Below, piece by piece: positions 1-64,000 of a stretch of DNA of 64,000 nucleotides. The DNA lies in NCBI GenBank assembly GCA_021851875.1, contig JAJZQI010000006.1, positions 1 through 64,000 on the forward strand. Reading direction: 5' to 3'. The notes under the pieces were generated by a model. It saw only the letters and a program-made list of their open reading frames with translations, was not told where the DNA came from and did no database searches. The first letter of the stretch is position 1. Each line of letters begins with the position of its first letter. The translations under genes were made by a program, and so were the position numbers. This stretch comes from Pseudomonadota bacterium. GTDB lineage: Bacteria; Pseudomonadota; Gammaproteobacteria; Burkholderiales; JAJZQI01.

Positions 1-143
1 AGGACTGCGATCAACAATCTTGTAACGCGCCATGCCTTCGCCTCTCCCGTCGTCTTGCTTCTTCGTTCGACCTTGCCGAAGAAAAACGTTCAGCGCAGAA
101 TGGGGTTTTTATACAGCCTGGTTAGAGAACTACAAGGACCGTC

Positions 144-965
144 ATGACCATTGTTGAGCAAACATTCATTATTCACTTGGACTACGGAAATCGCGCTGAT
201 GAACGAAAGTTTGTCGCCGATGTACTTGACACTTTCGACAAAGACACGCTGTGTGGTGCAAATCTATTCATTAACAATGACCCATACGGCCTTGAGCTTC
301 TCCTATCTCTAAATTTTGAGAAGGATGGCGATAAGTTTGAGTCGTGGTTAAGAAACAACTACCCAGCCAAGAAGCGGGAATATCGTCTCTTGTTTGAGGA
401 CATCACCACCGCCATCAGTCGAAAGGGCTACAGCGTCTGTGGTTTGCTAGATAGCGACATGCTTTCATTTGCTATGCCATCCGAGGCTAACGGACTCTTT
501 CTCTTCCCAGACCGAAAGATAATTTCCTCGATTTGGGGGCGTGCTACCGCAAGTTCATCGTTCTCAGTTTTTCTATCCCACTCCAGCCGAGATAAGCCAC
601 TTGTAGATGCCGTATTCAATGAGCTTCACAAGCGAGATGTGCGCGCTTGGTATGACCGCTACGAGATTGAGCCTGGTGACAGCATTACCGACAAAATCAA
701 CGAGGGGCTTGCCAACAGCAAGTTGGGGCTACTGTTCTTCTCGAAGAACTTTTTAGATCCACGCTCTGGCTGGCCGACTAAGGAGGCCAATTACTTCTTC
801 CAAAAGCTGATGCGAGACGGGAAGAAGAATTTCATTGTTCTTAATATCGACCTGTCCGTTGATGAGCTTCCACCGCTGCTTCAAGACTTCCGGTTTATTG
901 ACATGCGTTCGCCGTCTGCCATCACTGAGGTTGTCGACTTTGTTAAGAAGCAGGCCGTTCTCTAA
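144..965 (+). CDS. TIR-domain protein with an uncharacterised N-terminal domain (integron cassette 1 ORF)
   Basis: C-terminal half FSVFLSHSSRDKPLVDAVFNELHKRDVRAWYDRYEIEPGDSITDKINEGLANSKLGLLFFSKNFLDPRSGWPTKEANYF is typical of TIR domains; followed immediately by an attC site. Confidence 0.85.
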   Translation: MTIVEQTFIIHLDYGNRADERKFVADVLDTFDKDTLCGANLFINNDPYGLELLLSLNFEKDGDKFESWLRNNYPAKKREYRLLFEDITTAISRKGYSVCGLLDSDMLSFAMPSEANGLFLFPDRKIISSIWGRATASSSFSVFLSHSSRDKPLVDAVFNELHKRDVRAWYDRYEIEPGDSITDKINEGLANSKLGLLFFSKNFLDPRSGWPTKEANYFFQKLMRDGKKNFIVLNIDLSVDELPPLLQDFRFIDMRSPSAITEVVDFVKKQAVL

Positions 966-1027
966 CCCTGCGCTCAACCGGACGCTGCGCGATAAAGCCG
1001 CGCAGCGCCGGTGACCTTCACGTTATA
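960..1027 (+). repeat. integron attC recombination site 1
   Basis: CTCTAAC...CTCAACCGGACGCTGCGCG-ATAAAGC-CGCGCAGCGCCGGTGACCTTCACGTTATAC: TAAC/GTTATAC core sites, perfect inverted CGCTGCGCG/CGCGCAGCG stem and the asymmetric extra base (CCGG-A-CGC) typical of attC. Confidence 0.88.
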
Positions 1028-1046
1028 CATCCAGGTCTCGGACGTC

Positions 1047-1523
1047 ATGAACAGAAACCAAGTTCTAGCAGCTCTTGAGCACACTCAATGGGCCTATGCA
1101 CTAAATGATCAATCGCATGCCTTGCAGGAGCTTGCACAACGCATAGCCAGAACGGGACGGCTAAACAGATCACTTATTTCATACTCAAATCTTGTGGCAG
1201 GTGTTCGGTTCCAGTTCCCAAATGTCAACAATGGCGAGCCCTTCGAGATAGATACACATAATTGGCATGGCCTCCATAGGCGAATTATTGGTGATCTATT
1301 GGGCTACCTATCGTACCTGTCGTATCGAGATTACGACTTCATGGCTAGCGCTCTAGTCGCAGGCCTGGTTGAAAACAGGCCGAGCGAAATCTTCTTTGAA
1401 TGGATGCAGTCGCTTGGAGCGCTCCCTAACCTTTCAGAAGATGCAATTACAGAGTTTTGGGTCAGTGAAGTGAATAAAGCAGTCAATTGGTACCGACAAA
1501 ACCCGCAGGGGTTCCATGTATAA
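1047..1523 (+). CDS. hypothetical protein (integron cassette 2 ORF); ATG at 1047 preferred over the ORF-track GTG at 1011, which lies inside attC1
   Basis: ORF bounded by attC1 and attC2; its stop codon lies in the R'' core site of attC2; no family recognised. Confidence 0.75.
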   Translation: MNRNQVLAALEHTQWAYALNDQSHALQELAQRIARTGRLNRSLISYSNLVAGVRFQFPNVNNGEPFEIDTHNWHGLHRRIIGDLLGYLSYLSYRDYDFMASALVAGLVENRPSEIFFEWMQSLGALPNLSEDAITEFWVSEVNKAVNWYRQNPQGFHV

Positions 1524-1598
1524 CACTTCGGTCAACAGGGACGCCCAAACAGCCGGCTTCGCCGCCTATTTGGGCGCCCGTTACCTTCGACGTTATGC
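1518..1598 (+). repeat. integron attC recombination site 2
   Basis: GTATAAC (1518-1524) ... GTCAACAGGGACGCCCAAA...TTTGGGCGCCCGTTACCTTCGAC-GTTATGC (1592-1598); complementary core sites and inverted stem. Confidence 0.88.
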
Positions 1599-1613
1599 AT
1601 TCAGCCCATCGCC

Positions 1614-2111
1614 GTGACTTACGCCTACCGAAAAGCAGAAGAATCAGATAGAGAAGCGATCTATCAACTGTATCGCTTGGTAATGCGTGGCTTCATTTCG
1701 GACATCTGGGGCTGGGATGAGCGGTGGCAACGAGCCGACTTTTCTACACACTTTAATCCTCGTTGCGTTACGCTCGCATCCCAAGAGGACCAACTGGCTG
1801 GCTATTCCCACGTCGAAAATCGAGGCAGCCAATTATTCATACGAATGATCGTTGTTCATCCACATCACCAGCAAAAAGGCATCGGGAAAAAATTGCTTGA
1901 GTCTGTTATCACATCGGCTGGCGAGCAATCCATGAACATCGGATTGGAGGTCTTCAAGATCAATGATGTGGCAAGAGCATTCTATGAAAGACATGGCTTT
2001 AACACAGATCGCACAGATCGGGGTCAGGCCTTACATTTTACATCCCCACCAAGCCACAGTCCCATCTTACACCATGCCCAACCCACCATTCCTGGGGGCG
2101 CTGCGCGATAA
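1614..2111 (+). CDS. GNAT-family N-acetyltransferase (integron cassette 3 ORF), C-terminus probably altered
   Basis: LFIRMIVVHPHHQQKGIGKKLLESVI...NDVARAFYERHGF acetyl-CoA-binding pattern; ORF runs into the attC3 stem. Confidence 0.75.
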   Translation: MTYAYRKAEESDREAIYQLYRLVMRGFISDIWGWDERWQRADFSTHFNPRCVTLASQEDQLAGYSHVENRGSQLFIRMIVVHPHHQQKGIGKKLLESVITSAGEQSMNIGLEVFKINDVARAFYERHGFNTDRTDRGQALHFTSPPSHSPILHHAQPTIPGGAAR

Positions 2112-2154
2112 AGACACGCAACGCCCCCAGGTTCAGGCGCTGGACGTCTTGGGT
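2076..2154 (+). repeat. degenerate integron attC site 3
   Basis: GCCCAAC (matches RYYYAAC) ... GGGGGCG-CTGCGCGATAAAGACACGCAA-CGCCCCC...GGACGT-CTTGGGT; right core has C instead of the G of GTTRRRY. Confidence 0.65.
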
Positions 2155-2408
2155 CAGTAGTGGAAACGGAGTTGAACGATTTCGAGCGAGCTATCCACAA
2201 CGCGATACACCATGCGATGTTCATCTGTAATCCGCCGAGACCAAAATCCGGATAGCGCGTGCTTCAATGGCTCCGGCTTGCCTACGCCGGCAAATGGTTC
2301 GCGCTCCGTTTCCCGAATCAGCTTGTTGATTCGTTCCACCATGCGCCTGTCTTGCTTCTGCCAGTACAGGTAGTCTTCCCATGCCTCGTCAGAAAAGATC
2401 AGCTTCAC
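2154..2408 (-). CDS. yoeB: YoeB-family mRNA interferase toxin
   Basis: MKLIFSDEAWEDYLYWQKQDRRMVERINKLI...PEPLKHALSGFWSRRITDEHRMVYRV...LRFHY is typical YoeB; 4-nt overlap with antitoxin. Confidence 0.93.
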   Translation of the reverse strand: MKLIFSDEAWEDYLYWQKQDRRMVERINKLIRETEREPFAGVGKPEPLKHALSGFWSRRITDEHRMVYRVVDSSLEIVQLRFHY

Positions 2409-2656
2409 TCGACCAGCTTCCGCTCCACACCTTTCTCAGCGTTCAACTGAGAAATCGCCGAGAGCAGGCGCTTGGCGTTCGCGGGCGTGCGCAGAAGGTA
2501 GGCCGTTTCTTCAAGCGCTTTGAAATCTTCCAGTGAAAGCATCACAACGGACTGTTCACCGTTGCGGGTAATTATCAGCGCCTCGTGGTCATTGCACACC
2601 CGATCCATGGTGCTTGCCAAGTTTGCGCGAGCGGTGGTGTAGGTAATCGCATCCAT
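2405..2656 (-). CDS. yefM: YefM/Phd-family antitoxin
   Basis: MDAITYTTARANLASTMDRVCNDHEALIITRNGEQSVVMLSLEDFKALEETAYLL. Confidence 0.93.
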   Translation of the reverse strand: MDAITYTTARANLASTMDRVCNDHEALIITRNGEQSVVMLSLEDFKALEETAYLLRTPANAKRLLSAISQLNAEKGVERKLVE

Positions 2657-2673
2657 GCTGGGGCTCCTTATAT

Positions 2674-2691
2674 GTACGCATTACTGTACAT
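2674..2691. promoter_or_regulatory. putative YefM-YoeB autoregulatory operator
   Basis: Two TGTAC(A/G) hexamers (TGTACG 2674-2679, TGTACA 2686-2691) directly upstream of yefM, resembling the TGTACA-centred operator known for E. coli yefM-yoeB. Confidence 0.55.
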
Positions 2692-2754
2692 CATCGATGA
2701 GCCAATGTCCAGCGCAGTGATAAAGGCGCGCCCCCCATGAACATACCGGCCGCT

Positions 2755-3095
2755 TTACACGATCGGCGCATACATGGGCTTGCCCTCATTCAGATTCATC
2801 CAGCCCTTCACAATACGGTAGATAAACCAGATCAGGTCGGCGATCAGCACAAACCAGCCGATAACCAGAATGAATGTGACTGCACCGATGAATGCCCACA
2901 ACAGACCAAATCAGAAGGTGCGCATCTGCCCGCGGAAGTGGCTTTCGAGATAGGTGCCGGCCACGTCACCCCGTTTGACATAGTTCATCACGAGGCAAAC
3001 AGGCTGGTCACGCCGATCAGCAATGACAGGGCGTAAAGTCCGTAAATCACCGTGGTAACGGTTTTGTTTGCCTGCAAATCAGCCGATTCATTCAT
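2755..3095 (-). pseudogene. DUF4870-like small membrane protein, inactivated by a frameshift and an in-frame TGA
   Basis: Minus-strand reading: MNESADLQANKTVTTVIYGLYALSLLIGVTSLFA[frameshift ~2988-2994]VMNYVKRGDVAGTYLESHFRGQMRTF-[TGA 2911-2913]-FGLLWAFIGAVTFILVIGWFVLIADLIWFIYRIVKGWMNLNEGKPMYAPIV*. Confidence 0.8.
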
Positions 3096-3146
3096 ACACT
3101 CTCCTCCTTGGGTTTATTCAGGCTAGCTCTTATGGCCGCTCTATAT

Positions 3147-4150
<1,004 letters not shown>

Positions 4151-4154
<4 letters not shown>

Positions 4155-4276
4155 GCCACGTCTCCTTGGCATACACTCTCTGCTGCATGTCGGCTGGTTT
4201 CAGTGCAGGCTAATGCCTGCGTAGCAAGCGTTACGCCGGAACTAAAGCCGGCCGCTCCGGTAATCAGTACTTTCAT
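4151..4276 (-). pseudogene. truncated second epimerase N-terminus (MKVLITGAAGF...), 41 codons, stop overlapping the start of the intact epimerase
   Basis: Reverse complement ATGAAAGTACTGATTACCGGAGCGGCCGGCTTTAGT... encodes MKVLITGAAGFSSGVTLATQALACTETSRHAAESVCQGDVA*, ending in ATGA with the real start. Confidence 0.7.
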
Positions 4277-5034
4277 TCTTTCTGTTCCTGTTGCAAGGCA
4301 TAGGCCTTGGAATATTTTATAAAACTGTTGAAGCAGCCGATGCTCACATGCACCAGACCGGGCAATCCATCCATAAAGCCGCGCCGCACGATGTAGAACT
4401 TGAAAAAACGCAGCAGCGGGCTCAGCACGATATGGCGCCAGCCGACCCGCTTGCCGCGCTTGTGCAGTGCTTCCGCCTGCAAAGTGGTATAGCGGTTCTG
4501 TTTGGTGAGGTAAACATCGAGCTGCTCGGCCGAATGATGCAGCAAATCGCCCGCCAGCGTGGCGACCGGATGACCACCTGTCAGCACTTTCTCATGCACG
4601 CTGTCGTCGCTCCAACGCACCTGGCGCCGGTCGAACAAGCGCAAGCTCCAGTCTGGGTAACCTTCGCCATGATAGAGATAGCGACCGAGAAAACGATTGG
4701 CCCGCGCCATGCGGTAAACCAGATGATCCGGCTTTTGCATGACCGTTTCGATACTGTTCTTCAAACGCTCGCTGACAATCTCGTCTGCGTCGATGCACAG
4801 CACCCAGTCATGTTTTGCCTGGCTGACGGCAAACTGTTTCTGCGGGCCGAAGCCCAGCCAGCTTTGCTGAATGACACGCGCGCCTGCTTTGGCAGCCAAA
4901 TCGAGCGTGCCATCGGTACTACCGGAATCGACCACAACAATTTCATCCACGAAAGACAGAGCCGCCAGACAGGCCGGCAATTCCCGGGCAGCATTGAGAG
5001 TGATGAGAACTGCGGACAAAGGTAGGCGCGACAT
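4273..5034 (-). CDS. family 2 glycosyltransferase (WaaE/KdtX-like LPS core biosynthesis)
   Basis: MSRLPLSAVLITLNAARELPACLAALSFVDEIVVVDSGSTDGT...CIDADEIVSERL; longer ORF-track N-terminus is antisense to waaC. Confidence 0.9.
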   Translation of the reverse strand: MSRLPLSAVLITLNAARELPACLAALSFVDEIVVVDSGSTDGTLDLAAKAGARVIQQSWLGFGPQKQFAVSQAKHDWVLCIDADEIVSERLKNSIETVMQKPDHLVYRMARANRFLGRYLYHGEGYPDWSLRLFDRRQVRWSDDSVHEKVLTGGHPVATLAGDLLHHSAEQLDVYLTKQNRYTTLQAEALHKRGKRVGWRHIVLSPLLRFFKFYIVRRGFMDGLPGLVHVSIGCFNSFIKYSKAYALQQEQKE

Positions 5035-5085
5035 GCGAAAATGGTATCCTAACTGTTTCTTCACTGCCAGAAAAATAACCGGCCG

Positions 5086-6042
5086 ATGACGCGTATCCTC
5101 CTGGTCAAAACCTCCTCGATGGGGGACATCATTCACAACCTGCCGCTGGTGCATGATTTGACCCGCCATTTCCCGCAGGCTGAAATCGACTGGGTATGTG
5201 AAGAGAACTTTGCCGAAATTCCCACTTTGCATCCGGCCATCCGCAAGGTCATCCCGGTCGCCATCCGCCGTTGGCGCAAACACTTGCTGTGCCGCACTAC
5301 CTGGCAGGAAATCGGCCGTTTCCGACAAGCTGTGCAGCAAACCGATTACGACTTTGTGCTGGATACCCAGGGCCTGGTCAAAAGCGCCCTGATCACCCGT
5401 ATGGCCCACGGACAAAAATTCGGTTACAGCGCCGCCTGCGCCCGCGAACCGCTGGCCAGCCGCTTCTACAACCAGACTTTCACAGTGGACCCGCAAAGCC
5501 ATGCCGCCGATCGCTATCGCGCCCTGGCCGCCCAAGCCTTTTCCTACACCCCGGACAGTTTGATCGACTACGGCCTTCAACCGCCTGCTATCGAATTGCC
5601 TTGGCAGACAAACACCCGCTACGTCGTTCTGCTCACCGCCACCAGTCGCGATGAAAAGCTCTGGCCGCTGGCTGACTGGGTTGCCCTTGGCCGTCACCTG
5701 AATGCGCTTGGCTATGCCTGTATCCTACCCTGGGGCAACGCCGCAGAAGAACAGCGCTGCCGCGACCTGGCCAGCCAGCTCGACAATGCGCTGGTCACAC
5801 CGCGACTCAGCCTGACGGAAGCGGCCCGCCTGTTGGCGCAAGCCCAACTGGTTGTCGGCGTAGACACCGGCCTGGTCCATCTGGCCACCGCCATGCACAC
5901 CCCAACCGTCGCCATCTATGTTGCCAGCTCGCCAGGGCGCAACGGCCTGTATGCCAGCTCGCCGGCCTTCAACCTCGGCGCCGAAGGCCATCCGCCTGCA
6001 GCCGCAGAAGTGATTCACACGGCAGAAAGCCTGCTGCGCTAA
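5086..6042 (+). CDS. waaC: lipopolysaccharide heptosyltransferase I
   Basis: MTRILLVKTSSMGDIIHNLPLVHDLTRHFPQAEIDWVCEENFAEIP...VGVDTGLVHLATAM. Confidence 0.93.
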   Translation: MTRILLVKTSSMGDIIHNLPLVHDLTRHFPQAEIDWVCEENFAEIPTLHPAIRKVIPVAIRRWRKHLLCRTTWQEIGRFRQAVQQTDYDFVLDTQGLVKSALITRMAHGQKFGYSAACAREPLASRFYNQTFTVDPQSHAADRYRALAAQAFSYTPDSLIDYGLQPPAIELPWQTNTRYVVLLTATSRDEKLWPLADWVALGRHLNALGYACILPWGNAAEEQRCRDLASQLDNALVTPRLSLTEAARLLAQAQLVVGVDTGLVHLATAMHTPTVAIYVASSPGRNGLYASSPAFNLGAEGHPPAAAEVIHTAESLLR

Positions 6043-7298
6043 TGGCTCGCCGACTTTATACGCTGCTGTTGTGGCTGCTGCTGCCGCTGATGCTGCTGCG
6101 GCTGTTCTGGCGCGGCCGCAAACTGCCCGGCTATCGGCACAATGTGCTGGAACGTCTGGGCATCTACCGCACTGCCGTCAAACAGCCGGTCATCTGGCTG
6201 CATGCCGTGTCGGTCGGCGAAACGCGCGCCGCCGCACCGCTGGTACAGGCACTCAGGCAGCGTTTTCCCACGCACACCATCCTGCTGACCCACATGACGC
6301 CGACCGGACGGGAAACCGGCCGTCAGCTGTTCGGCGACAGCGTCATGCAGGCCTACCTGCCCTACGATTACCCCTGCGCCATCAGGCGCTTCCTGCGCCA
6401 TTTCCGGCCCACGGCCGGCCTGCTGCTGGAAACCGAGCTGTGGCCCAATCTCGCCCATGTCTGCAAACGGCAGAATACCCCCCTGCTGCTGGTCAACGCC
6501 CGGCTATCGGAGCGTTCGGCCCGCCGTTACCAGCGCATTCGCGCACTGATCCGGCCCGCCCTTGCGTCCCTGTCCGGCCTGGCGGCACAGACAGGCGAGG
6601 ATGCCCGCCGGCTGGAGCAATTGGGCGCCCCAGCCGGGATCGTCACCGGCAACCTGAAATTCGATATCGCCCCACCGGAGGAGTTGGTAGAACGTGGACG
6701 CGCTTGGCGCAAGGCCTTTGGCGACCGCGCTGTCTGGTTGGCTGCCAGCACCCGCGACGGCGAAGAAGAATTGATTTTCGACATGTTGGAAAAGCTGGCC
6801 GACGACAAAGCCCTGCTCATTCTCGTCCCTCGTCATCCGCAACGTTTTGAAGAGGTCGCCAAACTGGCCGAGTCCCGTGGCCTGAAGGTCCAGCGACGCA
6901 GCCAGACAACGGTGGTCGAGCCCGCTACGCAGATTTGGTTAGGCGACTCGATGGGGGAAATGTATGCCTATTATGCCGCCAGCGATCTGGCGGTGATTGG
7001 CGGCTCCATCCGGCCGTTCGGCGGGCAGAACCTGATAGAGGCCTGCGCCGTCGGCACGCCGGTGCTGTTGGGCGAGCACACGGAAAACTTTGCCGATGTG
7101 GCGCGCCAGGCAATCGAAGCGGGTGCGGCGCTACGTGTCCAGCAAAGGGAAGACTGGCCGAAAATCGTGGTGGAATTGCTGACCGATGCTGCCCGACGTC
7201 AGGCAATGGGACAAGCCGGGCAAGCATTCGCCGCCCGGCATCGCGGTGCGACGGAACGCACCATGGCGCATATCATGCGGCTATTAAGCGTCGGCTGA
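6042..7298 (+). CDS. waaA: 3-deoxy-D-manno-octulosonic acid (Kdo) transferase
   Basis: N-terminal membrane anchor, WLHAVSVGETRAAAPLVQALRQRFP...LLLETELWPNL; Leu-rich anchor start overlaps waaC stop. Confidence 0.93.
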   Translation: MARRLYTLLLWLLLPLMLLRLFWRGRKLPGYRHNVLERLGIYRTAVKQPVIWLHAVSVGETRAAAPLVQALRQRFPTHTILLTHMTPTGRETGRQLFGDSVMQAYLPYDYPCAIRRFLRHFRPTAGLLLETELWPNLAHVCKRQNTPLLLVNARLSERSARRYQRIRALIRPALASLSGLAAQTGEDARRLEQLGAPAGIVTGNLKFDIAPPEELVERGRAWRKAFGDRAVWLAASTRDGEEELIFDMLEKLADDKALLILVPRHPQRFEEVAKLAESRGLKVQRRSQTTVVEPATQIWLGDSMGEMYAYYAASDLAVIGGSIRPFGGQNLIEACAVGTPVLLGEHTENFADVARQAIEAGAALRVQQREDWPKIVVELLTDAARRQAMGQAGQAFAARHRGATERTMAHIMRLLSVG

Positions 7299-7310
7299 AC
7301 CGCAGCCGGA

Positions 7311-8642
7311 TCAGGCTTTGCCCAGGTAGGCGTTGACCCGCGCGAGATCGGCCTGGGTCAGCTTGCCGGCCGAGGCGCGCAGCCTCAGGTCCGCCAGAAT
7401 CCACTGGTAGCGGGCCGCCTGCAGGTCATGGCGGGCCGAATAGTACTGCTGCTGGGCATTCAATACGTCGGCACTGGTGCGCACACCCACCTCGAATCCC
7501 AGCTTGTTCGAATCCAATGCGCTCTGGGCCGACACCAGCGCCTGTTCCAGCGCCTTCACCCGCAGCAGCGTGCTCTGCGTATCGAGGAACGACTGTCTGA
7601 CATTGAGCTCCACCTGGCGGCGTGTGCTTTCCAGATTGGCCCTTGCCTGATCCTCCCCGGCCACGGCCTCCCGTGCGCGGGCGCTGATGCCGCCGCCGGC
7701 ATACAATGGAATGTTCAGCTGCAGGCCAACCGTTTTCGCGGTGGTATCGTTGCCGATGCCGAACGTGCTGTTACCCGCTCCGGTATCGCTGTAGGTGGCA
7801 ACAAGATCCAGCGTCGGCAGATGCCCCGCCTGACTTTTTTTCACTTCCTGATGGGCAATCTCGACGTTGGCCTGTTGCGCCCGCAACTGCGGGTTGTTGG
7901 CCAGCGCTTCCTGCAACCAGGCATCCACCACGGCCGGTTCCTCGGCCTTGGCGGCAAATTTGCCGGACAGCGGCGTCAGCTCCCCCGGCAAGGTGCCAGT
8001 CAGGCTGACCAGTTGCTGACGCTTGACCGCCAGATCCTGCTGGGCGGCGATTTCCTGCGCGCTGATGAGGTCGAAACGCGCTTGCGCCTCATTGGTATCG
8101 GTGATGGTGGACGTCCCAACCTCGAAACTCTTTTTGGCGATCTCCAGCTGCTCGGCCGTGGCTTTTTTCTGCGCCTCGGCCAGATTCACGCCGTCTTGCG
8201 CCAGCAAGTAATCGAAGTAGGCTTGCGCTACGCGCAGCACCAGACTTTGCTGTGCATCGGTCAATTGGGCGTCGCCGGCGGATGCCTGCTGCTTGGCCTG
8301 AGCATATTGGGCGAAATTCTGCATGCGCAGAATCGGCTGATCCAGCACAACCGTGTAGCCGTTGCTGTTGTATTTGCGCAGACCGGAAGGCAGCGTGGTC
8401 GGTGAGCGGTATTGGGTGTCGATCTCGTTCCAGGTGGTGTTGGCCGATAGGTTGACGCTCGGCAACAGGCCCGCGCGGCCTTCCGTCACCTTCTCCTGTG
8501 ACGCGCGGTGCGCTGCCGCCGCTGCGGCATATACCGGGTCCTGCTGGACGGCGGCCTGATAGATTTGCAGCAGATCCTCCGCCTGCGCTGCGGGCGTGCC
8601 GGCCAGCAAAACACTGGCCAGCAGCACGTTTTTTACCTGCAT
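7311..8642 (-). CDS. tolC: TolC-family outer membrane efflux protein
   Basis: Signal peptide MQVKNVLLASVLLAGTPAAQAEDLLQIYQAAVQQDP; TolC-type repeats. Confidence 0.9.
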   Translation of the reverse strand: MQVKNVLLASVLLAGTPAAQAEDLLQIYQAAVQQDPVYAAAAAAHRASQEKVTEGRAGLLPSVNLSANTTWNEIDTQYRSPTTLPSGLRKYNSNGYTVVLDQPILRMQNFAQYAQAKQQASAGDAQLTDAQQSLVLRVAQAYFDYLLAQDGVNLAEAQKKATAEQLEIAKKSFEVGTSTITDTNEAQARFDLISAQEIAAQQDLAVKRQQLVSLTGTLPGELTPLSGKFAAKAEEPAVVDAWLQEALANNPQLRAQQANVEIAHQEVKKSQAGHLPTLDLVATYSDTGAGNSTFGIGNDTTAKTVGLQLNIPLYAGGGISARAREAVAGEDQARANLESTRRQVELNVRQSFLDTQSTLLRVKALEQALVSAQSALDSNKLGFEVGVRTSADVLNAQQQYYSARHDLQAARYQWILADLRLRASAGKLTQADLARVNAYLGKA

Positions 8643-8671
8643 GCCACTCCTCCTGTCGGGAGATCGGGAAG

Positions 8672-9331
8672 TCAGAATGTGAAGCGATTCGGCTGTTGTG
8701 CGTTGCGCAACGGGTTTACCACCGTTTCGAACAATACCACTTCATTATAGGCGCCTTCGCCGATACAGGTAATCAAACGTGCCTGCATGGCTGGCGCCTC
8801 ACCGACGATGGCAAACAGACGGCCTCCAGGAGCCAGCGATTCCTTGAAGGATTCCGGCAGAACCGGTACGGAACCGCTCAGCACAATGACGTCGTACGGC
8901 GCATGGCGAGACCAGCCTTTGGCCGCATCACCCACTTCGAACGACACGTTGCGCAAGCCGTGCGCACGGATTTTCTTTTCCGCCTGCAGCTTGAATTCGG
9001 GCACGATCTCCACCGTGTGGACATGGCCGGCCTCGTGCGCCAGCAAGGCGGTCAGGTAGCCGCTGCCGGTGCCGACTTCCAGCACCTTGTCGCTCGGTTG
9101 GATATCCACTTCCTGCAGAATGCGCGCTTCCATCTTGGGCGCCATCATGCTTTCGCCCTGGCCCAGCGGAATTTCCATATCCACAAAAGCCAGTTTTTCA
9201 TAACCGGCCGGCACGAAATCTTCGCGGCGTACCTTGAACAACAGGTTCAGCACATCCTGATCCAGCACATCCCACGGACGGATCTGCTGTTCCACCATAT
9301 TAAAGCGCGCTTGTTCGAAATCCATGTTCAC
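8672..9331 (-). CDS. pcm: protein-L-isoaspartate O-methyltransferase
   Basis: MVEQQIRPWDVLD...EVGTGSGYLTALLA...VHTVEI motifs. Confidence 0.9.
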   Translation of the reverse strand: MNMDFEQARFNMVEQQIRPWDVLDQDVLNLLFKVRREDFVPAGYEKLAFVDMEIPLGQGESMMAPKMEARILQEVDIQPSDKVLEVGTGSGYLTALLAHEAGHVHTVEIVPEFKLQAEKKIRAHGLRNVSFEVGDAAKGWSRHAPYDVIVLSGSVPVLPESFKESLAPGGRLFAIVGEAPAMQARLITCIGEGAYNEVVLFETVVNPLRNAQQPNRFTF

Positions 9332-9396
9332 TCCAGAAGCCTGAATACTCTAAGGTCAACTTGCAATTATTCCATAAATCCAGTACTTTGACACAC

Positions 9397-11397
<2,001 letters not shown>

Positions 11398-11420
11398 CAG
11401 CGCTGGAACTGCCTAATAGT

Positions 11421-11453
11421 AAAGACCCGGTCGAACCGGGTCTTTCTTTTTTT
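11421..11453 (+). terminator. rho-independent terminator after thiC
   Basis: AAAGACCCGGTCGAACCGGGTCTTTCTTTTTTT. Confidence 0.9.
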
Positions 11454-11502
11454 GTCATAATGACGTTCTACATTACGCCTTATAATTTCAAAGTGACTGT
11501 TC

Positions 11503-12324
11503 ATGGATATTTTGCTGCTGGTTAAGGCCCTCATTCTGGGCATCGTCGAAGGTCTGACCGAATTTCTGCCGGTTTCCAGTACCGGCCATCTGATCATCGT
11601 CGGCGACCTGCTCAACTTCAACGACGAACGCGGCAAAGTATTCGAAATCGCCATCCAGCTGGGCGCCATCCTTGCCGTCTGCTGGGAATATCGGGAAAAG
11701 ATCCTCTCCGTGTTGCGCGGCATCAAAACGGACCCCGCCAGCCAGCGTTTCACCCTCAATCTGCTGATCGCCTTCATGCCGGCTGTCGTGCTGGGGCTGC
11801 TGCTGCACAAAATCATCAATACCTATCTGTTCAATCCGTTTACCGTTGCCGGCGCCTTGATCGTGGGCGGCCTGCTGATTTTGTGGATCGAGCGCACCTA
11901 CCGCGACCATCACCACATTGCCTCGGTCGAGCAGATGACCTGGAAGGACGCCCTCAAGGTCGGTTTCGCCCAATGCCTGGCGATGTTTCCCGGCGTGTCG
12001 CGTTCCGGTGCCACCATCATGGGCGGCCTGGTTTTCGGTCTTTCCCGCCTGACGGCCACCCAGTTCTCGTTCTTTTTGGCCATTCCCACCATGTTCGCGG
12101 CCACAGCCTACGATGTGTTCAAGAATCGGCATTTGCTGCATGCAGCCGATCTGCCGCTGTTTGCCGTAGGCTCCGTCGCCGCGTTTGTGACGGCGCTGCT
12201 GGTTGTGCGCGGCCTGCTGCATTACGTGGCCAACCACACGTTCTCCGTGTTTGCCTGGTACCGCATCGTTTTTGGTCTGGCCGTTCTCGCCAGCGCCCAG
12301 TTCGGCTGGGTCAACTGGAACTGA
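11503..12324 (+). CDS. uppP: undecaprenyl-diphosphatase
   Basis: [22 protein letters not shown]...[11 protein letters not shown] motifs. Confidence 0.97.
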
Positions 12325-12336
12325 TCAGCGCAAAAT

Positions 12337-12368
12337 AAAAAAAGCCTGCCAAGAACAGCAGGCTTTTT
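12337..12368. terminator. bidirectional terminator between convergent uppP and chpA
   Basis: AAAAAAAGCCTGCCAAGAACAGCAGGCTTTTT. Confidence 0.9.
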
Positions 12369-12391
12369 GGTTGCCTGAACTGCAAGCTTGT

Positions 12392-15300
12392 TCAGTGTTC
12401 CTTTTGCTGCTGAACAAATGTCTTGATGTGCTGCAGCAATTCCTCTTCCTGGTAGGGCTTGCCCAGATAGATGTTGGCGCCCAGCTCCATGGCATAGTTA
12501 CGGTGTTTTTCCGCCGTGCGCGAGGTGATCATGATGATCGGCACCGCATGCAGACGGCTGTCGCCGCGCACGTTCTTGGTCAGTTCGAAACCGTCCATAC
12601 GCGGCATCTCGATGTCCACCAGCATGACCGCGGGCACCAGCTCCTGCAATTGCTGCAGCGCATCGACGCCGTCTTTCGCGGTGACCACCTGATACCCTTC
12701 GCGCGACAGCAGGCGGGAAGTGATCTTGCGTACCGTGAGCGAATCGTCCACCACCATGATGACCGGCGGGCCGGCCTGCTCCAGTTCCTGCTCCGGCAGC
12801 GGCGGCGTCGTCACCACCGTTCCCGGCATGGTCGCCATCGCCTCGGCCTGCTGCTGCGCCACAGCGGCCAGGTGTACCGGGTTGAGAATCAGCAATACCT
12901 GACCCGAACCCATTACCGTTGCGCCGGCAATGCCGCTCACGCGAGCCAGCTGCGGTCCGATGTTCTTCACCACGAATTCGCGGTTGCCCAACAGCTCGTC
13001 AACGTGGATCGCCACGCGGCTGTTACCGCTGCGCAACAGCAAAATAGAGTTGTACGGCTTGCTGGCGGCCGCGTGCTCCTCATCACCCAGCAGGCGCGGC
13101 AGGTAAAACAGCGGATAGACATTGCCCAGCCACTCGACCGAACCGGCGGTATAAATTTCCGTCAGTTTGGCCGGTTTGTATTCCTGCACCTGTTCAACCA
13201 TGGCCGACGGCAGGGCAAAGGTCTGGCCTGCGGCCGAAACCAGCACGGCCTGAGTCACCGCCAGCGTCAGCGGCAGGTAAATGGTGAACTGGGTACCGTT
13301 GCCCGGGGTCGAGCTGATTTCAATCCGGCCGCCGAGATTGGTGACTTCGCTCTTCACCACGTCCATACCGATACCCCGGCCGGCAATCTGGTTGACCGAG
13401 ACGGCGGTGGAAAAACCGGGAGTGAAAATCAGTTCCGCCAGGCGTTCATCGCTGACCGCTTCATTCTCGGTCAGCAGGCCCAGCTGCAGGCCCTTGTTGC
13501 GAATAGCCGCGTAATTGAGGCCCTTGCCATCGTCGCGGATCGACAGCACGATTTCGTTCGCCTGCTGGCTGGCTTCGAACTTGATTTCGCCAATGGCCAG
13601 CTTGCCGCTGTCCTGTCGTTCCTCTGGCATTTCCAGGCCGTGGGCAATGGCGTTGCGCAGCAGGTGCTCGATCGGCGCGGTCATCTTTTCCAGCACGCCG
13701 CGGTCGATTTCCGTTTTGGCGCCGCGAATATCCAGGTTGGCCTTCTTGCCCAGCTCCTTCGCCGTCTGGCGGACCACGCGGTACAGCCGCTCGGCAATGC
13801 TGTCCAACGGCACCATGCGCACCCGCAGCAATTCCTGCTGCAGTTCGCGCGTCATGCGTCCCTGCGCCAGCAGCGCCGCTTCGGTTTCGTCCAGATGTTT
13901 CAGCAGGTTTTGCTGTACCGTGGCCACGTCGTTCACCGACTCGGCCATCATGCGGGTCAGCTCCTGGAAGCGGGTAAACCGGTCGAATTCGAGCGGATCG
14001 AATTCGGCATGCACTTCCTGCGCCATTTCCATGCGCGACTGCATCTGGCTTTCCGCCTGAATTTCGATTTCGCGCAATTGCCCACGCAAACGAATCACGT
14101 TTTCCGTCAGATCGAGCAGCGACTGTTTGAACGCCAGCATTTCGCCCTCAATACGGGAGCGGGCGATCGACACTTCACCCGCCTCGTTCACCAGCCGGTC
14201 TACCACGTTGGCCGGTACGCGCAGCACCGCTTTCTGGCCCGCATCGGTGGCCACCGCTGCGGCCGGAGCCACACCGACTTTTACCGCCTCGGCCGCCGGA
14301 ATCTCGCCCAGCTCCGCCGCGGCGTTCTCTTCCGGCTTGACATCCGGCAGGCTCGGTTCGCCGCGCTGCATCCGTTCAAGCATCAGCAGCACACGATCGT
14401 TGGCATGCTCCAGTTCATCCAGCAGCGACTCGGGGAAATCGCCCTTTTCGTCGGCTTCGATCACTTTCGATTCGACCTGGTGGGTCAACTCGCCCACCCG
14501 CATGGCCCCGGCCATGCGGGCGCTGCCCTTGAGCGTATGCAGCACGCGCTGCAGCGCTTTGACGGCTTCCTTGTCACCCCTGTTGCCGCGGCTTTGCCGT
14601 AGCGCGTCGCTCAGCTGCGGCATCAGCTCCTGCGCTTCTTCCAGGAAAATCGGCAGCAGCTGTTCGTCCAGATCGTCCTGAATCGCTCGCAGGGCATCGT
14701 CCTCGCCCTGCTGTCGCAACACCGCCTGCACTTCGCTATCGACTTCCGGCAGCGGCTCGATTTCGGTTACCGGCTCCTGCTCAGGCAGGTCTTCCGCCAC
14801 TGCGGCCGGCGCCGTCATCGTCTTTGCCTGATCCAGCGACGCCACCAACCGGTCCACCAGCTCGACTTCCGCATGCGGCATCTGCCGCGCGGCGATCAGT
14901 GTCGCCATGGTTTTCAGTGCGATCAGCACATCGTCAATCAGGTTGACTTCTTCCCCGGCAAATACCACGGGCTTGCTGCAGCGCAGTTCCAGCCAGTGTT
15001 CCAGCGCATGACCCAGTTCCGCCAGCGGCTTGAATCCGGTGGTAGCGGCGATACCGGCCAGCGTATGCGAACCGCGCACAAACGGTTCGGTTTGCGGATG
15101 CGTCGGATCCCGGCGCAAATCCGCCAGGGCCTGCTCCAGCGTTCGGATACAGCCGGCCGCTTCATTGTTGAAGATATCGAACAGGGTCGGCGACAGGCTC
15201 AGGTCACCGATAACAATCTCTTCTTCCGGCAAGACGGCAAAAGGTATCGGTTCGTTAGGCTCCGTCTCCGTTACCGTATTTTCAACAGCGGGCAGTTCCT

Positions 15301-18300
15301 CGACTGCGCTCTCCAGCATGATGGCCGTGTCTTCCAGCTCGCTTACCGGCTCGGCTTGCAACGCAAGCGTTTGCTCCGCGGCATCTGCCGGCGGCATGGC
15401 GGGCTCGACTTCTTCGGCCACCGCTTCATTGGCTGCATCGCGGATATACAGGTCTTCGTGAGCCATAGCGGGAGCCGCCGACAGAGCGTCACCGATAAGC
15501 GTGTCGAAATCCAGTTCTTCCATTGCCTCGGGCACTTGCAGCGGAGCCATTTCGTCCACCGCCGCAATGGCCTCGGTTGGTTCTTCCTCATCAGGCAGCT
15601 CGATCAGGGTCACTTCTTCCAGCGGCGTCGAGACCGCTTCGGCCAGCCCGGACGTTTCTTCCGGCTCTTCGCCTTCAATCAGCGTAACCGGCTCTTCCAG
15701 CCCGATAACGGCTTCGCTCGCGGCTGCCTCTGCGGCCGGAGACGTCTCGCGCACGTCTGCTTCAGGCTGAGGCTCAACCGCACCGAACTCGCTATCGATC
15801 CACTCGTCTGCTGCCGGCGGCACTGCTGCGAGCGGAATTTCCTCCGCCTGTTCCAGCAGCATGCCCAGCGCAGGCTCTGTCGGCTCGGCTGCCGGTTCAA
15901 CGCTGGGGCCTGCGGCAAACCCAAGCGCAGCCGAACCGTTCAGCAACTGATCCGCCAGCGCTTCGATCTCCCCCGACTGAACATCGGCCTGACCTTTCTC
16001 GGTCAACTCGGCCACCCAGCCAACAAAACCCTCATAAGCCATACCGATCAGCGAAAGCAGTTCGGGCGTCGGGGTTTTTTCTTCTTCCAGCCACTTGTTC
16101 AGCACCTGCTCGATACGCCATGCCACTTCGCCCAGCGTGGTAAGACCGACCATGCGCCCGCTGCCCTTGAGGGTATGGAAGCCGCGCCTGATGGTGGTCA
16201 GGGCTTCGCGATCGTGGCGGTCGGATTGCAGCGTGGTCAGGTTGGACTGCACCCGCTCAAGTACTTCGTTGGCCTCTTCCAGGTAGGTTTCCAACAATTC
16301 CGCGTCGACCGCCTCTTCGTCGGCGTCCAGCAGACGTACCGCCTGATCGGACGGCAGCGCTTCAGCGCGCGGCGCAAAAAGCGCCTGCAGCATTTCGCCG
16401 GCTTCGTCGTACTGCTCGGCCTTAAGTGCCTGGGCCGCTTTAGCGGCTTCACTCGATTTGTCGCTTTCGCCCGCCAGCTCGGCATCCTGCCGCCAGGCGG
16501 TAAGGCTGGCGTGCAGCTGATCCTTTAACCGCGCATTGCTGCGATCTTCATTCCACTGCTCCAGGGCGGTCGCCAGCGGCACGGGGGGTGCCGTTTCCAG
16601 CCCGCCGGCGGACTGCTCCGTCACCTCGAACGATTCGATAGCGGGGATTTCCAGCTCTTCCTCTTCCAGCGCTTCGCGTTCAGGCTCGGCCTCGCCGCGC
16701 AAGCGGCGCAGCACCGGCGCAATCACCCGTTCATTGTCGGCATGACCGTGCTGCACCGTTTCGACAAAGAAACCCAGACTGGACAGGGCATCGGCCACCT
16801 TCTCCTTGTCGTCCTGGCTGATCTCCGTGCCAGCGGCGAAAGAACCGATCAGCTGCCCCGCTTCATGCAGCAGCGTTGCCGCATCGGGCTGTTCCAGGAT
16901 CAGCAGCGCCCCTTCGACCTGTCGCAGCATGGGGGCAAGTGCCGGGATTTCCGAGGTTTGCGCCGCGTCGCGGAAATAGGTGTCGAGCACGCTCTCGGCG
17001 TGCCGCAGGTTGACCTGAATCTCGCTCACCACCTGCGCCATGACGATCTTTTCCTGCGCCTTGCGGCCCATTTCATCGAGCAGGTCAACTTGCGGCGCAC
17101 TATTCAGATCACCGCTAATGCTGGCCTGGACGCGCTGTCCCTGGGCCTGGGCCTGGGCAGGAAATTCCGGCGACAGCCGGAAGTAATGCTCGAAACCGTT
17201 TTCCAGCAACAGCAATGCAGTGGCCATCTCGAGCGCCACGCCATCTTGCCGGTCGGCACCGATATTGCCCAGTTTGGCCGATTCATCGCCCAGCAAACCC
17301 AGCAATTCGGTCAGTGGATGAGTACCGATGCCTTGCGACCGTAGCAGCAATTTGCCCAGCAGCTGTTGGAATTGCTTCAGCAGATCGCGATTGCCGGCCG
17401 AGTACTTGAGCCAGATGTCTTTGGCGGCCAGCAACTGATCGCGCAGTTCGCGCAGCAGCGGTGCCAGGCGCTCCTGCGCGTCCGGCGCCATTTTGGCCTC
17501 AGCCTGCGGCAGGTAGTCCTGCAGCTCAAACAGCTCGCGCACTTTCTGTACGCTCGCCGTTGCGCTGGGGGTCAGGGCAATCTGATACAGCACGTCGCGC
17601 AGCAGCCGCTCGGCCACTTTCGACGCACCCTCCGACAAGCGGCGCATCTGCAAATCGATGCGAGCGCACAATTGTTTGCACTCGACCGAGGCATTGTTGC
17701 CGGCCGACTCCAGCGCGTCCAGCAACGCGCCGGCAGCCCACCAGAACGTCCGCTGGGCCGGCAGGGCCTGGGCCTGGTCGATGGCCTCAACCGCCTGGCG
17801 CATCAGCTTCATGCCGGCACTTTCGCCACGCAGCCAGAACAGCAGGCCGCGCTGGAAACGGCCGCGTTGCGAGCGCACAAACTCCCGCTGGGCAGCTTCC
17901 GGCACGGGTTTGGCATCCGGGTTTTTGGGCGCGCGCAGGGACAGATCGGGATAGAACAGGTCGCTGCCGCTCACCCGCTCGATACCTCGCCGGCGCAGAA
18001 GATTTTCATAGGCGGAAAGTAAACGCAGGGGTTGATCCGGTTTACCGTCCATCAGTTCGTCGAGGTAAGCGCCCAACGCCTCCATGGCTTGTTCAGCGGC
18101 AGCAAATACTTCGGCGGCAGGCGCTATTTTCTGGCTGTCGACCGCGGACAGCAGACCTTCCAGCTCCTCACAGAATTTGCCCACCCCTTCCAGCCCAACC
18201 ATCTGAATGGCGCCGGTCACCTGGTGCAGGTGAGTCGCGGCGTGCTTGAGGGCGGTATCGTCCACCGGATTTGCCGCGTAATGCTGCAAATTCTCGCGGG

Positions 18301-18376
18301 CCTGCTGCAATGCCTGGTCTATTTCGCCCTTGACCCAAGTCAAGGGGCCAACGTCAAACTCTGTGGCTGAACTCAT
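12392..18376 (-). CDS. chpA: ChpA/PilL hybrid CheA-type histidine kinase with several Hpt domains and a C-terminal receiver
   Basis: Multiple Hpt motifs (FHTLKGSGRMVG, GSHTLAGIA, LHTLKGSARMAG), CheA kinase/CheW regions, terminal REC (VDDSLTVRKIT); adjacent to pilJIHG. Confidence 0.95.
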   Translation of the reverse strand: MSSATEFDVGPLTWVKGEIDQALQQARENLQHYAANPVDDTALKHAATHLHQVTGAIQMVGLEGVGKFCEELEGLLSAVDSQKIAPAAEVFAAAEQAMEALGAYLDELMDGKPDQPLRLLSAYENLLRRRGIERVSGSDLFYPDLSLRAPKNPDAKPVPEAAQREFVRSQRGRFQRGLLFWLRGESAGMKLMRQAVEAIDQAQALPAQRTFWWAAGALLDALESAGNNASVECKQLCARIDLQMRRLSEGASKVAERLLRDVLYQIALTPSATASVQKVRELFELQDYLPQAEAKMAPDAQERLAPLLRELRDQLLAAKDIWLKYSAGNRDLLKQFQQLLGKLLLRSQGIGTHPLTELLGLLGDESAKLGNIGADRQDGVALEMATALLLLENGFEHYFRLSPEFPAQAQAQGQRVQASISGDLNSAPQVDLLDEMGRKAQEKIVMAQVVSEIQVNLRHAESVLDTYFRDAAQTSEIPALAPMLRQVEGALLILEQPDAATLLHEAGQLIGSFAAGTEISQDDKEKVADALSSLGFFVETVQHGHADNERVIAPVLRRLRGEAEPEREALEEEELEIPAIESFEVTEQSAGGLETAPPVPLATALEQWNEDRSNARLKDQLHASLTAWRQDAELAGESDKSSEAAKAAQALKAEQYDEAGEMLQALFAPRAEALPSDQAVRLLDADEEAVDAELLETYLEEANEVLERVQSNLTTLQSDRHDREALTTIRRGFHTLKGSGRMVGLTTLGEVAWRIEQVLNKWLEEEKTPTPELLSLIGMAYEGFVGWVAELTEKGQADVQSGEIEALADQLLNGSAALGFAAGPSVEPAAEPTEPALGMLLEQAEEIPLAAVPPAADEWIDSEFGAVEPQPEADVRETSPAAEAAASEAVIGLEEPVTLIEGEEPEETSGLAEAVSTPLEEVTLIELPDEEEPTEAIAAVDEMAPLQVPEAMEELDFDTLIGDALSAAPAMAHEDLYIRDAANEAVAEEVEPAMPPADAAEQTLALQAEPVSELEDTAIMLESAVEELPAVENTVTETEPNEPIPFAVLPEEEIVIGDLSLSPTLFDIFNNEAAGCIRTLEQALADLRRDPTHPQTEPFVRGSHTLAGIAATTGFKPLAELGHALEHWLELRCSKPVVFAGEEVNLIDDVLIALKTMATLIAARQMPHAEVELVDRLVASLDQAKTMTAPAAVAEDLPEQEPVTEIEPLPEVDSEVQAVLRQQGEDDALRAIQDDLDEQLLPIFLEEAQELMPQLSDALRQSRGNRGDKEAVKALQRVLHTLKGSARMAGAMRVGELTHQVESKVIEADEKGDFPESLLDELEHANDRVLLMLERMQRGEPSLPDVKPEENAAAELGEIPAAEAVKVGVAPAAAVATDAGQKAVLRVPANVVDRLVNEAGEVSIARSRIEGEMLAFKQSLLDLTENVIRLRGQLREIEIQAESQMQSRMEMAQEVHAEFDPLEFDRFTRFQELTRMMAESVNDVATVQQNLLKHLDETEAALLAQGRMTRELQQELLRVRMVPLDSIAERLYRVVRQTAKELGKKANLDIRGAKTEIDRGVLEKMTAPIEHLLRNAIAHGLEMPEERQDSGKLAIGEIKFEASQQANEIVLSIRDDGKGLNYAAIRNKGLQLGLLTENEAVSDERLAELIFTPGFSTAVSVNQIAGRGIGMDVVKSEVTNLGGRIEISSTPGNGTQFTIYLPLTLAVTQAVLVSAAGQTFALPSAMVEQVQEYKPAKLTEIYTAGSVEWLGNVYPLFYLPRLLGDEEHAAASKPYNSILLLRSGNSRVAIHVDELLGNREFVVKNIGPQLARVSGIAGATVMGSGQVLLILNPVHLAAVAQQQAEAMATMPGTVVTTPPLPEQELEQAGPPVIMVVDDSLTVRKITSRLLSREGYQVVTAKDGVDALQQLQELVPAVMLVDIEMPRMDGFELTKNVRGDSRLHAVPIIMITSRTAEKHRNYAMELGANIYLGKPYQEEELLQHIKTFVQQQKEH

Positions 18377-18389
18377 AATCTGCTACCAA

Positions 18390-20522
18390 TCAGGACAGTT
18401 TGAAACCTGCTACCGAACCCTTCAGTTCAGCTGCCAACTCGGTCAATTGACCTACGGAACTGGCGGTTTGTTTGGTCCCTTCTGTTGTCTGAGTCGTAAT
18501 GTTCTGAATTTCCTGCATGTTCGACACCACACGCGTCGCCGCTTCGGTCTGCGCACGGGAAGCCTGGGAAATGGTTTCAATCAGTCCGGCAAGGTTGACC
18601 GATACCTGGCCAATCTCCGCCAGCGCCTGACCGGCCGCGTCGGACAGCTTGGTCCCTTCCACCACACCCTGGGTGCTGCGTTCCATCGCCGCCACGGCAT
18701 CCTGGGTATCGGTCTGAATGGTCTTCACAATCGCGCCGATCTGTTTGGTCGCCTCGCCGGAACGTTCCGCCAGCCGCTGCACCTCTTCCGCAACCACGGT
18801 AAAGCCGCGCCCCGCTTCACCGGCTGAGGCCGCCTGAATCGCCGCGTTCAATGCCAGCACGTTGGTCTGTTCGGTAATGTCGGAAATCAGTTCCACGATC
18901 TCGCCGATCTCCTGCGACGATTCACCCAGACGCTTGATCCGTTTCGCGGTTTCCTGAATCTGCTCGCGAATTTCGTTCATACCGGCAATGGAGTTTTGTA
19001 CCGCCTGGGTGCCTTTTTCCGCCGCATCCAGCGACTGCTGCGCCACGCGGGCGGACTCGTCGGCGTTTTGCGATACCTCGGTAATCGACTGAGCCATGCG
19101 CTCGACCGCCTCACTGGTTTCCTGAATTTCTTCCGACTGCTTTTGCGCCGCCTGCAGCAGCTCGCCGGAAATCCGTTGCGCCTGTTCGGAAGCGCGGGTC
19201 ACCTGCTCCGTCGCGCGGTTAATACCGTTTACCAGGGCGCGCAGCTCGTCAATGGTGTAGTTGATGGAGTCGGCGATCGCACCGGTAATGTCTTCCGTCA
19301 CACTGGCCTTCACCGTCAGGTCACCTTCGGCCAAGTCGCCCATTTCGTTCAGCAGACGCAGAATGGCTTCCTGGTTTCGCTTGTTTTCCTGCTCACTCAG
19401 GAACGCCCGGCGCTTCACCTCGTTCACGTTCACCATACCCAGGAACACCAGCGAGGTCAGCGCCAGCAGGCCGAACAACAGCGCCAGCCAGCCGCCGACC
19501 AGTTTGCCGCTATTCTCATAAGCCGTCGTGAGTTTCTGCGCGGCGGCCAGAATGCCGTCCGACCCGACGAAAATGGTTCGCGCCGCCTGCTTGGAGTTCA
19601 CCAGCTCCTGCATATTTTGCAGGGTATTGTTGACGTTGCTTTCAAAGTCCTTGAACAGGTCGTCGAGTTCCTGCAGCTTATCGCGCGTATCCGGATCCTT
19701 GATCGCGCCCAGGCGCAGCTCGTCGCTGCCGTTCATCAGGCCGTTCACCACGTCGCGGAAGGTGTTGGTATCCTTACCGAGCAAGAATGCCGATTCCGGA
19801 TCAATCACGTCACTCGAAACCAGGGCGTTGGCGTTTTTCGCCATCCGCTGGGTCAGCATCACCAGCTGGGAAGCCAGCGACACTTCCCGCACCGGCGCGC
19901 CGGACTGGGTCAGCAGGGCCAGCATCTGTTCGGTCAACTCGAGCAGGGGAATGTTGTTGGCGTTGATCGCCGCCACGCCGCGGTTCAGTTCCACCAGTTT
20001 TTTCTCATTGGCGAGAATCTGGTACACGCCCTTTTCCGACGGCGCCCACTGGGTATCCAGATCCTGCAGCATCGGCTGAATGCTGCGCGGCGATGCCGGC
20101 AAGCCGTCGCCGCCGTCTTTCAGGCGCTTGAGGTTTTTCTCAAATCGGGACTCGCTTTCGCTCAGCTGCTGAAAGGCCACCGAGTTACCCAATACCGCCT
20201 GCTGCGAACCCTTCGCAATGCGCTGCGAGAGCATCTGCATTTCGGTCGAAGTCGTCAGGTATTCGGTTTTGTGCCCCACCTGAATCGTGTTGTAGATCAG
20301 CGTGCCGGCAGCCAGCGCGATAAACACCAGCATCGCGCCGAGCAGGGTAACCTGCTGCTTTTCCGGCGGCATATTGCCGATAATCGGCAGCTTGATCGGC
20401 TCCTTGCCGGAAATTCTGCGCAGCCCTTCAAGAATCATGGTGGTATGCAACACCGTGCTGCGGTCCTGCATTTTTTTCGTGTTGCCGAAGCTCAGACTCG
20501 GCATTTTTAACTTAAAAGCCAT
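18390..20522 (-). CDS. pilJ: twitching motility methyl-accepting chemotaxis protein PilJ
   Basis: TM segments, type IV pili MCP N-domain, MCP signalling hairpin; gene context. Confidence 0.93.
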
Positions 20523-20582
20523 TCTTGCTATTCCTTGATTCAGTTATGCCCCTTAGGCTGCGGGCATGGCTCCCTATACCGG

Positions 20583-21095
20583 CTATCGGCCGATGTTCAA
20601 AAACGCTTCCTGTGCCACCAATACCGGAATATTCAGCTCCCGCCAGCGCGTACCCTGCTCATCCAGGTAAACGGCTGACTCCCAGGGAAACCGGCATTCG
20701 CAGTCCGGCAGGCGGGTAAAATTTTCAGGATTGCGCAAACCCAGCATACGGCTGACCATCAACCCTGCGTTGATCCCGTATTTGGAATGCACCAGCACGA
20801 TACGGGTATCCATGTTGACCGGCGCCAGTTCCCCGCCGGCGAAGCCGGACAGGTCGGATACGGCAATCAGCGTTCCCCGCACATTCGCCACACCGCGGAA
20901 CCAGCTGTGGGTCATGGGGGTTTGCGCCAGTAACGGCACCGGCATGACCTCGCTGATATCCGTCAGCGTCACCAGCCAGTTGTCCGCCCCGACCCGCAAG
21001 CCGAGCCGCGAAGCGGCTGCCTGGGTCGCTGCCAGGTCCTGCAGGCGCGCCGTTACGTGTTGTTGAAATTCGCGCAGGCTGATACGTTTGGCCAT
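20583..21095 (-). CDS. pilI: CheW-domain twitching motility protein PilI
   Basis: CheW-like sequence (WFRGVANVRGTLIAVSDLSGF) and context. Confidence 0.9.
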   Translation of the reverse strand: MAKRISLREFQQHVTARLQDLAATQAAASRLGLRVGADNWLVTLTDISEVMPVPLLAQTPMTHSWFRGVANVRGTLIAVSDLSGFAGGELAPVNMDTRIVLVHSKYGINAGLMVSRMLGLRNPENFTRLPDCECRFPWESAVYLDEQGTRWRELNIPVLVAQEAFLNIGR

Positions 21096-21175
21096 CTGGT
21101 CGCCTATCTGAATTCTGTTCTGATTTTATCAGGAAGTACCGGCAGCCCTCCTCAGCGCCGCCGGTAATGCATGCC

Positions 21176-21541
21176 TCACCCGAAGGAACGGATTTTTTTC
21201 AGCAAAGCTTCCTGGTCGACAGGTTTGACGACGTAATCACGCGCTCCCTGCCGCATTCCCCACACTTTGTCGGTTTCCTGGTTTTTGGTGGTGCACAGGA
21301 TAACCGGGATGTCTTTCGTCGCCTCTTCCCTGCTGATGGCGCGCGTTGCCTGGAAGCCGTTCAGGCCCGGCATCACCACGTCCATGATGATCAGATCGGG
21401 TTTTTCCTGCTTGGCCTTTTCCATGCCTTCCTCACCCGTTTCAGCCATCATCACTTCATAACCGTTCTTGACCAGAAACTGTTGCATGACATGACGTTCT
21501 GTCGGCGAGTCGTCCACTACCAGAATCTTATTGATTGCCAT
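21176..21541 (-). CDS. pilH: twitching motility response regulator PilH
   Basis: REC domain ILVVDDSPTERHVMQQFLVKNGYEVMMAETGEEG...IIMDVVMPGLNGFQ; context. Confidence 0.92.
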   Translation of the reverse strand: MAINKILVVDDSPTERHVMQQFLVKNGYEVMMAETGEEGMEKAKQEKPDLIIMDVVMPGLNGFQATRAISREEATKDIPVILCTTKNQETDKVWGMRQGARDYVVKPVDQEALLKKIRSFG

Positions 21542-21582
21542 ACCCAACTCCTTAACTATGTAATTATTGTGTTCCCGCGTAT

Positions 21583-21978
21583 TCAGGCCGATTGCCGGGC
21601 ATGCTTGCCCACAGCTTCAAGCAGGCTGTCCTTGGTAAACGGCTTGGTCAGATACTCGTCCGAACCGACCATGCGGCCGCGAGCGCGATCAAACAGACCG
21701 TCCTTGGAGGAAAGCATGACGACCGGGGTATCCTTGAATTTGCAGTTCTTTTTGATCAAGGCGCAGGTCTGGTAACCGTCCAGCCGCGGCATCATGATGT
21801 CCACGAAGATGATATCCGGCTGGTGGTCGGCAATTTTCGCCAGCGCATCGAAACCATCCTCCGCCAGCACCACCTGACATCCCGCCTTGAGCAGGAATAT
21901 CTCGGCGCTGCGGCGAATGGTATTGCTGTCGTCAATCACCATGACCCTGGTGCCTGTTTGCAGATTTGTTTCAGCCAC
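21583..21978 (-). CDS. pilG: twitching motility response regulator PilG
   Basis: REC domain VMVIDDSNTIRRSAEIFLLKAGCQVVLAEDGFDAL...FVDIMMPRLDGYQ; context. Confidence 0.92.
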   Translation of the reverse strand: MAETNLQTGTRVMVIDDSNTIRRSAEIFLLKAGCQVVLAEDGFDALAKIADHQPDIIFVDIMMPRLDGYQTCALIKKNCKFKDTPVVMLSSKDGLFDRARGRMVGSDEYLTKPFTKDSLLEAVGKHARQSA

Positions 21979-22145
21979 CGCTCCTCCTGGATATTATTGT
22001 TCCGTTTTCGCGTGCAGAATTCCGCCGTGTCATTTTATAATAAAAACGTGACACGTAAATACCTAATATCAGAAACAATACCTGAACAAAACAGAATCAC
22101 GGTTGCAATGTCAACGACTACAACCCTGGAGGAGGGGGCGTGTAT

Positions 22146-23063
22146 ATGAACAACCGCTGCCGGCTGTCGCGCCGGATCTTTAATTTCTTTGCTTCCGCGG
22201 CATTGCTGCTGTCCAGTCTGTCCGCCGTTGCCGGAACGGTCAACATCGTCGGCTCCAACACGCTCGAACCCTTCATGAAGCAATGGGCGGCCGCGGTCGC
22301 CGGCAAGGTGGATGTCAACATCGCCACGCCGGGCACCAGCGTGGGGCCCAAGGCGCTGGTTCAGGGGCGTGCCGATATCGCCGCAATGAACCGGGAAATG
22401 TCCAACGACGAGCTGGAAATGTTCATCCGCCAGTTCGGCTATTACCCCACCGCCATCATCGTTGCCATCGAACCGGTTGCACTCTACGTCAACCCGGCCA
22501 ACCCGCTGCCGGGTCTTGATTTTGACCAGATTGAAGATGCTTTCGCCGCCAATCACGGCTGCAACTGGCAGGACCGGATCCATACCTGGGGTCAGCTGGG
22601 CCTTGAAAATGAATGGAAAAACGCCCGCATCAGCCTCTACGGTCACGACAACAAGTCCCCCGTGCGCGACTTTTTCAACAAGACGCTGCTGTGCCGCGAC
22701 AACATCAATGCAGACATGAAGGAAATGAACCACGGTCAGCTGATCAGTGCGCTCGCCAAGGATAAATTCGGCCTCGGCTTCAGCCGCTTCGACCCGAACA
22801 GCAACCTGAAAATCCTCCCCATCAAGAAAGGCGGCACCCAGTATGTGCCGCTGACCGTTCAGACGGTGCAGGATCGCAGCTACAAGCTGCAGCACTACTT
22901 GTATCTGTATATCAACAAACCCAAGAGCGGCGGCATCAACAGCAACATACTGGAACTGCTCAAAACCGGCCTGTCGCAGCCGGGACAGGCAGCCGTATCC
23001 GCTGCCGGCTATGTCCCGCTGCCGGCCGACCTGATCAGCCGGCAGTTTGGCAAGCTGGAATAA
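22146..23063 (+). CDS. PstS-like phosphate ABC transporter substrate-binding protein
   Basis: Signal peptide; GTVNIVGSNTLEPFMKQWAAAVAGKVDVNIATPGTSVGPKALVQGRADIAAMNREMS. Confidence 0.82.
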   Translation: MNNRCRLSRRIFNFFASAALLLSSLSAVAGTVNIVGSNTLEPFMKQWAAAVAGKVDVNIATPGTSVGPKALVQGRADIAAMNREMSNDELEMFIRQFGYYPTAIIVAIEPVALYVNPANPLPGLDFDQIEDAFAANHGCNWQDRIHTWGQLGLENEWKNARISLYGHDNKSPVRDFFNKTLLCRDNINADMKEMNHGQLISALAKDKFGLGFSRFDPNSNLKILPIKKGGTQYVPLTVQTVQDRSYKLQHYLYLYINKPKSGGINSNILELLKTGLSQPGQAAVSAAGYVPLPADLISRQFGKLE

Positions 23064-23077
23064 ATCGCTCCACCAGT

Positions 23078-23108
23078 AAAAAGGGCCAGGAATACCTGGC
23101 CCTTTTTA
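23078..23108. terminator. bidirectional terminator between the PstS-like gene and rubredoxin
   Basis: AAAAAGGGCCAGGAATACCTGGCCCTTTTTA. Confidence 0.9.
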
Positions 23109-23121
23109 CGCAATAACTCGT

Positions 23122-23304
23122 TCAAATCTCGATCATCTCGAAATCGTCCTTGCGGGCACCGCAATCCGGGCAGGTCCAGTTAACCGGCACGTCTTCCCAA
23201 CGCGTACCCGGCGCAATACCGTCTTCCGGCCAGCCCTTCTCCTCGTCGTAGATCAGACCGCAGATCAGGCATAGCCAGCATTTGTAACTTGTGTTTTCGC
23301 TCAT
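23122..23304 (-). CDS. rubA: rubredoxin
   Basis: [51 protein letters not shown]. Confidence 0.97.
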
Positions 23305-23376
23305 TTCGAATCTTTTCAGGTAGAATGAATGCTCTATTTTAAGCAACTTGCGTGATATTCGTCACGCGTAGCGTAC

Positions 23377-24219
23377 ATGCCAGACCAACCCGCCCAACCG
23401 CCTTTCGTCCTCACGTTTGCCGCCACCGACCCGAGCTCCGGAGCAGGACTGCAAGCCGATGTCCTGACCATCGCCAGCATGGGTTGCCACCCGCTTTCGG
23501 TGGTGACCGCCATCACCGTGCAGGACACTATCGGCGTCGAACTGGTGCAGCCGCTCGATCCCGACCTGGTTGCCGAGCAAGCGCGCACCATCCTGGAGGA
23601 CGTGCCGGTTCACGCCTTCAAGATCGGCCTGATCGGCAGCGTCGAAGTCATGGCCGCCATCGCCGAAGTCATCGCCGACTACCCCGACATTCCCGTCGTG
23701 CTCGATCCGGTACTGGCATCCGGCAGGGGTGACGACTTGTCGTCCGAAGACATCATTTCCGCCATGCGCGAACTGCTGATCCCGCAGACCACAGTGCTGA
23801 CGCCCAACAGCCTGGAAGCCCGCCGCCTGTCGATCGACGAAGACGGCGACGAAAGCGATGACCCGGACCTGGAGGAGTGCGCGTTGCGCCTGCTCGGCAT
23901 GGGTTCCGAATTTGTCCTGATTACCGGCACCCACGAACACACCCCGCAAGTGATCAACACGCTATACAGCGACGAGGGCGTCATCAGCAGCTTGTCCTGG
24001 CCTCGCCTGCCGGGCAGCTATCACGGTTCCGGCTGCACTCTGGCCTCCGCCCTGGCGGCGGCCCTGGCCCATGGACTGGATATACCCGATGCCGTGAAAG
24101 AGGCGCAGGAGTTCACCTGGCAGGCGCTCAATGCCGGCTTCCGTCCCGGCATGGGCCAGCATTTGCCGGATCGCCTGTTTTGGGCCCGCCAGCAAGAGGA
24201 AACGGGTGAAGCCGACTGA
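23377..24219 (+). CDS. thiD: hydroxymethylpyrimidine/phosphomethylpyrimidine kinase
   Basis: ATDPSSGAGLQADVLTIASMGCHPLSVVTAITVQDT...GSYHGSGCTLASALAAALAHG. Confidence 0.96.
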   Translation: MPDQPAQPPFVLTFAATDPSSGAGLQADVLTIASMGCHPLSVVTAITVQDTIGVELVQPLDPDLVAEQARTILEDVPVHAFKIGLIGSVEVMAAIAEVIADYPDIPVVLDPVLASGRGDDLSSEDIISAMRELLIPQTTVLTPNSLEARRLSIDEDGDESDDPDLEECALRLLGMGSEFVLITGTHEHTPQVINTLYSDEGVISSLSWPRLPGSYHGSGCTLASALAAALAHGLDIPDAVKEAQEFTWQALNAGFRPGMGQHLPDRLFWARQQEETGEAD

Positions 24220-24832
24220 CTCCATTCGCGGGCTGTACGCCATCACCCCCGAGTGCAGCGATACCGGACGCCTGCTCGCCCTGACCGAAGCGGCGCTCAA
24301 CGGCGGCGCGGCAGTTGTGCAATATCGCAACAAACTGCTTCCCGCCGCCCGCCGGCAGGAGCAGGCGCTCGCGCTGGTGCGGCTATGCCGAACCCATGCG
24401 CGCCCCCTGATCGTGAACGACGACATCGCGCTGGCCCAAAACATCGATGCCGCTGGCGTCCATATCGGCAAGGACGACGCCCTGTTGTCGGAAGCCCGGG
24501 CCGCACTGGGCCCGGACAAGATAATCGGCGTCTCCTGCTATAACCGGCTTGAACTGGCCCGTTCCGCATGCGCTCAGGGAGCCGATTACGTCGCCTTCGG
24601 CAGCATGTTTCCCTCCGTCACCAAGCCCGAAGCCTGTGCCGCTTCACTTGAGCTGTTGACCCATGCCCGCCGCGAGCTCAAGTGCCCGATCGTCGCCATC
24701 GGCGGCATCACGGCTGAAAATGCCGGATCGGTCGCGCAAGCCGGAGCCCATGCGATTGCCGTCATTTCCGATCTGTTTGATGCGCCGTCCGTCGATCAGC
24801 GGGCGCGTGCATATGTCCGACTTTTTGCCTGA
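24206..24832 (+). CDS. thiE: thiamine phosphate synthase
   Basis: RGLYAITPECSDTGRLLALTEAALNGGAAVVQYRNK...GVSCYN...YVAFGSMFPSVTKP...PIVAIGGIT; GTG start overlapping thiD end. Confidence 0.95.
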   Translation: MKPTDSIRGLYAITPECSDTGRLLALTEAALNGGAAVVQYRNKLLPAARRQEQALALVRLCRTHARPLIVNDDIALAQNIDAAGVHIGKDDALLSEARAALGPDKIIGVSCYNRLELARSACAQGADYVAFGSMFPSVTKPEACAASLELLTHARRELKCPIVAIGGITAENAGSVAQAGAHAIAVISDLFDAPSVDQRARAYVRLFA

Positions 24833-24841
24833 GGAATTGCC

Positions 24842-26122
24842 ATGACTTCCCGTAACGAGACCCTTTTTCAACGCTCCCAAGCCCTCATTCCGGGCGGCGT
24901 CAATTCGCCGGTGCGCGCCTTCCGCTCGGTGGGCGGCACGCCGAAATTCTTCACCCATGGCGAAGGCTCGCGAGTGTGGGATGCCGACGGCAAGGCCTAC
25001 CTGGATTACGTCGGCTCCTGGGGTCCGCTGATTGCCGGGCACGCCCATCCTGAAGTTGTCCAGGCTGTGCAGCAGGCCGCTGCCAAGGGTCTCAGTTTTG
25101 GCGCGCCGACCGAGGCCGAACTGACGATGGCGGAGCTTCTCTGCAAATTGGTGCCCAGCCTGGAGCAAGTGCGCCTCGTCAGCTCGGGCACCGAAGCGAC
25201 CATGAGCGCCATCCGTCTGGCCCGCGGCTTTACCGGCCGCGCCAAGATCATCAAGTTCGAAGGCTGCTATCACGGCCACGCCGACTCACTGCTGGTCAAG
25301 GCCGGTTCCGGCGCGCTGACTTTCGGCCAGCCCAGCTCCAGCGGCGTGCCGGCGGAGATTGCCGCACACACCGTGGTGCTCGACTACAACAACACTAAAC
25401 AGCTGGAAGACACATTTGCTTCCATCGGCGATGAAATCGCCGCCGTCATCGTTGAACCGGTTGCAGGCAACATGAATCTTATTCTGCCGCGCATCGAGTT
25501 CATCAACGCCATGCGCAACCTGACGCGCAAGCACGGCGCGGTACTTATTTTCGATGAGGTCATGACCGGTTTCCGGGTCGATCTTGGCAGCGCGCAAGGC
25601 CTGTTCGGCATCAAGCCCGACCTGTCCACCTTCGGCAAAGTGATCGGCGGCGGCATGCCGGTAGGCGCTTTCGGCGGTCGGCGCGACATTATGGACAAAC
25701 TGGCGCCCAACGGCCCGGTATACCAGGCGGGCACCCTGTCGGGCAACCCCGTTTCAGTCGCCGCCGGCTTGGCAACACTGAAACTTGTGCAGCAGCCGGG
25801 TTTCTACGCGAGACTGAGCCAGCTTACGGCGACACTGGCGGAAGGACTCACCCTCGCCGCCCACAAACATGGCTTACCGTTCTGCGCCCAGGCGGTCGGC
25901 GGCATGTTCGGCCTGTATTTTTCCTCTGCCGTTCCGACCAGCCATGCCGAAGTGATGGCCAGCGACCGCGACCGTTTCAATGCCTTTTTCCACGCCATGC
26001 TGGAAGAAGGTGTTTACCTGGCTCCCTCGGCATTCGAGGCCGGCTTTGTATCTGCCGCCCACACCGATGCGGATATCGCCGCGACAGTCGCCGCCGCAGA
26101 CAAGGTCTTTGCCCGCCTCTAA
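24842..26122 (+). CDS. hemL: glutamate-1-semialdehyde 2,1-aminomutase
   Basis: Class III aminotransferase; [32 protein letters not shown] is characteristic. Confidence 0.98.
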
Positions 26123-26147
26123 TAAGGCTCCGCCGTCTTACGGAAAT

Positions 26148-26177
26148 AAAAAACGCAGCCTGAGTGCTGCGTTTTTT
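26148..26177. terminator. bidirectional terminator between hemL and ccsB
   Basis: AAAAAACGCAGCCTGAGTGCTGCGTTTTTT. Confidence 0.9.
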
Positions 26178-26197
26178 ATTTGTCCAACCGGCTGGAC

Positions 26198-27328
26198 TTA
26201 CAATGTGCCGTAGGAATGCAGGCCGGACAGGAACATGTTCACGCCGAGGAAGGCGAACAGGGTCACGAACAGCCCCACCAGCGCCCACCACGCCAGCACG
26301 GCGCCGCGCAGGCCCTTGACCAGGCGCATGTGCAACCAGGCAGCGTAGTTCAGCCAGACGATCAGCGCCCAGGTCTCCTTCGGATCCCATGACCAGTAAC
26401 CGCCCCAGGCTTCGGCCGCCCACATGGCGCCGAGGATGGTCGCCAGGGTAAAGAAGCCGAAGCCGACGGCAATGGCCTTGTACATCAGGTCATCCAGCAC
26501 TTCCAGCCTGGGCAGGCGGGTTGCCAGCCAGCCCTTTTGCACCAGCAGGTAGGCCAAAGCCACCATGGCCGCCAGCGAGAAAGCGCCGTAACCGATGAAG
26601 TTGGCCGGCACGTGGATTTTCATCCAGTAGGACTGCAACGCCGGAACCAGCGGCTGGATTTCGTTGGCCTGCCGATCGAAGGTGTACCACAACAGGAAAC
26701 CGACCGCCGCGCTGATGATCGGCAATACGAAAGCGCCCATCTGGCGATTTTCATAGCGCTCTTCGTAGAACAGGTAGAGCAGGGCGGTGATGATGCTGAA
26801 CAGGATAAAGACTTCGTACAGGTTACTGATGGGAATATGGCCGACATCCGGGCTGATCAGATAGGACTCATACCAGCGCACCATCAAACCCACCAGGCCC
26901 ATGGCGGCCGCACTCCAGGTCAGCGCACTGCCGACCCTGGCGGCGAAGTCGGCGCGGCTTGCCAATGCCAGCCAGTAAGTCAGCGTGGCCATCACGAACA
27001 GCACGCTCATCCACATCACGGCGGATTGGCTCGACAGCACGAACTTCAGCCAGAATACCTGTTCCGAATTCGGCAGCTGACCATGGTACAGCTTGATTGC
27101 CAGCAGGCTGCCGCAGGCCACGACCAGGCTGAGGATGCGCACCGGCTTCCAGTGCCAGCCGAACAGGATCAGCGCGGCGGACGAGCCGACCAGAATGGCC
27201 TTTTCATAAATGTCCATGGCACCGCCGTAGCCCCACCAGGTCAGGCTCGCGCCGACCAGGGCCAGCAGGGCGAATACCCAGTCGAATGGGGTTCGGGCAG
27301 ACAGATTCAGTGCGGATGCTTGTTGCAT
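26198..27328 (-). CDS. ccsB: cytochrome c biogenesis protein CcsB/CcsA (System II)
   Basis: WAAEAWGGYWSWDPKETWALIVWLNYAAWLHMR tryptophan-rich haem-handling motif. Confidence 0.95.
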   Translation of the reverse strand: MQQASALNLSARTPFDWVFALLALVGASLTWWGYGGAMDIYEKAILVGSSAALILFGWHWKPVRILSLVVACGSLLAIKLYHGQLPNSEQVFWLKFVLSSQSAVMWMSVLFVMATLTYWLALASRADFAARVGSALTWSAAAMGLVGLMVRWYESYLISPDVGHIPISNLYEVFILFSIITALLYLFYEERYENRQMGAFVLPIISAAVGFLLWYTFDRQANEIQPLVPALQSYWMKIHVPANFIGYGAFSLAAMVALAYLLVQKGWLATRLPRLEVLDDLMYKAIAVGFGFFTLATILGAMWAAEAWGGYWSWDPKETWALIVWLNYAAWLHMRLVKGLRGAVLAWWALVGLFVTLFAFLGVNMFLSGLHSYGTL

Positions 27329-27330
27329 GA

Positions 27331-29355
27331 CTATCCTCTCAGTCGCGCCTCAAGCTCTTGCTTGTGACGTTCAAATTCCTGTTCAAAATCGAGTGTTTTT
27401 CTGTTACACGACATGGCAAGCAAGGCAGTGCCGTCCTGTTTGACCAGCAACCACAGCCGACGTTCCCTGATATAGAACATGGCAAATATACCGAGCACCA
27501 GCAAAGCCGATCCGCCATAAACGAAATTCTTTCCGGGCGAACGGGTCAGCTGGAAGCCGCTGGCCTGCACCTGGTCGAAATTGTCCAGCTGCAGATAAAG
27601 CGGCGCTCCATAATAATGCAGATCGCTCATGGCATTCAAACTGTCGCGCACAAACTGAATCGTGTCCGCACTCGGTTGGACCGGCGGCTGGCCATGCTGC
27701 TGGCGCGCCATCTGGTACGCAATCATGACGTTCTGTTCAAGGATCTTGAGGTAGATGGTGGCGGCCTCTTCGCGGTCCTTTTCCGGCACATTCTTTTCCA
27801 GGAAGGCGGCCACCGCATCAAAGCCGCCATCGGCGAAGATGCGCAGCACGCCCTCGGCGCTTTCCGCCAGCTTGGCGCGCAGCACGTCACCCGCCGCATC
27901 GCCCGGCAGCGCGCCGGAAACAAACTGCTGGACAATGGCCTTGCGCGCATCGGCGTTGTCCACCAGCGCCCGCAGGTTCATAAAGCCATCCAGATGATTT
28001 TCCGCATCCAGCGGCAGGTGCAGATAACGATAGGGCTCGCCGGGGCTGGTACGCATGCCGGATACCATGTACCAGCGCTTTTCAATCTGCACCGGCAGCA
28101 TGTAGTTATTATACTCGCGCGCCACCCCTTCGGCGTTGCGCACCTTGTATTCAAAGCTGGGGCCCGTATTGCGCAGATTGCGGGCATGCTTGCCGGTTGC
28201 CGCACCCAGCACGCCCAGTACCGTCACCTTGCTGTCCTTGGCCGGACCGTCGTCGAAGTTTTCGATATTGAAAGGACGGAAATCGCTGAACTCCAGACTG
28301 TACTTCTCGCCATTTTCCGTGAAGCTGAGCGCGCTTTTCACGTCGCCGTCCACTTTCACCGGCGGCAATTGCGGGTTCGCCAGATTCCAGGCCGACATGT
28401 GCAAGTGGCTGCCGCCATCGCCGAAGCTGGCCTGATAGATCGCCACCCCGCGGAAAATCAGCGGATGGTTCACGGTAATCGTCTGGCTGACGGATTCGCC
28501 CGTTTTCGGGTCGGTCACCACCACGTCGGAAGCGAACATTTTCGGCTGACCGGTCGGATAGTGCTCGATATGGAATTTCTTCAGGTGGATGCTGAACGGC
28601 AGATCCTGCACGTAATAACCTTCACCGGCATTGATGAAAATGACATCGGCCGTAGCGCCTTCGGGAATGGTAATGTCGCCGCGGAAGGACAGGTTGGCAG
28701 GCGCAAGCCGGCTGCTGGCCGCAACCTCGCTCTGCGGAATATCGCGGGTTTCCGGATGCTTGAGACCGAACAGCTGCTGGATCTGCAGCGGCAGGTTGCC
28801 GTCCATCAGGCCGCCGATGCAGATAACCACGATACCCACGTGCGTCAGCACGTAACCCAGGCGATTTACACTGCCGGACTTGGCCGCCAACAGCGTGTCG
28901 CCGTTATCGTGGGTCTTTTGTCTGAAGCGGTAGCCGACCCCGCTCAGATACTGCTGCATGCCGGCAAGCAGGGAGGCCGGATTATCGGAATGGGTGCGCA
29001 CATGGTGGGCAAAATGGCCCAGCGATTCTTCCGTCGCTTTTTCCCGGTAAGACTTCATCTCCCGCAGCATCAGCGGCGTGTGTCGCAATAGACACAGGCT
29101 GGTAGACAGTACCAGGAAGAACAGAATGGCGATGAACCACCAGGCGTGATAGACGTCGAACAAGCCCAACGGCTTGAATACGCCGAACCAGAACTGGCCG
29201 AACTCAATCACGTAATTGGGATAGGGCTCATTCTGTTTCAATACGGTGCCGATGACCGAGGCAATGGCCAGCACGGTCAGCAGACTGATCGCAAAACGCA
29301 TCGAACTGAACAGTTCGTGCAAGTCGGATATAAATGAACGGTTTTGCACAGGCAC
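27331..29355 (-). CDS. resB: cytochrome c biogenesis protein ResB (System II)
   Basis: ResB-like: LFSSMRFAISLLTVLAIASVIGTVLKQNEPYPNYVIEFG...; adjacent to ccsB. Confidence 0.95.
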   Translation of the reverse strand: MPVQNRSFISDLHELFSSMRFAISLLTVLAIASVIGTVLKQNEPYPNYVIEFGQFWFGVFKPLGLFDVYHAWWFIAILFFLVLSTSLCLLRHTPLMLREMKSYREKATEESLGHFAHHVRTHSDNPASLLAGMQQYLSGVGYRFRQKTHDNGDTLLAAKSGSVNRLGYVLTHVGIVVICIGGLMDGNLPLQIQQLFGLKHPETRDIPQSEVAASSRLAPANLSFRGDITIPEGATADVIFINAGEGYYVQDLPFSIHLKKFHIEHYPTGQPKMFASDVVVTDPKTGESVSQTITVNHPLIFRGVAIYQASFGDGGSHLHMSAWNLANPQLPPVKVDGDVKSALSFTENGEKYSLEFSDFRPFNIENFDDGPAKDSKVTVLGVLGAATGKHARNLRNTGPSFEYKVRNAEGVAREYNNYMLPVQIEKRWYMVSGMRTSPGEPYRYLHLPLDAENHLDGFMNLRALVDNADARKAIVQQFVSGALPGDAAGDVLRAKLAESAEGVLRIFADGGFDAVAAFLEKNVPEKDREEAATIYLKILEQNVMIAYQMARQQHGQPPVQPSADTIQFVRDSLNAMSDLHYYGAPLYLQLDNFDQVQASGFQLTRSPGKNFVYGGSALLVLGIFAMFYIRERRLWLLVKQDGTALLAMSCNRKTLDFEQEFERHKQELEARLRG

Positions 29356-29377
29356 CTACACAATTGGCTGCGAAAGC

Positions 29378-29404
29378 AAAAAAAGGGTGACTTTCGTCAC
29401 CCTC
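29378..29404 (-). terminator. terminator after cytochrome c4 gene (minus strand)
   Basis: Minus-strand GGGTGACGAAAGTCACCC followed by T-tract. Confidence 0.75.
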
Positions 29405-29441
29405 TTTAAGTTCCGCTTTATTTCAAAAGCTGCTGGCGAAA

Positions 29442-30059
29442 TCAGTGCAGACCGGCGATGTATTCCGCCACTGCCTTGATTTCCTGATCGCTCATCTTGC
29501 CAGCGATCATACGCATCATGGAGCCGCCGTCGTTGGCACGTTCGCCGGTACGGAAGGATTTCAGCTGCTTAATTACGTATTCGCCTTGCTGACCAGCCAG
29601 ACGCGGGAACTCGGCCGGGATACCTGCGCCAGCCGGGCCGTGACAAGCGGCACAAGCCGGTACGCCGGTGGCTTCGTTACCGCCCTTGAACAGTTTCTTG
29701 CCAGCTTCGGCCAGAGCCGCATCCTTGGCAGCGCCTTGCTTCGGGGTCTTCTCGGCGAAGTAGGCGCCCAGGTTCAGCATGTCGTCCGGAGACAACGGAG
29801 CAGCCATGGCGCTCATGGTCGGGTCCTTGCGGTCACCAGCTTTGAAGTTGGTCAGCTGCTTGGTAATGTAAGCCGCCGGCAGGCCTGCCAGTTTAGGGTA
29901 GGCCGGGTTGGTGCTGTTACCATCCGCACCATGACAAGCCGCACAAACAGTGGTCACGATTTGTTGCGCTTTGGCCGGATCGCCCTTGGCGGTATCCGCC
30001 TGAACAGAAGCTGCAACCATCATACCGGCTACCGCTACCATGGCCATGGATCGTTTCAT
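29442..30059 (-). CDS. cytochrome c4 (di-haem)
   Basis: Two CxxCH motifs (CAACH twice), signal peptide. Confidence 0.95.
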   Translation of the reverse strand: MKRSMAMVAVAGMMVAASVQADTAKGDPAKAQQIVTTVCAACHGADGNSTNPAYPKLAGLPAAYITKQLTNFKAGDRKDPTMSAMAAPLSPDDMLNLGAYFAEKTPKQGAAKDAALAEAGKKLFKGGNEATGVPACAACHGPAGAGIPAEFPRLAGQQGEYVIKQLKSFRTGERANDGGSMMRMIAGKMSDQEIKAVAEYIAGLH

Positions 30060-30260
30060 CAGATTGCTCCTTAAGACCGTTACTGGAAGTTCTAAAAATC
30101 CAAAAAGCTGCTATTCTATACAAGTTTTTACAGCTGCGTAAGCCCCAGTCAGCTATTCAAACCTTACCCACCGCAGACTTTCCGGAAAGGCGAATAATCA
30201 GGGACTGAGATGTACTCCGTATAATTCAGGAGTATGTTACCCGAAATTCCATTTTGCGTC

Positions 30261-30920
30261 ATGCCACTCTTTCAGCAACTTGAATTCTTTACCACCGTTA
30301 ACGCCTATCGCGATCTGCCTCGGCATGCCGGACGGGAAGTTGCCTTTGCCGGCCGCTCCAATGCCGGCAAGTCCAGCGCGATCAACACGCTGGCCATGCA
30401 AACCCGTCTCGCTTTCGTCAGCAAAACGCCGGGGCGCACCCAGCACATCAATTACTTCCGCATCGGCGCGGAAGGGGAGGACCGCTTTCTGGTCGACCTG
30501 CCCGGCTACGGTTACGCCAAGGTTCCGCCGGCCATCCAGCAACACTGGCAAAAGCTGTTGTCCGACTACCTGCAAACCTGGCCCAGCCTGAAGGGTCTGG
30601 TATTGATCATGGATGCCCGCCGGCCGTTCACCGACCTGGACTGCCAGATGCTCGACTGGTTTGCGCCGACCGGCAAACCCGTGCATGTGCTGCTCACCAA
30701 GGCGGACAAGCTGACCCGCAACGAGGGCAACAAGGCCCTGTTTGCCGCCCGCAGGAGGCTGGCGGAATGGTCGCCCGACTACACCATCCAGCTGTTCTCC
30801 AGCCTGAAGAAGCAAGGCATAGAGGAGGCAGAAGTCGCGATTGGCGCCATGTTAAAAGAGGCCGCCCAAGCCGGACAAGAAGAAGGAACAGATAATGCGC
30901 ATTCTACTGACGGGCGCTAA
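30261..30920 (+). CDS. engB: ribosome biogenesis GTP-binding protein YsxC/EngB
   Basis: [19 protein letters not shown]...[12 protein letters not shown]...[12 protein letters not shown]...LLTKADKL. Confidence 0.97.
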
Positions 30921-31755
30921 CGGCCAGGTTGGCTGGGAGCTGCGTCGCACATTGGCCACGCTCGGAACCGTTATTGCACCGACCAGCCAGGAACTCGATC
31001 TGGCCCAGCCGGACACGATCCGCCAAGTGGTGCGCGAGACCGCGCCGCAACTGATCGTCAATCCGGCGGCCCACACCGCCGTCGACAAGGCGGAAAACGA
31101 GGAAGCGCTGGCACAGGCGATCAACGGGACGGCTCCCGGTATCCTGGCCGAGGAAGCCAGGCGGCTTAACGCGGCGCTGATCCATTATTCCACCGACTAC
31201 GTCTTCGACGGCAGCCAGAACCGCCCCTACAACGAAGCGGATACGCCCTGTCCAATCAACAGCTACGGGCGCAGCAAACTCGCCGGGGAACAGGCCGTCA
31301 TGGCCAGCGGCTGCGCTCATCTGATTTTCCGCACCAGCTGGGTTTACGGCATGCGCGGCAAGAATTTTCTGCTGACCATGCAAAAACTGCTGGCCGAGCG
31401 CGCGGAACTGAACATCGTGGCCGACCAGATCGGCGCTCCGACCTGGTGCCGCAGCATCGCCGAGGCCAGTTCGCAAATTCTGGCGCAGCTGCGCATGGAT
31501 GCCGGACGCATCAGGGAGGTCAGCGGCATCTATAATCTGACCTGCGCCGGGCAGACCAGCTGGCATGGCTTTGCCCAGGCCATCGCACGCCGCACCGGCA
31601 GCGCTTGCCGCCTTAACGCCATTCCCACCGCGGCCTATCCCACACCGGCAAAGCGGCCGCTCAATTCCGTCCTGGCACACGACAGACTCACGCTGACCTT
31701 CGGCCTGCACATGCCGCAGTGGGAGCATGCTCTCGAGCTGTGTCTGCAACACTGA
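30895..31755 (+). CDS. rfbD: dTDP-4-dehydrorhamnose reductase
   Basis: [20 protein letters not shown]...[13 protein letters not shown]...STDYVFDG...YGRSKLAGE. Confidence 0.95.
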
Positions 31756-31837
31756 ACCCTGGCCGCCTCAGCAGCGTTGCCCCACCCGCTATCGGCCGAC
31801 AATACGCCAAAGATAAGAATAGTTTTTATTTAGTTAT

Positions 31838-31852
31838 TGACAATCATTCTTA
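31838..31852. promoter_or_regulatory. putative Fur box upstream of bfd-bfr
   Basis: TGACAATCATTCTTA is 11/14 to the TGATAATNATTATCA 7-1-7 Fur motif, in an AT-rich promoter region. Confidence 0.5.
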
Positions 31853-31903
31853 TTTATATCAAAATGAAACTGTCTTCTACCCTTTTGTCTCGGCTGATCT
31901 ACT

Positions 31904-32119
31904 ATGTACGTATGTCTGTGCAAAAACGTGACCGATCATGAAATTCGCCGTCTGGTGCACAGCAGAGGTATTCATACCGTTCGCCAACTGCGTAACGAGA
32001 CAGGCGCCACTTCGCAGTGCGGTAAATGTGCGCGCTGCGCACACCAGGTTATCAAGGATGAATTGGCCGAGCTGAACGGAAAAACAATGGCATGGACTGC
32101 GCCGCTGTGCACCCCCTGA
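31904..32119 (+). CDS. bfd: bacterioferritin-associated ferredoxin
   Basis: MYVCLCKNVTDHEIRR...TGATSQCGKCARCAHQVI [2Fe-2S] Bfd motif. Confidence 0.95.
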   Translation: MYVCLCKNVTDHEIRRLVHSRGIHTVRQLRNETGATSQCGKCARCAHQVIKDELAELNGKTMAWTAPLCTP

Positions 32120-32152
32120 CAATCCGCCAACCCAGCAAGGAGACCAACTGAG

Positions 32153-32632
32153 ATGCAAGGCGACAAAAAAGTCATTCAATATCTGAACAAAGCTCTCACT
32201 GTCGAGTTGACGGCCATCAACCAGTATTTTCTGCATGCCCGCATGTACAAAAACTGGGGATTGGCTGCACTGGCAAAGCACGAATACGATGAGTCGATCG
32301 AGGAAATGCATCATGCCGATAAGCTGATCGAACGTATCCTCTTTCTCGAAGGGCTGCCCAATCTGCAGGAGCTGAATAAACTGCTGATCGGGGAAAACGT
32401 GCCCGAATGCCTGTCCTGCGACCTGAAGCTGGAACAGAAAGGCCGGACGCTGTACGTGGAAGCCATCGCCTACTGCGAATCGGCCAACGATTTCGTCTCC
32501 CGCGAGATTCTGACCGACATCCTGGGCGACACGGAGGAGCACATCGACTACCTCGATACGCAGCTTGACCTGGTCGATAAGCTCGGACTGCAGAATTATC
32601 TGCAAAGCGCGATGAGGCCGATAGCCGACTAA
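32153..32632 (+). CDS. bfr: bacterioferritin
   Basis: [37 protein letters not shown]. Confidence 0.97.
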
Positions 32633-32650
32633 TTGTCCAATCCGGAAATA

Positions 32651-32680
32651 AAAAAACCCGCGCTTTGCGCGGGTTTTTTT
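32651..32680. terminator. bidirectional terminator between bfr and cytochrome c gene
   Basis: AAAAAACCCGCGCTTTGCGCGGGTTTTTTT. Confidence 0.9.
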
Positions 32681-32698
32681 ACTGGCTTCGTCTGTCGC

Positions 32699-33019
32699 TT
32701 ATTTGAGCGACAAGGTGAATTTCACCAGGGCCTTGATATCGGCATCGGATACCTGGCTGTTAGGCGGCATCGGGATAGAACCCCAGCTGCCGGCGCCGCC
32801 GTTTTTCACCTTGGCGATCAGACGGGCTTCAGCGCCCTTGTCACCGCGATATTTGGCAGCCACGTCTTTCCAAGCCGGACCGACGATTTTATGATCGATA
32901 GCGTGACAGGTCAGGCACGCGTGTTTCTGCGCCAGAGCCAGGCCATCGGCCTCGCTCATGGCATTAGCATTACCAGCGGCCAGCAAACCCACACCAGCAA
33001 GAGCAACCCACAGTTTCAT
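32699..33019 (-). CDS. class I c-type cytochrome (c551/c5-like)
   Basis: Signal peptide, CLTCH haem motif, IPMPPN Met ligand loop. Confidence 0.93.
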   Translation of the reverse strand: MKLWVALAGVGLLAAGNANAMSEADGLALAQKHACLTCHAIDHKIVGPAWKDVAAKYRGDKGAEARLIAKVKNGGAGSWGSIPMPPNSQVSDADIKALVKFTLSLK

Positions 33020-33151
33020 ATTCGAATCTCCACAATGTTTTTGGAACAACAACGCCCATATTAGCCATATGCTGCTGCACTGGCAATGCGGCAAATTAGC
33101 GCAGTTTAGCAATTAACGCCCGATACACACCCCGGTTGACGCTATTTGCAA

Positions 33152-35005
33152 TTATTTTCTCTCAACCTGGGAGACATCTCGCACCGCCCCGAATGCGGCC
33201 GAAGTGGTCATTGCCGCATAGGCGCGCAAGGCGGCGGAAACCGCACGTTGGCGGTCGACCGGCCGCCATGCGTCGCGGCCCCTTTGCTCCATGGCGTCAC
33301 GACGGCGCTGCAACTCTTCCGGGCTGATGTCCATATGAATGCGGCGGTTCGGGATATCGATCTCGATGATGTCGCCTTCCTGCACCAGACCGATATTGCC
33401 GCCCTCGGCCGCTTCCGGCGAAACGTGGCCGATACTCAGGCCGGAGGTGCCGCCGGAGAAGCGGCCGTCGGTGATCAGCGCGCAGGCTTTGCCCAGACCC
33501 CTGGACTTGAGGTAGGAAGTCGGGTAAAGCATTTCCTGCATGCCGGGGCCGCCGCGCGGGCCTTCATAGCGGATAATGACGACATCGCCGGCCTTGATGG
33601 CGTCGTGCAGAATCGCTTCCACCGCCGCATCCTGGCTTTCGAAAATGCGCGCCGGGCCGCTGAATTTTAAAATAGACTCGTCCACGCCGGCAGTTTTCAC
33701 AATACAGCCGTCCTGCGCCAGGTTGCCGTACAGCACGGCCAGACCGCCGTCCTTGCTGTAGGCGTGCTGCAGGTCGCGGATACAGCCGCCCGTACGGTCG
33801 TCGTCCAGGGTCGGGTAACGCTGGCTCTGGGAGAACGCCACCTGGGTCGGCACCCCGCCGGGAGCGGCACGGAAAAAGTTCTTCACCGCCTCGTCGGCAG
33901 CGGCTGTCACGTCCCACTTATCCAACGCCTCGCCCAGTGTCGGGCTATGGACAGTTTTGCAGTCGCCATGGATCAGGCCGGCGCGATTGAGTTCCGCCAG
34001 AATGCCGACCACGCCGCCGGCACGGTGCACGTCTTCCATGTGATACTGCTGGGTGGAGGGCGCCACCTTGCACAGGTTCGGCACCTTACGTGACAGGCGG
34101 TCGATGTCGCGCATGGAGAAATCCACGCCGGCTTCGCGCGCCGCCGCCAAGAGGTGCAGCACGGTGTTGGTGGAACCGCCCATGGCGATATCGAGACACA
34201 TGGCGTTTTCAAACGCCTCGAAGGTGGCGATGGAGCGCGGCAGCACGCCGGCATCGTCCTGCTCGTAGTAGCGCTTGGCCAGCTCCACTGCCAGACGGCC
34301 GGCCTTCAGAAACAACTCCTTGCGGTCGCTATGGGTCGCCAGCAGCGAGCCGTTGCCCGGCAGGGACAAGCCCAGCGCCTCGGTCAGGCAGTTCATCGAG
34401 TTGGCGGTAAACATGCCGGAGCAGGAGCCGCAGGTCGGGCAAGCGGAACGCTCGGTCGCCTCGACCTCTTCGTCGGAACACTTGCTGTCGGCCGCCTGCA
34501 CCATGGCATCGACCAGATCCAGCTTGAGGGTCTTGCCGCCCCACACCACCTTGCCGGCCTCCATCGGGCCGCCGGAAACGAATACGGTGGGAATGTTAAG
34601 ACGCATGGCGGCCATCAGCATGCCCGGGGTAATCTTGTCGCAGTTGGAAATGCACACCAGCGCATCGGCGCAGTGGGCATTGACCATATACTCCACCGAG
34701 TCGGCGATCAGGTCGCGCGAGGGCAGGGAATACAGCATGCCGCCGTGCCCCATGGCGATACCGTCGTCCACCGCGATGGTATTGAATTCCTTGGCCACGC
34801 CGCCGGCCGCCTCGATTTCGCGCGCCACCAGCTGGCCCAGGTCTTTCAAATGTACGTGACCGGGCACGAACTGGGTAAAGGAGTTGGCGATGGCGATGAT
34901 GGGCTTTTCAAAGTCGGCATCCTTCATGCCGGTCGCGCGCCACAAGGCGCGGGCGCCCGCCATGTTGCGGCCGGCGGTGGAGGTACGGGAACGATATTGA
35001 GGCAT
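33152..35005 (-). CDS. ilvD: dihydroxy-acid dehydratase
   Basis: Full-length Ilv[39 protein letters not shown]...[16 protein letters not shown]. Confidence 0.98.
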
Positions 35006-35131
35006 GGCTGTCCTTTGGCGTGTACACGCCTGACTCTAGGGTTACTGGCAAATCTCGTATAATGTCGGATTTTACCGCAAAAAACCGGCTCTCGCTGCTC
35101 TGCAGCCAACTGATAAATAGGCTTCCAAACC

Positions 35132-35935
35132 ATGTGGGTACATCCACAATTTGACCCCGTTGCAATCGCTATTGGCCCCTTGGCCGTTCGCTGGTACGGC
35201 CTGATGTATCTGGTCGGGTTTATTCTGTTTCTGCTGCTGGGGCACTGGCGCATCCGCAACCAGCCCTGGCATGCGCTGACCGGCAAGGATCTCGACGACC
35301 TGCTGTTCTATGGCGCGCTGGGCGTGGTACTGGGCGGGCGGCTGGGTTATGTGCTGTTTTACATGCCCGACTACTACCTCACAGCCGCTCATTTCAGCGA
35401 AATCCTCGCCGTGTGGAAAGGCGGCATGTCCTTCCACGGCGGCTTTCTCGGCGTGATCACCGCGATGGCGCTGTTTGCCCGCAAAAAACACACCGGCTGG
35501 CTGGTCATCACCGATTTCATCGCCCCGCTGGTCCCGCTGGGCCTGGCGGCGGGGCGCATGGGCAACTTCATCAACGGCGAACTGTGGGGCCGGCCGACCG
35601 ACCTGCCGATCGGCATGATTTTCCCCCAGGTGGACATGCAGCCACGCCACCCGTCACAGCTGTATGAATTCGGCCTGGAGGGCGTCGTCCTGTTCACCGT
35701 GCTGTGGCTGTTTTCCCGCCGGCCACGGCCGGCCGGCGCGGCATCCGGTCTGTTCCTGATCGGCTATGGACTGGCGCGCTTCACCGTCGAATTCGCCCGC
35801 GAGCCGGACAGTTTTCTCGGCTATCTGGCGCTGCACCTGTCCATGGGGCAATGGCTGTCGCTGCCGATGATTTTTGCCGGTCTGGGTCTGCTATACTGGT
35901 CATACCGGCACGAACGGCGGCACCGGCGGCTGTGA
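35132..35935 (+). CDS. lgt: prolipoprotein diacylglyceryl transferase
   Basis: [18 protein letters not shown]...[16 protein letters not shown]...[12 protein letters not shown]. Confidence 0.97.
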
Positions 35936-35985
35936 GCCGCTTTTCCACGGCGGTTTCCCCACCCACGACAGGAGGACACGACTGA

Positions 35986-36465
35986 ATGGATAACAATGGC
36001 GCACGCGCCGGCATCCATTTCGGTCTGACCTCCGGCGTCATCACCACGCTGGGGCTGATTGTTGGCCTGCACGCGGGCACCCACTCCAGCCTGGCCGTGA
36101 TCGGCGGTATCGTCACCATCGCCATCGCCGATGCGCTGTCCGATGCGCTGGGCATTCACATTTCCAAGGAATCCGAAGGCAGCCTGACGGAAAGACAGAT
36201 CTGGCAGGCCACCCTGGCGACTTTTCTGGCCAAATTTTTCATGGCCGCCACCTTTCTCCTGCCCATTTTGCTGCTTCCCCTCAACCATGCCATCCTGACC
36301 AGCATCGCCTGGGGTGTGCTGGTGATCGGCCTGCTCAGCGGGCAAATGGCGCGCGACCAGCATGTCCGAAGCTGGCCGGTCATTGCCGAGCATGTCGGCA
36401 TCGCGCTGCTGGTCGTGGTGGTCACCCACTTCGTCGGTGATGCCGTGGCGCTGATTTTTGCCTGA
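35986..36465 (+). CDS. VIT/CCC1-like membrane transporter family protein
   Basis: GIHFGLTSGVITTLGLIVGLHAGTHSSLAVIGGIVTIAIADALSDALGIHISKESEG resembles VIT-family TM1-2 signature. Confidence 0.75.
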   Translation: MDNNGARAGIHFGLTSGVITTLGLIVGLHAGTHSSLAVIGGIVTIAIADALSDALGIHISKESEGSLTERQIWQATLATFLAKFFMAATFLLPILLLPLNHAILTSIAWGVLVIGLLSGQMARDQHVRSWPVIAEHVGIALLVVVVTHFVGDAVALIFA

Positions 36466-36483
36466 AATTTGTCCTTTACATTA

Positions 36484-36502
36484 TTTAGATATTGTCTAAA
36501 TT
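36484..36502. promoter_or_regulatory. perfect palindrome (operator candidate) upstream of rubrerythrin
   Basis: ATTTAGA-TATTG-TCTAAAT: 7-bp perfect inverted arms, 54 nt before the ATG. Confidence 0.6.
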
Positions 36503-36555
36503 GAAAAGGGGGATGAATGTTCGTCCCTTTCATTTTCTTATACGGAGGTCGAATC

Positions 36556-36975
36556 ATGGCATTGAAAGGCAGCAAGACCGAACAGAACCTGAAAGACGCG
36601 TTTGCCGGCGAATCGCAGGCCAACCGCCGCTATCTTTATTTTGCATCCAAAGCCGACGTGGAAGGCTACAACGACGTTGCCGCGCTGTTCCGCTCCACCG
36701 CAGAAGGCGAAACCGGCCATGCCCACGGCCATCTGGAATATCTGGAACAGTGCGGCGACCCGGCCACCGGTCTGCCGTTCGGCTCCACCACCAACAACCT
36801 GAAAACCGCTGTGGCCGGTGAAACCCACGAGTACACCGACATGTACCCGGGCATGGCCAAAACCGCGCGCGAGGAAGGCTTCGGCGAAATCGCCGACTGG
36901 TTCGAAACGCTGGCCAAGGCCGAGCGCTCACACGCCAACCGCTACCAGCGCGCGCTGGATGAAATGGGCTCCTGA
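36556..36975 (+). CDS. rubrerythrin (di-iron four-helix domain only, no rubredoxin domain)
   Basis: [59 protein letters not shown]; no CxxC motif in the protein. Confidence 0.95.
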
Positions 36976-37052
36976 CCCGGCCGCAATAATAAGGGGGCGG
37001 AATCGCGCCCCCAACCTCGCCCGCGCCTAACACATTCGATTTGGAGGACAGC

Positions 37053-38387
37053 ATGGCGACACCGCCGCGCGAAGGCAATCTGCAAGCGCCTACCCGACAC
37101 CCGCTGGATTGGCAGAGCCCCGATTTTTACGATCAGGACTCGCTCTTTACCGAGCTGGAACGCGTTTTTGAAATCTGCCACGGCTGCCGCCGCTGCGTCA
37201 GTCTGTGCAATGCTTTTCCCACCCTTTTTGATCTGATTGATGCCGCTCCCACCTTTGAGCTGGACAGCGTCGACAAAAACAATTTCTGGCAGGTCGTCGA
37301 CCACTGTTACCTGTGCGACCTGTGCTACATGACCAAATGCCCTTACGTGCCGCCGCACGAATGGAATCTCGACTTCCCGCACACCATGCTGCGGGCCAAG
37401 GCGGTCAAATACAAGCAAGGCGATGTGAAGCTGCGCGACCGCATCCTCACCAGCACCGACACGGTCGGTTCGCTGGTGGGCATTCCGGTGGTGGCACAGG
37501 CCGTCAATGCGGCCAATCAAAGCGGACCCGTCCGCAAGGTGCTGCAAGCCGTGCTTGGCGTGCACGAGCACGCCAAGCTGCCGCAATACCACAGCAATAC
37601 CCTGCGCAAACGCCTGGACGGCCACAGCAGTTCCCTGTCGCCCGAGCCGGCCGGCCGCACACGCGGCAAAGTGGCGCTGTTCGCCACCTGCTACATGAAC
37701 CGCAACGAACCGGCGCCGGCGGAAGATATGGTGGCAGTATTCGAACACAACGGCATCCCGGTGCGCCTGACCGAAAAGGAACGCTGCTGCGGCATGCCCA
37801 AGCTGGAACTGGGCAATCTGGAAGCCGTGCGGGAAGCGAAGGAAGTCAACATTCCCATTCTGGCCAAACTGGTGGACGAAGGCTGGGACCTTACGGCACT
37901 GGTACCGTCCTGCGTATTGATGTTCAAGCAGGAGCTGCCGCTCATGTTTCCGGACGATGCCAACGTGCAAAAGGTCAAGGCCGCCTTCTTCGACCCGTTT
38001 GAATACCTGATGCTGCGGCACAAGGACGGCAGGCTTAAAACCGACTTCCGCCAGGGACTGGGCAAAGTCGCCTACCATGCGGCCTGCCACCAGCGGGTGC
38101 AGAACATCGGGCCCAAGACGCGCGAGCTGCTGTCGCTGATTCCCGATACGGAAGTCGACATCATCGAGCGCTGTTCGGGCCATGACGGTACTTATGCCGT
38201 CAAAACCGAATGCCACGCCATCGCCATGAAAATCGTCCAGCCGGTGGTTGACCGGGTGCGGCAGGCACAGGTACAACATTACGGCAGCGACTGCGCCATG
38301 GCGGGTCACCATATCGAAAACGGCCTGAACGACGGGCGCGCCGTGGAACACCCCATTTCCATGCTGCGCACCGCCTATGGCATCTGA
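37053..38387 (+). CDS. (Fe-S)-binding CCG-domain protein (HdrD/GlpC-like)
   Basis: CHGCRRCVSLC and CYLCDLCYMTKC 4Fe-4S motifs; CCGMPKLELG and variant CSGHDGTYAVK CCG-type motifs. Start uncertain: ORF-track ATG is 37041, ATG at 37053 (MATPPREG) has the better-placed GGAGG. Confidence 0.88.
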   Translation: MATPPREGNLQAPTRHPLDWQSPDFYDQDSLFTELERVFEICHGCRRCVSLCNAFPTLFDLIDAAPTFELDSVDKNNFWQVVDHCYLCDLCYMTKCPYVPPHEWNLDFPHTMLRAKAVKYKQGDVKLRDRILTSTDTVGSLVGIPVVAQAVNAANQSGPVRKVLQAVLGVHEHAKLPQYHSNTLRKRLDGHSSSLSPEPAGRTRGKVALFATCYMNRNEPAPAEDMVAVFEHNGIPVRLTEKERCCGMPKLELGNLEAVREAKEVNIPILAKLVDEGWDLTALVPSCVLMFKQELPLMFPDDANVQKVKAAFFDPFEYLMLRHKDGRLKTDFRQGLGKVAYHAACHQRVQNIGPKTRELLSLIPDTEVDIIERCSGHDGTYAVKTECHAIAMKIVQPVVDRVRQAQVQHYGSDCAMAGHHIENGLNDGRAVEHPISMLRTAYGI

Positions 38388-38397
38388 CGGAGGCCTC

Positions 38398-38982
38398 ATG
38401 TCCAAGCTCACACACGAAAATCTCTTCAGCCTTGAACAGTATGCCCGCCTGCGCCCGGAATTTCGCGCCAAGGTGATCGAGCACAAGAAGAACCGCCGGC
38501 TGCCGCTGGGCGAACATGCCGCCCTGTATTTCGAAGACGCCCTCACCATGCAGTACCAGGTGCAGGAAATGCTGCGCATCGAGCGCATTTTCGAACCGGC
38601 AGGCATTCAGGCCGAACTGGACGTGTACAACCCGCTCATCCCCGACGGGCGCAACTGGAAAGCCACCTTCATGCTGGAATACGACGACGTGGACGAACGC
38701 AAGGCGGCATTGGCCGGGCTGATCGGCGTGGAACGGGCAATCTGGCTGCAAGTGGGCGAGTTTCCCCGCGTTCATCCCGTCGCCAACGAAGACTTGCCGC
38801 GCGAAACCGAAGACAAAACGGCCTCGGTGCATTTCGTCCGCTTTGAACTGACGCCGGACATGGTCGCCGCCGTCAAGGGCGGCAGCCCGATCCGCGCCGG
38901 CATCGATCATCCGGCCTATCAGGTCGGCACCAGCGTGCCGCCCGCCGTGCGGACTTCCCTGGCGGAAGATCTGAACCCCTAA
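38398..38982 (+). CDS. DUF3501 family protein
   Basis: LFSLEQYARLRPEFRAKVIEHKKNRRLPLGEHAALYFEDALTMQYQVQEMLRIERIFEPAGIQAELDVYNPLIPDGRNWKATFMLEY; in operon with rubrerythrin/CCG protein. Confidence 0.85.
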   Translation: MSKLTHENLFSLEQYARLRPEFRAKVIEHKKNRRLPLGEHAALYFEDALTMQYQVQEMLRIERIFEPAGIQAELDVYNPLIPDGRNWKATFMLEYDDVDERKAALAGLIGVERAIWLQVGEFPRVHPVANEDLPRETEDKTASVHFVRFELTPDMVAAVKGGSPIRAGIDHPAYQVGTSVPPAVRTSLAEDLNP

Positions 38983-39005
38983 GTAAGTCATCCAAGGAGA
39001 ACAAC

Positions 39006-39569
39006 ATGACCAAGAAAAATAAACCCGCAACCGCCGGATCGTTCCTGACCGACATCACCGAGCTGCGCGCCCGCGCCCGCAAGCACATTGAGGACGGCGC
39101 GGTGACGGCGGGCTACCAGGCCGATCGCGCCACCGTGGTCAAGCTGCTGAATGAAGCCCTGGCGACGGAGCTGGTGTGCATCCTGCGTTACAAGCGGCAT
39201 TACTTCATGGCCAGCGGCATCAACGCCGACGCGGTGGCACAAGAGTTTCTACAGCACGCCAACGAGGAGCAGGGCCACGCCGACTTGATCGCGGCCCGCA
39301 TCGTCCAGCTCAAGGGCGAGCCCAATTTCAGCCCGGAGGGCCTGGCCACGCGCAGTCATGCGGAATATGTCGAGGGCGGCAGCCTGCTGGAAATGATCAG
39401 GGAAGACCTGGTGGCGGAACGGATCGCCATCGACAGTTACGGCGAGATGATCCGTTATATCGGCGACAAGGACATCACCACCCGCCGTATGCTGGAAGGC
39501 ATTCTGGCGATGGAAGAGGAGCACGCGGACGATCTTTCCAGCCTGCTGGAAGATCTGCAGAAGAAATAA
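39006..39569 (+). CDS. ferritin-like / bacterioferritin-type di-iron protein
   Basis: LLNEALATELVCILRYKRHYFMASG...EFLQHANEEQGHADLIAARIVQLKGEPNF...DLVAERIAIDSYGEMIRYIGDKDITTRRMLEGILAMEEEHADDL with E/ExxH ligands. Confidence 0.9.
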   Translation: MTKKNKPATAGSFLTDITELRARARKHIEDGAVTAGYQADRATVVKLLNEALATELVCILRYKRHYFMASGINADAVAQEFLQHANEEQGHADLIAARIVQLKGEPNFSPEGLATRSHAEYVEGGSLLEMIREDLVAERIAIDSYGEMIRYIGDKDITTRRMLEGILAMEEEHADDLSSLLEDLQKK

Positions 39570-39613
39570 TTAAACCGTTTCGCCGACGGGCGGAAAAAGT
39601 GTCATGAACTGAA

Positions 39614-39943
39614 TCAGCCCGCCAGCTGTTTTTCGATGCGGCAGGCGAATACCGTCATCTCCTTGGCGGCCTGCAGATCGCCGTGGTTTTGCGCAACCTC
39701 GATCCCGTCGCGGTAAGTCTGCAATGCCTCGGTCAGCTTGCCCTGCTGCTCGTACGCCTTGGCCAGCAGCTTCCAGGCGGCGGAATAATCCCGCTTTTGT
39801 CCGATTGCCGCGCTCAAATGCTCTATCGCCTTGTCCGGCGCGCCGGCCTGCAAATAGCCCTGGCCCAGACCGAAGCGCAGCATGGGGCTGTCCTTGCCCT
39901 GCGTCAGCATGGCTTCGAAATTCTCGATGATTTTCGTGCTCAT
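39614..39943 (-). CDS. TPR-repeat protein
   Basis: MLRFGLGQGYLQAGAPDKAIEHLSAAIGQKRDYSAAWKLLAKAYEQQGKLTEALQTYRDGIEVA. Confidence 0.85.
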   Translation of the reverse strand: MSTKIIENFEAMLTQGKDSPMLRFGLGQGYLQAGAPDKAIEHLSAAIGQKRDYSAAWKLLAKAYEQQGKLTEALQTYRDGIEVAQNHGDLQAAKEMTVFACRIEKQLAG

Positions 39944-41400
39944 TATTTCCGCCAGAAAGCCGGTGTCAGCACCACCAGCAGGGTAAACAGCTCCAACCGT
40001 CCGAGCAGCATGGCGAAGGTGCACACCCAGGTCTGCAGATCGCTCAGACCGGCAAAAGTCGTTGCCGGGCCGACTTCGTTCAAGCCCGGCCCGGTATTGT
40101 TGATGCTGGCGATCACGGCCGAAAAGGCCGTCAACGGCTCAAGACCGGACGCCATCATGATCAGCGTCATGCTGACGATGCTGACGATGTAGATGAAAAA
40201 GAACGCCAGCACGGCGTAAATGATCTTGTTCTGCACCACCACGCCGTCCAGTTTGGCCTGTACGATGGCGTTGGGGTGAATGATGCGGAGAAACTCCTTG
40301 TACACCTGCTTGTACAGGATCAGCGCCCGGATCATCTTGATGCCGCCGCCGGTCGAACCCGAGCTGGTGGCAAAGCTGCACAGAAACAGCATCCACATGG
40401 GCGCGAACATGGGCCAGATGTTGTAGTCGGTAGAAGCAAATCCGGTGGTGGTGGCAATGGAAACCACATTGAACAAGGCATAACGGAAGGCGCTAGGCAG
40501 GTCCGGGTAGACATGCTCGCCCCACAAATAGAGGGTGAGCATAACCACGCTCAGCAGCGTCACGCCGATAAAATAACGCGCCTCCACATCATGCTTATAG
40601 GGATTGACGCCGCGGCTTCTGACCGCCATGAAATGGGTGGCGAAGTTGATACCGGCGATCAGCATGAAGATCACGCCCACCGCTTCGATCCTGGGGGAAT
40701 TGAAATAACCGAAACTGGCGTCATGCGAGGAAAACCCGCCCAAGCCCATGGTGGAAAAAGCATGCATGACGGCATCAAACAGCGTCATGCCGGCCCACCA
40801 GTAACTGGTAATACAGGCGATGGTAATGCCTGCATACACCAGCCACAGGCCCTTGGCCGTCTCGGTGATGCGCGGCGTCAGCTGACTGTCTTTCATCGGT
40901 CCCGGTGTTTCGGCCTTGTAGATCTGCCGGCCGCCGATGCCCAGCAGCGGCAGAATGGCCACCACCAGCACGATAATGCCCATACCGCCCAGCCAGACCA
41001 TCTCGCCACGCCACAGGTTGAGCGACTGCGGCAACCGATCGAGGCCGACCAGCACCGTTGACCCGGTTGTCGTCAGGCCGGACATGGCTTCGAAATAGGC
41101 GTCTGTGAAGCTCAGGCCTGGCAGGTAAAGCATCAGCGGCAAGCCGCCCAGCGCCGGCAATACCGTCCAGACCACGACCACCAGCAAAAATCCGTCGCGT
41201 ACCTTGAGGTCTTTGCTCGCGCCGCGCGTCAGCAACCAGAGGAGAAAACCCGCTGCCAGGGTGATCAGCATGGCATGGCTGAGGGCGACGCGCGCCGCAT
41301 CGTGCTCGCCCAGTGCCAGGCCCAAGGGCAACAGCATGGTGGCGGCGAACAGCACGATGACCATGCTCAGTACATGCAGGACCGGAAACGCTTTGTGCAT
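39943..41400 (-). CDS. trkH: Trk potassium uptake system protein TrkH
   Basis: FEAMSGLTTTGSTVL...STGGGIKMIR selectivity-filter motifs. Confidence 0.96.
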   Translation of the reverse strand: MHKAFPVLHVLSMVIVLFAATMLLPLGLALGEHDAARVALSHAMLITLAAGFLLWLLTRGASKDLKVRDGFLLVVVVWTVLPALGGLPLMLYLPGLSFTDAYFEAMSGLTTTGSTVLVGLDRLPQSLNLWRGEMVWLGGMGIIVLVVAILPLLGIGGRQIYKAETPGPMKDSQLTPRITETAKGLWLVYAGITIACITSYWWAGMTLFDAVMHAFSTMGLGGFSSHDASFGYFNSPRIEAVGVIFMLIAGINFATHFMAVRSRGVNPYKHDVEARYFIGVTLLSVVMLTLYLWGEHVYPDLPSAFRYALFNVVSIATTTGFASTDYNIWPMFAPMWMLFLCSFATSSGSTGGGIKMIRALILYKQVYKEFLRIIHPNAIVQAKLDGVVVQNKIIYAVLAFFFIYIVSIVSMTLIMMASGLEPLTAFSAVIASINNTGPGLNEVGPATTFAGLSDLQTWVCTFAMLLGRLELFTLLVVLTPAFWRK

Positions 41401-41423
41401 GAATTAATCGCTGTGTCTGTCGG

Positions 41424-42797
41424 CTAGAAGAAGCCGAAACCGACCTGAAAGAGTTTTTCGATTTGCGGAATCATGCGCTTGTTCAGCACGAACACGATGA
41501 CATGATCCTCCGCCTGGATAATCGTATCATGGTGGGCGATCAATACTTCACCGTTGCGCACAATGGCGCCGATGGTGGCTCCCTTGGGCAGATTGAGCTG
41601 TTCGATACGGCGTCCGACCACTTTCGAGGTTTTCGGGTCGCCGTGCACGATCAGTTCAATGGCTTCCGCCGCGCCGCGGCGCAAGGAGTGCACAACGCGA
41701 ATATCGCCCTGCCGCACATGGGACAGCAAGGGGCCGATGGTGGCATGCGCCGGCGAAATGGCCACATCGATCTGGCCGCTTTGCACCAGATCGACATAGG
41801 AACTGCGGTTGATCAGCGCGATCACCTTGAGTGCGCCCATGCGCTTGGCCATCAGCGCCGCCATGATGTTGTCTTCATCGTTGCTGGTAAGGGCGCAGAA
41901 CACATCCATGTCCTCGATGTTTTCCTCGTGCAGCAAGTCTTCGTCGGTTGCCTCGCCCTCCAATACCAGCGTACGGTTCAATTCGGCCGCCAGCCGCGTG
42001 CTGTTTTTGCGGTTGTGGTCGATCAGCTTGACGCGGTAATGCTTTTCCAACGCCTTGGCCAAACGCCGCCCGGTGTTGCCGCCGCCGGCGATCATGACAT
42101 TGCCGACCGGCTTGTCTTCGCGGCCCAGCTCCAGCAATACATCGCGAATATGCTCGCGTGCGGCGATGAAGAACACCTCATCGCCGTGCTCGATAATAGT
42201 CGTGCCTTCCGGCGCAATCGGCCGGTTCTGGCGATAAATGGCGGCCACCCGTGTGTCGATATGGGGCATGTGGCGGCGCAGCTCCTGCAGCTGGTGGCCC
42301 ACCAGCGGGCCGCCGAAGTAGGCCCGCACGGCCACCAGACGCACCAGCCCATCGGCAAAATCCAGCACCTGCAGCGCTTCGGGCACTTCGATCAGTTTCT
42401 GGATATAGTTGGTCAGCTCTTGCTCGGGACTGATGATATGGTCTACTGCCAGGTTTTCACTGGCAAAGATTTCCGGATGCCGCATGTAATCATCCGAGCG
42501 GATGCGGGCAATTTTGGTCGGCACATTGAACAAGGCGCCGGCAATCTTGCACGCCAGCATATTGGTTTCGTCGTTCATGGTCACCGCCACCAGCATGTCC
42601 GCATCGTCTATGCCGGCTTGCTGCAATACGGCGGGGGAGGAGGCCTGGCCGACGACGGTGCGCAGGTCAAACCGGTCGCGCAGGGAGGCAAGGCGGGTAT
42701 CGTCAACATCGACCACGGTGATATCGTTGTCTTCCGTCACCAGGTTTTCGGCCAGTGAAGAGCCGACCTGGCCCGCTCCCAGAATAACGATTTTCAT
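41424..42797 (-). CDS. trkA: Trk potassium transporter NAD-binding protein TrkA
   Basis: MKIVILGAGQVGSSLAENLVTEDNDITVVD and second RCK domain MIAGGGNTGRRLAKALE. Confidence 0.97.
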   Translation of the reverse strand: MKIVILGAGQVGSSLAENLVTEDNDITVVDVDDTRLASLRDRFDLRTVVGQASSPAVLQQAGIDDADMLVAVTMNDETNMLACKIAGALFNVPTKIARIRSDDYMRHPEIFASENLAVDHIISPEQELTNYIQKLIEVPEALQVLDFADGLVRLVAVRAYFGGPLVGHQLQELRRHMPHIDTRVAAIYRQNRPIAPEGTTIIEHGDEVFFIAAREHIRDVLLELGREDKPVGNVMIAGGGNTGRRLAKALEKHYRVKLIDHNRKNSTRLAAELNRTLVLEGEATDEDLLHEENIEDMDVFCALTSNDEDNIMAALMAKRMGALKVIALINRSSYVDLVQSGQIDVAISPAHATIGPLLSHVRQGDIRVVHSLRRGAAEAIELIVHGDPKTSKVVGRRIEQLNLPKGATIGAIVRNGEVLIAHHDTIIQAEDHVIVFVLNKRMIPQIEKLFQVGFGFF

Positions 42798-44059
42798 TTA
42801 CGCAGAACAATTCCCAGCTGCTTGATCTTTCGATACAAGTGGGTTCTTTCCAAGCCGGTTGTCTCGGCTACCCTGACCATATTGCCGCCGCTTTCGCGCA
42901 AATGATGTTCGAGGTAGAGCTTCTCGAACCAATCGCGCGCCTCGCGCAATGGCAGCTCCAGCGGTAAGGCCATGTCAGTCGTGGCGGCCGCAGCGGACGT
43001 TGTCGCCATACCCGGCTGCAGGACCCGCTCCACGTCGCCGACGCCGATTTCATCGTGCAAGGCGGTTAATGCGAGCGTCCGCACGGTGTTGGTCAATTCG
43101 GTCAGATTACCCGGCCAATCGTGATTGCGCAACGCATTTAGCGCCGCCACCGAGAAACGCCGGGCGGGCGGAGCCTCGCCGGCTTCAGCCAGCCGGCTCA
43201 GCATTTGCTGCGCCAGTTCCGGCACATCTTCGCGGTGATCGCGCAGGGAGGGTACGCGCAGATTAAGCGCATTGAGCTGCTGCCACAAGGACGCATCGAA
43301 ATGCAGATCGCCGGTCACTTCGGCCGACTCCAATGAGCTGGCGCACACCAGCCGGACATGAAAGCGGTCCAGCTTGCTCAGCAGCACCTGCAGGCCGCGC
43401 TGCTCCAGCTTGGTCAGGCGCGTCACATACGGGATAAACAGCACCCCGCCGCGCGCCTCTTCCAGCAACGCAAGCGGCGCTTCCACCAGCTTGTTGCCAT
43501 CGTTCAGCACGCGCCAGGGCGTATTCAGCTGATGCAGGGCGCGGGCGCACAATTCCGCGCCCGCGCCTTCTTCGGTATACAGCATGACCGGCGCGAGTAC
43601 GCGCGCCATTTGCTGCAGCCGTTGCCGCAGCTCCACGACAACCTGGCTCTTGCCCATGCCGTCCAGGCTCAATTCGGTGGCGCTGCGTGTCACGCCTTTT
43701 TGCAAGGCGCGCCCGATGGTGCTGAGCAGTTTTTGCAAGGCAATGGGTTTTTCCAGGAAATCCACCGCGCCGATTTTGGTCGCTTCCACCGCGGTGTCGA
43801 TTGTCCCATGCCCCGACATCATCACCACCGGCATGGTCAGCTGCCCTTGCGCCGCCCATTCCTTCAGCAGGGTTATGCCGTCCGTGTCCGGCATCCAGAT
43901 ATCCAGCAGCACCATATCCGGGCGCTTGCGCTGGCGGTATTCGCGCGCGGTTGCCGCATTTTCCGCCAGATGCACCGTATAGCCCTCATCTACCAGAATC
44001 TCGCTGAGAAGTTCGCGAATGCCGATTTCGTCGTCTACGACCAGTACCGTACCACCCAT
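42794..44059 (-). CDS. ntrX: NtrX-type response regulator with degenerate sigma54-activator AAA+ domain
   Basis: REC domain VLVVDDEIGIRELLSEIL...VLLDIWMPDTDGITLL; C-terminal Fis-type HTH; adjacent to ntrY-like kinase. Confidence 0.88.
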   Translation of the reverse strand: MGGTVLVVDDEIGIRELLSEILVDEGYTVHLAENAATAREYRQRKRPDMVLLDIWMPDTDGITLLKEWAAQGQLTMPVVMMSGHGTIDTAVEATKIGAVDFLEKPIALQKLLSTIGRALQKGVTRSATELSLDGMGKSQVVVELRQRLQQMARVLAPVMLYTEEGAGAELCARALHQLNTPWRVLNDGNKLVEAPLALLEEARGGVLFIPYVTRLTKLEQRGLQVLLSKLDRFHVRLVCASSLESAEVTGDLHFDASLWQQLNALNLRVPSLRDHREDVPELAQQMLSRLAEAGEAPPARRFSVAALNALRNHDWPGNLTELTNTVRTLALTALHDEIGVGDVERVLQPGMATTSAAAATTDMALPLELPLREARDWFEKLYLEHHLRESGGNMVRVAETTGLERTHLYRKIKQLGIVLRK

Positions 44060-44060
44060 G

Positions 44061-46199
44061 TCATACCCGCTTTAAAGAAATGCACACGCAGGCACCACCC
44101 TGCGTTTGATTATCCAGCCTTATCTGGCCGTGATGTTCTTCCACAATCTTTTTCACGATTGCCAGGCCCAGCCCCGTCCCTTTCAATTTGGTTGTGACGT
44201 AAGGCTCGAACGCCCGCGTCATCATGGCCTCAGGAAAACCGGTGCCGCTATCGACAACGCGCAATTTTACCCACTCGCCATCCTGTTCGGTATACAAATC
44301 GATGACACCGCCGGTTTTTTCATCCAGCGCGTCTTCCGCATTTTGCAGCAAATTATGTACCACCTGCCGCAATAACGTCGTATCGCCCATGATTTCCGGC
44401 AAATCCGGCGTCAGATGGGGGGTGATACGCGCATGTGAGGATTCATACAAAGCCAGCACTTCTTCCACCAAACGGTTCAGAGAAAGCGGCGCCAGTTTCA
44501 ACGCCGGCGTCCGGGCATATTCCTTGAACGCGTCGACCATATTTTTCATTGCGCCCACTTGCGCCACGATTGTATGTGTTGCACGTTGCAACATTTCGCG
44601 TTCTGTCGGCGGCAGCTTGTCCGCCAGCTTGTGTTCCAGCCGTTCCGCCGACAGCTGGATCGGCGTCAGCGGATTCTTGATTTCATGCGCCAGGCGCTTT
44701 GCCACCTCACCCCATGCCGCATCGCGCTGAACCTGCAGCAGACCGGTAATGTCGTCAAACACCACCACGTAGGCGGCCGCACTGCCGCTGGGCAGGCGCG
44801 TGCCACGCACCAGCAGGGTGCGTACGCCGCCCGCTTCGCTGCGGTATTCCAGCTGCTCCTGCCATTCGCTTTGGGTGTTGTGCTGGAAAGATTCAATCAT
44901 CTTTTCCGTAAATGTCCGCAGGCCCGCATGCGCGCCGCCCCATTCAAAGGCCTTGCGGCCGAGCACTTCGCTGGACTGAAGCTGCAGAATGCTGCTGGCG
45001 GCCGGGTTCATCGTCCGCAGGTAAAACCGCTCGTCAAACGTCAGCACGCCGGACGACAAGTGCGCCAACACGCTCTCGAGGTAGATCTTTGCCGCTTCCA
45101 CCTGCTGCTGGTGCTGTTCGGCGGCGCTGCGCGCCTCTGCCAGCTGGCGCGTCATGCTATTGAACGACTGCATCAGCACGCCCAGCTCGTCCTTGCCGCG
45201 CACCGGCTGCATGATGGTGAAATCGCCCTTGGCCACCGCCCGGGTACCCTCCTCCAGCAACGCCAGCGGCGCCGAAAGCCATTCGGCCAGCAGCACCGCG
45301 CCCGCAATGGCCGACAAAAGCGCCATGACCAGCGTCAGGGTCAGTGTCAAACCATACAATCGCTTCAATCCGACCCGCGAAACCGACAATTCCTGATAAT
45401 CGCGGTAGACCGACTGCACGGCTTCCGCATCCTTGGCCATTTGCTGCGGCACCGGCGAAATCACCTGCAGAATGCGGATATCCTCGGTCAGGCTCAGCAC
45501 GTTGACCGGCACGACCGCGCGCTGCACCAGCCCCTTGCCGGGCAACTCCTCGATTGCGTTATAGGGTGTTTGCTGCCGCACTTGACGCAAAATGGCCGGA
45601 TCAGGCAAGTCCGGCAGCCACTCGGAATGGTCCGCGCTGGCATGGGCGATCACGCCCCCCCTGGCGCTGAACAATGTCGCTTCCGCCACCCCGGTTTGTT
45701 CGCGCAGGCGCTCCAGCATGTCGACATGCTCGCTGGGCGGATGATCCGCCAGCGTCATCGCCATCGTTTCGGCCTTGTTCTTCAGCTCGACCACCAGGTG
45801 ATCCAGTGCGGTGCGGCCGAGATTGAGGCCGGAACTCAGGGCATTGTCCACCCGCACGTCGAACCAGGTATCGATGCTGCGCGACAGGAATTGCGCCGAT
45901 ACGGTATACAGCACCACGCCGGGGACCACGGCCATGAGCGACAGCACCAGCAGCAAGCGGACCCGCAGCTTGATGCCGAATACCTGCGCCTTCATCTTGC
46001 GGCGCAAAGACCAGAACTGGTAGGCGATCAACAACGCCATGCAGATCACCAGCCCGACATTGAGCCCCAGCAAAAGAGGGTAGTTCTGGGCAAACAGGGC
46101 GGTGTTGGCGCTGGCCCGCGACAACAGATAGAGCAGCACCGCGGCCAGGCCGATCGTGGCCAGCACCAGGTATTTCACAATCGTACGCGGACTGGCCAT
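44061..46199 (-). CDS. ntrY: NtrY-type sensor histidine kinase
   Basis: TM segments, HAMP, PAS, HisKA (RLAHEIKNPLTPIQLSAERLEHKL), HATPase (GTGLGLAIVKKIVEEHHG). Confidence 0.93.
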   Translation of the reverse strand: MASPRTIVKYLVLATIGLAAVLLYLLSRASANTALFAQNYPLLLGLNVGLVICMALLIAYQFWSLRRKMKAQVFGIKLRVRLLLVLSLMAVVPGVVLYTVSAQFLSRSIDTWFDVRVDNALSSGLNLGRTALDHLVVELKNKAETMAMTLADHPPSEHVDMLERLREQTGVAEATLFSARGGVIAHASADHSEWLPDLPDPAILRQVRQQTPYNAIEELPGKGLVQRAVVPVNVLSLTEDIRILQVISPVPQQMAKDAEAVQSVYRDYQELSVSRVGLKRLYGLTLTLTLVMALLSAIAGAVLLAEWLSAPLALLEEGTRAVAKGDFTIMQPVRGKDELGVLMQSFNSMTRQLAEARSAAEQHQQQVEAAKIYLESVLAHLSSGVLTFDERFYLRTMNPAASSILQLQSSEVLGRKAFEWGGAHAGLRTFTEKMIESFQHNTQSEWQEQLEYRSEAGGVRTLLVRGTRLPSGSAAAYVVVFDDITGLLQVQRDAAWGEVAKRLAHEIKNPLTPIQLSAERLEHKLADKLPPTEREMLQRATHTIVAQVGAMKNMVDAFKEYARTPALKLAPLSLNRLVEEVLALYESSHARITPHLTPDLPEIMGDTTLLRQVVHNLLQNAEDALDEKTGGVIDLYTEQDGEWVKLRVVDSGTGFPEAMMTRAFEPYVTTKLKGTGLGLAIVKKIVEEHHGQIRLDNQTQGGACVCISLKRV

Positions 46200-46206
46200 A
46201 AAAAAT

Positions 46207-46815
46207 TCAATGCGTTACCGGCGGCGCGTTGGCGACAGTTTCAGCGGGGGAGAAGTCGAAATTCTGCCAGCCGGAATCCAGCTGCCAGTCACTGGAGGAA
46301 ATGGCGTTCAGCTGCAAGGGCTTGGGCAACTGCGTCTGATCGAGATACATGCGCACGGCAAGCTGCAGCTTGCCGGATTTTTTGGGCACCAGCGCGCGGT
46401 CGATCACCTGCCAGTCGCGCAACATTTCCAGTTCGTTCACGGCGGCCTGCAAGGTGGAAAAATTCTTGTTCAGGCCGCCGGCATTGAGCCGATACTGGCG
46501 CGTCAGCGCATGATAGCTCAGATGCACGGTCTGGTTGAGCGATACCAGCGTATCATTGAACCAGTACCAGCGCGGACGCACCAGCTCAACGCCGATCTGG
46601 AAAGTCAGCGGCACGCCCCTGTTCAGCGCATCTTCAACCTTGGGGGACAATTCAATGGCGAGTTCGGCGCGCAACTGGTAAAAATCGTCAACCAGCTGCA
46701 GTTCGGCATTTTTGACAGCGATATTCCCCGCTTGCGCGACGCCCGTCAGGAAAAACAGCAGCGCCGCCAAGAAAAAACGTGGCAGCTCAGTCAGCCGATT
46801 TTTGCAGCAGCGCAT
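46207..46815 (-). CDS. DUF4390 family protein
   Basis: Signal peptide; AELAIELSPKVEDALNRGVPLTFQIGVELVRPRWYWFND...LSYHALTRQYRL; located between rsmB and ntrY. Confidence 0.85.
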   Translation of the reverse strand: MRCCKNRLTELPRFFLAALLFFLTGVAQAGNIAVKNAELQLVDDFYQLRAELAIELSPKVEDALNRGVPLTFQIGVELVRPRWYWFNDTLVSLNQTVHLSYHALTRQYRLNAGGLNKNFSTLQAAVNELEMLRDWQVIDRALVPKKSGKLQLAVRMYLDQTQLPKPLQLNAISSSDWQLDSGWQNFDFSPAETVANAPPVTH

Positions 46816-48055
46816 AAAAGAAACCATCGTGGTCTTTATTGGGCAGCAACTGACCGGCATCGCCCACCGACACGGGCAACAGCCTGGCATCCCCATGACG
46901 GGCAAGGAAATGCTCGATTTGCTGCCGGTTTTCTTCCGGGAATACCGAGCAGGTTATGTAGAGCAATTTACCACCACTCGCCAATGTTTGCCACAGCGCC
47001 GCCAATATTGCTTCCTGCGTGCGGGCAAAACCGGACACATCCTCCGCCATTCTCAGCCACTTGCTGTCGGGGTGCCGCCGCACCACGCCGGAAGCCGTAC
47101 ACGGCACATCGGCGATAATCCGGTCATACGGCCTGCCGTCCCACCAGTCGGCGATGCGCGCCGCATCGGCCGCCTGCAGACGGGCCTGCAGACCCAATCG
47201 GTCGAGATTTTCCTGCACCCGCTGCAGGCGCACTGCATCCTTGTCCAGCGCGGTCAAATCGCAATCGACCCGCTCCAGCACATGCGCCGTCTTGCCGCCG
47301 GGCGCGCTGCAGGCATCCAGCACCCGCATGCCGGGCTGCACATCGAGCAGGCGGGCCGCCTCTTGCGCGCCGGCATCCTGTACCGACACGTCGCCGCCGG
47401 CAAAGCCGGGCAGCAGCGACACCGGCTGCGGCTCCGCCAGCCGGACGCCATCTTCGCCCACCGCTTCGGCGGCCAGCCCGGCCGACTGCAGGCGCTCCAG
47501 ATAGCCCGCCACCGTTTCCTGCCGGCGATTCACCCGCAAGGTCATGGGCGGATGCGTATTGCTGTTTTCCAGAATATCCCGCCAGCGCTGCGGGTAATCC
47601 TTTTTCAGCTTGTTGATCCACCAGCGCGGAAAAGAGTAAGCGGCCACTTCACCGGTCAACCCGGGCAGGATTTCCGCCTGTTTGCGCGTGGCGTTGCGCA
47701 ACACGCCGTTGACAAACCCCTTGGCCCAGCCGAAACCCATCGCCTCGCTGGCCGCCACCGCTTCGTTGACCACCGCATGGGTCGCAGCGCGAGTGTAGAG
47801 CAGCTGGTACACCGCCACCCGCAGCAGGCATTGCAATGCCTGTTCCTGCACCGGACGGCTGACCAGTTCGCGCAAAAACGCGTCAATGCGCCCGAGATGG
47901 CGCAAGGTGCCGTACACCATGTCCTGCAATGCGCCGCGGGAAGAAGGGGGAAGATCGGGATGGCGCCGCCAGATTTCCGGCAGGCGTTGCGCCAGGCTCT
48001 GGCCGGCGAGCACGTCGCCGACCAGAGCGGCTGCTAGGGGTTGAATATCACGCAA
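46787..48055 (-). CDS. rsmB: 16S rRNA (cytosine(967)-C(5))-methyltransferase
   Basis: NusB-like N-domain and [16 protein letters not shown]...[15 protein letters not shown]. Confidence 0.96.
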
Positions 48056-48905
48056 GTCGGCGCGCCAGTTCCTGCAAACGGGCGATACGGTCTGCGGTAT
48101 GGGGGTGGGTACGGAACAGGCCGGCCACGTCGCTGCCGGACAGCGGGTTGATGATCATCATCTGCGCCGTTTCCGGATGCAGCTCGGCGGTTTCCAGCGG
48201 CATGCCCTTGGCGTAGCGCTCGATCTTGTCCAGCGCCTGCGCCAATGCCAGCGGATCGCCGGAGATTTCCGCACCGCCGCGGTCGGCGCCGAATTCACGC
48301 GCGCGCGAAATCGCCATCTGGATCAAGGCGGCGGCGATCGGCGCCAGGATCATGACGACCAGCGCCACCAGCGGATGCACATTGCGGTTTTCGTTGCTGT
48401 TATGGCCGGCAAACAGAAAACCGAATTGCGCCAGCGAGGAGATCGCGCCGGCCACCGTGGCGGAAACGGTCGAAATCAGCGTGTCGCGGTTGCGCACGTG
48501 CGCCAGTTCGTGCGCCATCACGCCGCGCAGCTCGCGCTCGGACAGGATGCGCATGATACCGGTGGTGGCCGCCACTGCGGCGTGCTCCGGATTGCGGCCG
48601 GTGGCGAAGGCGTTGGGTTGCGCCTCGTCGATGATGTACACCTTGGGCATGGGCAGCCCGGCGCGCTGCGACAGCTCGCGCACCATATTGTAGAACTGCG
48701 GCGCGGAACGTTCGTCCACTTCCTGCGCGTTGTACATTTTCAGCACGGCCTTATCGGAGTACCAGTAAGCCCATGCGTTCATACCACCGGCCAGCAGCAG
48801 CGCGATCAGCATGCCGCCCGCACCTCCCAACGCCATGCCGACGCTGCCGAACAGCGCCACAATCGCCGCCATCAGGATGGAAGTCTTCAACCAGTTGCCA
48901 AACAT
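48048..48905 (-). CDS. htpX: membrane zinc metalloprotease HtpX
   Basis: [20 protein letters not shown]...[19 protein letters not shown] zinc motif. Confidence 0.97.
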
Positions 48906-48973
48906 TCGCTTTCCTCTACTAGGGTTTCGCTGCACATGCAGCGAAAACTTAGATTGTGTTAATTCTAAAAAAT

Positions 48974-49906
48974 TCAATCGGCCGCGCCGAAAGTTTCCCC
49001 CGGCACCACACTGTTGCCGCTGAGAAAGGCAGCGACCGGCATGCGCTTGCCGCCGGTTTTCTGCAATTCGGTCAACAGCAGGCTGCCATGGCCGCACGCC
49101 ACTTCGATGCCGTCCTTGCCCGCCGCCAGCACAACACCCGGCGCCCCACGGCCCTGCCGTATCTGCGCGCCAAACACGCGCAGCGGTTCGCCATGCCACG
49201 AGGTGTAGGCCACCGGAAACGGCTGATAGGCGCGCACGGTGCGCTCAATCACCTGCGCATCGGCCGACCAGTCGACTTGCCCCTCGGCTTTGGTCAGTTT
49301 ACTGGCGTAGGTCGCCAAGGCATTATCCTGCGGCTGATGCGGCAGGGTGCCGCCGTGCAGCTGGCGCAGCGCCGCGACGATGGCCTCGCCCCCTTGTTGC
49401 GCCAGCTTGTCGTGCAGGCTCTGCGCCGTATCGTCCGGCGCAATCGGCAACTCGCGCACCAGACACATGGCGCCGGTGTCGAGCCCCACATCCATTTGCA
49501 TGATGGTAATGCCGGTTTTTTCGTCGCCGGCCAGGATCGCCCGCTGAATCGGCGCAGCGCCGCGCCAGCGCGGCAGCAGGGAGGCGTGGATATTGAGACA
49601 ACCCAGACGCGGTATGGCCAGCACCTCGGCCGGCAACAGCAGACCGTAGGCCGCCACCACCATCACATCCGCCTGCACGGCACGCAGCGTCTCCCAGCTA
49701 TCGGCCGATTTGAGGTTGACCGGCTGGGCCACCGCCAGATTGTGCTGCAGCGCCACCTGCTTGACCACGCTGGGCACCAGCTTCATGCCTCGGCCGGCCG
49801 GGCGGTCCGGCTGCGTCAGCACCAGGGGGATTGCATGGCCGGCGGCAATCAAGGATTCCAGCGCCACGGCGGCAAACTCCGGCGTGCCGGCAAAAATCAC
49901 CCGCAC
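48974..49906 (-). CDS. fmt: methionyl-tRNA formyltransferase
   Basis: [20 protein letters not shown]...[21 protein letters not shown]. Confidence 0.98.
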
Positions 49907-50409
49907 TACATGGTCTCCCGCGCATGCTTTTTCAATTTTGTCCGGATACGGTTCTGCTTCAGGCGCGAAAGATGGTCGACGAACACAATGCCATTGAGGT
50001 GATCGATTTCATGCTGGATACATACCGCCAGCAGCCCTTCGGCAGCCAGTTTAAATGGCTTGCCATCAAGCCCCAGCGCCTTGACGGTGACGCTCTCTGC
50101 GCGGGTCACCTTGTCGTAAACACCCGGCACGGAAAGACAGCCCTCTTCGCCTTCGCGTTCGCCGCAGGCCGTCACCACTTCCGGATTGATGAACACCCGC
50201 AGGTCGTCCTTGTTCTCCGACACGTCAACCACGATCAGACGACGATGCACGTCGACCTGGGTCGCCGCCAGGCCGATGCCCGGCGCAGCATACATGGTCT
50301 CGGCCATGTTGGCAGCCAGCGCGCGGATTTCATCGTCCACCTGATCAATGGGTTTGGCCACTTTATGCAGCCGCGGATCGGGATAATGCAATATATTCAG
50401 AATAGCCAT
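49906..50409 (-). CDS. def: peptide deformylase
   Basis: [19 protein letters not shown]...EGCLSVPG...[14 protein letters not shown]. Confidence 0.98.
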
Positions 50410-50573
50410 GATCGTATCGCCATAAATGCTTGCAGATTTAAATAATTAGGCGCAGAATTTGAGACAAATTTTAACACGCGGACTCCAGCTGCGTGAAAAT
50501 AAACTACAATTCAGGCAAACATACACGTAATTATGACGGTTTGCTCGATATAAAATCCACTCGCGAGGCCCAT

Positions 50574-51623
50574 ATGAGGAAGACACTTGCCCCCCAAGCC
50601 CTGGTCCGGACCACTCTTGCTGCCGCCTTTGCGGCATTTGCCCTGCATGCCAGCGCCGACGCCCTGCAGCTGCAAGACAAGGCGCCCGATCGCTATGTCG
50701 TCGTCAAAGGCGACACGCTGTGGGACATTTCCGGCAAGTTCCTCACCAAGCCCTGGCGCTGGCCGGAGATCTGGGATCTCAACCGCGCCGATATCAAAAA
50801 CCCCAATCTGATCTACCCCGGCGACGTGATCGTGCTGGATCGCTCCGGCGCCAAGCCGCGCCTGCGCCTGCTGAAAACGCAAAAGCTCGACACCGCCGGC
50901 AAGGTGGTGGTGAAGCTTGAGCCGGGTGCTCGCAGCACCCTGCACAGCGCGGCCATTCCAACGCTGCCGCCTTCCGCCATCGAACCGTTCCTGTCGCAGC
51001 CGCTGGTCATCGAAGAAAACGGCCTGGACAAACATCCGATGATCGTCGCGACCGACGAAAAACACGTTGTGCTGGGTAATGGCGACATGGCTTACATCGA
51101 CAACATCCCCGAGGGCGATCCGACCGAATGGCAGGTTTACCGCCAGGGCAAGAACCTGGTCGACCCGGACACGGGCAAGTCGCTCGGCTATGAAGCCGTC
51201 TACCTGGGCGACGCCCGCGTGACCCGCTACGGCAATCCCGCCAGCATCGAAATCACCAGCGTCAAACAGGAAATCAACAAAGGCGACCACCTCATGCCGG
51301 CCGTGCATGACCTGTCCACCTTCGGCTATGTACCGCATGCCCCGGCCAATGAACTCAGCGGCAAAATCATCTCGGTGTACGGCAGCGTGGTCGATATCGG
51401 CCAGTACAACATCATCGCCCTCAATCGCGGCAAGAATGAGGGCGTCGATAAAGGCACGGTGGTGGCCATTTACCGTCAGGGCCAAAAAGTCGGCAACCTG
51501 ACGACGCCGGAAGAACGCTCCGGCCTGGCCATGGTCTTCCGCGTGTTCGACAAGGTTGCCTATGCGCTGGTGCTGAACGCCACCCGCGCCATGTCCGTAG
51601 GGGACAGCTTCCACAATCCCTGA
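50574..51623 (+). CDS. LysM peptidoglycan-binding domain protein
   Basis: Signal peptide; DRYVVVKGDTLWDISGKFLTKPWRWPEIWDLNRADIKNPNLIYPGDVIVL. Confidence 0.92.
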   Translation: MRKTLAPQALVRTTLAAAFAAFALHASADALQLQDKAPDRYVVVKGDTLWDISGKFLTKPWRWPEIWDLNRADIKNPNLIYPGDVIVLDRSGAKPRLRLLKTQKLDTAGKVVVKLEPGARSTLHSAAIPTLPPSAIEPFLSQPLVIEENGLDKHPMIVATDEKHVVLGNGDMAYIDNIPEGDPTEWQVYRQGKNLVDPDTGKSLGYEAVYLGDARVTRYGNPASIEITSVKQEINKGDHLMPAVHDLSTFGYVPHAPANELSGKIISVYGSVVDIGQYNIIALNRGKNEGVDKGTVVAIYRQGQKVGNLTTPEERSGLAMVFRVFDKVAYALVLNATRAMSVGDSFHNP

Positions 51624-51637
51624 CCCGGCTTGGCCCG

Positions 51638-52717
51638 ATGCACGCAGCCGAAGCGGATCTGCCGTTCTGGATCGACCTGGCCCTGATAGCGGGCCTGGGT
51701 CCCGAACGGCTGCGCCACCTGCTTAACACCTTCGGCTCGCCCCCCTCCATTTACGCAGCCGGCCTTGCCCAGCTGCAGCAAGTTCTGCCCCGCCCCCTGG
51801 CCCAGCGCGTCGCCCAGGGCGTGGACAAGGCCGCCGCCGAACCCGTCATGCAATGGCTGGAGCAGGACAACAACCATATCCTCACCTGGGCCGATTTCGA
51901 TTACCCGCAAGCCCTGCTGGATATCCACGACCCGCCCTTCCTGCTCTACGCCAAAGGCCGCGTGGAACTGGCCAACCGTCCAGCCCTGGGCATTGTCGGC
52001 AGCCGTAACGCCACCGCCGGCGGCGAGGAGACGGCCGAAGCCTTTGCCGCCGCCCTGAGCCAGGAGGGTCTTACCATCGTCAGCGGCCTGGCCCTGGGCA
52101 TCGATGCCGCGGCGCACCGCGGCGGCCTGCGCGGCCAGGGCTCCAGCATCGCCGTGGTGGGTACCGGGCTCGATCGCGTCTACCCGGCACGCAACAAGGA
52201 ACTGGCACACCAGCTGGCCGAGAGCGGGCTGATTTTGTCGGAAAACCCGCTCGGCACACCCGTCCGCGGCGGCCTGTTCCCCAAGCGCAACCGGCTCATC
52301 AGCGGCCTGTCGCAAGGCGTGCTGGTGGTGGAGGCGGCGCTGGAAAGCGGCTCCCTCATTACCGCCCGCGAAGCGGCTGAGCAGGGGCGGGAGGTTTTTG
52401 CCATTCCCGGCTCCATTCACTCGCCCTTGTCGCGCGGCTGTCATGCGCTGATCAAGAACGGCGCCAAACTGGTCGAATCGGCCCAAGACGTGCTCGAGGA
52501 ACTAAATCTCGCGCCCCCGGTCCCTTTTACTCCGTCGCCGGAAAGCGACGCTGCGCCCCGCCTGCTGCAGCGCTGCGGCTTTGATCCGTTCACGCTGGAC
52601 GCCTTGCAGCAAATCAGCGGGGAAGAACCTGCCCGCCTGAGCGGGATGCTGTTGAGCTGGGAACTGGAGGGCTGGGTAAGCGCGCTCGGCGGCGGCCGCT
52701 ACCAGCGCCGGCGCTGA
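51638..52717 (+). CDS. dprA: DNA processing protein DprA
   Basis: VGSRNATAGGEETAEAFAAALSQEGLTIVSGLALGIDAAAHRGGL...VVGTGLDRVYPARNKEL. Confidence 0.97.
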   Translation: MHAAEADLPFWIDLALIAGLGPERLRHLLNTFGSPPSIYAAGLAQLQQVLPRPLAQRVAQGVDKAAAEPVMQWLEQDNNHILTWADFDYPQALLDIHDPPFLLYAKGRVELANRPALGIVGSRNATAGGEETAEAFAAALSQEGLTIVSGLALGIDAAAHRGGLRGQGSSIAVVGTGLDRVYPARNKELAHQLAESGLILSENPLGTPVRGGLFPKRNRLISGLSQGVLVVEAALESGSLITAREAAEQGREVFAIPGSIHSPLSRGCHALIKNGAKLVESAQDVLEELNLAPPVPFTPSPESDAAPRLLQRCGFDPFTLDALQQISGEEPARLSGMLLSWELEGWVSALGGGRYQRRR

Positions 52718-52793
52718 CTCAGACGGCGCCCCATCAAGCGGTACGCTGCGGTATAATGGCTGATTTTGTTGAACTTAAATTAAGTAGTGACGC

Positions 52794-54533
52794 ATGAACG
52801 CCGAACAGGACATCCAGACTCACCTAAGCACCCTGCTGCAAACAGCGTTTGCAGCCATTGCCCCCGACCAAGTCTGCCCGAGCATCGTGCTGGATCGCCC
52901 CAAACAGTCCGAACACGGCGACTTTGCCAGCAACCTGGCGCTGCAACTGTCCAAAACCCTGCGCCGCAATCCGCGTGAAATCGCCGGCCAACTGGTCGCC
53001 GCGCTGCCGGCTTCTGACCGAGTGAGCAAGGTCGAGATCGCCGGGGCCGGTTTCATCAATTTTTTCCTCTCCAGCGCCACGCGCCTTGCGGTCGTCGAGC
53101 GCATCCTCGCTGCCGGAAATGGCTGGGGCCGCGGCAACTGGGGCGAGCAGAAAAAAGTCCAGGTGGAATTCGTTTCCGCCAACCCCACCGGTCCGCTGCA
53201 TGTCGGTCACGGTCGCGGCGCCGCGTACGGCGCCAGCCTGGCCAATATTCTGGCTGCCGCCGGCTACAGCGTTCAGCGCGAATACTATGTCAACGACGCC
53301 GGCCGGCAAATGGATATCCTCGCCTTGTCCACCTGGCTGCGCTACCTGGAACTGAACGGCATCAACATTCCCTTCCCCGGCAACGCCTATCAAGGCGGCT
53401 ATGTGCGCGACATGGCGCAACAGATTTTGCTGGCCCACGGCGACCGCTACGTGCACCAGCCGTGGACGGTCATGCAAGGCGTGCCGGATGCCGAGGCCGA
53501 TCTGGAGGGCCATCTGGATGCGCTGATCGTCAACGCCAAGCAACTGCTCGGCGCCGACTATGCCTATATCCACGGCCATGCCCTGACCGAACAGCTGGGC
53601 GACTGCCGCAACGACCTGATGGAATTCGGCGTCGAATTCGACACCTGGTTCTCGGAAAAATCCCTGTTCGACGGCGACCATGTCGAGCGTGCCGTGGCCG
53701 AACTGGAAAAGCGCGGCCATCTGTACGAGCAGGACGGCGCCAAGTGGTTCCGCTCCACCACCTTCGGCGACGAGAAAGACCGCGTGGTGCAGCGCGAAAA
53801 CGGCGCCTACACGTATTTTGCATCCGATATCGCCTACCACCTGAACAAATACGAACGCGGTTTTGACCGCATCATCGACGTGTGGGGCGCCGACCATCAC
53901 GGTTACATTCCCCGCGTGAAGGGGGCCGTGCAGGCGCTTGAACTCGATCCGGACCGGCTGGAAGTGAGTCTGGTGCAGTTCGCCGTGCTGTACCGCGGCG
54001 AAGTCAAAGTCTCCATGTCGACCCGCGCCGGCTCGTTTGTCACCCTGCGCGAACTGCGCCAGGAAGTGGGCAACGATGCGGCACGCTTTTTCTACGTGCT
54101 GCGCAAGAGCGAACAGCACCTGGATTTCGATCTGGATCTGGCCAAGAGCCAGAGCAACGACAACCCGGTGTACTACATCCAGTACGCCCATGCCCGCCTG
54201 TGCAGCGTATTGGCGCAATGGGGCGGCGATGCCGGCGAGTTGCGCGGCACGGATCTGAACCCGCTCGAATCGGCCCAGGAGCAGCAGCTGCTGCAGCGGC
54301 TGGCGGAATTCCCCGAAATCATCCAGGCGGCTGCCCGCGATTACGCCCCGCACATGATCGCCTATTATCTGCGCGACCTGTCGGCCGACCTGCACAGCTA
54401 TTACAACGCCACCCATTTCCTGGTCCCGCAAGAACACCTCAAGCTGGCGCGCCTGACACTGGCGGCGGCCATTCGGCAAACCCTGCGCAACGGCCTGGCC
54501 CTGCTCGGCGTTTCGGCGCCGGAAAAAATGTGA
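52794..54533 (+). CDS. argS: arginyl-tRNA synthetase
   Basis: [35 protein letters not shown]...[12 protein letters not shown]. Confidence 0.98.
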
Positions 54534-54542
54534 GACTGATTC

Positions 54543-55127
54543 ATGGCACGCGACTATAAAAACTCCTCGTCACCCCGCAAATCAGGCGGCAGCTCCAACG
54601 GCCGCCCCATGCTCACCGGCATTGTCATCGGCCTGATTCTCGGCCTGGGCATTTCCGTCGGCGTGGCGGTTTACCTCAAGGGCGCCCCCAGCCCCTTTAT
54701 CGACGTGTCCAAGCGTCACGAGAACCCGTCGCAGGCGGCTTCTGCCGCTCAGGCATCGGCGCCGCAGGCGGATAAACCCAAGTTCGACTTCTATACCATC
54801 CTGCCCGGTAGCGAAGAAACGCTGGATGAAAAAGCCTCTGCCAACAAAGATACCAGTGCGACGGCGGCTGCCAGCGGCAAAAACACCTACTTCCTGCAGG
54901 CCGGCGCCTATCAGGATGAAAGTCAGGCTGACAACCTAAAAGCCAAACTCGCGTTATTAGGTGTAGAGGCGATCATCCAGACGGCCCAGGTCGGCGACAA
55001 GGGCACCTGGCACCGCGTGCGGATCGGTCCGTACAAATCGCTCGACGATCTGAGCCAGGTACGCGCCAATCTGCAACAGCAGGGTATCGAAACCAGCATT
55101 ATCAAGGTCAGCGAAGCCAAACCCTGA
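54543..55127 (+). CDS. SPOR-domain membrane protein
   Basis: Single TM, C-terminal YFLQAGAYQDESQADNLKAKLALLGVEA...WHRVRIGPYKSL SPOR domain. Confidence 0.92.
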   Translation: MARDYKNSSSPRKSGGSSNGRPMLTGIVIGLILGLGISVGVAVYLKGAPSPFIDVSKRHENPSQAASAAQASAPQADKPKFDFYTILPGSEETLDEKASANKDTSATAAASGKNTYFLQAGAYQDESQADNLKAKLALLGVEAIIQTAQVGDKGTWHRVRIGPYKSLDDLSQVRANLQQQGIETSIIKVSEAKP

Positions 55128-55156
55128 CCACGGATCACGAAAAAGGAGCAAAAAGC

Positions 55157-55795
55157 ATGAAGAAATGGGGAATCATCGGTTTATTGCTGGCCTGCCTGGG
55201 CTTCATGAGCGTGACCGCGCAAGCTGCCGACAACACCTTCCGCACGCTCGATCCGGCCATACCGACCGAAACGGGTAAAAAAATCGAAGTGCTGGAATTC
55301 TTCTACTACGGCTGCCCCCACTGCTTCGAACTGGAACCCCTTCTGAACCCCTGGGTTGCCAAGCTGCCCGCCGACGTGGAATTCCGTCGTCTGCCGGCCG
55401 TTTTCCGCGACGACTGGGCGCCCTATGGCGCCGTGTTTTTCACCTTCAAGGCCATGGGGCTGCTGGGTAAGCTGCACAGCCCGTTCTTTGACGCCATTCA
55501 CGTTGACGGCCTCAATCTGACCGGCGACAAGGAACTGGGCGACTGGGTGGCGCAACACGGCGTGGACCGCAAAAAGTTTCTCGCCACCTACCATTCGTTT
55601 ACCGTGCAGACCGAAGTCAACCGCGCCCGCCAACAGGTTGTCGATTATCAGGTCACCGGCGTGCCGACCCTCATCGTTGACGGCCGTTATCTGACCTCCA
55701 GCGCCCTGGCCGGCGGTCATCCGCAAGTCATTGGCGTGCTCGACAAGCTGATCGCCAAAGTGCGGCAAGAGCGGGCGCAGCAGAACAAAAAATAA
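55157..55795 (+). CDS. dsbA: thiol:disulfide interchange protein DsbA
   Basis: Signal peptide; EFFYYGCPHCFELEPLL active site CPHC; VTGVPTLIVDGRY. Confidence 0.96.
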   Translation: MKKWGIIGLLLACLGFMSVTAQAADNTFRTLDPAIPTETGKKIEVLEFFYYGCPHCFELEPLLNPWVAKLPADVEFRRLPAVFRDDWAPYGAVFFTFKAMGLLGKLHSPFFDAIHVDGLNLTGDKELGDWVAQHGVDRKKFLATYHSFTVQTEVNRARQQVVDYQVTGVPTLIVDGRYLTSSALAGGHPQVIGVLDKLIAKVRQERAQQNKK

Positions 55796-55796
55796 C

Positions 55797-56567
55797 ATGC
55801 GTGTATTCATCACCGGCGCCTCCAGCGGGCTGGGTGCGCAGCTTGCGCGCTGCTACGCCGCCGAAGGCGCCACGCTGGGTCTGCTGGGACGCGACAGTGC
55901 CCGGCTGCAGGCCTTGGCCGCCAGCCTGAACGTTGCCTGCAAAACCTATGTGGCCGATGTGGCTGACGCCGGCGCCATGTGCCGGGCAGCGGACGATTTC
56001 ATGCAGGCTTTCGGCGCGCCCGATCTGGTCATCGCCAACGCCGGCATCAGCGTCGGCACGCTGACTGAAATCAGCGCAGACATCCCCGTTTTCGCCCGCG
56101 TGTTCGACACCAACGTCATGGGCGTGGTGCACACGCTGCAGCCCTTCGTGCACGCCATGAAGGAACGCGGCAGCGGCACGCTGGCCGGTATCAGCAGTGT
56201 GGCGGGTATCCGTGGGCTGCCGGGCTCCGGCGCGTATTCAGCCTCGAAAGCGGCCGTCACCCGTTACCTGGAAAGCCTGCGGCTTGAACTGCGAAAAAGC
56301 GGGGTGCGCGTCTGCACCGTCGCCCCCGGCTACATCGACACCCCCATGACCGCCGTCAACCGTTTTCCCATGCCGTTCCGGCTGCCGGTCGAAACCGCTG
56401 CCCTGCGCATCAAGAAAGCCCTGCGCAAGCAAAAAAGCTACGTTACAATTCCGTGGCAGATGGCCATCGTTTCGTCTATCCTGAAACTGTTGCCCAACGT
56501 CTGGTACGATGCGCTGTTTTCCAAAGCGCCGCACAAGCCGAGGAACCTGATAAAGACATCATCATGA
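55797..56567 (+). CDS. short-chain dehydrogenase/reductase
   Basis: MRVFITGASSGLGAQLARCYAAEG...IANAGIS...YSASKAAV. Confidence 0.93.
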   Translation: MRVFITGASSGLGAQLARCYAAEGATLGLLGRDSARLQALAASLNVACKTYVADVADAGAMCRAADDFMQAFGAPDLVIANAGISVGTLTEISADIPVFARVFDTNVMGVVHTLQPFVHAMKERGSGTLAGISSVAGIRGLPGSGAYSASKAAVTRYLESLRLELRKSGVRVCTVAPGYIDTPMTAVNRFPMPFRLPVETAALRIKKALRKQKSYVTIPWQMAIVSSILKLLPNVWYDALFSKAPHKPRNLIKTSS

Positions 56568-57205
56568 ACGCAGCAGACCGTATCTCCGTTATCCTGATCG
56601 ACGATCACCCCCTGTTCCGCAAGGGGCTGATCCACGTTCTGTCGGTCAAACCGAATATCAGCGTAACGGCCGAATTCGCCGACAGCGCCGCCACGCGCGA
56701 CTGGCTGGCCGCCGGCAACAAGGCCGACGTGGCGCTGCTCGACCGCTCGCTGAAAGACGAAGACGGTCTTGAGCTGGTGCCCGACCTCAAATCGCATGGC
56801 ATCAAGATCATCATGCTGACCATTGCGGAAGAAGACTACGAAATCCGCGACGCGATCGAAACCGGCGTGGACGGTTACGTGCTCAAGACCAGCGAAGCGG
56901 AGCACATCATGCAGGCCATTACCGCCGTGCACCAGGGCTCCAGCATGTTCCCCGGCCACATCATGCAGAAAATGGCCAAGGGCGAGCTGCACCATGGCGT
57001 ATTCGACCGCCTGTCGCCGCGCGAACTGGAAATTGTCACCTACGTTGCCCGCGGCATGTCCAACCGCGCCATCGGCGATGCGCTCAATCTGTCGGAAAAC
57101 ACCGTGCGCAACCACTTGCGCAGCGTGCTGGAAAAACTGGGCTTGTCCAACCGCGTGCAGGTCGCCACGCTGGCTCTCAAACAGGGATTAGTACGAAAAG
57201 AGTGA
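56564..57205 (+). CDS. NarL/LuxR-family response regulator
   Basis: REC (VILIDDHPLFRKGLIHVL...) and LuxR HTH (LSPRELEIVTYVARGMSNRAIGDALNLSENTVRNHLRSVLEKLGL); 4-nt overlap with SDR. Confidence 0.94.
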   Translation: MNAADRISVILIDDHPLFRKGLIHVLSVKPNISVTAEFADSAATRDWLAAGNKADVALLDRSLKDEDGLELVPDLKSHGIKIIMLTIAEEDYEIRDAIETGVDGYVLKTSEAEHIMQAITAVHQGSSMFPGHIMQKMAKGELHHGVFDRLSPRELEIVTYVARGMSNRAIGDALNLSENTVRNHLRSVLEKLGLSNRVQVATLALKQGLVRKE

Positions 57206-57216
57206 CGCAGTTACGC

Positions 57217-57301
57217 AACAGCATCACAATCAACCCACATAAACTGGTAGCAAAATACCAATCCGTGTGTTATATTTCGTCCCGCAAGTGTGATGCTTGT
57301 T
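57217..57301 (+). ncRNA. candidate structured RNA (long-range stem plus internal hairpin) upstream of a terminator
   Basis: AACAGCATCACA (57217-57228) pairs with TGTGATGCT(t)GTT (57289-57301); internal TGGTA-GCAAAA-TACCA (57245-57260). Confidence 0.4.
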
Positions 57302-57314
57302 TCTGTTCACTGAT

Positions 57315-57340
57315 AGCCCCGAATTTCGGGGCTTTTTTTT
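57315..57340 (+). terminator. rho-independent terminator
   Basis: AGCCCCGAATTTCGGGGCTTTTTTTT. Confidence 0.9.
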
Positions 57341-57434
57341 CGCCCGCCGCCGCCGGCCCAAAAGCATATGCGCCGGAAAAATGTCGGGCAGTACCCGTCC
57401 AGCTAGACAATGACCCAAGCCAATGAGGTGATGC

Positions 57435-59066
57435 ATGACTGCAGCCGAACTTCTGGTCAAATGCCTTGAAGCCGAAGGCGTGCGCTTTATCTTCGGCATC
57501 CCGGGCGAGGAAAATCTCGCTGTCATGGATGCCCTGCTCGACTCGCCCATCCGTTTCATCACCACCCGCCACGAACAGGGCGCCGCCTTCATGGCCGACG
57601 TATACGGTCGGCTCACCGGCCGCCCCGGCGTGTGCATGGCAACACTGGGGCCCGGCGCCACCAATTTGGTGACCGGCGTGGCCGATGCCAACATGGACCA
57701 TGCACCGCTCGTCGCCATCGCCGGCCAGGCGGCCACCAACCGCCTGCACAAGGAATCGCACCAGGTGCTGGACCTGGCTGCCCTGTTTCAACCGATCAGC
57801 AAATTCTCCACCCAGATTCTCAACCCGGAAATCGTGCCGGAGGTCATCCGCAAGGCCTTCAAAGTCGCCGAGGAAGAAAAGCCCGGCGCCAGCTTCATCG
57901 AATTCCCCGAGAACATGGCGGCCATCGAAATTCACGGCGAGCCGCTGCCCGTCACCGCACCGGTTATTCCCTATCCGTCCCATACCCAGCTGGAACTGGC
58001 CGCCGGCATTCTCGACCAGGCCAATTTTCCGCTCATCCTGGCGGGCAACGGCATCGTCCGCGCCGGCCAGTGCGATGCGCTGCTGCAATGCGCCGAAAAG
58101 CTCAACATCCCGGTTGCCACCACCTTCATGGCCAAGGGCGCCATTCCCGCCGGCCACCCGCTCACCCTCGGCACCGTGGGTCTGCAAGCGCACGACTACA
58201 TCTCCTGCGGCTTCGAACGGGCCGACGTCATCCTCTGCCTGGGCTACGACCTGGTGGAATACCACCCGCACCTGTGGCATCAGGACAAAAACCGCAAAAT
58301 CATCCACATCGACACCCAGCCCGCCGAGGTCGACTCGCACTACAACATCAGCTGCAGCGTCGTGGGGGATTTCAAGGTCGCGCTGGAACAGCTGGCCGGC
58401 CTGGCCCGCACCCACCACGACACGCCGCACACGGCACTGCGCAACGCCATCTTCCGCGAACTGCACCTGGACGACGACGATCCCGGCTTCCCGCTCAAAC
58501 CCCAACGCATCATCGCCGACCTGCGCAAAGCCATGGGCGACGACGACATCGTCGTGTGCGACGTGGGCGCCCATAAAATGTGGATGGCCCGCATGTACCC
58601 CTGTACCCGCCCCAACACCTGCATCATTTCCAACGGCTTCGCCAGCATGGGCATTGCCGTGCCGGGCGCCCTGGCCGCCAAGCTCTGCTATCCAGACAAA
58701 AAAGTCGTCGCCGTCACCGGCGACGCCGGTTTTCTGATGAACTCGCAGGAAATCGAAACCGCCCTGCGCGAGCAGACGCCCTGCGTCATTCTCATCTGGA
58801 ACGACGGCGGCTACGGCCTCATCGAGTGGAAACAGCAGATCCACTACAAACGCACATCCCACGTCCGCTTCGGCAACCCCGATTTCGTCAAATACGCCGA
58901 ATCCTTCGGCGGCAAAGGCTACCGCATCCACCGCGCCAGCGACCTCCTGCCCACCCTGGAACAAGCCCTGCAAGACAACACCGTCAGCCTCATCGACTGC
59001 CCGGTGGACTACCGCGAAAACCTCAAGCTCACGGCCAAACTGGGCGAGATGGTGTGCCCGATTTGA
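57435..59066 (+). CDS. acetolactate synthase-like thiamine pyrophosphate enzyme (large subunit)
   Basis: MTAAELLVKCLEAEGVRFIFGIPGEENLAVMDALL...RHEQGAAFMADVYGRLTGRPGVCMATLGPGATNL; no IlvN-like small subunit adjacent. Confidence 0.92.
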   Translation: MTAAELLVKCLEAEGVRFIFGIPGEENLAVMDALLDSPIRFITTRHEQGAAFMADVYGRLTGRPGVCMATLGPGATNLVTGVADANMDHAPLVAIAGQAATNRLHKESHQVLDLAALFQPISKFSTQILNPEIVPEVIRKAFKVAEEEKPGASFIEFPENMAAIEIHGEPLPVTAPVIPYPSHTQLELAAGILDQANFPLILAGNGIVRAGQCDALLQCAEKLNIPVATTFMAKGAIPAGHPLTLGTVGLQAHDYISCGFERADVILCLGYDLVEYHPHLWHQDKNRKIIHIDTQPAEVDSHYNISCSVVGDFKVALEQLAGLARTHHDTPHTALRNAIFRELHLDDDDPGFPLKPQRIIADLRKAMGDDDIVVCDVGAHKMWMARMYPCTRPNTCIISNGFASMGIAVPGALAAKLCYPDKKVVAVTGDAGFLMNSQEIETALREQTPCVILIWNDGGYGLIEWKQQIHYKRTSHVRFGNPDFVKYAESFGGKGYRIHRASDLLPTLEQALQDNTVSLIDCPVDYRENLKLTAKLGEMVCPI

Positions 59067-59167
59067 TGGTTTGCCCGACTTAACTGCCTGTCACCGGCAG
59101 GCAATATTCCTACGGCATAATGGTGGCTGGTTTTAGCTCAACGCCACTCATCCAACAGGGGGCCAAA

Positions 59168-59581
59168 ATGTCCAGCCAACAAGTGTTCGCCGACAAGCAT
59201 GTTAAACCCGCCGAAATTGCAAACCTGCTGGCCTCCGTCGGCTGGGGCAATGAAGCGGATTACGACTATTCGGTCATTGCACGGTCGTTGGCTGCTTACC
59301 CCATTATTGCCTATTGCCGGGATGCCGACGGCTTGCTGACCGGATACATCAGCGCATTCACGGATGGCGCGTTTTCAACCTTTGTCGGGGAGCTGGTCGT
59401 GCGCCCGAGCCATCAGCGCCGCGGTATTGGATCTGCCTTGCTGGCGTATATCGTTGCGCAGTGCCATGGCATTCCCGTTTATGCCACGCCGTTCCAGGAC
59501 AGCGAGCCATTCTTTCTGAACAGAGGCTTCCGGCTACCGGAACGCCTGATGTCCGTAGTGTCGCTACGCAATGCCGCGTAA
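59168..59581 (+). CDS. GNAT-family N-acetyltransferase
   Basis: VGELVVRPSHQRRGIGSALLAYIVAQCHG...FFLNRGFRLPERLM. Confidence 0.88.
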   Translation: MSSQQVFADKHVKPAEIANLLASVGWGNEADYDYSVIARSLAAYPIIAYCRDADGLLTGYISAFTDGAFSTFVGELVVRPSHQRRGIGSALLAYIVAQCHGIPVYATPFQDSEPFFLNRGFRLPERLMSVVSLRNAA

Positions 59582-59599
59582 GCCTGCGGGCAGACAGGC

Positions 59600-59833
59600 T
59601 CAAAACCCGTCGCGCTGGCTGCCCCAGGGGTGCGAACCGGGTACCACGCTCGCCTTGATACCAGCCTTCTCGACATCGGCCAGGGTTTTGTACAGAGTGG
59701 CTTCGTGCGCCAGCGTGCTGCCCTTCATCACGGCGACATAACGTGCTACGGTATCCACGTCACACACGTATCCGCCGCCCGGGTCCTCCACGCTGCGCAG
59801 GTTGCCGTCCCAGTCCATGAAATATCCACTCAT
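59600..59833 (-). CDS. hypothetical protein, 77 aa
   Basis: ORF MSGYFMDWDGNLRSVEDPGGGYVCDVDTVARYVAVMKGSTLAHEATLYKTL...; only weak support beyond the open frame. Confidence 0.5.
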   Translation of the reverse strand: MSGYFMDWDGNLRSVEDPGGGYVCDVDTVARYVAVMKGSTLAHEATLYKTLADVEKAGIKASVVPGSHPWGSQRDGF

Positions 59834-60188
59834 TTTTCCTTGATCCTTACCCTATGCTGTTCAAATCGCCCCGCTCGGGGACACAGCAAGTTTAGCAAGC
59901 TCCGTGCCCCCACCGCGGCCTGCATGAGCCAGAGCCGGCACAACCGGTAGCGGGCCGAGCTGAGCAACAATGCACAACGTTTGTCGCGCTTCTAACCGGT
60001 GCAAAACTGGGCTGGTTTCCTACATGACTTGTCGGCTTTGCCACACGAAAACCGACAGCAGAGCCAGGGGGCCACCTGTTTTCCCATTGATATTCAACAA
60101 GATTTCATCTGGCATCAGAATTGCTGAGGCAGCCTGATACACATATCCCGTCCTGCGGACAAAACAGGGCGCACCTTGTTAACTGAAA

Positions 60189-60626
60189 ATGGGGCAGGCC
60201 ATGAATGAGTTATTCGCAATTTGCCGTACACATGAAATCGATGATGAACAGCCGCGCGGCTTCTGGCTGGCTGTAAAAGGTGAAAACGGCAAGGCCAAAC
60301 CCTGGCCGATCGTGATTACCCGCAAGGGCAACCGTTTCTTCGGCTTTGAGAATGCCTGCCCGCATACCGGCAGCCGCCTCGACTCCGTTCCCAATCAGTT
60401 TACCGACGCAGAAGGGCATTTCCTGCGCTGCGGCGTGCATGGCGCGCTATTCGATAGCGATACCGGCACCTGTTTTTCCGGTCCCTGCCAAGGCCGGAAA
60501 TTGACGCCGGTGACGCTGATTATCGACGACGGCGACGTCTGCATTACCGGCATCGACCTGGCAGAAGAGGACGGACTCGACCTCATTGAGGAAGAGGTTC
60601 CGGAAGTTGAAATCGAGCAGGGCTGA
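60189..60626 (+). CDS. Rieske (2Fe-2S) domain protein
   Basis: FENACPHTGSRLD ... LRCGVHGALFDSDTGTCFSGPCQG Rieske C-x-H / C-x2-H motifs. Confidence 0.92.
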   Translation: MGQAMNELFAICRTHEIDDEQPRGFWLAVKGENGKAKPWPIVITRKGNRFFGFENACPHTGSRLDSVPNQFTDAEGHFLRCGVHGALFDSDTGTCFSGPCQGRKLTPVTLIIDDGDVCITGIDLAEEDGLDLIEEEVPEVEIEQG

Positions 60627-60662
60627 GCACTGCAAATTTACCGGCAAAATCACCGCAAACCC

Positions 60663-61517
60663 ATGACAGCCAAACCCTTGCAACGCACACTCGATCTTGT
60701 GCAAGTCGATCCGGCCCTCAGCGTGCTGCGGCTGGCCGCCCAGTATGCCGATCCGGATGGCGCATTGGACGATGACACCCTCGATCTGATGTATGAACGG
60801 GTGAGCGCCGGAGTACTGGCACATCTGGCGCCCACGGCCATCTGGCAGGAACTGGAGCGCGGCCTGATGGCCGTGCGTCCTTCGCGCATGCTTCGCGTGC
60901 TGTACGCCAGCGGCGCGCTGCCCGTCATTCTGCCGGAAGTGGCAGCGCTGTTTGGCGTGCCGCAGATCGCCGACGATCCGCCGCAGGTGGATATCGGTCG
61001 GCATCTGCTGCGCGTGCTGGATGAGACTGCGCTGTGCGACGCCCCTCTGGCCGTGCGCTTTGCCGCGCTGGTCATGAACGTGGGCAAGGCCGACTCGCCG
61101 CCGGAACATCTGCCCGTTCACTACCGGCATGTCGAAAGAGGCGCGCCGCGCATCCATGCTATTTGTGACCGCCTGGGCGTGCCGGCCGACTGCCGTGATC
61201 TGGCGCTGCTGGCCTTGGTGGAATATGAAAGGGTGCATCGGGTGACTGAAATGCGCGCCGGGCCGGTAGCCGCCATGCTGGAGCGGTTGGAGGGCTTCAC
61301 CCAGCCGACCCGCTTCAAGCAGTTCATGACGCTGTGCGCATGCGACTATGGCGCATATGAAGGGCGCATCACGCAAAACTATCCCAAGGCAAAGTTGCTG
61401 TGCTCGGCACTGAAAGCCTGCGAGGGCATCCAGGCCGACGACCCGGACAGCCTGCAGGAGGCGAGGGCGCTGGCCATTGCCGTTGCTTTCCGCTCAGAAC
61501 GGTGGGGCGGCCGCTGA
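60663..61517 (+). CDS. stand-alone homologue of the CCA-adding enzyme neck/HD C-terminal region, HD dyad lost
   Basis: PALSVLRLAAQYA...ELERGLMAVRPSRMLRVLYASGALPVILPEVAALFGVPQ...VRFAALVMNVGKADSPPEHLPVHYRHVERG aligns by eye with Cca ([30 protein letters not shown]). Confidence 0.8.
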   Translation: MTAKPLQRTLDLVQVDPALSVLRLAAQYADPDGALDDDTLDLMYERVSAGVLAHLAPTAIWQELERGLMAVRPSRMLRVLYASGALPVILPEVAALFGVPQIADDPPQVDIGRHLLRVLDETALCDAPLAVRFAALVMNVGKADSPPEHLPVHYRHVERGAPRIHAICDRLGVPADCRDLALLALVEYERVHRVTEMRAGPVAAMLERLEGFTQPTRFKQFMTLCACDYGAYEGRITQNYPKAKLLCSALKACEGIQADDPDSLQEARALAIAVAFRSERWGGR

Positions 61518-61560
61518 CTCATGCGCGCCGCATTTTGTTTACCTCCGACAAGGAACGGCC

Positions 61561-61986
61561 ATGGCCAAATCGCTGACAGTGTTTCTGACCCGGGCGCAGG
61601 TGCCGGCGCGAAACGATCTGCAGAATGCCATTAAAGATCTGCGTTTCAGGCTTGCTTTAGATGACGCCTATGCCCCTTTTGACCGCTCCGGCTATGTGCC
61701 CTGTACGCTCGACGGCGAAGACGCCGGTATCGATATCAGGTTCGCCGATAGCCGGGCCCAGTTGAGCGATCAGCCCGCGCTGCAGGAGCAAGCGGGCGAT
61801 CACGCGGTTGCCATGCTGCTGCGCGCCGGCGGGGACCCGCGTGAGGAAACCAGCATGCTGATACTCGCGGCGGTCCTGGCAGCCCGCTTCGACGGCCTGG
61901 TTTTGCGTCCGGGCGGCGATACTTTTGTGTCTGCCGAGCCATTGTCGCAAGAGGCCCGGTCGGCCTTTGCCGCGCTGGCGGAATAA
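61561..61986 (+). CDS. hypothetical protein
   Basis: ATG with coding-like composition; co-directional with neighbours; no family recognised. Confidence 0.65.
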   Translation: MAKSLTVFLTRAQVPARNDLQNAIKDLRFRLALDDAYAPFDRSGYVPCTLDGEDAGIDIRFADSRAQLSDQPALQEQAGDHAVAMLLRAGGDPREETSMLILAAVLAARFDGLVLRPGGDTFVSAEPLSQEARSAFAALAE

Positions 61987-62013
61987 TCGCTCGCAGCGCA
62001 GTCCGTGCCGTCC

Positions 62014-62334
62014 ATGAAAACCTATGTTCCGGAGCTCAGCGAACAGCGCATGATTGCCAAGGCGCCGGAACACCCGGTCGACTTCGCTGCCGACAATGAC
62101 TACATCAATGCCTGCGTGCATGGCATCGCCGCGGCCTTCGGCCTGGACCCCTTTGCCGGACAGCCTGCCAAACTCATCCCGGCGCGCGCCCTGATCAAGC
62201 AACTGATTGTCTGGTGGCGCACCCTTGAGCCCGCAAGTGCTGCCCAACACGAGGCTTTTTCACGTTTGCCGGGAAGCATCCGGCTGCTTGACACCCATTC
62301 CAGCTGGTGGCGCGAGAATACGCACAAACGCTGA
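62014..62334 (+). CDS. hypothetical protein
   Basis: ORF MKTYVPELSEQRMIAKAPEHPVDFAADNDYINACVHGIAAAFGLDPF...; no family recognised. Confidence 0.6.
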   Translation: MKTYVPELSEQRMIAKAPEHPVDFAADNDYINACVHGIAAAFGLDPFAGQPAKLIPARALIKQLIVWWRTLEPASAAQHEAFSRLPGSIRLLDTHSSWWRENTHKR

Positions 62335-62494
62335 GAGCGTATCCCGGTTTCCCCCTATTCATTTGTCCTGGTTTGTCGTGTTGTTTGTCTCGTTAATTTT
62401 TATTATTCATGTCATACTGCAGTTAATCTTTTTGAATAAAAATAATTGATGTTCCCATCAGATTCCAAAATGGCGGAAGGCGGGGGGGGGAATA

Positions 62495-63700
62495 ATGTCG
62501 GTTTATCAATACGGCTACACTGATTTTCTTGCCGTAGCCGCCGGAGCGGCCATTTTTGCCAGTGGCGGGGGCGGCAGTTACACCGACGCATTGAGTGTAC
62601 TGGCCGATCTGGCACAGTGGCAGGGCACGGTGACCGTGCAAGATTACGATGGCGGCAGCAATTGCGGCGTGCTGGCCCTGATGGGCTCGCCCGACGCGGC
62701 AGACAGCCTCACTTTCGGCGACATTGCCAATTCGGTGGCCAACACGGTCGCCCAATTTGCCGGCGGCACCGGCTATCCGCTCGAGTGTGTCATCCCGGTC
62801 GAAATCGGACCGATCAATTCCATCGTACCGCTTATTGCCGCAGTCATGTCTGAATTTACCGGCATACAGTCGGTTGTGAACGGCGACGGCGCCGGACGCG
62901 CAGTACCCGAACTGCCGCAAACCACCTACAGCGCTGCCATGCCGGTCAGTCCGGCCGCGCTTGCCGACAATGCGGGCCAGGTCTATCAGGCGCAATCCGC
63001 ACTTCTGTCCGCTCCGACCGCGGCGCAAATGGAAACACTGGCCGGCGGCATCGTCTCCGCTTTCGGCAGCGTTTCAGGCATCGCCCTATGGCCCTCCAAC
63101 CCGGCCAATAATTTTGCATTAAGCGGCAGCTACATCGCCGGCACGCTGGAGCAGGCACGCCAACTCGGCCTGTTTTTGCTGAATGCGGCAAGTCCGCCCA
63201 GCGCGACCGCCGTCGCCGGCGAGATCACGCAGCTTACCGGCCGGGCCGCATCTGTTGTCGCCGACAACTTTTACATTACCGCAATCACTCAATCGACCAC
63301 CAGCCAGTCGCTCGATACCGGCGTGATCCGGCTTGATAACACGGTTGATCCGGCAAACAGCACGCAGACCCATTACATATACAATCTTAACGAAAATCTG
63401 ATTATGTATTCGGCACAGTCCCAGGTGCCGGATATCATTGCGCCCGACTCCATTTGCTACTACTCTTCCGCTACGGGACGCGGGTTTTCCAATGCCGCGG
63501 ACGATCTCGCCGTTTACTTTGACAGCCGCACGGGCAAAAGCACCGGTCAGCCCGTCAGTATCCTGCGTATTGCCGCATTGCCGCAGTTCTACCAGGCAGC
63601 GGGAGTGCTTTCGTCTTTCGCCGCGCTGTTGCGTAATATCGGCTATGCCGGGGCGCTGCCCTATCCGGATAAGGGATATGATCGAACGCGACGACAATAA
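62495..63700 (+). CDS. DUF917-like protein
   Basis: AAGAAIFASGGGGSYTDALSVLADL and IPVEIGPINSIVPLIAAVMSEFTGIQSVVNGDGAGRAVPELPQTTY resemble the glycine-rich and D-G-x-G-R-A-x-P-E-L motifs of DUF917. Confidence 0.75.
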   Translation: MSVYQYGYTDFLAVAAGAAIFASGGGGSYTDALSVLADLAQWQGTVTVQDYDGGSNCGVLALMGSPDAADSLTFGDIANSVANTVAQFAGGTGYPLECVIPVEIGPINSIVPLIAAVMSEFTGIQSVVNGDGAGRAVPELPQTTYSAAMPVSPAALADNAGQVYQAQSALLSAPTAAQMETLAGGIVSAFGSVSGIALWPSNPANNFALSGSYIAGTLEQARQLGLFLLNAASPPSATAVAGEITQLTGRAASVVADNFYITAITQSTTSQSLDTGVIRLDNTVDPANSTQTHYIYNLNENLIMYSAQSQVPDIIAPDSICYYSSATGRGFSNAADDLAVYFDSRTGKSTGQPVSILRIAALPQFYQAAGVLSSFAALLRNIGYAGALPYPDKGYDRTRRQ

Positions 63701-64000
63701 GGAACGTCTGGAACTGGCGCTGGAAGCGGCCGGACTCGACTTATGGGAGAACGATCTGGTCACCGGCGAGGTGCCTTGCAAGGCGACCAAGGTATTTGCC
63801 GAACTGGGCTACAATACTAACGAATCGGCCGCTTTTGTCGACGACATCTTCCTCATCATCCATCCCGACGATCTGCTGCACGTGCAGCAAGCGGTTGCCA
63901 ATCATCTCAGCGGCAAAAGCGACCAGTATCGCAGCGAGTTCCGGCTACGCTCAAAATCCGGCGAGTGGATCTGGTATGCCAATTACGGCCGGATCATGGA
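63678..64000 (+). CDS. PAS-domain signalling protein (truncated by window end)
   Basis: Translation MIERDDNKERLELALEAAGLDLWENDLVTGEV...IHPDDLLHVQQAVANHLSGKSDQYRSEFRLRSKSGEWIWYANYGRIM is a PAS_3-type domain; open to the end. Confidence 0.9.
   Translation, partial: MIERDDNKERLELALEAAGLDLWENDLVTGEVPCKATKVFAELGYNTNESAAFVDDIFLIIHPDDLLHVQQAVANHLSGKSDQYRSEFRLRSKSGEWIWYANYGRIM

Follow-up and report, generated by a model that had tools for sequence, protein, structure and literature searches.

A probable distal integron array with an IS1182-family insertion sequence at the attC core on its left edge

Integrons are a bacterial gene-collecting system. In the literature, the users of their attC sites are IS1111-type insertion sequences (IS) and group IIC introns. 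The transposase of IS1111 elements is of the DEDD type, with a non-coding RNA as guide (PMC11187229). Within the IS1182 family, IS1272 is reported to target inverted-repeat structures and to replace the target hairpin without duplication (PMC5678879). Searches of open-licence papers returned no account of attC targeting by IS1182/DDE elements, which is not proof of novelty. As for the cargo, published work already describes phage-defence cassettes in integrons (both Kieffer 2025 and a study on V. parahaemolyticus, as cited in PMC12444791).

Here, we analysed a stretch of 64,000 nucleotides (the window), which starts at the first base of contig C10. We consider it highly probable that positions 121-2154 are a distal integron array of three cassettes and, jointly, that positions 1-120 are the end of an IS1182-family IS that targets attC cores. 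Of the two, the IS deserves more attention. The array is of an ordinary kind and, taken alone, adds a further environmental integron that carries a defence-type cassette.

attC sites, cassettes and the right neighbour

At the level of site detection, we used a covariance model (R1) trained on nine attC of this genome, all of them outside the window and none IS-interrupted. An earlier reading made from the letters alone (the sequence-only reading) had placed three attC sites in the window. All of them are present, and R1 finds exactly these three at E<=10 in the 64 kb on both strands (Table 1). On eight control stretches (67 kb; relatives and one plasmid region), the model gave zero matches at E<=1. 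Regarding the limits of the sites, 1518-1598 had been exact, 960-1027 had to be extended by one base to 960-1028, and 2076-2154 was kept, with the model match covering only 2076-2145. The three sites had also been described as different from each other, which is in line with their pairwise identity of 49-62%.

The R''/L''/L'/R' cores and the extrahelical base were found in attC1 and attC2 (R1), and attC3 was weak in this respect. Two of the three sites score far above noise, so it is not the case that all of them fall below threshold. Support for attC3 comes from its position and its palindrome. Its right core is degenerate (CTTGGGT in place of GTTRRRY), which suggests a weak and probably poorly active site. 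An Rfam scan returned nothing at the three attC positions; to our knowledge, Rfam holds no attC family. The sole match of that scan was a TPP riboswitch aptamer at window positions 9396-9496 (+), with 65.1 bits.

In integron arrays, the following cassette supplies the right core of each attC; complementarity is hence expected between the 5' border of a cassette and the left core of the attC that belongs to it. For cassette 1, GTTAGAGAA (121-129) is the exact complement of TTCTCTAAC (958-966; 9/9), and for cassette 2, GTTATAC (1022-1028) is complementary to GTATAAC (1518-1524; 7/7). For cassette 3, which carries the GNAT gene, outer-core complementarity is 5/7. Therefore, this complementarity between borders and cores delimits the three cassettes as given in Table 1. 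There is one small co-directional ORF per attC, with G/TT borders, which is the layout of gene cassettes. Both the complementary borders and the ORF positions thus bear out the canonical arrangement read earlier, of an ORF and then an attC in the same direction. The stop codons of the TIR ORF and of the cassette-2 ORF lie inside the left core of their own attC, as is common in cassettes.

Table 1. Features at the left end of the window, with strand and supporting evidence
Feature	Position	Strand	Evidence
5' end of IS1182-family IS	1..120	-	Terminal CTGTATAAAAACCCC common to 7 other junctions
attC ahead of the TIR cassette: right core (GTTAGAG), cut from the attC body by the IS	121..127	+	GTTAGAGAA/TTCTCTAAC complementarity
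Gene cassette 1 (TIR protein)	122..1022	+	G/TT crossover points of flanking cores
TIR-domain protein, 273 aa	144..965	+	Pfam TIR_2 2.5e-21
attC1, cassette 1	960..1028	+	R1 29.7 bits, E=8.6e-5
Gene cassette 2 (uncharacterised protein)	1023..1592	+	GTTATAC/GTATAAC complementarity
Cassette-2 protein, 158 aa	1047..1523	+	No Pfam match
attC2, cassette 2	1518..1598	+	R1 53.2 bits, E=2.1e-10
Gene cassette 3 (GNAT)	1593..2148	+	Between GTTATGC (1592-1598) and degenerate CTTGGGT (2148-2154)
GNAT acetyltransferase	1614..2111	+	Acetyltransf_1 2.8e-16
attC3, terminal, right core CTTGGGT at 2148-2154	2076..2154	+	R1 17.3 bits, E=0.076 for 2076-2145
YoeB-YefM toxin-antitoxin pair	2154..2656	-	YoeB_toxin 3.6e-40, PhdYeFM 1.1e-24

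Pfam agreed with the ORF identities proposed from the letters (TIR, no family, and GNAT). In the first protein, the TIR domain is C-terminal (at about residues 135-256), and the N-terminal region has no assigned family. The protein aligns with PdTIR (PDB 3h16) and AbTIR (PDB 8g83) and keeps the glutamate of WPxKE. Its best PADLOC match is the candidate family PDC-S66 (5.5e-22, for the TIR part only). Its likeliest role would be that of an NADase acting in phage defence via NAD+ cleavage. An AlphaFold model made without alignment reached a pLDDT of 44 and was set aside. No relatives of the protein were found in 368 other genomes of the class (1e-15) or in plasmids.

The cassette-2 protein has one homologue, encoded on a plasmid of Acaryochloris (46% identity, 94% coverage), and R1 detects no attC around it. 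The GNAT is an ordinary one, and the final ~30 residues of its ORF run through a dispersed repeat and then into the attC loop. This repeat, GGGGTCAGGCCTTACATTTTACA at 2020-2042, has nine copies in the genome, and one pair of them is inverted (C50:62667-62730). The YoeB-YefM pair directly borders the array on the opposite strand, and R1 finds no attC beyond it in the window.

In seven relatives with the neighbouring (orthologous) epimerase, the flanking DNA contains neither the cassette genes nor attC. Thus, the cassette genes are not fixed genes, and the synteny in close relatives that the sequence-only reading had named as the counter-evidence is missing beside the epimerase. It is very improbable, in our view, that REP elements or terminators make up the attC-like palindromes and that the ORFs are ordinary chromosomal genes. 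It is true that all three sites are GC-rich inverted repeats located 3' of genes, and that the third has no proper right core. However, the R1 scores and the complementary cassette borders argue against this explanation, together with the presence of an integrase and arrays elsewhere in the genome and the lack of the cassette genes in relatives.

The integrase and the placement of the array

The array had been read from left to right, with intI expected leftward, beyond the contig end at which the window begins, and the genome indeed has an intact IntI with an array. It is the sole integron integrase of the genome (C38:236849-237826), full-length, with 484 bits against TIGR02249 (cut-off 265). 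Downstream of it, three cassettes with three attC reach the contig end. Integrase and adjacent array therefore exist in this genome, but on a contig other than that of the window. In total, R1 finds ~33 attC in the genome, on ten contigs (C38, C10, C13, C24, C26, C40, C27, C48, C21, and C15). We also considered a tyrosine recombinase on C19 as partner and rejected it, as it is a phage-type integrase and not IntI.

Contigs C38, C26, and C40 all terminate in the matching (3') IS end, and C10 and C24 begin with the opposite (5') end. A single IS copy bridging C38 and C10 is possible and unprovable, with the 3' end on three contigs and the 5' end on two. In one complete relative, the neighbours of the two flanks are separated by 565 kb, and in another by 51 kb. 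Conserved adjacency of these neighbours was not found in the order, and in a same-genus genome neither of them is present at 1e-40. With the matching IS end on three contigs and no synteny of the neighbours, C38 is one of three possible partners of C10.

For this reason, we weigh evenly the alternative that the C10 cassettes are a CALIN –a cassette cluster without an integrase of its own– at a separate chromosomal site, with the integrase acting in trans and the IS joining C10 to C26 or C40, and not to C38. This alternative differs from a distal array in the location of the array only, not in its nature. It agrees with the distribution of the IS ends among the five contigs, with the distances between flank neighbours in the two complete relatives, and with the other cassette clusters that have no intI on their own contigs (C13, C24, and C48 with C27). 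However, no particular join is favoured by direct evidence, and C38, with the matching IS end at its own terminus after an attC body, would serve just as well as partner.

Other attC-bearing contigs display different arrangements. C48 and C27, with 126 identical overlapping bases, make up a single array that has about 14 attC, and intI is on neither contig; the array stretches are C48:12343-15542 (L130) and C27:1-5620 (L129). On C24 (L025:180-790), the cassette right after the IS end carries a toxin-antitoxin-like pair, which by eye is a RelE/HigB-like gene followed by an HTH gene. C26, C40, C21, and C15 (L026, L027, L131, and L132) present lone attC or single cassettes beside core genes, which might be insertions at secondary (attG-like) sites.

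The insertion sequence and its probable target

The IS end at window positions 1-120 sits exactly in the attC preceding the TIR cassette and was absent from the first account of this DNA. It terminates in GGGGTTTTTATACAGCCTG, with the tip CCTG at 117-120, and is followed by GTTAGAG. The transposase starts at ~33 (MARYKIVDRSP) and runs left off the contig. A full-length copy of 1627 bp is present at C11:1065-2691, where the transposase is split by an apparent frameshift. Its domains are DUF772 (PF05598), DDE_Tnp_1 (PF01609), and DDE_Tnp_1_6 (PF13751), with no other domain matches. A DDE transposase with DUF772 places the element in the IS1182 family, and its closest relatives among annotated plasmid sequences bear the name IS1182-like. 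The possibility of the IS being a cassette in its own right was rejected, given that the full C11 copy has no attC at its 3' end.

In this genome, 8/8 IS junctions fall on an attC-type GTT core, always at the same base position and with the same orientation. On the body side, all of them read GTT followed by CAAGCTGTATAAAAACCCC, downstream of a hairpin; on the opposite side, all read TACAGCCTG followed by GTTRRRY or close to it. With R1, four of the five hairpins on the body side obtain an attC score, and the fifth (C11) looks like an attC without a score.

To look beyond this genome, we sampled 80 related loci from GTDB, with tips located by the inverted repeat alone; the R1 training set includes none of their sites. 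Counts over these loci are not independent because the loci hold related elements: GTT flanks both sides in 42 of the 46 elements with both tips located, and an R1 attC match abuts the IS tip in 26 of the 45 loci with sufficient flank. The tip starts with three purines in 56/58 cases on the body side and 43/56 on the other side. The consensus of the IS flanks is attC-type (AACGTT, then AGGC), and the body flanks are attC-like well past the GTT. Mean folding z was -1.5 adjoining the tip vs. -0.1 at 300 nt distance. Repeated insertion at one attC position in many genomes is thus observed, which is the behaviour expected of an attC-targeting IS.

Among the hosts of these elements are Beta- and Gammaproteobacteria, Thermodesulfobacteriota, Nitrospirota, Verrucomicrobiota, and Gemmatimonadota, and MAGs are the only source for several of these hosts. 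ISPmo1, ISMno38, and ISPa22, from the wider IS1182 family, have different tips, with neither GTT nor attC context, and the tree splits the clade with full support from two of the three. Orientation relative to attC clusters on this tree (5 changes vs. 16 in shuffles), although it has switched a few times at the least. Altogether, the flanks point to an IS1182-family clade that appears to target attC cores specifically.

Since some related copies (for example, L066, L069, and several from Desulfospira) sit at GTT where no attC can be recognised, a looser GTT/hairpin motif may be the actual target. Desulfospira joergensenii harbors eight copies of a related IS (L086, L090, L094, L097-L099, L101, and L103), all GTT-flanked and several without recognisable attC, which could represent either a looser target or divergent attC sites. 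An unlikely explanation for the whole pattern is that the IS is found at attC only since arrays are permissive, non-essential DNA, insertion being random in arrays or driven by GTT alone. Arrays do tolerate insertions, and the copies at GTT without recognisable attC would fit. However, the single base position and orientation in 8/8 own junctions, the GTT at 42/46 elements elsewhere with body flanks attC-like far beyond it, and the lack of such a pattern in other IS1182 members argue against permissive DNA and for targeting of the attC core.

The three cassettes (TIR, unknown, and GNAT) were presumably acquired through a tyrosine integron integrase like the one on C38, with past IntI activity at the attC sites of the window. 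The IS would have entered the attC before the TIR cassette at its GTT core, leaving a GTT on either side of itself, presumably through a 3-bp GTT target duplication. Its transposase may recognise the attC core either as sequence or as a folded hairpin. Such an insertion would disturb the attC and tie the IS to the downstream cassette. As body-side tips start with three purines, GTT plus tip resembles GTTRRR again; if the integrase accepts this junction, the IS would exit and enter along with the next cassette. The IS of the window, with CAAG, is a poorer fit to this restoring idea. Overall, a DDE clade of the IS1182 family that is spread over several phyla, is specialised on the attC core, and has a GAGG/GAAG tip restoring GTTRRR so that it rides the next cassette is a proposal with about equal chances of being right or wrong.

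With an attC-targeting DDE transposase, the recognition of a DNA hairpin site would have been solved independently. Such an IS would also help to explain the breaking-up or freezing of integron arrays, and its tips together with GTT could be used as a marker for attC sites in unannotated genomes.

Comparison with known systems

Like sedentary chromosomal integrons and CALINs, this genome presents attC-bounded cassettes and one integron integrase, and the cassettes carry mostly unknown genes together with toxin-antitoxin and defence-type genes. Unlike them, it has fragments on about ten contigs, broken by IS inserted in attC, and C10 is not tied to intI.

Regarding mobile elements with attC as target, group IIC-attC introns share this feature; however, they are retroelements with a ribozyme and a reverse transcriptase, none of which is present here. 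The IS1111-attC group (ISKpn4, ISPst6, and ISPa21; IS110/IS1111 family) is alike in its fixed insertion place in attC. In contrast, the transposase of the present IS is of the DDE type (DUF772, DDE_Tnp_1, and DDE_Tnp_1_6), and the IS has terminal inverted repeats with GTT flanking each end. A DEDD transposase of the IS110/IS1111 type was not found in it, the only matches being DUF772 and DDE_Tnp_1/_6.

Finally, the IS shares the transposase family and the terminal inverted repeats with the IS1182 family (ISPmo1, ISMno38, ISPa22, and IS1272), although its identity to plasmid members such as ISPmo1 is about 28% and the tips are different. Compared to IS1272, the present IS leaves the attC body in place and has GTT at both ends.

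Follow-up and report, generated by a model that had tools for sequence, protein, structure and literature searches.

A TIR-domain gene carried as an integron cassette: a candidate single-protein defence effector with an N-terminal domain outside the families searched

Described TIR systems and the TIR gene of the window

SpbK, encoded on ICEBs1 of Bacillus subtilis, is a 266-residue protein in which the TIR domain starts at residue ~115, Glu192 is essential, and the N-terminal domain binds the phage portal protein YonE, thereby triggering the TIR domain (PMC11984713). Staphylococcal ThsB1 binds a phage capsid protein (PMC11312562). TIR proteins have also been reported in integron cassettes, where they were read as host-directed effectors (Ghaly 2024, PMC11089894), and three 2025 reports (Darracq, Getz, and Kieffer), as cited in PMC12444791, describe integrons as antiphage libraries. 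These studies, the latter three as represented by the citing paper, resemble the present case in that TIR and defence genes form the cassette cargo. No description of the protein family analysed here was found in the literature, with the Darracq, Getz, and Kieffer reports covered through the paper that cites them.

The window analysed here is a 64,000-nucleotide stretch at the start of contig C10 of the source genome (2.68 Mb in 52 contigs). Its TIR gene lies at 144–965 on the forward strand, with a ribosome-binding-like AAGGA just 5′, and encodes a protein of 273 amino acid residues. This protein consists of an N-terminal domain (N-domain; residues 1–134, bases 144–545, forward strand), which has no family match, and a TIR domain (residues 138–273, bases 555–962, forward strand). 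Pfam assigned residues 142–256 to TIR (PF13676, 76.8 bits against a cut-off of 28, E = 2.5e-21; PF01582, E = 6.3e-9). By sequence, the closest solved structures were PdTIR (3h16), the TIR proteins 4lzp and 4c7m, and the NAD+ hydrolase AbTIR (8g83). The segment SGWPTKE (residues 208–214) pairs with WPQKE of PdTIR in the alignment, and its W210 and E214 form a WxxxE motif (bases 771–785) conserved without exception in the six family members aligned, the window protein included, down to 28% identity. The Glu of such motifs is catalytic in the TIR NADases SARM1 and AbTIR. The window TIR domain is a candidate NADase that would act through E214. The sequence-only reading had placed a TIR domain in the C-terminal half and had singled out SGWPTKE with its candidate Glu, and both points are borne out by the PF13676 match, the PdTIR alignment, and the invariant motif.

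The window protein resembles SpbK in being a single protein of similar size, in having an N-terminal domain followed by a TIR domain with its Glu, and in being carried on a mobile element. However, when the two were compared by profile, the PADLOC spbK profile aligned only at or near the TIR domain, over a short stretch (E = 0.03), and the N-domain was not matched. The best PADLOC match was PDC-S66, a candidate single-gene TIR system (E = 5.5e-22) whose TIR domain starts at ~143 of 282 profile positions. Here too, only positions 143–235 of the 282, which is the TIR half, were aligned, whereas the N-domain had no match in any relative tested. The TIR half also matched Thoeris ThsB/ThsB1, but the cassette contains no ThsA-type partner and the N-domain was again unmatched. 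The match of the TIR half to Retron-TIR (NF042941, RT-TIR type XII) reached 73.6 bits, far below the 600-bit cut-off, and no reverse transcriptase accompanies it.

Cassette boundaries, the array, and the insertion sequence at its left edge

The TIR gene is a genuine integron cassette that spans 121–1024. The left boundary is the R′ core site GTTAGAG at 121–127 (forward strand), and DNA identity to the Burkholderiaceae (L055) and Acidithiobacillus sulfurivorans (L057) copies described below begins exactly at base 121. The attC of the cassette occupies 960–1028 (forward strand), with R″ CTCTAAC at 960–966, which contains the TAA stop codon, and R′ GTTATAC at 1022–1028. Its bottom strand folds into a hairpin in which one base is extrahelical (−22.5 kcal/mol, z −4.9), and 0 of 200 shuffles were as stable. 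A homologous attC is located 3′ of the A. sulfurivorans copy (L058), with which identity ends at 1024, inside the attC R′. Such sharp ends of identity at core sites are what cassette exchange predicts.

The array continues on the forward strand. The second cassette contains an ORF of 158 residues counted from ATG (1047–1523), which had no Pfam or PADLOC match, and an attC at 1518–1597 (fold z −6.2). The third encodes a GNAT acetyltransferase (1614–2111; PF00583, E = 2.8e-16), and a degenerate attC at 2074–2155 (fold z −4.7, imperfect R′) marks the end of the assembled array. Just past this last attC, a YoeB/YefM toxin–antitoxin pair is located on the minus strand (2154–2656; PF06769, E = 3.6e-40). 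The integron integrase of the source genome (intI at G000:C38:236852-237790; TIGR02249, 484 bits, above cut-off) is on a separate contig from the cassette. No attI was found beside the TIR cassette in the assembled sequence, where bases 1–120 are the end of an insertion sequence (IS) and the contig ends at the first base of the window.

This IS end (1–120, minus strand) comprises the start of the transposase gene (MARYKIVDRSP...) and the terminal repeat at the right-hand side of an IS1182-type element that interrupts the preceding cassette's attC. A complete copy of ~1.6 kb is present on contig C11 (G000:C11; L024 1069-2687) and is 100% identical over window bases 1–125. The transposase matched the NCBIfam IS1182 family with E = 3.4e-54, a match that falls short of the family cut-off, and the C11 copy seems to have a shifted reading frame. 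Bases 1–33 were also considered as the start of intI, which would place the TIR cassette first after attI; this was ruled out by the IS1182-type transposase with its complete copy on C11, and by the position of intI on C38.

Eight ends of this IS were found in the source genome, five left ends after ...CGTT and three right ends before GTTA, and every one of them directly adjoins an attC-type core site, which suggests that attC is the target of the element. The ends lie in the window and on contigs C11, C13, C24, C26, C38, and C40. The element would then be an attC-directed IS that does not belong to the known IS1111-attC group. Certain IS1182 members reportedly insert at palindromes (PMC5678879), and a literature search pairing IS1182 with attC met no description of attC targeting by an IS1182-type element in the text available from it. 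On contig C24, directly after another copy of this IS, a possible RelE/HigB-type toxin gene with an HTH antitoxin gene was noted by eye (L026 184-730, G000:C24).

The IS now lies between the TIR cassette and the attC upstream of it, and thereby probably impedes both excision of the cassette and read-through transcription that starts at the integron promoter. The left neighbour of the TIR cassette could be contig C38, C13, C26, or C40. A consensus promoter was looked for 5′ of the TIR gene and was not found, and expression of the gene in the source genome is therefore uncertain.

Relatives, selection, and the N-terminal domain

A single scan of 85,000 genomes yielded three homologues over the full length, in a Burkholderiaceae MAG, a Desulfuromonadaceae MAG, and A. 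sulfurivorans. Two more members (L092 and L100) were then reached with an alignment profile. The Burkholderiaceae copy (94% amino acid identity) is in a cassette with an attC upstream (z −3.4). The A. sulfurivorans copy is also in a cassette, is 95% identical in the N-domain and 98–99% identical in the TIR domain, and has an intact intI nearby (L057 3335-4354); overall, these two cassette copies share 94–96% amino acid identity with the window protein. In A. sulfurivorans, an insertion that has inverted ends and a 9-bp target duplication, AATTACTTC, breaks the TIR gene at codon 218 (L057 6646-6738, L058 1-82). The Desulfuromonadaceae copy (89% amino acid and 79% DNA identity) is not a cassette, and attC was not found at either of its flanks. 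In the distant genome with L092, the homologue is 28% identical, with N-domain similarity at E = 4.3e-6 and the TIR domain in the same ORF. Core-like letters 3′ of L092 were tried as an attC and rejected, as the fold was no better than that of shuffles (z −0.7). L100, on a prophage-like viral contig, is 47% identical over the full length (N-domain 40%, TIR domain 54%). Searching plasmids and phages with the window protein by tblastn gave no match at E 1e-5.

The gene had earlier been read as an integron cassette gene and a candidate mobile one. The R′/R″ core sites, the attC fold, and the identity to two genomes that starts at base 121 agree with the cassette assignment, and the near-identical cassette copies in other bacterial families agree with mobility.

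Compared in pairs, the copies from the window, the Burkholderiaceae MAG, and Acidithiobacillus gave dN/dS values of 0.03–0.07 over residues 1–217, and ~0.05 for the N-domain alone in the same three cassette copies. In comparison with the Desulfuromonadaceae copy, synonymous sites were at or near saturation, with dN of 0.05–0.07. The N-domain is therefore about as constrained as the enzyme, and is neither a linker nor rapidly diversifying. As judged from these copies, the TIR gene is one that travels between bacteria and is kept intact by selection. If the cassette were silent or decaying, with its frame intact yet not expressed or functional in the source genome, this would fit the IS that now lies between it and the upstream cassette, the lack of a detected consensus promoter, and the broken A. 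sulfurivorans copy. We consider this decidedly improbable, as the reading frame is intact and dN/dS is well below 1 on comparable copies.

The N-domain (~134 residues) gave zero matches in Pfam even at E 10, no match better than E 0.037 in PHROGs, and no match better than E 0.25 among PDB sequences; no characterized non-defence family was matched in these three collections. Structural comparison added little: the two AlphaFold models of the N-domain were of low confidence (pLDDT 48 and 58), and Foldseek with such queries (pLDDT 58 at best) gave no match below 1e-3 among PDB folds and viral folds. Within the family, the motif YG-R ... NN(D/N)PY-LE ... F-F-D is invariant in all N-domain members aligned. 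The residues invariant in the six members are Y14, G15, R17, N44, N45, P47, Y48, L50, and E51, together with W210 and E214. N-domain scans of 399 genomes of the order and 399 of the phylum, as well as of 58 relatives of the L092 genome and 66 of the A. sulfurivorans genome, returned known members and chance matches only. The candidates L090 (flavodoxin-reductase-like by eye) and L093 (response-regulator-like) were judged to be chance matches, and the N-terminal part of a Megaira plasmid match (L097) was unsupported, so that it was not accepted as a family member.

The sequence-only reading had not recognized the N-domain, given there as ~130 residues, and had called it novel. It indeed lies outside the Pfam, PHROGs, and PDB families searched. 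Its novelty stands in the sense that it is outside every characterized family searched, but not in the sense of a domain confined to this gene, because it recurs before TIR in the prophage-like contig and in the distant bacterium, and possibly on Gram-positive plasmids.

We propose that the N-domain acts as the trigger or sensor of the TIR domain. A broader reading, which we hold only tentatively and would not bet on, is that it founds an undescribed sensor family of stand-alone TIR effectors that occurs in integron cassettes, in a clostridial-type prophage, and perhaps also on conjugative plasmids of Gram-positive bacteria, and that recognizes a conserved target such as a component of phage or cell that changes slowly. 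Recognition of such a target would explain why the N-domain is 87–96% identical across distant bacteria while synonymous sites are saturated.

Genomic neighbours and the predicted mode of action

The cassette that directly precedes the TIR cassette in A. sulfurivorans (L057 4651-5879) encodes a DUF5343 protein and a HEPN_Swt1 protein. This pair matches the PADLOC candidate defence pair PDC-M34A and PDC-M34B over the full length of both (E = 1.9e-78 and 2.7e-77), where PDC denotes predicted systems. In L100, phage replication-type genes lie on one side of the TIR gene and terminase/portal genes on the other; next to it, on the opposite strand (L100 6738-7948), are genes for ThsB_TIR (E = 5.5e-14) and DUF4231/SLATT (E = 3e-20). 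That pair could itself be a Thoeris-like unit. As far as gene content indicates, the A. sulfurivorans and L100 settings are typical of defence cargo. The PADLOC TIR-defence profiles, the PDC-M34AB neighbour, and the ThsB-TIR/SLATT neighbours of L100 give indirect support to the antiphage defence role that the sequence-only reading had suggested for the TIR cassette gene, whereas NADase action and sensing by the N-domain, also suggested there, are predictions.

The explanation that we favour, with modest confidence, is a single-protein abortive-infection TIR effector that is SpbK-like and moves as an integron cassette. The TIR domain, as a WxxxE-type NAD+-cleaving enzyme, would be kept inactive until the N-domain (residues 1–134) binds an infection signal. 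Binding would bring TIR domains together, that is, activate them by oligomerization, the E214 active site would then cleave NAD+, and with the collapse of the NAD+ pool the infected cell would stop before phage release. The very strong conservation of the N-domain counts against this explanation, as it is unlike that of many sensors of fast-changing phage proteins. If the explanation is right, the cassette is a one-gene defence unit of ~0.9 kb, swappable by the integron and partner-free, with a detection domain absent from the databases searched. It would then serve as a detailed example for the recent proposal that integrons act as stores of antiphage genes, and TIR cassettes earlier interpreted as host-directed effectors would merit a second look. 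With six members down to 28% identity and a short list of invariant residues, sensor and enzyme are directly testable by mutation.

The chief rival is a Thoeris-like sensor, in which the TIR domain would make a cyclic ADP-ribose signal for a separate effector encoded elsewhere (e.g., ThsA or a membrane protein of the SLATT type). In its favour, the TIR half has matches among the PADLOC ThsB profiles (E = 5e-9), the prophage homologue L100 adjoins the ThsB_TIR and SLATT genes, and L100 itself matches NCBIfam Thoeris type III ThcB4 weakly (E = 1e-5, below cut-off). However, no partner gene moves with the TIR gene in the cassettes, the neighbouring cassettes of the window are not recognizable effectors, and the ThsB/SLATT pair of L100 is encoded on the other strand and includes a TIR of its own. 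The ThsA SLOG domain (PF18185) had no match in four genomes; this search was confined to the SIR2/SLOG type among the SIR2/SLOG, macro-, and TM-types of ThsA, its control likewise had no match, and the result is not decisive. We regard the Thoeris-like alternative as unlikely; a partner in trans for the TIR protein is possible.

A secreted TIR effector that interferes with eukaryotic host immunity would agree with the way in which TIR cassettes of plant-associated bacteria were read from effector predictors (Ghaly 2024, PMC11089894). Here, homologues occur in Acidithiobacillus, in a Desulfuromonadaceae MAG, and on a prophage-like contig, none with an obvious host of this kind, and the window protein opens directly with the conserved N-domain, with no signal sequence evident by eye. 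This makes host interference highly improbable.

The TIR effector could also respond to incoming plasmids or conjugation, and thus serve competition between mobile elements and not defence against lytic phage. This alternative draws on the Gram-positive plasmid TIR proteins of Lactococcus allomyrinae and Enterococcus faecalis, which may carry the same N-domain: these possible relatives are encoded next to a glucosaminidase or lysozyme gene on plasmids of Enterococcus and Lactococcus that are conjugative or mobilizable. However, hhalign of the N-domain profile with the plasmid N-domains gave a weak match (probability 51%, P = 1.5e-4), and, leaving aside the cassette copies and that of the Desulfuromonadaceae MAG, the nearest clear relative is encoded by a prophage-like contig. 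We therefore consider such plasmid-directed activity improbable. On the E. faecalis plasmid EFD32pB (L098 4004-4805), the N-domain and TIR domain are annotated as two adjacent ORFs, and on related plasmids they are fused.
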